A stretch of DNA of 24,410 nucleotides. Source: a virus. Below the pieces are notes generated by a model. The model ran no database searches and was not told the origin of the DNA. It worked only from the letters and a program-made list of their open reading frames with translations. The position numbers and the translations under genes are program-made. Of this stretch, positions 1-24,410 are shown one piece after another. Location: positions 1 through 24,410 of IMG/VR virus record IMGVR_UViG_3300031659_000092; one strand, written 5' to 3'. Position 1 is the stretch's first letter. Every line of letters starts with the position of its first letter.

Positions 1-47
1 TCAAGTGATTGTGAGGATGTAGTTCCTCCAGTTTGACATGATGGCAT
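1..47 (-). CDS. Possible 5' end of a further gene, cut by the window edge
   Basis: An ATG at 47-45 opens a frame that stays open to the window edge and begins MPSCQTGGTTSSQSL. It is preceded by an A-rich stretch and, at about 69-80, by GAATATATAG, which resembles the late-type promoters elsewhere in the window. A competing 12-codon frame begins at 39 and stops at 1. Only 15 codons are visible, so no function can be given and the call rests on position and leader. Confidence 0.3.
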   Translation of the reverse strand, partial: MPSCQTGGTTSSQSL

Positions 48-83
48 TTAATATAGTCTTTATTTTAACTATATATTCGATTT

Positions 84-734
84 TTATATGTAATCTGTAA
101 TAAGCAGCATCATAGGGTTCTCCTTGTCTAAGGAAACATCTATCGCATCCAATAAAGCAGCTACTAATTGACACTCTATCGCAAGTTCATCCTCAGAAGC
201 ATCTAAAAATGCATTGAGTTTTGAAAATATTAAATCTGTTGGATTATTTGAGTATGGAATTCCAATAGACAATAGTCCAAGACCTTCCAATAATGTGTTT
301 AGTATCTGTAGCTCTGGATTTACAAACATATCAGAAAGATCGAATCTAGCCTTTAATATTGCAAAGTCGTATTTTATAGTTTGTTCCTCATCATCTTCGA
401 TAATTCTAGTAAACGATTTATCAGAATCTAAGGTTATTTTCAAATACTTTAAGTTAATCATTTCTGATGCGACCCTGTGCATGAAGTATATTACTGTTGC
501 GTCCTTTCGAGGTACATGAAAGCCGTATGATTCTACTTTATTGATTTCACTAGAATAATTCTTAGAAATAAAAGTTCTCAACTGTGCTGCAGAAATAATC
601 ATGGAATTATCTCCCATCTCTCTATAGTCTAATTGATTTCTAATCTGAGCCCACATCCTGTATTCAATATAGTTATATCTATAGAATACTGTGTCGATTA
701 TTGTCGGTATGTGATTTACGTTTAAACTTCCCAT
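84..734 (-). CDS. Hypothetical protein, 216 aa, last gene of the clamp-loader cluster
   Basis: I do not recognise this protein. It is a soluble-looking 216-residue protein without membrane segments or signal peptide, and it is acidic and hydrophobic toward the C terminus. Its ATG follows directly on the stop codon of the upstream gp62-like gene (TAAATG), so the two are probably translationally coupled. A segment near residues 75-87, VPRKDATVIYFMH, closely matches IPKDATVKMFMH in the neighbouring 142-residue protein, which hints at a shared fold or binding element. In T4 the gene after 62 is regA, but I see no RegA resemblance. It is real by length, spacing and strand. Confidence 0.75.
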   Translation of the reverse strand: MGSLNVNHIPTIIDTVFYRYNYIEYRMWAQIRNQLDYREMGDNSMIISAAQLRTFISKNYSSEINKVESYGFHVPRKDATVIYFMHRVASEMINLKYLKITLDSDKSFTRIIEDDEEQTIKYDFAILKARFDLSDMFVNPELQILNTLLEGLGLLSIGIPYSNNPTDLIFSKLNAFLDASEDELAIECQLVAALLDAIDVSLDKENPMMLLITDYI

Positions 735-1163
735 TTAATACATTTCCATTGAGGTTTCTAATTTCTTTAACGATGAATACAATTCTGCTTTTGCGAAGTG
801 TTCGAGTTCAGCGAACTCTCTATTTCCTATTTCATTATTATGCATAAACATCTTAACTGTAGCATCTTTAGGTATGTATTCATTTTTCTTCGTAGCGACC
901 TTCTTTGCCTTCTTAGTTCTTGTATAAATCCAACCTGGAACCGCGTTAAATCGACTAGCAACCATATACCAACTATCAATAACTGCACTTCCATTAATTC
1001 CATTGATGTTAAACAACTGAGCATTTGCAGGATATTTTATAGCGAAGAAACGATTAATCATAAAATGATGTCTCTTTTTATTTCTATTGCTTATCTTTGC
1101 GTATAGCTTTGGTTTTGTAAAAAGTATCTTTATAAAGTCGAATAGTTTAGTTTCGTCTAGCAT
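735..1163 (-). CDS. Possible clamp-loader small subunit (gp62-like)
   Basis: This 142-residue protein has the layout I recall for short gp62 subunits of marine T4-like phages: an N-terminal stretch leading to FMINRFFAIKYPANAQLFN (about residues 34-52), then a W, and a Lys-rich KKAKK segment. The motif around FMINR is the best argument, because gp62 proteins carry a similar F(M/L)VNR/INR-type segment followed by a run of Asn and hydrophobic residues. Gp62 works with gp44 to load the clamp gp45 on primer-template. T4 has order 45-44-62; here the RNase H gene lies between 44 and this gene. The ATG starts one base after the RNase H stop. The assignment is inferred from weak similarity plus position; it could be an unrelated small gene. 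Confidence 0.45.
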   Translation of the reverse strand: MLDETKLFDFIKILFTKPKLYAKISNRNKKRHHFMINRFFAIKYPANAQLFNINGINGSAVIDSWYMVASRFNAVPGWIYTRTKKAKKVATKKNEYIPKDATVKMFMHNNEIGNREFAELEHFAKAELYSSLKKLETSMEMY

Positions 1164-1164
1164 C

Positions 1165-2403
1165 TTAGAATAATGAATTTAAGTCTTTTGTTGCAGGCAT
1201 ATCTTTAGTACTACTCGTATCTAATCCAGCGAATGGATCAAATTGTTTAGGAATTATGTTAGATTTAACAGCCTTCTCCCATTCAGTTCCTTTAAGTATT
1301 GTTTCCATTCTAGAAAGATTTGAAATCATCGGTTCGATATTAATATCTCTTTCGATAGCTTCATAGATTCCTTTTTGAATAGGATCTGGTATAGTATTGA
1401 AATGCAATAACATTAAATCTAAGTTCTGATTGAATCTTACTTTAATTTCTTCTAATTCTAACTTACCAACAATTTCATAAATTAAATCAACTATAATATC
1501 TACTCTATCCTTATTAAAGAAGTGATCAATTTTAAAGTCTCCTTCCATTTCTTTATAACGATTCAATACTTGAGTTGCTACCTTTTCTGTAATTGAGAAT
1601 GTTCTAATCTTTCCGGTTGAACTTTCTTTCTCCCAAGTAACAACACTTCTAATATTATCTGATTTATCTCCTTGTAGAATCTTTAAGAATATAAAGTCAT
1701 CACAATTTATTTCTTCTATATCAACGCTATTGCTTCTAATCCAAGACTTTAGTTTATCTTTGGCATCATCATGCATTACATCTGAACCTCCCATATTAAA
1801 TAGAAGGTCATCATTCGACATAGTATCTGTTTTACGGGTGTTTATTAGTTCTTCAAAACCTTCAAATACGATAAGTTTTCTTTTAGTATTGTAATACCAT
1901 AATGAATAAGCATCACTTGCTACATTATAATCTACTAGTTGAATTAAATCTCTATCACCAGTCCAAACAATTGTGTTTTTACCTGTAGCATTTAATTGAG
2001 TTGCCCATCCGAATAGAATATCATCAGCCTCTGCTCCATTAACTCTATTGATAATAACACCTTGTTTTGCTAACACTTCTTGAAATTCCTTATAAACACT
2101 AAATACAGCATCCCAATTCACATCGCTTTTCTGTGTTCTTGTTCCTTTGTATTGTGCTTCTGGAAATAAATCCTTTCTCCATGATTTACTATCAACAGCC
2201 AATACTATTTGGTCTACGAATGGAGACATTTTTCTAGTTTCTGATGCAAAATCAATGCATAGTTTTCTCATGAATTGCGATTTACCTACATCATCTCCAA
2301 GTAATTGATCTCCTTTTGTTCTTGGTAATACAAATAATCTACTATGAATGAAGTAATTTCCGTCTATAATAAGTGTATGTTTACCTAATTTCTTTGTTCC
2401 CAT
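1165..2403 (-). CDS. rnh: RNase H / 5'-3' exonuclease (FEN-like, T4 Rnh family)
   Basis: This protein has the full set of acidic metal-binding motifs of the phage RNase H / flap nuclease family: IIDGNYF (D14), AVDS (D71), YKGTR (85-89), GAEADDI (E125, D127, D128), TGDRD (D150, D152) and QGDKSDN (D246, D249). In T4 this enzyme removes RNA primers and adjacent DNA from lagging-strand fragments. At 412 residues it is longer than T4 Rnh (about 305); the extra length is mainly at the C terminus, which is a flexible-looking tail (DPFAGLDTSSTKD) ending in DLNSLF. The tail could bind the sliding clamp or single-strand binding protein, which is inference. It lies between the gp44 and gp62-like genes, two bases after the gp44 stop. 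Confidence 0.9.
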   Translation of the reverse strand: MGTKKLGKHTLIIDGNYFIHSRLFVLPRTKGDQLLGDDVGKSQFMRKLCIDFASETRKMSPFVDQIVLAVDSKSWRKDLFPEAQYKGTRTQKSDVNWDAVFSVYKEFQEVLAKQGVIINRVNGAEADDILFGWATQLNATGKNTIVWTGDRDLIQLVDYNVASDAYSLWYYNTKRKLIVFEGFEELINTRKTDTMSNDDLLFNMGGSDVMHDDAKDKLKSWIRSNSVDIEEINCDDFIFLKILQGDKSDNIRSVVTWEKESSTGKIRTFSITEKVATQVLNRYKEMEGDFKIDHFFNKDRVDIIVDLIYEIVGKLELEEIKVRFNQNLDLMLLHFNTIPDPIQKGIYEAIERDINIEPMISNLSRMETILKGTEWEKAVKSNIIPKQFDPFAGLDTSSTKDMPATKDLNSLF

Positions 2404-2405
2404 AA

Positions 2406-3356
2406 TTATGATTTTATAATAGTTTGTAATTTATACACACATGATAGCATTGTTATTACTGGATCTATAACTAAACCTCTTTGTGCCTGATGCTCAGCAA
2501 CGGCAACTGCTATCTGTGGTATGTGTCTTATATTGTTTGGTTTCTCAGTTTGTACATATTCTATAAACTCTGCACCTAATGTCTGTAGAATATCATCTAC
2601 TCTATTAGAATACTCGCTTACTAAATACTTATAATTCTTTGCTGGATCCATTTCATTAAAAATTAACTCAAATACATCTTTATAAACACTATTAAATTTC
2701 TTTACATCATCTACTGTAATGTTTTTAATTCCTTGTGTTTTATAACCTTGTAGTTTATTTAATGTAGTTCTTAAATCTGGAAAGTTTCTTCTTATGAATT
2801 CAACCAATGCTGGTTTTTCAATAGTCATATCTTCTTTACCGCAGATCTCATGAACCCTTCTAATATATTTCTTTGTTAAATCCAACTCTTCAGCCTTATC
2901 AAAGTCAAAATCAATAACTTCAAATCTACTTAAGATAGGATCTGGTAATTTATTAATGTAATTACACGTCGCTATAAATCTTGAATTAGATGCGAATAAC
3001 TCCATCGTAGCTCTTAATGCTTTAAAGAATTGGTCAGATACTCCATCAACCTCATCTAATATAACTACTTTAAATTTACCTTGGTCATCTAATATTGACA
3101 TCGTACTACAAAAATCAATAATTCTTGTTCTAATAACATCAACCGAAGTATCAGTACTTGCATTAATGTAGATGTATGGTAATTCAAAGTGGTTTACTAT
3201 AGCTTTTGCCATTGAGGTTTTACCTGTTCCAGGTGATCCTGTTAATAGCATGTTCTGTGTTAAACCGTCCTTAAATTTATTCATTACCGATTCTGGTAAA
3301 ATAAGTTCATCTAAATTCTTAGGTCTGTACTTTTCTGTAAATAGTGTGTTAATCAT
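2406..3356 (-). CDS. gp44: Sliding-clamp loader ATPase subunit gp44
   Basis: This is an AAA+ clamp-loader protein of 316 residues, close to T4 gp44 (319). It starts with the typical EKYRPKNLDEL, followed by Walker A GSPGTGKT (40-47), Walker B VVILDEVD (97-104), a sensor-1 TCN (130-132) and the SRF arginine-finger motif (143-145) followed by EVIDF. The C-terminal part is the helical collar. It would open the gp45 ring and load it using ATP, together with gp62. It is the first gene of a minus-strand cluster (44, rnh, 62-like, 216-aa gene) and is divergent from the plus-strand gene at 3419. Confidence 0.95.
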   Translation of the reverse strand: MINTLFTEKYRPKNLDELILPESVMNKFKDGLTQNMLLTGSPGTGKTSMAKAIVNHFELPYIYINASTDTSVDVIRTRIIDFCSTMSILDDQGKFKVVILDEVDGVSDQFFKALRATMELFASNSRFIATCNYINKLPDPILSRFEVIDFDFDKAEELDLTKKYIRRVHEICGKEDMTIEKPALVEFIRRNFPDLRTTLNKLQGYKTQGIKNITVDDVKKFNSVYKDVFELIFNEMDPAKNYKYLVSEYSNRVDDILQTLGAEFIEYVQTEKPNNIRHIPQIAVAVAEHQAQRGLVIDPVITMLSCVYKLQTIIKS

Positions 3357-3418
3357 ATGTTTATTTTATAGATTTATATGTGAAATATGTGTTTTGTTTA
3401 ACTTAAATATATAGTTAT
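3357..3418. promoter_or_regulatory. Divergent intergenic promoter region
   Basis: These 62 bases separate the start of gp44 (minus) from the only plus-strand gene. The stretch is almost all A/T and holds AACTATATATTTAAG on the minus strand and TTAAATATATAG on the plus strand (about 3402-3415), both similar in their TATATA core to other candidate promoters here. Which strand it drives, or both, cannot be told from sequence. Confidence 0.45.
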
Positions 3419-3937
3419 ATGCCAAAACATTCCATACATTCGCTTAAGATTGAAAGAGATCCTTTTATCGGGTATAATAACCAACAACGAAGAAGTTGCT
3501 TTGGGATATACTACGACAAACTTAAAAAGTATCAGAGACTTTTATTAGTGTCGAATCCTGTTATGAAAAATAGAACAGACGATGATAACTTCATATATGC
3601 CATATTTAAAGCATTTAATCCTAATAAGAAAAATAAGGATGTTAAAGTTTACTGGGACGTTACTACTGAGAGTTTTGTTTCTAGAGATAAACTTTTAAAA
3701 AACTACAACACTATAGAGTGGCGCTGCGCAATTTCTGGTGAACCAATCAGGTCTAGTATAGATAATTTCGATCTGGAGAACTTCGTTCATCCGGATTATC
3801 ATGAGGTACTAGACGCACCTATGGTAGATGGTAGAATACTAAAGTCTTCTGTTGAATTTCGAAAACACATAAAAAAACTCCTACTGAATCAACAGAAGGA
3901 GTTCCTTAAATATGCTCGTAAAAATTCTAAACTATAA
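3419..3937 (+). CDS. Hypothetical protein, 172 aa; the only plus-strand gene
   Basis: I do not recognise this protein. It is basic and soluble, with a Lys-rich C-terminal helix and no signal peptide or membrane segment. The N terminus reads MPKHSIHSLKIERDPFIGY and a central CAISGEP segment stands out. It is supported as real because it is the longest open frame over 3419-3937, no minus gene covers the stretch, and it is followed by a convergent neighbour with a six-base overlap of 3' ends. The antisense strand of its last codons forms a terminator hairpin for that neighbour. It may be a recent acquisition or belong to a differently timed expression class; no function is assigned. Confidence 0.7.
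   Translation: MPKHSIHSLKIERDPFIGYNNQQRRSCFGIYYDKLKKYQRLLLVSNPVMKNRTDDDNFIYAIFKAFNPNKKNKDVKVYWDVTTESFVSRDKLLKNYNTIEWRCAISGEPIRSSIDNFDLENFVHPDYHEVLDAPMVDGRILKSSVEFRKHIKKLLLNQQKEFLKYARKNSKL
3871..3903 (-). terminator. Rho-independent terminator for the 3932-5083 gene, inside the antisense gene
   Basis: On the minus strand, 29 bases after the stop of the 3932 gene, AACTCCT pairs with AGGAGTT (7 bp). After a T-T mismatch, CTG pairs with CAG around a six-base loop, and the stem is followed by a run of T. The whole element lies in the coding sequence of the plus-strand gene, near its 3' end. Confidence 0.75.
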
Positions 3938-5083
3938 TAATCTTCTTAATCTTTCTGCAACTGATTGACTTTGATATTTAGATTCAGTAAGAATTGCATC
4001 AGATTTAATTTTAGTTACTCTAGCATCTAAGATAGAACCTAATTTAGTACCATCTAATTGCCAATTTTCTAAAGCACCAATATCTGTAATAGCTTTTTTA
4101 GCATTTTTGATAGCTTCTGCATCTCCACTTTCTTCAGCAGCAACTAAAGCCGCTTTAGCTTTTACTAATTTTGCTTCTTTCTCAGCTTGATCTATAGAGT
4201 CTTGTTTCATAGAATCATTCTCCTCCTTATCTTCTGCGTCTCTTTCTTCTTTAGAAAGTGCAGCTCTTCTATCATCTTCTTTTTTCTTTGCTAGTTTTTC
4301 TGCTTCTATTTGTTCTGGTGTTTTCTCTTTCGGCACTACTTTTGTTGTATCATCAGCAGGTGGAGTTACTTTATCAGTAGCAGGTGGAGTTACTTTATCA
4401 GTAGCAGGTGGAGTTACTTTATCAGTAGCTGGTGGAGTTACTTTAACTTTCTTTTCTTTCTTTATTGCGTTATCTCTAATTGTCTGAGCTCCTGCTTTTT
4501 TCTCTGGCGTAGTAGGTTCAATTTCAGCTAAAGCTTGTTCTTCTTTTCTATACTTATCACTTAGTTCTTTCATTTTATGCTTTAGCTCCTTGTTTCTATT
4601 AGGATCATTTGACATACCCGTAGTTGCTTTGATAGCTGCAAGCTGACCTTTGATTTTTTCAGAAGAAAGAGACCTTCTAACTATATCACCTTTACTAGAG
4701 AATTTATCATCAACCATAGATTGCAACGTTTTCTTTTGCTCTTTTGCCGATTTAACCTTGTCTCCTAGTTTATCTTTATTTTGTTTCGCATCTGCGTTAT
4801 CTCTTGCAAATTCAAGTGCTACTATATTCATTTTAACCTTATTAACTTTAGCTTGAGATTTTCTAGCTTTCGGTGACCACCACATCCATTGCATTATAGC
4901 AGATGGAGTACCGTCTCCTTCTAGAATTTCTTCTTCGATAGAATCTAAGTCTTCAGCTATAGAATCATATAAAGACTCTAATGTCGTTAAAATATCCGAT
5001 GTTGTTTGTGTTATTGGTGTAGCTGTTGCATTTTCCATTTCCTCACGGATTAATCCAATTAGCAGTTCTTGAGTAAGTTTCAT
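3932..5083 (-). CDS. Lys/Glu/Ala-rich coiled-coil protein, probable processed internal head protein
   Basis: This 383-residue protein follows the major capsid gene but does not look like T4 gp24. The N terminus is MKLTQELLIGLIREEM, followed by an acidic region, a predicted coiled coil (roughly 75-200), tandem VTPPATDK repeats (about 213-243) and a charged KEE-rich helix, ending AERLRRLL. Two matches to the T4 gp21 cleavage consensus (Leu/Ile-X-Glu before Ala/Gly/Ser) are visible: ILE before G56 and LTE before S368. That and its place next to capsid genes suggest a core or internal protein packaged in the prohead and cut by the protease. It has its own late-type promoter (5111-5120) and a terminator at 3871-3903. 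Function is inferred. Confidence 0.6.
   Translation of the reverse strand: MKLTQELLIGLIREEMENATATPITQTTSDILTTLESLYDSIAEDLDSIEEEILEGDGTPSAIMQWMWWSPKARKSQAKVNKVKMNIVALEFARDNADAKQNKDKLGDKVKSAKEQKKTLQSMVDDKFSSKGDIVRRSLSSEKIKGQLAAIKATTGMSNDPNRNKELKHKMKELSDKYRKEEQALAEIEPTTPEKKAGAQTIRDNAIKKEKKVKVTPPATDKVTPPATDKVTPPATDKVTPPADDTTKVVPKEKTPEQIEAEKLAKKKEDDRRAALSKEERDAEDKEENDSMKQDSIDQAEKEAKLVKAKAALVAAEESGDAEAIKNAKKAITDIGALENWQLDGTKLGSILDARVTKIKSDAILTESKYQSQSVAERLRRLL
4357..4446 (-). repeat. 24-base tandem repeat, about 3.75 copies, in frame
   Basis: Three copies of a 24-base unit (4357-4380, 4381-4404, 4405-4428) and a partial fourth are nearly identical and encode the peptide VTPPATDK. The unit is a multiple of three, so copy number can change without frameshift. 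The Pro/Thr-rich peptide probably forms an extended flexible linker between two helical regions. Confidence 0.9.
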
Positions 5084-5110
5084 ATTAATTTCTTTTTGTT
5101 TGTTATAATC

Positions 5111-5120
5111 TATATATCTA
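5111..5120 (-). promoter_or_regulatory. Candidate late promoter, TAGATATATA type
   Basis: TAGATATATA lies 27 bases before the ATG of the 3932-5083 gene and is followed by the A-rich leader ACAAACAAAAAG. The same AGATATATA core precedes the capsid, protease-scaffold and portal genes. Resemblance to the T4 late TATAAATA box is inference. Confidence 0.55.
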
Positions 5121-5152
5121 ATTAAATACGTTGATAATTATCTGGCCTAAAG

Positions 5153-5182
5153 ACAAAAAAAGAGGAGCCGTTAAGCTCCTCT
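5153..5182 (-). terminator. Rho-independent terminator after the major capsid gene
   Basis: An 8-bp stem AGAGGAGC/GCTCCTCT with a six-base loop is followed on the minus strand by a run of seven T. It lies about 30 bases after the capsid stop codon. A 30-base identical copy is at 6769-6798. Confidence 0.9.
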
Positions 5183-5211
5183 TTTAAATAATACTATTAA
5201 TCAGTTATAGA

Positions 5212-6645
5212 TTAAAATGTATGTCCAGTTACAGTAAACTTCAAGTATTGAGTTTCTGGGTGGTGTCCAGCTTCAACTAATGCGAATCTAGATTTAACAG
5301 CAACTTTAGGAGCCATAGTTCCTTCAGCAATTGTTTGAACAGATTCAGCCATTAAGTAAGGCATAAATACTAATCCAGCACCGTTACCATCACCTTTTCT
5401 ACCAACGTTAATTACTCCACTAGCAAAAGCTAAGTTAGGGTCAGTATAAATAGTAACACCAGCAACAGAACCTACAGGATAAATACCTCCAGCGTTTTGG
5501 TTCAATGTGTTAGATATTGGAGCTGGTGCGTAACCAGCAACTGATTGTAATTGTGAAGCAACTTGTCCAGATACAACAGCAAAGTTACCAGCACCTCTAC
5601 GACCTCTATTAGCAATTAAGTTAGCTCCAGCTAAAATAAGTGTTAATATTCTACGGTTGTTAGATGCAGGAGTAGCTCCACCACCTGGAGCAGTACCTAA
5701 ATTCGTAGATAAATCAGTAGCACCGTTAGTTACGTTCAACGCACCTAAAGTATCGATTTTACCAAGAATCATTGAGTTAATAGATTGAGTCAATTCATTA
5801 GTTAATACTGTCTCTACTTGAGCAACAGCATCTACACCAAATTGTTTCAAATCTTGAACTTGCTCTCTAGTAACTGCAGCAGCAACTTGGAAAGTCTCAG
5901 CAGCGATTGTTTTACTATAAAGCGTTAATCCCATTACTTTATCTGGCGTTTTTTCACCAATACTTCTTTCGTAAGGAGTAGCAGCACTACCTTGTTCAAC
6001 AGTTTCAACACCAGAAAAACCAACGATATGGTCTTCCATAGCAACAACTAATTCAATACCAGTAACTGCTCTATTTGGAGTTTGTGCAAGAGCAGCAGCA
6101 GTTAAATCCAAAACCACAGTACCTAATGTAACATCTCCAATTAATCTATAGATGATTTTACCATCAATTCTAGAAGTACCTACATATTGATATCCAGAGT
6201 AGTTAGTAGCAGAAGCAGTAATATCTGCAGCAGTACCACCATCAAGACATTTTACGTAAGTTACGTTAGTCTTAGTTTCTAAATTACCACCAGCATAACT
6301 AAAGTCTAAGTAAGACAATAATCCCATTGGTCCAGCCATAGGAACTACAGGTACTAAGTCTAAACCGATAGTTTGAGCAGCAACTTGCATTGCTAAAGGT
6401 AATAAAGACGGTGCTTTATCACCAGAACCTGTTGCAGGACTAGCGCCAACTGCACCAACAGATGCAACGCCCATTCCACCTAAGTTCATTGGGTTTAAAG
6501 ACATAATGTTAGCCTCTTCATAAAGTTTATGGTTGTGACAATATTGTGACATCCATCCTAATTTTACTGATTCAGTAATTCCAGTTGCAGACTCGATAAT
6601 CGGGCTCCAAGTGTCATTAATTTCAGCTTCGTTAATTAAATTCAT
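5212..6645 (-). CDS. gp23: Major capsid protein gp23
   Basis: This 477-residue protein (T4 gp23 is 521) sits at the T4 gene 23 position directly after the protease/scaffold gene. It is Ala/Gly/Val-rich like HK97-fold capsid proteins, and segments such as GLDLVPVVPMAGPMGLLSYLDF (about residues 94-115) fit gp23 relatives. The N terminus MNLINEAEIN carries consensus prohead protease sites: INE before A7, IIE before S19 and ITE before S26. One of these is probably the cut that removes the propeptide. The gene has its own promoter (6724-6733), a 78-base A-rich leader and a strong terminator, consistent with very high late expression. Confidence 0.88.
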   Translation of the reverse strand: MNLINEAEINDTWSPIIESATGITESVKLGWMSQYCHNHKLYEEANIMSLNPMNLGGMGVASVGAVGASPATGSGDKAPSLLPLAMQVAAQTIGLDLVPVVPMAGPMGLLSYLDFSYAGGNLETKTNVTYVKCLDGGTAADITASATNYSGYQYVGTSRIDGKIIYRLIGDVTLGTVVLDLTAAALAQTPNRAVTGIELVVAMEDHIVGFSGVETVEQGSAATPYERSIGEKTPDKVMGLTLYSKTIAAETFQVAAAVTREQVQDLKQFGVDAVAQVETVLTNELTQSINSMILGKIDTLGALNVTNGATDLSTNLGTAPGGGATPASNNRRILTLILAGANLIANRGRRGAGNFAVVSGQVASQLQSVAGYAPAPISNTLNQNAGGIYPVGSVAGVTIYTDPNLAFASGVINVGRKGDGNGAGLVFMPYLMAESVQTIAEGTMAPKVAVKSRFALVEAGHHPETQYLKFTVTGHTF

Positions 6646-6723
6646 TTTTTTAAATTTATTTTTTTGTTTGTTTTCGATTATACGACAAGTTTTTTCTTCT
6701 TACTCATCAATCGATTGGTTAGT

Positions 6724-6733
6724 TATATATCTA
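6724..6733 (-). promoter_or_regulatory. Candidate late promoter of the major capsid gene
   Basis: TAGATATATA followed by AC lies 78 bases before the capsid ATG, in a 177-base gap between the scaffold terminator and the capsid gene. The leader includes AAAACAAACAAAAAAA just before the ATG. This is the longest leader among the candidate late promoters. Confidence 0.55.
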
Positions 6734-6768
6734 GATATTTTTATGAGTTTTTTAATTTTTAGCTTTTC

Positions 6769-6798
6769 ACAAAAAAAGAGGAGCCGTTAAGCTCCTCT
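6769..6798 (-). terminator. Rho-independent terminator after the protease-scaffold gene
   Basis: The same 8-bp stem AGAGGAGC/GCTCCTCT and six-base loop as at 5153-5182, followed by seven T on the minus strand. It ends transcription of the scaffold unit about 25 bases after its stop codon and insulates the capsid promoter region. Confidence 0.9.
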
Positions 6799-6822
6799 AT
6801 AATTTATATATGTTCTATTTAA

Positions 6823-9168
6823 TTATCTATTCTTAAATCTCTTAGAAATTTGAGCTTTCATATCCTCTAAATCGTATAACGATTTTGGAGCTTCTTCAAC
6901 AGTATTTGCTTCGTTTAAAGTTTCTACCTTTTCCATAACAACTGAAGTCTCTCTCATATCTCTAGTTTGCCAGAAGTTCTTAACCTGATAAGCAGTTTCA
7001 GTTCTTTGGTATTTAGATTGTGCGATTAAAGAAGATTTCTTAGCTTCAGATAATGAATTCCAAGTTTCTTTATATTCAGCTGGCATCAATTCAACAACTG
7101 GAAGTTCAGCTTCAGTTTTTTGTGTTAATGCAGTACTCCATAGAGAAACTATTTGATTTTCAGATAAGAAACCATTTCCTTCAACAACTCTTAATACTTT
7201 AGTTTTTTCATCTTCTTCTAAAGCTTTAAAATCATTTATTACTGATTCAGATACAAAGTTAAAGAAATTAGGATCTGTTGATGGTTTTCTATTAGAAGCA
7301 TCTATAATATTCTTAAGTGATGCGTGAACCTCGTCTCTATAGTTTGAAACAACTAATTCAGATTCAGTTACAATATCTAATTCTAATTCAAGGTCTTCTT
7401 CAACCTTCTCAACACCATCTTCATCTTCTAAATCAGTAGCGTCAACTTCCTCTTCTTCAGCAGGAACTTCAGCTTCTTCTTCTTTTTCGATTTCTTTACC
7501 AGCACCGTCAATTTCATCTTCTAATTCAGCTTCTACTTCAGCTTCTTTATCAGTTGGAGTTTCATCAACTTCTTCGCCATCAACTTCAGTAGGTTCAGTA
7601 ACGTCTTTTGCCTCATCTTCTAAATCTTCCTTTTCGATTCCAGCACCTTCATCTTCATCACCAACTTCTAAAGCTTCAGCAGCAACTTCAACTTCTACAT
7701 CAGCAACAACCTCAGGTTCTACTGTTTCATCTTCATCTTCTTCAGATTCATCTTCTTCAGTAACTTTACATTTACAATCTCCACCACATCCACAATCTTC
7801 AGCAATTTCTTCATCTTCTTTGATTGTTACTGGGTAAGTTTTACCTTCAAATTCAAATTCGTCTTTACCAGCGTCTTTAGCTTCTTTAGCAGCTTGAGCA
7901 AATGCGCGACCTTCTTCAATAACTTCTTCTTCAGAAACTATTTCAATATCTAATTCAAAGCCTTCATCTACGATATCGATTTCTAAATCTTCAACTACAG
8001 TTGGGTGATCGTTAGGAAATGCAACGCTAGTTCTACCTTTGCTATCATTATTTGCAGTATATCTCTTAAGCAATTCAATTCCAGCAGCAGTTGGATGCTC
8101 TTCACCATCAAGGTCATCAGTATCTCCAACAGCAATATCACTAATACCGTCTTCAACGATTAAGTTTTTATTAACAGTTTCAGCAATGTATTCTGTATAA
8201 GCTGTGATTTGGTCCATCTTTTCGTTAATACCATCTACAGTATCTGTACTTTCGTTAAAAGATTCTGCTAAATAGTTAGTATATTCTTTAACATCATTTA
8301 CTCCGTCTGCCATATGTTCTGCATAAGAAATACTGCTGTCTAAAGTTTCAGCTAAATAACTAGTGTATTCTTTAATTTTTTCTATTTGTTCGCTGTAATC
8401 AACAGTTTCTGTTACCGTTTCTGGTTCTTCAGATTCCTTTGCTTCGTTTGCTTCAGTTAATGATACAACAGCTTCTTTTAATGATTTAATCTCCTCAGAT
8501 AAATATTTAGAATATTTATTGAAATCATCAACGCTTACAACCTTTGAGTTTTCTTCGTTTAACATTATTTTGTTTGTTTTATTTTCTATATTATCTTCTA
8601 TTAGTAATTCTTCTGTAGAATCCATTTCATAAATTTGAATATCTCCATCTTCAGAGAATCCTAAAGATTCGTTAATTCTTGTTAATTCAGCATTTGCAAA
8701 TCCAGGATCTGCTACTAAATCATAAGTAAAAAGCTGCTTAATCTTAACTTTTCCGTTAGATTCAACAGCTCCAGCAGCTCTAGATGAAATTTGTAAAGGA
8801 ACACCAGCATCAACTAATGCTTTAGCTTGTTTTCCAGCTTCAGTATCTAATAATCTGATTCTTCCTCTAACTTGTTTTGTTTCTTCGTCGTATGTTAATT
8901 CTTCAATTATGTGAGAAACGTTCTTAAGAGATATATCAAAGTTAGCTGGATGGTCTAATTCTCCTAAAAGTTTAGAAGATTTAATTTTATCCTGTAATGC
9001 CTTAATTTGTGGAACGTATTCGCTCTCAGTGTAGATTCTGTTATTTTTGTTCTTAACGTCTATCTCACCGAAAATACCCTGTAGAATGTATTCACCGGAA
9101 TTTTCTTTATTTAATTCTAGGTTACCTGCTGACCTTTCAAGAATTAAAAGATTTTTTTTATTCATCAT
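6823..9168 (-). CDS. gp21/gp22: Prohead protease gp21 fused to scaffold gp22-like domain
   Basis: The first 190 residues are a T4 gp21-type prohead serine protease: GIFGEIDVKNKNNRIY, catalytic-His segment GELDHP (H73) and catalytic-Ser segment ISSRAAG (S128/S129), then LVADPGF. The rest (about 580 residues) is an acidic, coiled-coil scaffold-like domain, including Y-x-x-Y-(L/I)-A-E repeats at 265-274, 293-302 and 321-330 (28-residue period), a Cys cluster CGCGGDCKC (about 457-467) and a Glu/Val-rich region to about 600. Consensus cleavage sites are frequent: INE/S168, LKE/A233, LTE/A240, LAE/S303, LNE/A754. T4 has these as separate genes 21 and 22; here they are one frame of 781 residues. An internal ATG (8565) with a gene-like leader could also yield free scaffold. 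Confidence 0.88.
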   Translation of the reverse strand: MMNKKNLLILERSAGNLELNKENSGEYILQGIFGEIDVKNKNNRIYTESEYVPQIKALQDKIKSSKLLGELDHPANFDISLKNVSHIIEELTYDEETKQVRGRIRLLDTEAGKQAKALVDAGVPLQISSRAAGAVESNGKVKIKQLFTYDLVADPGFANAELTRINESLGFSEDGDIQIYEMDSTEELLIEDNIENKTNKIMLNEENSKVVSVDDFNKYSKYLSEEIKSLKEAVVSLTEANEAKESEEPETVTETVDYSEQIEKIKEYTSYLAETLDSSISYAEHMADGVNDVKEYTNYLAESFNESTDTVDGINEKMDQITAYTEYIAETVNKNLIVEDGISDIAVGDTDDLDGEEHPTAAGIELLKRYTANNDSKGRTSVAFPNDHPTVVEDLEIDIVDEGFELDIEIVSEEEVIEEGRAFAQAAKEAKDAGKDEFEFEGKTYPVTIKEDEEIAEDCGCGGDCKCKVTEEDESEEDEDETVEPEVVADVEVEVAAEALEVGDEDEGAGIEKEDLEDEAKDVTEPTEVDGEEVDETPTDKEAEVEAELEDEIDGAGKEIEKEEEAEVPAEEEEVDATDLEDEDGVEKVEEDLELELDIVTESELVVSNYRDEVHASLKNIIDASNRKPSTDPNFFNFVSESVINDFKALEEDEKTKVLRVVEGNGFLSENQIVSLWSTALTQKTEAELPVVELMPAEYKETWNSLSEAKKSSLIAQSKYQRTETAYQVKNFWQTRDMRETSVVMEKVETLNEANTVEEAPKSLYDLEDMKAQISKRFKNR
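8563..8600 (-). promoter_or_regulatory. Internal leader and start codon for the scaffold part
   Basis: Within the fused frame, the minus strand reads AGATAATATAGAAAA, then AAAACAAACAAAATA, then ATG (8565-8563, Met202). This resembles the promoter core plus A-rich leader in front of separate genes here (capsid: AAAACAAACAAAA). It may allow separate scaffold synthesis (580 residues) and looks like a fossil intergenic gap read through in frame as NIENKTNKI. Confidence 0.5.
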
Positions 9169-9188
9169 GTGATTTTATTATGTTTGTT

Positions 9189-9198
9189 TATATATCTT
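9189..9198 (-). promoter_or_regulatory. Candidate late promoter of the protease-scaffold gene
   Basis: AAGATATATA directly followed by AACAAACATAATAAAA precedes the ATGATG start by about 20 bases. It shares the AGATATATA core with the portal, capsid and 3932-gene promoters. Confidence 0.55.
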
Positions 9199-9224
9199 AG
9201 TAAAAAACTCATTTTTTTAGATTT

Positions 9225-9578
9225 TTAAATAGTCATATCTAAATCATCAGTTCCATCACCAGCAGCTTTTTCTTTTTCTTCTTCAGCCTCCTTTTCAACT
9301 TCTTCAGCATTTGCCTCTTCCTCGTATCCAGCAAAGAACGTAATTAGTTTAGACATTTCAGCTTCTGTAAAAGAACCATTACCATATGAACTATAAAAAT
9401 AATCTTTAAATTCACCCTCAGTCTCAGCAGCAGTAATTGCTCCGAGTATTTCAGCACCTTTAATTTCGCGGTCTAATTTTGCAACATAGACATCGTCTAC
9501 TACTACTTTAGACTCTTGTCCTGTTACAGCATCTTCTTTGATACCTCCAAATTCGTTATATGTTTTAATGTGTTTCAT
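9225..9578 (-). CDS. Small prohead-core protein candidate (gp67/gp68 position)
   Basis: This 117-residue acidic protein begins MKHIKTYNEFGGIKED. The KTYNEF element resembles the T4 capsid-targeting peptide of internal protein III, which I recall as MKTYQEFIAEA, and IKE before D resembles a gp21 cut site. The C-terminal third is extremely acidic (EEEANAEEVEKEAEEEKEK), like T4 gp67. Its place between portal and protease matches T4 genes 67/68. The leader AAATATATAAAACTATG is shared with the next upstream gene. A role as core protein is inferred from position, composition and N terminus; I see no domain. Confidence 0.65.
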   Translation of the reverse strand: MKHIKTYNEFGGIKEDAVTGQESKVVVDDVYVAKLDREIKGAEILGAITAAETEGEFKDYFYSSYGNGSFTEAEMSKLITFFAGYEEEANAEEVEKEAEEEKEKAAGDGTDDLDMTI

Positions 9579-9596
9579 AGTTTTATATATTTGTTT

Positions 9597-9887
9597 TTAT
9601 GCGATGCTCCATTTTCCATATTCGTCAGAAACTACAAGTTGATCGGCAAAAACCTCTGCAGTTTTCCAACTATTTTTAGATGTAATTCCCTTATCACCCT
9701 TATGTTCTATTGTAATTTTAGATGATTTAGGGTCTTTTTTATCTAAAGTTATCTTTTTAATAACTCCAGTAATAACTTCAGAATTAAGCCTAAACGTAAC
9801 TGTTTGTCCTTTTTTAAATCGATCGCCACCTTGATGTAAGAATTTCGATTCTGATATGAATGCTTCAAATAATTTAATGGGTTTCAT
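9597..9887 (-). CDS. Small prohead-core or internal head protein candidate
   Basis: This 96-residue protein starts MKPIKLFEAFISES, parallel to MKHIKTYNEF of the next gene, with a perfect gp21-type cut site ISE before S14. After that site the protein is basic and beta-rich (FKKGQTVTFRLNSEVITGV), suggesting a small SH3-like or DNA-binding barrel, unlike the acidic neighbour. An internal DNA-binding head protein released by the prohead protease is a reasonable guess. It lies 18 bases after the portal stop and 18 bases before the following gene. Confidence 0.62.
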   Translation of the reverse strand: MKPIKLFEAFISESKFLHQGGDRFKKGQTVTFRLNSEVITGVIKKITLDKKDPKSSKITIEHKGDKGITSKNSWKTAEVFADQLVVSDEYGKWSIA

Positions 9888-9905
9888 AGTTTTATATATT
9901 TATTT

Positions 9906-11501
9906 TTACATTCCCATTGGGTCAATTTCTGGTTCTTCAGCATCGACAGCAGCTGCTCTAGCTCTATATGCTAAATTAGCTTCTTTATCGTCTGGAGAAA
10001 GTTTTAAGTATCTATCAACTAAGAATTCCATATCGAAGTAAGGTAATTCTTCCATTGTTAAAGGGTCAACCTTCATTAATGAATCCTGCATAGTACTTAC
10101 GAATTCTAATCTTCTCTCCATTATTTCCATTTGCTTCAATTCAGCAAACATGTTTTCTTCGTTAAATTGTAGTGCAATTTGTGTTTTAAATTGAGGGTCA
10201 TTTGCAAACTCTGGAAATTTCAAACACATTTGAATATACAAAGGTTTTACTAATATCTCTTGGAATGAAGACCTTAATCTTTTAATAAACTTAGCAAACT
10301 TGATTTCATCTCTAATCATTCCATCAGCAGCCATTGAATATTCTTCTCCTCCATCCTCATACATAAATCTACTGTAAGGAATTTTAGAAACTTGTTTTAA
10401 TTTATCTGAAAAATACTTTAATGCTTCTGTATCAGATAATTCTGGTCCTTCAGAACTTAATGTTTCAATTTCTGGAGATTCACCATCTTTACTAGGCAAC
10501 CAGTATTCTTTATTAAATTGTAACATTGGTTTACCATTAGTTTCTAATGATGCTGATTCCCAATCAAAATCTACAACTTCTTTATAGTTACCCATCAATT
10601 GTGCAAGAGATTGTTTCGCTCTTGTTTTAGATTTACCTCCAACTGGAATAACAAATTTCATTCTATATGATGAGTTTGTTACCGCCCAAATAACTCTAGT
10701 ATGTTCCATAATTCTTAATAAATTAAATGAACGTACTAATCTTTCTACATAACTTACTCTTGATGTTGTAGTTATAGAACTATATGAGATATAAACAACC
10801 TGCGAATCGTATAAATTTCTTTCTTTTTGAGGATCTCCTTTAAATTGAGTCCACATTTTTTTACCATCATCTACATTTAAACCTGGTATTAAAGTTACTG
10901 GATCAATTTCTTTAAAACCAATAATTTCTGTTTGATCAGGACTATAAATAATCTCAAATGCTAAATAGCCATCAACCATAAATTTTCTAAAGTAATACCA
11001 AACTGACTGGTCTGTTGCAAACCCATAATATTGGTATATTTGTCTAAACGCTTTTTGCATGTATGAATTGACCTCTTCATTAACATCCATTCCTATAAGT
11101 TCTGGAGAGCCAATAAAGTTTTTGTTATCATATACTATAGATTCATCACAAAGAATATCTAAGATGTCTTCTATTTCGTCATACATTGAGAATCTTCTTA
11201 ACTCATCTCTTTTGCCTACATAGTTCTGGTCAAAGAATGGAATATTCTTTCTCATTCCAGTGTCTGCCATTGAGAATGCAGCAAAAGCGTCATACATATT
11301 ATCAGGGTCTGCACCCATCATATTACCCATTGCTAGGCCGCCGTATCCCATGGCATCTTCAATAGGCCCAATTGCTTGAGACTGTCTAAGTACCATATCA
11401 TCGTATTGCATCCCAAAAGAGGATAACTTCTTCAAGCTATCCTTTAGGCTAAATGGTGTTTTACCACTTCCTCTATTACCTCTATTTACAAATCCTGCCA
11501 T
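9906..11501 (-). CDS. gp20: Portal vertex protein gp20
   Basis: This 531-residue protein (T4 gp20 is 524) shows the gp20 order: a region RRFSMYDEIEDILDILCDESIV, then KEIDPVTLIPG, then SFNLLRIMEHTRVIWAVTNSSYR, then YWLPSKDGESPEIETL and SKIPYSRF. These correspond to conserved gp20 segments around the stem and wing. It forms the dodecameric portal through which DNA is packaged and initiates prohead assembly. The N-terminal 60 residues are Gly/Met-rich. It has its own candidate late promoter (11526-11535) that overlaps the stop codon of the preceding gene, and is followed by two small core genes as in T4. Confidence 0.93.
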   Translation of the reverse strand: MAGFVNRGNRGSGKTPFSLKDSLKKLSSFGMQYDDMVLRQSQAIGPIEDAMGYGGLAMGNMMGADPDNMYDAFAAFSMADTGMRKNIPFFDQNYVGKRDELRRFSMYDEIEDILDILCDESIVYDNKNFIGSPELIGMDVNEEVNSYMQKAFRQIYQYYGFATDQSVWYYFRKFMVDGYLAFEIIYSPDQTEIIGFKEIDPVTLIPGLNVDDGKKMWTQFKGDPQKERNLYDSQVVYISYSSITTTSRVSYVERLVRSFNLLRIMEHTRVIWAVTNSSYRMKFVIPVGGKSKTRAKQSLAQLMGNYKEVVDFDWESASLETNGKPMLQFNKEYWLPSKDGESPEIETLSSEGPELSDTEALKYFSDKLKQVSKIPYSRFMYEDGGEEYSMAADGMIRDEIKFAKFIKRLRSSFQEILVKPLYIQMCLKFPEFANDPQFKTQIALQFNEENMFAELKQMEIMERRLEFVSTMQDSLMKVDPLTMEELPYFDMEFLVDRYLKLSPDDKEANLAYRARAAAVDAEEPEIDPMGM

Positions 11502-11525
11502 TTTGTTTTGTTTTTATTTCTTTAT

Positions 11526-11535
11526 TATATATCTT
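11526..11535 (-). promoter_or_regulatory. Candidate late promoter of the portal gene
   Basis: AAGATATATA followed by ATAAAGAAATAAAAACAAAAC lies 24 bases before the portal ATG. It overlaps the stop codon of the 11534-12121 gene, so it would give extra portal transcripts over those from upstream. Confidence 0.5.
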
Positions 11536-12121
11536 AATTCTTCATGTACTGTGAATGCATTGCCCGTACCATCCTAACACTAGCACCATTTAACTCTATT
11601 AAATTAGCTAGAGCTATTTTAGGCCAGGCAGTATATGCTACAGTTGCTTGTAATTGCTTTCTTTCAACTATATACTGTCTTATTGCGAAACCGAAGCCGA
11701 ATCTATCTAACCAAGCCTTTACTCCGTCATAAGTCACTCTAATACCTCTTTCACGGCCAGCATTAGCTCCTTTAGCTCCAGCTATTTGACCCTTCATAGC
11801 CTCATATAACTCATCGAGCATCTGTTCTTTTACTCTAATCGGTAGGAGATTCAAATTAACTCCCATATCGTTTTTGTTCTTAGAATCTAAAGCTAAAACT
11901 ACAGGATGCTGATCAAACCATGGTAAATCCTTCGTAATAGGGTCTTTATATACAAAGCTATAAATCTTACCTGGTTGAAATCTTTCTCTTACATTAGAAA
12001 CTTCAGTTACCTTTCTATTGCTTCTACCCTTATCATACCATTCATCCGCAAAAGACCTGGCAGCTCTCTTGCTACCATGTAATTTAATCATTTTTTGTAT
12101 TTCAGACTTAACGTAACCCAT
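11534..12121 (-). CDS. Possible DNA end protector (gp2-like) or head/tail joining protein
   Basis: The 195-residue protein has the segment PGKIYSFVYKDPITKDLPWFDQHPVVLALD (about 52-81) followed by GVNLNLLP. I recall this pattern from T4-like phage proteins often annotated as DNA end protector (gp2), which binds packaged DNA ends. T4 gene order 2-4-53 places such genes next to gp4, and here gp4 is directly upstream with a 14-base overlap. The first 45 residues are basic and helical. The identification is from memory of a motif, not a domain search; a gp53 or other neck role is less likely from sequence. Confidence 0.5.
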   Translation of the reverse strand: MGYVKSEIQKMIKLHGSKRAARSFADEWYDKGRSNRKVTEVSNVRERFQPGKIYSFVYKDPITKDLPWFDQHPVVLALDSKNKNDMGVNLNLLPIRVKEQMLDELYEAMKGQIAGAKGANAGRERGIRVTYDGVKAWLDRFGFGFAIRQYIVERKQLQATVAYTAWPKIALANLIELNGASVRMVRAMHSQYMKN

Positions 12122-12596
12122 TTCCTATAGTATCTTCTGTTAAGACAATAAAATTCCAATTTCTGCCTTTACAATATTCTTTTGCTGCTCTATATTTATC
12201 CATGTTTTTTACATATGCCTCGCACAAGAACTTATAGGATTTTAATGCTTTTCCTGATGTCTTCTTTGGCATAACTGGCTTTTGGATTTGAGCCTTTGGT
12301 TTTATTTCAACTAAATATTCTTTGAATGTTCCATCTCCCTGTATAGCTTTAAAGTAGAAGTCTGGATAATATCGGTGTGGTCTGTTGTCTTGTCTCGAAA
12401 GATATTTAATTTCTATTGGTTCACTAGACCATACAGCCACCTTATCATGAGTGTCACACCAAACCATAAACTTATGTTCCCAAGAACTTCTGAAGATTAT
12501 ATCTCCAGTTCCTGCGTATTTGTTTGGATTTTGGGGTTTGTAATATCCTTGCCTATACGCAGATTGCTTAGTTGGCTTAATATTCTTAATAGACAT
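12108..12596 (-). CDS. gp4: Head completion protein gp4 (TnsA-like nuclease fold)
   Basis: The 162-residue protein carries the gp4 signature: FRSSWEHKFMVWCD (E40), VAVWSSEPIEIKY, PHRYYPDFY (D79) and EYLVEIKP (E97, K99). These residues match a PD-(D/E)XK endonuclease site of the TnsA type. T4 gp4 (also called gp50/65) is needed to complete the head before tail joining. It follows the gp55-like gene by three bases and overlaps the next gene by 14, pointing to coupled translation. Confidence 0.88.
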   Translation of the reverse strand: MSIKNIKPTKQSAYRQGYYKPQNPNKYAGTGDIIFRSSWEHKFMVWCDTHDKVAVWSSEPIEIKYLSRQDNRPHRYYPDFYFKAIQGDGTFKEYLVEIKPKAQIQKPVMPKKTSGKALKSYKFLCEAYVKNMDKYRAAKEYCKGRNWNFIVLTEDTIGNGLR

Positions 12597-12599
12597 TCG

Positions 12600-12983
12600 T
12601 TATATTGAATAGATACCAGTCTGGTGTTCACTGCTCCCAGATCCACTGTTAATAGACAAAGTACCTTTATATTTTTTAGGGTGTATTTTATTCCATCCTT
12701 TTGCATATCCTCTTTTTGCGATTTCTGTAAAATAAGCGAAAGCGTTTGGATATTTTGGGTTAAAGTTTCTCCAGTATTTAAGCAAATCTAATAAAGCGAA
12801 TTGTAAGCAATCTGACCTATCGTCTTCACTAACATATCTCATTCTATTAATCGCTCGTTCTGCTAAAAGAATTAGCATCTTTTCTGCAGCTTTTGTTAAT
12901 TTATCTTGATCTTTTGAAAGAACCATCTCGTCGTACAGATCCCTATTGTTAAGATAATTCTTTGATTTTCTTTTCTTAGCCAT
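12600..12983 (-). CDS. gp55: Late-transcription sigma factor gp55-like
   Basis: The 127-residue protein looks like a minimal sigma region 2: RYVSEDDRSDCLQFALLDLLKYWRNFNPKYPNAFAYFTEIAKRGYAKGWNKI (about 49-100), where D-L-x-x-F-N-P and AFAYFTEI are typical of gp55 relatives. It would direct host RNA polymerase to late promoters, with the clamp gp45 as activator. It is shorter than T4 gp55 (185) but similar to short marine forms. The Ser/Gly-rich end stops at GIYSI; a clamp-binding tail is not clear. It has a CTCTATATAATA promoter, the same class as the replication genes, as expected for a factor needed before late expression. Confidence 0.8.
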   Translation of the reverse strand: MAKKRKSKNYLNNRDLYDEMVLSKDQDKLTKAAEKMLILLAERAINRMRYVSEDDRSDCLQFALLDLLKYWRNFNPKYPNAFAYFTEIAKRGYAKGWNKIHPKKYKGTLSINSGSGSSEHQTGIYSI

Positions 12984-12998
12984 GTTTAATTTGTTTAG

Positions 12999-13010
12999 TA
13001 TTATATAGAG
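12999..13010 (-). promoter_or_regulatory. CTCTATATAATA promoter of the gp55 unit
   Basis: CTCTATATAATA lies 15 bases before the gp55-like ATG and is followed by CTAAACAAATTAAAC. Identical 12-mers are at 20539-20550 and 22576-22587, each shortly before the first gene of a replication unit. The element contains a TATAAT-like -10 box. Confidence 0.65.
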
Positions 13011-13024
13011 CTACAAGTAAAAGT

Positions 13025-13225
13025 TTATAACTTGCGTTTTATGTTGTTTCTAGCAATCTTATCTTCCCAAAACTTAATTTCTGATACTAACATCTTATCA
13101 GCTTTTTTTAGGTCGCCTGACATTTTAAAGTCATGTGGTATTTCACCTCTTAAATCTTTAAGAAATATTAAATTATCATAACATTCCTTTTTATCAGCTC
13201 TGTGTTTATTATATTCCATCGCCAT
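13025..13225 (-). CDS. Hypothetical small protein, 66 aa
   Basis: I do not recognise it. It is a basic helical protein of 66 residues (HRADKKECYDNLIFLKDLRGEIPHDF), probably two or three helices. The first ATG overlaps the end of the virion-type gene by 17 bases; a second ATG lies six bases further. It is retained in the operon between that gene and the gp55 promoter. No transmembrane segment is visible. Confidence 0.6.
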   Translation of the reverse strand: MAMEYNKHRADKKECYDNLIFLKDLRGEIPHDFKMSGDLKKADKMLVSEIKFWEDKIARNNIKRKL

Positions 13226-14132
13226 TAATAGTTCCAGTATCTTTAATAATCAATCCATGCTGATGACCTCCTCCAAGAAGAGTTGAACTTTCGTTTGCTG
13301 TGTTATTAGATGCAGTACCTCCAGTTAATGCAACTAGTGGCTCTTCCAACAATGAAGAACCAGTAGCACCTGCAACTGGTGGTGCAGAACCAACGCTACC
13401 TACTACAGATGTTTGAGTATTGTTATTATACATTCTTTTACCAGAATGCATTTCAGTTAATTGTTCGAATGATGGTATATGAGAACTTACTTCAATTGAA
13501 AAATTAGCTTTATATTGTTCCTTATCATCGAATGTGAAATCAATAGGTCTTGCTATTTCAAAATCGTCTGGTAATGCATATTGTGCTGGTAGTCTAAAGA
13601 TTCCTTCCTCTAAATGACCAACCTCAACGTTGTAATAATTAGTTTTGTATAGTGTTTTTGCGATAGCTTCTGTAATCTTTAAAGCATCTAACATTGATGA
13701 TACTAGAATTTCAATATCGAATGACATTGTGATTGGAATCATTTCAAATTCAGCTGTATAATTCTGTAATATGCCCGATGCATCCATTTTAGTATATTCT
13801 CCTCTTATCCCTTTGTTTACTAATCTACCGGAATCTATTGATAGGCTAGATAAATTTGCAACACCTCTAGGTACTGCATCATAATTACCATCTGCTCTAC
13901 CAGGAACAGGATCACATCCAGGTCCACCTGGTAAATCAAACAAAAAATGGTCTCTAAGAAACTCATCATCACCTGTTATAGAGTAGTAGAATGGAACATC
14001 TACAGTAACTCTTTCAGTTGCGCTTGTTTGTCTTTTAAAAAAAACTTTGTTATTTAGATCTGCCAGCAAGCCGATAATCATATGTCTGATTACTGAATCG
14101 TCTGAGTTATACTTAAGATTGTATGTTGCCAT
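13209..14132 (-). CDS. Virion structural protein candidate (tail/neck type)
   Basis: The 307-residue protein begins with SVIRHMIIGLLADLNNKVFFKR, then a beta-rich middle: VTVDVPFYYSITGDDEFLRDHF, IPITMSFDIEILVSSMLDALKITEAIAKTLYKTNYY. This layout reminds me of T4-like virion proteins that carry V-x-V-P-(F/I)-x-Y and R-I-P-x-x-M-S-F segments. The last 80 residues are Gly/Ala/Ser-rich with GGGHQHG near the end. It follows gp46 after four bases, so a structural gene is embedded in the replication operon. The precise role (neck, sheath terminator, baseplate) is not decided. Confidence 0.55.
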   Translation of the reverse strand: MATYNLKYNSDDSVIRHMIIGLLADLNNKVFFKRQTSATERVTVDVPFYYSITGDDEFLRDHFLFDLPGGPGCDPVPGRADGNYDAVPRGVANLSSLSIDSGRLVNKGIRGEYTKMDASGILQNYTAEFEMIPITMSFDIEILVSSMLDALKITEAIAKTLYKTNYYNVEVGHLEEGIFRLPAQYALPDDFEIARPIDFTFDDKEQYKANFSIEVSSHIPSFEQLTEMHSGKRMYNNNTQTSVVGSVGSAPPVAGATGSSLLEEPLVALTGGTASNNTANESSTLLGGGHQHGLIIKDTGTINGDGI

Positions 14133-14136
14133 TGAG

Positions 14137-15807
14137 CTATTCTATTATTTCGATGTCGAGTTTTGAAAATCCGTTCTCTTTATATATTTGGATTTTCTTA
14201 TCAAATAATTCTCTTGGTAGTTCTGTGTGGTTTATCACAAAAGTATTTATTTGGTTCTCTCTAATAACAGTACCGAGTATCTTTACGATATTATGAATAC
14301 CATCAGCATCAATAGAACTCAGCAACTCGTCTAAAAATAATAGGTTTAATTCTGGAAATCTTAACTTTAATAATTTTATAAGTGCTATAATAACTACAAA
14401 GTCAGCTTTTTTACGTTCTCCTGTTGAAAGAGTCATTGGATTTATCTCTTCACCTAAATGATTTACGATACAATTAAATTTATCATCAAACCTTACTTGA
14501 AAATGTAAATGCATTGTAGTTAACATTGCAGCAATATTAGTATTTAATACCGGTAAGATAGACTTAACCGCCATATTTTTAATACCATCTTCACCTAAAA
14601 TATCTTCAACAATATCTAAGAATGAAAAGTCTGCGTTAAGTTCATCTCTTTCACTTGATTTGGTACTTGACTTTTCTTCAAACTCTTTAATGATCTGGTT
14701 TAAATGTTTAAAATTCTTAGCAGTATCACTGTTCTTAATAGCTAGTATTTCTTTCTTAAATCCTTCAATTTGAGAGTTTATAGAAGATACTTTAATGTTA
14801 ACCATACCGCTCTTTTCTCTTAAAGCAGCGATTTGTGTTTTTATCTCAGATACTTTTAATTGAGCAGATTCTATTTCAGTCGGTAGAACACTAACGTCAT
14901 TTACTAGACCGCACTTTCTATCCTTGTGGAAATCTGTTGTTAGTTTACTCTCACATGTAGGGCATATATTATTTTCATAAAGTTTAACCTGTGCCTTTAT
15001 GCTCTTTAACTTAAATGAAAGTCTATTGAATTCTTTCTGGTCTTCTGTTAATTGAGTTGAAGATTCTGTAATTTTACCAGTTATAATAGTACTTACACTG
15101 CCTAGTTTTGTTCTTTGTTCTCCTAAACTAATCAATGAGTTTTTTAGTTCTAATATCTTTTCTTTGTTCTGTTCCTTAGATTCGTCAGTTAGCTCATTTA
15201 GCTTTGTATTAACTGACATTACATTTTCGTTTATTTGATTCAGTTCAGCATCATATGCCTCAATATCAGACTTTATATGCTTTCTTTCCTCTTTTAGTGA
15301 GTTTTGCATATCATTTAATATAGAAAAACCAAACATCCTATCTATAATTCTTTTCTTATCATAAGTTGACATCGTCAAAAATGACTTAAAATCATTTACA
15401 GATAAAATAATAATGTTCTTAAAAACATGATAAGGTATACCAAATATCTCTTCTTCTAAGTATTCTTGTACTGATTTCTTACCAGCTTTATCAAACTCTA
15501 CTCCATTTAATTTTACTTCAAATTTACCAGGCGAAAGACCTCTTTCTATTTCAACTGTAGTTCCTTTACATGACAGTTTAATATTAACTAAAAGTTCTTT
15601 GTTAATTCTATTCGGAAGGTCTCCAAGCTTTACACTTTCTACCTTTCCATATAGAGCAAAAACTATAGCATTTGCAATAGTCGTTTTACCATGTCCGTTT
15701 TTACCTAACGTTAATATAAGTTCAGCACTATCTCCGTTTAACTCTACTCTCTGTACAGTATTACCGTAACTCGCAAAGTTCTTAAATTCAATGTATTCTA
15801 TTTTCAT
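14137..15807 (-). CDS. gp46: Recombination nuclease ATPase subunit gp46 (Rad50/SbcC-like)
   Basis: An SMC-type ATPase of 556 residues, close to T4 gp46 (560). Visible motifs are F-x-x-F-x-S-Y (8-14), Walker A GKNGHGKTT (35-43), long coiled coils, a zinc-hook CPTC (about 282-285), the ABC signature LSTGERKKAD (about 459-468) and Walker B LNLLFLDEL (about 490-498). It forms the gp46/gp47 complex that resects ends for recombination-dependent replication. The start is adjacent to the gp47 stop with no gap, implying coupled translation and stoichiometric synthesis. Confidence 0.95.
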   Translation of the reverse strand: MKIEYIEFKNFASYGNTVQRVELNGDSAELILTLGKNGHGKTTIANAIVFALYGKVESVKLGDLPNRINKELLVNIKLSCKGTTVEIERGLSPGKFEVKLNGVEFDKAGKKSVQEYLEEEIFGIPYHVFKNIIILSVNDFKSFLTMSTYDKKRIIDRMFGFSILNDMQNSLKEERKHIKSDIEAYDAELNQINENVMSVNTKLNELTDESKEQNKEKILELKNSLISLGEQRTKLGSVSTIITGKITESSTQLTEDQKEFNRLSFKLKSIKAQVKLYENNICPTCESKLTTDFHKDRKCGLVNDVSVLPTEIESAQLKVSEIKTQIAALREKSGMVNIKVSSINSQIEGFKKEILAIKNSDTAKNFKHLNQIIKEFEEKSSTKSSERDELNADFSFLDIVEDILGEDGIKNMAVKSILPVLNTNIAAMLTTMHLHFQVRFDDKFNCIVNHLGEEINPMTLSTGERKKADFVVIIALIKLLKLRFPELNLLFLDELLSSIDADGIHNIVKILGTVIRENQINTFVINHTELPRELFDKKIQIYKENGFSKLDIEIIE

Positions 15808-16923
15808 TTATTCAGCGTCTGGATTAAAATTGTAAGCACATAAACTATGTAGCATGTTTAATTTTGATTCTATCTTTTCTTTGGTCTTATCGTCGTATGT
15901 ACTGTTCTCTAAATAAACCTTAATAAGATTTATTACATCATAGTTTTTATATAAGTCGTCTTCATTAATATCTGACATTTCAATATCTACCAAAGAATCT
16001 TCATCGTATATTGTTGGTTCTATTCTTCGTCCAATTCCTTGAATCTTATTGATTAACTTAGACAATGCAGAAGTTGTTGCAATATGTGCTGGTACGTAAA
16101 GGTCTACAAAATTATCTTTTATAGCTTCTTTAAAATCTCCTAAAGTCATATCATAGATATTTGCCAAAAAGAACTTAACAAACTTAGGAGATATTATGTT
16201 TTCAATAAAGGTCTCTTCCATCGTCGACAAATCAACCATGTTAAATCCTTTAGTATTATTAATATCACTTCTTGTTAATTCATATGGAGTACCAACCAGT
16301 CTAAGAACTCCTTTAGTCTGTCTATAATGTATATGTCCACTGTATACTGCTTCGAAGTTGCGGTATGCACTAATATCAATACCATGTATATTTTTAACTT
16401 TAGAATTCAAAGAGACACCAGTCACTTCTGAGTGACAAAACAATATATCTGCACTTGGGAATTCTGCTAAAGTTTCAGCTTCATGTTCTGGTCCAATTCT
16501 CCATGGCATCATTAAAACATTTTTGCCAGCCCATTTAAGCATTTTAGGTTCCTTATAAATAGAAACGTTAGGAATCCATTTTAATGAATCTATAGAAGTC
16601 ACATCATTAGATTTCTTAGCCCATATATCATGGTTACCTGCAATCACATGAGTAGGTAGGATCTCTCCTAACCTCTCAAATAAATCTACAGCATAATGAA
16701 GTACCTTAAGATTAATACTTTGTCTATTATCAAAAGAATCTCCTACCTGTACTAATATGTCTCCATCTTTTACATGCTTTTTAAGATGTGGTATAAATTG
16801 TTTTTCAAAAAAGTCTTTATGTATTTGAAGCCATTCCAAAGAATTAGAACGCACGCCTAAATGCATGTCTCCTAAAATCCAAATACGTTTAACCTCCTTG
16901 TTTAGCGTTTTCGCATCTATCAT
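15808..16923 (-). CDS. gp47: Recombination nuclease subunit gp47 (Mre11/SbcD-like)
   Basis: A calcineurin-type phosphoesterase of 371 residues (T4 gp47 is 339). Motifs are LGDMHLG (D19, H21), VGDSFDNR (D62), AGNHD (N97, H98), then a FCHSEV segment and SGHIHYRQ, matching Mre11 metal ligands. I chose ATG 16923 because it is one base after the stop of the 149-residue gene and leads straight into the conserved core; an upstream ATG at 16977 adds 18 residues but overlaps that gene by 53 bases. It is paired with gp46 directly downstream. Confidence 0.95.
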   Translation of the reverse strand: MIDAKTLNKEVKRIWILGDMHLGVRSNSLEWLQIHKDFFEKQFIPHLKKHVKDGDILVQVGDSFDNRQSINLKVLHYAVDLFERLGEILPTHVIAGNHDIWAKKSNDVTSIDSLKWIPNVSIYKEPKMLKWAGKNVLMMPWRIGPEHEAETLAEFPSADILFCHSEVTGVSLNSKVKNIHGIDISAYRNFEAVYSGHIHYRQTKGVLRLVGTPYELTRSDINNTKGFNMVDLSTMEETFIENIISPKFVKFFLANIYDMTLGDFKEAIKDNFVDLYVPAHIATTSALSKLINKIQGIGRRIEPTIYDEDSLVDIEMSDINEDDLYKNYDVINLIKVYLENSTYDDKTKEKIESKLNMLHSLCAYNFNPDAE

Positions 16924-16924
16924 G

Positions 16925-17374
16925 TTAGAATAATCTATTAATATTTCTTTTACCAAGAACTCCTGTTTTGTTATCAAGCTCAGTAATTAAATCTTCTTTG
17001 AATTTATTACCAAGTGATGAATAAAACTTAGAAGGATTCACATTAAAGTAATCACAAAGAACTGAAAATACAGTAATCATAGAATGACCTCTATGTAATT
17101 CATCGTTCATGAAATCATAAATATCGTTAATGTCTATCTTTTTTAATTTCTTAGACTGATTGAATTCGTCGATCTCGTTAAATTTATTAAATCTCGAGTT
17201 TGTTACCAATTCATGAACTTTATCCATTATAATATCTTCCTCAATTTTATCTTCTTCGTCTCTATCATCTGAATATGATGGTGCAATCGCAAATGTTAAA
17301 CTAGTGTCGAATTCGTATTCTTGCTCTTCGAATGTATTATCGAATATCTTATCTCTTTTTGTTCTTTCTCCCAT
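16925..17374 (-). CDS. Possible late-transcription coactivator gp33-like; otherwise unknown
   Basis: The 149-residue protein has an acidic disordered N-terminal third (FEEQEYEFDTSL...DDRDEEDKIEED), a helical C-terminal half (IYDFMNDELHRGHSMITVFSVLCDYFNVNP...LGNKFKEDLITELD) and the tail KRNINRLF. The helical layout recalls gp33 of T4-like phages, which bridges RNA polymerase flap and clamp through a C-terminal tail ending in hydrophobic residues. It lies between gp41 and gp47, not at the T4 gene 33 position. The tail ending -RLF fits the C-terminal -LF pattern seen in other proteins here. The assignment is weak. Confidence 0.4.
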   Translation of the reverse strand: MGERTKRDKIFDNTFEEQEYEFDTSLTFAIAPSYSDDRDEEDKIEEDIIMDKVHELVTNSRFNKFNEIDEFNQSKKLKKIDINDIYDFMNDELHRGHSMITVFSVLCDYFNVNPSKFYSSLGNKFKEDLITELDNKTGVLGKRNINRLF

Positions 17375-17385
17375 TTTATTTAATT

Positions 17386-18699
17386 CTATAGTTCGTGAAT
17401 ATTCGATGTTGCCATCTCGTCAGTTTCTGTTAATTTCATATAAGAGTAATTTATTTCTAATTTACACTTGTTTCCTTTTCCTTCTCCATCTCTAATCTTT
17501 AATATCTTCAACCAATATTCATAATTGGCTCGCATAATATCATCTTGTATGATACCTAACATAACATCAGCAGTGTGTGAAAGTCCTGCAGATTCTGCAA
17601 TATCTCCTAATCCAATATCACTCGAGTTATAATTGTTTCTATTAATCTGAGTAGCTGTTACGATCAACCAATTATTACGAATACCCATTGCTCTTAAATC
17701 CTCTGCAATTTGTTTAATCTTCATATAAGTATTCTCAGTGTTGAGGTTTCTATAATTAGCTAATATATTTATATAGTCAATCACAACTACACCAAGTTTT
17801 ATCTTTCTTTCTTCTTCGATTTGTTTTAAATATATCTCAATATCTGGTACAGTTGCTTGAGAAGTTGGGAATTGCTTGACAAATAATTGTCCAGGTGGAG
17901 TAAATCCATTACCAACAGTTTCTAACTTTCTTTTAATTAAATCTTTGTTCTGTGCTTTCTCATCATATTCATTAATTGGAATGTTTAATAAGTTAGCTCC
18001 GATACGTTTCATAAATTTATGAGCTGACATCTCAGCAGTTACTACTGCAGTATTTGTTCCCATCTTCACGAAGTTAGCTGCATCATTCGCTAAATAAATA
18101 GACTTTCCAATATTCTGTTCTCCTACATAAACTACTAAAGTACCATCTTTATCATAACCTCCACTAAGTGCTCTATCTAAGAAATTGTATCCTGTTGATA
18201 TTTTTACTGCATCTTCTTGATGGTGATCTGCTGGATTAAAAAAGTCTAGACCAATATCTGAGTTGAATGATATAGAGTTCCTGTCGTTGATTAACGATTT
18301 TACTTTGTTAATTATACTGTCCGTATTTTCCGGTGTTACCTCTGTTGTCTTGATGTACTCTATAGTATCAATCAGCGTTGTGTCAAAGTTCCTCCATTTA
18401 ATCCAACTTTCAGTGGTATTGTTTAACCAGTCTTCATCATATTGTGAAAGGTCAGTTTCATATATAATATCTATAATGCTAGCATCTATGTTTGCTCCAA
18501 TCTTACTATTAGAAAGTAAAAGCTTCATTTGCTCAACTTTAGGAGCCTCATGGAACTTATCATAAAACTTAACCGCTAGTTGATGCATTACATCAATATC
18601 ATCAGAAGAATAAAATCCTCTATTAATGGTTCCTAAGTACTTTGGCTTTACTAATGATAGTTTAAAGAATACCTTCTCAAAATCTTTTCCGAATTGCAT
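17386..18699 (-). CDS. gp41: Replicative DNA helicase gp41 (DnaB-like)
   Basis: A 437-residue DnaB/RecA-fold helicase (T4 gp41 is 475). The N-terminal domain (about 1-110) is followed by STGYNFLDRALSGGY, Walker A GEQNIGKS (193-200), TAEMSAHKFMKRIGANLL (motif 1a type), Walker B VVVIDYINIL (about 303-312), and TATQINR (motif 3). It forms the hexamer that unwinds the fork. It lies 10 bases after the preceding 104-residue gene and 11 bases before the possible gp33. No primase gene (gp61) is in the window. Confidence 0.92.
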   Translation of the reverse strand: MQFGKDFEKVFFKLSLVKPKYLGTINRGFYSSDDIDVMHQLAVKFYDKFHEAPKVEQMKLLLSNSKIGANIDASIIDIIYETDLSQYDEDWLNNTTESWIKWRNFDTTLIDTIEYIKTTEVTPENTDSIINKVKSLINDRNSISFNSDIGLDFFNPADHHQEDAVKISTGYNFLDRALSGGYDKDGTLVVYVGEQNIGKSIYLANDAANFVKMGTNTAVVTAEMSAHKFMKRIGANLLNIPINEYDEKAQNKDLIKRKLETVGNGFTPPGQLFVKQFPTSQATVPDIEIYLKQIEEERKIKLGVVVIDYINILANYRNLNTENTYMKIKQIAEDLRAMGIRNNWLIVTATQINRNNYNSSDIGLGDIAESAGLSHTADVMLGIIQDDIMRANYEYWLKILKIRDGEGKGNKCKLEINYSYMKLTETDEMATSNIHEL

Positions 18700-18709
18700 G
18701 TGCTATTTT

Positions 18710-19024
18710 TTATAAAAATGGGTTAATTAGTATTCTATATGATTCTTTGCCTATTGTTTCATTTATAGGTTCAAAGTATCCTTTCTCAATACCTTCAGAA
18801 AGTCCTAAGTCGATTTGAATATCTTTACCTTTTGCTTGGTAATCCGTAAGGGCATTCCTAGTGAATGTATCCTTTTGACGATCTGGCTGGTATACTGCTC
18901 TGGCTATAAATACATGTAGTATATCTAGCGCATTTGGAAAGTCTTCTGATTGTTCTTGTATTCCGAGTATGTATCTTAGTGGCAGCTTATTTTCATCAAT
19001 CTTATTAATGTTAAGTTTACTCAT
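18710..19024 (-). CDS. Hypothetical protein between UvsX and gp41, 104 aa
   Basis: I do not recognise it. The protein is alpha/beta with segments LPLRYILGIQEQSEDFPNALDI and GLSEGIEKGYFEPIN and a short C-terminal strand, without membrane segment. It overlaps the uvsX stop by eight bases (ATGAGTAA) and precedes gp41 by 10 bases. In T4, uvsX-40-41 has a different small gene here. A role in helicase loading or recombination mediation (like gp59 or UvsY) is possible by position only. Confidence 0.7.
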   Translation of the reverse strand: MSKLNINKIDENKLPLRYILGIQEQSEDFPNALDILHVFIARAVYQPDRQKDTFTRNALTDYQAKGKDIQIDLGLSEGIEKGYFEPINETIGKESYRILINPFL

Positions 19025-20123
19025 CTGCTAAAATATCTTCAAGTACCTCGTCTGTTGCCTCTACGTTGTAGTTAAATAAAGGATATACTTCTTTGTTTAT
19101 TTTCTCAAGTACGTCTTGTGTGAAAACTACATCTGAAAAGAAGTCCTTGTTTTTAACAGCATAATCTAAATGTTCGCAAATCCAAGTTCTTGCAGAATCT
19201 CTTGGCGTCTTAACTCCTTTTTCAATAGTTCCTCTTGTAATACCGCAAACATCCCAACTAACATATTGTTCTAAACCAACATATTTATTCATACCTTCGG
19301 TAAAATGTAAGTGGAATTTAATAGGATGAGGTCTTGCAAATCTATTTTTATCTGGTTTTGCAGTTACTATAATTCCAACTTTATCAGTACCGTCTTTTAA
19401 TTGAGCTCTGTTTAACATTAGTACTACAGAAGCCGCATAAGCAGGTCCAGTACCTCCACCAGCAATACTCATTGGAATAAAACTCTGTGATTGGTATGTG
19501 TGATTTGTAAATATAAATGGTATCTTTAAGTCAGCTAACGGAGTCATTATAATTCTAAAGATTGACTTTAAAATCTTTGCTCTTGTCATATCTGCTTTAC
19601 CAGATCCTGATGCAGCATCTTCAATTTCTTTAGCAGTCGCTAAATTTCCAGCTGAATCTAATATAATCATCAACTTAGGAACCTTTCCACCAGATCTCTT
19701 AACTTCTTGTAGCTTATGTGTAATTGTAGTAACTGAAGTTCTAAAGTCCTGTACTGTATTCATTGGTTGGTAATTTACTTTAGAAGTATCAATACCGAAT
19801 TTCTTCATTTGGTCTTTATCAACTGCAGCCTCAGAATCATAAAAGATAATACTGTATCCCATGTTGATTGCTTCTCTCATTGAATTCAATACTAAAAATG
19901 TTTTACCAGTTCCAGATGGTCCAGCAATAGAACAACTTCTATTGTTTGGCCAACCTCTAAACATATCGCCTGAAACACAAGCATTTAAGTGGTAGTTACC
20001 GGTGTTAATCCATTCTGTTACTTCTGAGAAATTAGACTGATCCATAATAGAACCCATAGGATTCATAGATGCTAATTCTTTGTTTACATCATCAAATGTA
20101 AAATCTTTATTCTTTTTCGCCAT
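19017..20123 (-). CDS. uvsX: RecA-like recombinase UvsX
   Basis: The 368-residue protein (T4 UvsX is 391) has Walker A GPSGTGKT (68-75), catalytic Glu in FYDSEAAVD (E98), Walker B LMIILDSAGNL (151-161) and the L2/AGGGTGPAYAAS loop (about 235), typical of UvsX. It forms filaments on single-stranded DNA for strand exchange and replication restart. The C terminus is acidic (EATDEVLEDILADE), as in many RecA tails. The start ATG overlaps the upstream 64-residue gene by 17 bases. Confidence 0.93.
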   Translation of the reverse strand: MAKKNKDFTFDDVNKELASMNPMGSIMDQSNFSEVTEWINTGNYHLNACVSGDMFRGWPNNRSCSIAGPSGTGKTFLVLNSMREAINMGYSIIFYDSEAAVDKDQMKKFGIDTSKVNYQPMNTVQDFRTSVTTITHKLQEVKRSGGKVPKLMIILDSAGNLATAKEIEDAASGSGKADMTRAKILKSIFRIIMTPLADLKIPFIFTNHTYQSQSFIPMSIAGGGTGPAYAASVVLMLNRAQLKDGTDKVGIIVTAKPDKNRFARPHPIKFHLHFTEGMNKYVGLEQYVSWDVCGITRGTIEKGVKTPRDSARTWICEHLDYAVKNKDFFSDVVFTQDVLEKINKEVYPLFNYNVEATDEVLEDILADE

Positions 20124-20301
20124 TGTTAAATATTTTGTGTTCTTCTTTTCTTATTGTTTTGAGTTCTTCGATAGTTTCGGTGATTCTCGTTTGAATATCC
20201 TTCATTTCTTCCTGAAGGCTAGTTAGTTTTTTGTGTACCTTCGCATATCGAAGTACACACTTCTTTTGTGCATCTGTTAGTTTATCAAATTCTATGTCCA
20301 T
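20107..20301 (-). CDS. Small coiled-coil protein, 64 aa
   Basis: A 64-residue charged protein dominated by a coiled coil (LTSLQEEMKDIQTRITETIEELKTI), with no recognised domain. Its stop overlaps the uvsX start by 17 bases, which suggests translational coupling, and it follows the 72-residue gene by two bases. Small partner of UvsX or regulator by position only. Confidence 0.6.
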   Translation of the reverse strand: MDIEFDKLTDAQKKCVLRYAKVHKKLTSLQEEMKDIQTRITETIEELKTIRKEEHKIFNNGEKE

Positions 20302-20303
20302 AT

Positions 20304-20522
20304 CTATACGCTTGGGTATTCTACGTCTCTATTATCATTTTCTACTTCCGTAATCATTTGATCTAGAGTATATTGTTTTGGATTTGGATTAGCATCATAA
20401 GCTTTCATAGCTTCTAGCGCCAATTCCTCTTGCATGATTCTCCTAACAGTTGCTCCTAATGTAGAGTCGTTTGGATTCGATGCAGTAGCTTCTTTAATTC
20501 TGTTGTAAAATAGTGTAGTCAT
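20304..20522 (-). CDS. Hypothetical small protein, 72 aa, first gene of the uvsX operon
   Basis: A 72-residue acidic protein (MTTLFYNRIKEATASN...RRIMQEELALEAMKAYD) with a helical middle. It is unknown. It is the first gene after the CTCTATATAATA promoter (20539-20550), 16 bases before the ATG, and so probably leads the operon through uvsX and gp41. Confidence 0.65.
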   Translation of the reverse strand: MTTLFYNRIKEATASNPNDSTLGATVRRIMQEELALEAMKAYDANPNPKQYTLDQMITEVENDNRDVEYPSV

Positions 20523-20538
20523 AGTATTTTTTATTTGG

Positions 20539-20550
20539 TATTATATAGAG
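20539..20550 (-). promoter_or_regulatory. CTCTATATAATA promoter of the uvsX-gp41-gp47-gp46 operon
   Basis: Exact CTCTATATAATA followed by CCAAATAAAAAATACT and the ATG of the 72-residue gene. It lies just downstream of the terminator of the polymerase unit (20572-20599), so it begins a fresh transcription unit. Confidence 0.65.
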
Positions 20551-20571
20551 AAATACACAATTGTTTAAAAT

Positions 20572-20599
20572 AAAAAAACCAGGAAATTAATCCTGGTTT
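20572..20599 (-). terminator. Rho-independent terminator after the polymerase half gene
   Basis: The minus strand has AAACCAGGA pairing with TCCTGGTTT around a six-base loop, followed by a run of seven T. It begins a few bases after the polymerase stop codon (20603) and closes the clamp-polymerase unit. Confidence 0.9.
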
Positions 20600-20602
20600 A
20601 TT

Positions 20603-21796
20603 TTAAAATAATGAAGTTGAATATATTAAGTTTCTATTTAATGTTTGAAGACCTAATACGATAAGTATTCTATTAATAGGATCGATAACACTTTTTTCAA
20701 ATTGAAGTTCAAAATCGACTTCTGGTGCAAATTCATATGGATGTTCTCCAGCTTGAAACGCGAACATAGGACTTGTCTTATGTTTACAATGATAAATCTT
20801 TAGCTTTTCACCATTACCATTTAATTGATATTTTGATTTATATTTCTTATTGTTATTTAATAAGAAGTTATAAAAACCTGCAGCTCTTACATTTGCTGGA
20901 CATTTAGTACCTAATTGAAATTCATCAGTATCATCAATTACATACTTATCTATATTATTAGTTCTTCTATTAAAGCAAATATGGTCAATATCACTTAACT
21001 TAAATTCTTTCTTTGACTGTTTTAAGAACTCTACTAACTTTGCGATCGTAGCAGCTGTTGGTTTTTCAGATAATAATATCTCTACTGCTTTTGTTAATTG
21101 TTTTCTTGCGACGGTCGGTGTAGAACTTTGGATAATATCAAAACCAGTAGTCTTAATCTTACTTAATGATTCAAATCTATCGTCTTCTTCTAGCATATCA
21201 AACCATGCTATATTCTGTAGATACTTTTTCTTAGATAACCAAATACCACTATATGAAATAGTTTCGAGGTCAAAGAATAAATGGTTTTTGGTATTCAAGT
21301 CTGTTGAATATTTCTCCATTGAACTTTGAATAAAACCAGTTAACCTAATTTTATAAAGCTGCATAATAAACTGGTCAATAGAAAGTTTTTCGCCTAACCA
21401 TTCAATAGATTCATACATCTCCTCAAACTGAACGTAACATGAATCCGTATCAATATAAATTACAGATGGCTTTTTTACTTGTACCACTTTAATATTAAAA
21501 TGATCGTGTACCTTAGTATCCTTATGCCATAATTTATTGAAGTATAGATTTAATCGCTCTTCAGAATATAGAATTGCTCCTTGTCCTTGTAACGTAATCG
21601 ACTCTGCAATATCAATATTAAAGAAATGAAACCACTTGTTACCAAATGCACCATAAATCGAGTTAAGCGTAACTTTTACTGCCTGTTCATATGCTGTAAA
21701 TTTCTTTGATAGAGTATCATAGTGTTCTTTTAATGTTAAAGCCTCTTCTTTTGTAAGAGAACTTACATCCTTTTCAATTAAGGCATCAATATTCAT
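20603..21796 (-). CDS. gp43: DNA polymerase gp43, C-terminal half (split family B polymerase)
   Basis: The 397-residue protein holds the back half of a family B polymerase: motif B KVTLNSIYGAFGN (41-53), motif C VIYIDTDSCYV (112-122, catalytic D116 and D118), a KKKY motif (about 190) and the thumb. T4 gp43 is about 900 residues; the exonuclease domain and motif A (DxxSLYPS) are missing, and the gene directly upstream is the clamp, so the N-terminal half must be encoded elsewhere. The ATG is three bases after the clamp stop. The C terminus NLIYSTSLF recalls the clamp-binding tail of T4/RB69 gp43. It is intact with no frameshift. Confidence 0.93.
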   Translation of the reverse strand: MNIDALIEKDVSSLTKEEALTLKEHYDTLSKKFTAYEQAVKVTLNSIYGAFGNKWFHFFNIDIAESITLQGQGAILYSEERLNLYFNKLWHKDTKVHDHFNIKVVQVKKPSVIYIDTDSCYVQFEEMYESIEWLGEKLSIDQFIMQLYKIRLTGFIQSSMEKYSTDLNTKNHLFFDLETISYSGIWLSKKKYLQNIAWFDMLEEDDRFESLSKIKTTGFDIIQSSTPTVARKQLTKAVEILLSEKPTAATIAKLVEFLKQSKKEFKLSDIDHICFNRRTNNIDKYVIDDTDEFQLGTKCPANVRAAGFYNFLLNNNKKYKSKYQLNGNGEKLKIYHCKHKTSPMFAFQAGEHPYEFAPEVDFELQFEKSVIDPINRILIVLGLQTLNRNLIYSTSLF

Positions 21797-21799
21797 AGA

Positions 21800-22552
21800 C
21801 TACGCTGTTTGGCAAGTTGCGATAGTCAATAATGTTTCTGAGTCATTAGATTTTAATACAACTCTATTACTCAAAACATGCGCAGTGTAATCTTCCTTAT
21901 CTAATAAGTTTAAATACTTTTTGAATAATGTAACGTCTCCACTTTCATCTCCGTTTGCAGTTGCAGTAACCAACATGTTGTATGTTTTACCTTTTAACCT
22001 TACTCCATCTTTCTTTCTTTTAATAGAGAATGTTTCGTCTTTGTCAATTGCAAATAAAGATTTAACTTTTGCGATACTTGAGTAATCAAACTCAAAATCA
22101 AAACTTGCACCGTCTATATTAAAGATAGAAGCAACTTGAGCATCTGATAAATCTTTGTATCCTAATGACGGCTCTGAACATGCTAATGTAATATCTAACT
22201 CATCGCTGTAAATCTTAAAACTTGATGCTACGCAATCTTCATCATTTTCAATAAATTCAAATTCACCTCTAATAGATTCTCCATCAAATTGCTTAAATGC
22301 TTCAATTAATCTAGAAGCGTCGAAGAATGCAATTTTCAAATCCTTTTCCGTTGTAATCTCACCTTCTTGAATTACAAAGATTTCTTTTAAAGGAACTCTA
22401 TTATGCTTAACTGCGTCTCTTTGTGGTAGATACGCTGAAGCTTCTACAACTCCGCCTTTAATCTTAAAATATACGAAAGAATCGATAACCTTTAATCGGT
22501 TAATAAATCCTACGAATGCTCCTTGGTTTACTTTACTAATATTTACTTTCAT
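21800..22552 (-). CDS. gp45: Sliding clamp gp45
   Basis: The 250-residue protein (T4 gp45 is 228) has the low-complexity beta-alpha layout of the clamp and no catalytic motif: IDSFVYFKIKGGVVEASAY, RGEFEFIENDEDCVASSFKIYSDELDITLACSEP, VVLKSNDSETLLTIATC. It is directly upstream of the polymerase half, as the clamp is next to other replisome genes in T4. It gives processivity to gp43 and activates late transcription through gp55 and gp33. The identification depends on fold-like pattern, length and position. Confidence 0.72.
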   Translation of the reverse strand: MKVNISKVNQGAFVGFINRLKVIDSFVYFKIKGGVVEASAYLPQRDAVKHNRVPLKEIFVIQEGEITTEKDLKIAFFDASRLIEAFKQFDGESIRGEFEFIENDEDCVASSFKIYSDELDITLACSEPSLGYKDLSDAQVASIFNIDGASFDFEFDYSSIAKVKSLFAIDKDETFSIKRKKDGVRLKGKTYNMLVTATANGDESGDVTLFKKYLNLLDKEDYTAHVLSNRVVLKSNDSETLLTIATCQTA

Positions 22553-22575
22553 TTGTTATTTAATTTGTTATTTGT

Positions 22576-22587
22576 TATTATATAGAG
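22576..22587 (-). promoter_or_regulatory. CTCTATATAATA promoter of the clamp-polymerase unit
   Basis: Exact CTCTATATAATA followed by ACAAATAACAAATTAAATAAC, 23 bases before the gp45 ATG. Same element as at 12999 and 20539. Confidence 0.65.
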
Positions 22588-22604
22588 TTATCTTAACTTG
22601 TTTA

Positions 22605-23645
22605 TTAAAATAATTGATCTCGGTTTAAATTGTCTGCAAAGAATTGTTCCATTAAATCTCCACCAGCCCTTGCTACTCTTCTTCTTGAAATTAAATGTGG
22701 ATTTGCTCTAAGTCTATGGTATACTCCGTATTGACAAAGACCAACTTCACATCCATAAGTCTTTAATTCATTCTGTTCGTCTATTAATATTCTTTTACCG
22801 TTAACTTCCACGTTATGTGTTGATTCATGTAAAAATATATCTCCAATTAAATCAATGTAATTCTCTCTAAACCAAATGACTCTTTCACCATAAGGTATTC
22901 TGCAATCTTCACCAAATAATAGATCTAATGTTAGTCTAGCTCCTGGACCAGGTACGCAAAATCTTTCATCGTGATTAGCGTTGATAGCAGGATTCACTGA
23001 ATTTGAAGTTGCACAATGATAACCATAATACTGTCCGACTCCCTCCAGTTGTACAAGAATATCATACAGACCCTCAAGGGATTGCGCTTCTGACATTGCT
23101 TTTGTTATACCTCTTGGTATAAATGAAGCTACCCAAAGTAATATGTTTATCTTATCAGCGTTTCTTTCAACACCTCTAGATTCTGCAACATATGAATTTG
23201 CTGCTCCAAATAAACTTGTTCTAAGTTCAGTTGTTCCATATATTGGAAGTCCTAAGTCTACTGCATCTTTTAAATTCTTACGAATTACATCTTCATAGTC
23301 TCTATCAATCAAAAGTCTTTCAAAATCTACAAGTGCAGTTTTTGGATTAGGATCTCTTGTTAATACTTGATGAATACCTCTACCTCCGTAAAAGTGAGAT
23401 ATTATAGTATTGCAAATAATATTGTTTTGACTTAATCCTGAGGTAACAATGTTTTCCATTATATAGACCATCCTATCGTCTAATACAATTGCTGGATGAA
23501 AGTATTCAACATCGGCACCTAACGCAATATCTCCACCGTCATCATACTCATCATAAACACCTCTAGACCATAAAGCTCTATCGTTAATCTTATTGAAGAA
23601 TTGACCAACATCTCTTATCAATTCCATGTCTACTTGGTCTATCAT
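22605..23645 (-). CDS. HhH DNA-glycosylase-fold protein, possibly thymine pyrophosphorylase-like (base hypermodification)
   Basis: The 346-residue protein has an HhH segment QLEGVGQYYGYHC (about 197-209), then VPGPGARLTLDLLFG (about 229-243), then EVGLCQYGVYHRLRANP (about 302-318). This order resembles the alpha-glutamyl/putrescinyl thymine pyrophosphorylase clade 2 proteins as I recall them: L-x-G-(I/V)-G-x-(F/Y), PGPGA and (E/C)xx(L)CxxxKYxR. Those enzymes act in making hypermodified thymine in phage DNA. The N terminus reads FFNKINDRALWSRG. The identification is by motif order, not by a search. The gene overlaps the micro-ORF by four bases and starts with an SD-like AAGGAG. Confidence 0.5.
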   Translation of the reverse strand: MIDQVDMELIRDVGQFFNKINDRALWSRGVYDEYDDGGDIALGADVEYFHPAIVLDDRMVYIMENIVTSGLSQNNIICNTIISHFYGGRGIHQVLTRDPNPKTALVDFERLLIDRDYEDVIRKNLKDAVDLGLPIYGTTELRTSLFGAANSYVAESRGVERNADKINILLWVASFIPRGITKAMSEAQSLEGLYDILVQLEGVGQYYGYHCATSNSVNPAINANHDERFCVPGPGARLTLDLLFGEDCRIPYGERVIWFRENYIDLIGDIFLHESTHNVEVNGKRILIDEQNELKTYGCEVGLCQYGVYHRLRANPHLISRRRVARAGGDLMEQFFADNLNRDQLF

Positions 23646-23713
23646 CTTCTCCTTAACTGAATTATAATTTTATTTAAAAGGTCTACTATTATTTTGAATT
23701 GTGTATCGCTCAT
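23642..23713 (-). CDS. Possible 23-residue coupled micro-ORF
   Basis: An ATG at 23713 lies four bases after the methyltransferase stop and opens a 23-codon frame starting MSDTQFKIIVDLL and ending RRR, whose TGA overlaps the ATG of the next gene (ATGA). The peptide is amphipathic with a basic end. Its ends fit neighbouring genes perfectly, but it is too short to prove; it may be a translational coupler. Confidence 0.4.
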   Translation of the reverse strand: MSDTQFKIIVDLLNKIIIQLRRR

Positions 23714-23717
23714 TGTT

Positions 23718-24410
23718 TTATTTTGTAAAGAAACAATCGTAACCTATAAGCTTATCTGTAAATATTACAATTGGTTCAATTTTATTCTTTGGATATTTTG
23801 CTACAATGGTCTGAACAGATTCTCTAACAATACTATCAAATGTTCCAGCGTGCATCTCTATAAATAGAACATCTGGATAATACGCTAAAACATCTTCAAG
23901 TATACCATACTCTGCTCCTTCAATATCGATCTTAATAATATCTGGTTTATGGGTTGCTACAAGTTCGTTAAATCTTACATTTTGAACTTCGTCATATTCT
24001 TTGAATTGATTGTTCTTTTTCTTTATTATAGAAGTTGAACAATGATTCTTTTGACTGTTGTTCTTGTATATCTTTATTGTATCTTCTTCAAGACCAGAAA
24101 CTGCACCATGAATCAACTCAACATTCTCAGAATCTTGAAAAGAATCAGCCAACATATTATAATTTCTAGGATCGCATTCAACTGCTATAACTTTAGAAGC
24201 TCCAAAGTCCATTGCGATTTTAGAGAAACCTCCAACATTAGCACCAAGATCAAGACAAACTTTGTCAGTATAATCTACTTCTGGTATTAAATAGTTTACG
24301 ATGCTTTCTCCTATCATATCAGCATCTACTCTTTCTATTGCGCCTAAAAACTTTTTATATTCTGCCTTAAGTTTTCTTTTTGTTTTTCTGTCTATTGGTA
24401 ATTCTATCAT
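23718..24410 (-). CDS. FkbM-type SAM-dependent methyltransferase
   Basis: The visible 230 residues show a class I methyltransferase: motif I LDLGANVGGF (53-62), acidic motif II VECDP (77-81) and DIIKIDIEGAEYGIL (about 156-170), as in FkbM proteins, which methylate sugars or other small groups. The first ATG is at the window edge, so the true start may be further upstream and the gene may be incomplete. It is followed by the micro-ORF and the HhH protein, so a modification role for DNA or a glycan is possible. Substrate unknown. Confidence 0.8.
   Translation of the reverse strand: MIELPIDRKTKRKLKAEYKKFLGAIERVDADMIGESIVNYLIPEVDYTDKVCLDLGANVGGFSKIAMDFGASKVIAVECDPRNYNMLADSFQDSENVELIHGAVSGLEEDTIKIYKNNSQKNHCSTSIIKKKNNQFKEYDEVQNVRFNELVATHKPDIIKIDIEGAEYGILEDVLAYYPDVLFIEMHAGTFDSIVRESVQTIVAKYPKNKIEPIVIFTDKLIGYDCFFTK

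What the first reader, a model, noticed from the sequence alone, without database searches (positions are those of the whole stretch)
20603..21796. DNA polymerase split between motifs A and B
Seen: a complete open frame begins in the fingers region about 40 residues before motif B and carries motif C and thumb, but no exonuclease domain and no motif A; its ATG is three bases after the clamp stop, so nothing upstream can supply them. Established: gp43 of T4 is one chain of about 900 residues, while some Aeromonas T4-like phages and, as I recall, Rhodothermus phage RM378 have divided polymerases. Inference: a natural two-subunit polymerase with the N-terminal half elsewhere in this genome, perhaps a product of a past homing endonuclease.
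Basis: partly seen in the sequence, partly recalled or inferred. Interest (0 to 1): 0.75.

Follow-up and report, generated by a model that had tools for sequence, protein, structure and literature searches.

The report
Phage DNA polymerase made in halves
This marine phage gene makes only the back half of a T4-type DNA-copying enzyme; in hundreds of related phages the front half is a separate gene, so the enzyme is almost certainly assembled from two proteins that share one active site.

Summary
Confirmed. The minus-strand ORF 20603-21796 (397 aa) is the complete C-half of a T4/RB69-type family B DNA polymerase: motif B, motif C, thumb and C-terminal tail. It has no exonuclease domain and no motif A. 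It is under strong purifying selection (Ka/Ks about 0.05-0.11), and all 202 complete relatives are 397-405 aa, so it is neither a remnant nor an assembly error. All 30 related contigs of at least 70 kb carry a separate N-half (about 465 aa: ExoI-III, motif A, fingers helix N) and no full-length gp43. The halves tile RB69 gp43 at 105-504 and 526-817, so the break is the fingers-tip loop; catalytic and dNTP-binding residues are shared between the two proteins. The same break occurs in Aeromonas 43A/43B (reported active), Acinetobacter phages, phage PAU, Chryseobacterium phages, huge phages and Lak phages. A tree suggests at least three origins. RM378 breaks elsewhere. The window is a 24-kb fragment; its own N-half was not found, and near relatives lack it within about 10-11 kb upstream. 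The 'clamp' label is positional only. A homing-endonuclease origin is plausible but unproven. The kind is known; new is the breadth of a fixed, often unlinked split lineage, unreported in the papers searched.

The parts
20603..21796 (-). C-half of a split T4-type family B DNA polymerase (397 aa): fingers helix P, second part of palm, thumb, C-terminal tail
   Evidence: phrog_1918 4e-67; phrog_262 494-843/856; RB69 526-817, 2e-30
21677..21796 (-). N-terminal lead of about 40 residues that replaces the fingers-tip linkage; starts at about RB69 526 / T4 511
   Evidence: alignments; low-confidence model puts a helix at residues 16-52
21650..21676 (-). motif B, KVTLNSIYG (K41, N45 = RB69 K560, N564)
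   Evidence: invariant in A1
21440..21457 (-). motif C, YIDTDS (D116, D118 = RB69 D621, D623)
   Evidence: invariant in A1
20606..20635 (-). C-terminal tail (last 10 residues, ending YSTSLF), at the place of the gp43 clamp-binding (PIP) peptide
   Evidence: position and aromatic end as in T4/RB69 (PMC3012046); binding is inferred
20571..20598 (-). hairpin AACCAGGA..TCCTGGTT followed by a T run directly after the stop: probable intrinsic terminator closing the unit
   Evidence: read in the sequence; not scored
21800..22552 (-). 250-aa ORF immediately upstream, conserved next to the C-half in the marine phages, with relatives near the C-half in LR756500 and PAU (gp109); sliding clamp only by position
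   Evidence: not recognised as a clamp by Pfam, PHROGs, PDB or hhalign
22605..23645 (-). 5-hmdU DNA kinase helical-domain protein; in several relatives the N-half lies shortly downstream of this gene, here it is missing from that place

Best explanation
The gene encodes the C-terminal subunit of a natural two-subunit replicative DNA polymerase of the T4 gp43 type. The partner subunit, about 465 aa, carries the N-terminal domain, the 3'-5' exonuclease, motif A and fingers helix N, and is encoded elsewhere in the genome. The two chains associate without covalent joining. The finger is formed by helix N of one chain packing against helix P of the other. The metal-binding aspartates come from both chains (N-half D380, C-half D118) and so do the dNTP triphosphate contacts (N-half R444/K448, C-half K41/N45), so neither chain alone should polymerise. 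Shown by sequence: the complementary halves, their tiling, their conservation and the absence of full-length gp43 in relatives. Inferred: non-covalent assembly, activity, and presence of the N-half in this particular genome.
For: ORF and domain limits. N-half present in 30/30 related contigs of at least 70 kb, none with full-length gp43. In loci with both, the gap is 0.8-7.6 kb on the same strand; in L006 the order is N-half, 250-aa gene, C-half. Halves tile RB69 at 105-504 and 526-817; exonuclease D98, E100, D197, D292, motif A D380 and R444/K448 lie in the N-half, K41/N45 and D116/D118 in the C-half; roles of R482, K486, K560, D411, D623 in RB69 from PMC3564110. All 202 complete C-half ORFs are 397-405 aa (loci overlap, about 130 contigs); Ka/Ks about 0.05-0.11. 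No room for intein pieces at the break and no Rfam intron. In LR756504 the halves lie about 280 kb apart on opposite strands. Aeromonas phage 25 43A/43B co-purify and are active (PMC2988022); the related 44RR breaks at the same site.
Against: The N-half of this phage has not been seen: the record is a fragment, the four nearest relatives lack it (one contig has 11.6 kb upstream), and two scans found no N-half closer to that of L006 than about 80% over full length. AlphaFold models of the single halves are poor (pLDDT 49 and 52), so the interface is not modelled. No biochemical data exist for this lineage.
Confidence: 0.9

Rival explanations
1. The window's own lineage has lost the N-half gene; its C-half is an orphan, or it works with another, unrelated partner or replicase.
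For: WIN and L002-L005 share a rearrangement: the cassette (155-aa gene, N-half) that lies before the 250-aa gene in L006 is absent, and at least 10 kb upstream in L003 and L005 hold no N-half.
Against: The C-half is under strong purifying selection within exactly this clade (Ka 0.07-0.10, Ks 0.9-1.9), catalytic residues are kept, and only about 33 kb of a genome expected to exceed 150 kb has been seen. Relocation is simpler.
Confidence: 0.06
2. Assembly error or recent pseudogene: the clamp-position gene was joined to a truncated gp43.
For: Only that the gene start lies three bases after a neighbouring stop.
Against: Same boundary in 202 complete relatives from independent metagenomes, and a split also in isolates PAU and MA9V-2; Ka/Ks far below 1.
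Confidence: 0.01
3. The halves are rejoined, by trans-splicing of RNA or by a split intein at the finger break.
For: Gene-breaking inteins do occur in this enzyme in relatives, but at motif C (LR756500, Lak); an Acinetobacter relative is annotated as intron-interrupted.
Against: The halves have fixed lengths with no extra sequence at the break, three bases separate the C-half from the gene before it, no Rfam intron was found in any of 12 sources, and the halves are on opposite strands in LR756504 (33).
Confidence: 0.03

Closest known systems
gp43A/gp43B of Aeromonas phages 44RR2.8t and 25 (Straboviridae; PMC2988022, citing Petrov 2010)
   Same: T4-type PolB cut at the same fingers-tip site (44RR: phrog_262 5-497 and 497-853); two free-standing ORFs; phage 25 halves reported to co-purify and polymerise
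   Different: In 44RR the halves are adjacent; nested within unsplit Straboviridae in the tree, so probably an independent event; distant in sequence
gp43A/gp43B of Acinetobacter Twarogvirinae (fHyAci03, with ZZ1, Acj9 named in its notes)
   Same: Same cut site, annotated 'split DNA polymerase', small ORFs between the halves
   Different: Independent origin in the tree; a relative (Mokit) is annotated as one intron-interrupted gene
Sphingomonas phage PAU gp105/gp110 and Chryseobacterium phage MA9V-2
   Same: Same cut site; halves a few kb apart on one strand; same clade in the tree; cultured phages
   Different: About 22-33% identity; annotated as two polymerases without comment; not described as a split in the papers searched
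Lak and LR7565xx huge phages
   Same: Same finger cut; N-half from about 10 kb to hundreds of kb away
   Different: In LR756500 and Lak-A2 the C-half is cut again by a split intein at motif C, giving three genes
Rhodothermus phage RM378
   Same: PolB in two genes
   Different: Cut between the exonuclease (111-336) and polymerase (379-726) domains, not in the finger

Membership tests
T4-type (gp43) family B DNA polymerase | motif B KxxxNSxYG and motif C DTDS with T4-type palm and thumb | tested here: met
T4-type (gp43) family B DNA polymerase | exonuclease ExoI-III and motif A | tested here: inconclusive
   absent from the window; present in the separate N-half of 30/30 relatives
T4-type (gp43) family B DNA polymerase | single chain of about 900 residues | tested here: not met
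   397-aa ORF; no fused form in 202 complete relatives
fingers-split gp43A/gp43B | cut between fingers helix N and helix P, same site as in 44RR | tested here: met
fingers-split gp43A/gp43B | both halves encoded by the same genome | tested here: inconclusive
   shown for relatives; the window record is a fragment
fingers-split gp43A/gp43B | halves associate into an active polymerase | not testable with these tools
   reported for Aeromonas phage 25 only (PMC2988022)
RM378-type split PolB | cut between exonuclease and polymerase domains | tested here: not met
split-intein ('fractured') polymerase gene | intein N and C parts at the gene ends | tested here: not met
   no extra residues at either end in the marine clade; intein parts occur only at motif C in LR756500/Lak

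The most novel reading that the evidence does not exclude
A very large lineage of marine and gut phages, probably of Bacteroidota, has long replicated with an obligately two-subunit PolB whose active site is shared between often unlinked genes. The finger tip is a recurrent site at which replicative PolB can be cut. In the window's clade the partner gene has moved, so the subunits may be regulated or exchanged separately.
Probability: 0.35. Interest if true: 0.65.

Novelty: new variant of a known kind. Interest (0 to 1): 0.5.

Why it matters
Replicative polymerases are normally one chain, and the finger must swing to close on the nucleotide. Here the cut lies in that moving part, and catalytic and nucleotide-binding residues sit on different proteins. 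The cut is fixed across a broad, abundant phage lineage and appears to have arisen independently at the same site in Aeromonas and Acinetobacter phages. That makes questions testable: why this site, how two chains close a finger together, and whether phages control replication by supplying the halves separately. It also warns annotators that 'partial' PolB genes in these genomes are complete subunits.

Tried and rejected
Two scans for an N-half of the window's own clade found only L006. Two scans of bacterial and archaeal genomes for host clues found no relatives. AlphaFold of each half gave low confidence, so no fold search was run on them; the complex could not be modelled. RNA-level splicing was tested with Rfam on 12 sources, no hit. 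Confirming the 250-aa neighbour as a clamp failed. RM378 as the same split was rejected. Paper searches for a description of this split in PAU-like, huge or Lak phages found none; a survey of PolB families (PMC7544198) and a jumbo-phage survey (PMC7824862) do not mention it in the passages found, but the library lacks most subscription papers, including Petrov 2010 itself.

Full report
OBSERVATION. The minus-strand ORF 20603-21796 reads ATG to TAA, 397 aa, three bases after the stop of a 250-aa ORF. It matches phrog_1918, a family of 382-position 'DNA polymerase' proteins, over almost its whole length (4e-67), and the full-length T4-type family phrog_262 only at positions 494-843 of 856. Motif B (K41..N45..Y48-G49) and motif C (Y114-IDTDS) are present; exonuclease and motif A are not. 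The held record is the 24,410-bp window itself, and it holds no other PolB piece. The gene sits in a T4-like replication and head region: UvsX, DnaB-type helicase, SbcC/SbcD-like proteins, gp44-type clamp loader, gp20 portal, gp23 capsid.

RELATIVES. IMG/VR holds at least 576 relatives. Five contigs are near (85-89%); most others kept are 58-72%. In 205 fetched loci (about 130 distinct contigs, many of them near-identical strains) 202 C-half ORFs are complete, all 397-405 aa; none is fused to an N-terminal part and no stop-to-stop frame exceeds 420 aa. Against the near relatives Ka is 0.07-0.10 and Ks 0.9-1.9. This rules out a remnant or an assembly artefact.

THE MISSING HALF. Searching the whole related records with phrog_262 gave two separate pieces in every marine-type contig of at least 70 kb (18, 12): an N-half of about 465 aa (profile to about 498) and the C-half (from about 490), with no full-length gene. 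The N-half is 0.8-7.6 kb upstream on the same strand. In L006, an 85% relative of the window, the order is N-half, 250-aa gene, C-half, with only that gene between them. In most others the ribonucleotide reductase genes and further genes lie between.

WHERE THE CUT LIES. Profiles of the two halves match RB69 gp43 at 105-504 (2e-63) and 526-817 (2e-30): they tile it with no overlap, leaving only the finger-tip loop. The RB69 fingers are residues 472-571 (PMC3012046). ExoI D98/E100, ExoII D197, ExoIII D292, motif A D380 and helix-N R444/K448 (RB69 R482/K486) lie in the N-half. K41/N45 (RB69 K560/N564) and D116/D118 (RB69 D621/D623) lie in the C-half. In RB69 these residues bind the catalytic metals and the triphosphate of the incoming nucleotide (PMC3564110). 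It follows, as inference, that neither chain can polymerise alone. Low-confidence AlphaFold models end the N-half in a long helix (432-467) and begin the C-half with one (16-52); they are too poor to use further.

HOW IT WORKS. Best explanation: the two chains assemble non-covalently, helix N of one packing against helix P of the other. Splicing is unlikely: the halves carry no extra residues at the cut, three bases separate the C-half from the gene before it, Rfam found no intron in 12 sources, and in huge phage LR756504 the halves are about 280 kb apart on opposite strands. In Aeromonas phage 25 the split 43A and 43B proteins co-purify and polymerise (PMC2988022 citing Petrov 2010).

DISTRIBUTION AND ORIGIN. 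The same cut occurs in Aeromonas 44RR (5-497 / 497-853), Acinetobacter fHyAci03, Sphingomonas phage PAU (gp105/gp110), Chryseobacterium phage MA9V-2, huge phages LR756500-LR756504 and Lak phages. RM378 is cut elsewhere, between exonuclease and polymerase domains. A 20-taxon tree of both halves (IQ-TREE, LG+F+G4) separates the marine, PAU, MA9V-2, huge-phage and Lak sequences, all split, from T4, RB69, Vibrio phage, cyanophage and Vi01 polymerases with ultrafast bootstrap 100 on the dividing branch of the unrooted tree, and places 44RR and fHyAci03 at two different points among unsplit Straboviridae. This suggests at least three origins of the same cut; sampling is small and the rooting is weak. 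A homing endonuclease as cause is possible: in LR756500 an ORF with DUF7487 and a weak MTES_1575 nuclease match (below its cut-off) overlaps the end of the N-half, and a TnpB-family gene lies before the C-half in MA9V-2. Neither shows causation.

LIMITS. The window's own N-half was not found. In WIN and L002-L005 the gene pair that precedes the 250-aa gene in L006 (155-aa gene and N-half) is absent; the L003 contig has 11.6 kb upstream without an N-half, and the window about 20 kb downstream. Two scans found no other close N-half. Relocation is likely, loss is possible. The 'clamp' label of 21800-22552 was not confirmed by any sequence method. A Bacteroidota host is inferred only from the hosts of Chryseobacterium and Lak phages; no relative was found in bacterial genomes.

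VERDICT. The kind (finger-split gp43) is known; a broad, fixed and often unlinked lineage of it appears not to be described in the papers I could search.

Noticed in passing
L217:1471-2412, L224:1156-1926 (LR756500.1); L221 (Lak-A2): The C-half is cut a second time by a split intein at motif C (YIDTD|S): one gene ends in intein N-terminal blocks, another starts with a C-intein (..FIANDILVHN|S). With the finger cut this makes a three-gene polymerase.
   Followed up: partly
L203:1-1498 (LR756500.1): A 499-aa ORF with DUF7487 and a weak MTES_1575-type nuclease match overlaps the end of the N-half gene, at the finger cut; candidate homing endonuclease.
   Followed up: partly
window 22605-23645: A 5-hydroxymethyl-dU DNA kinase helical-domain protein beside the replication genes suggests hypermodified DNA in this phage.
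   Followed up: no
G013, G015, G016, G003-G008, G026 and others: Large relatives also carry a stand-alone 205-269-aa exonuclease-like gene matching gp43 exonuclease positions about 85-229, far from both halves; perhaps DexA-like.
   Followed up: no
window 12999-13010, 20539-20550, 22576-22587 (minus strand): CTCTATATAATA occurs exactly three times, each a short way before a gene start on the minus strand; possible phage promoter motif. At two mismatches it is no more frequent than chance.
   Followed up: partly
G028:C1:127218-128484: The N-half in this 212-kb contig lies in two overlapping frames (profile 93-160 and 145-519): frameshift or sequencing error.
   Followed up: no
L310 (Acinetobacter phage Mokit): The submitter annotated the two polymerase parts as one intron-interrupted gene with several ORFs in the 'intron'; no Rfam intron is found there, so it is probably a split gene as in fHyAci03.
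   Followed up: partly
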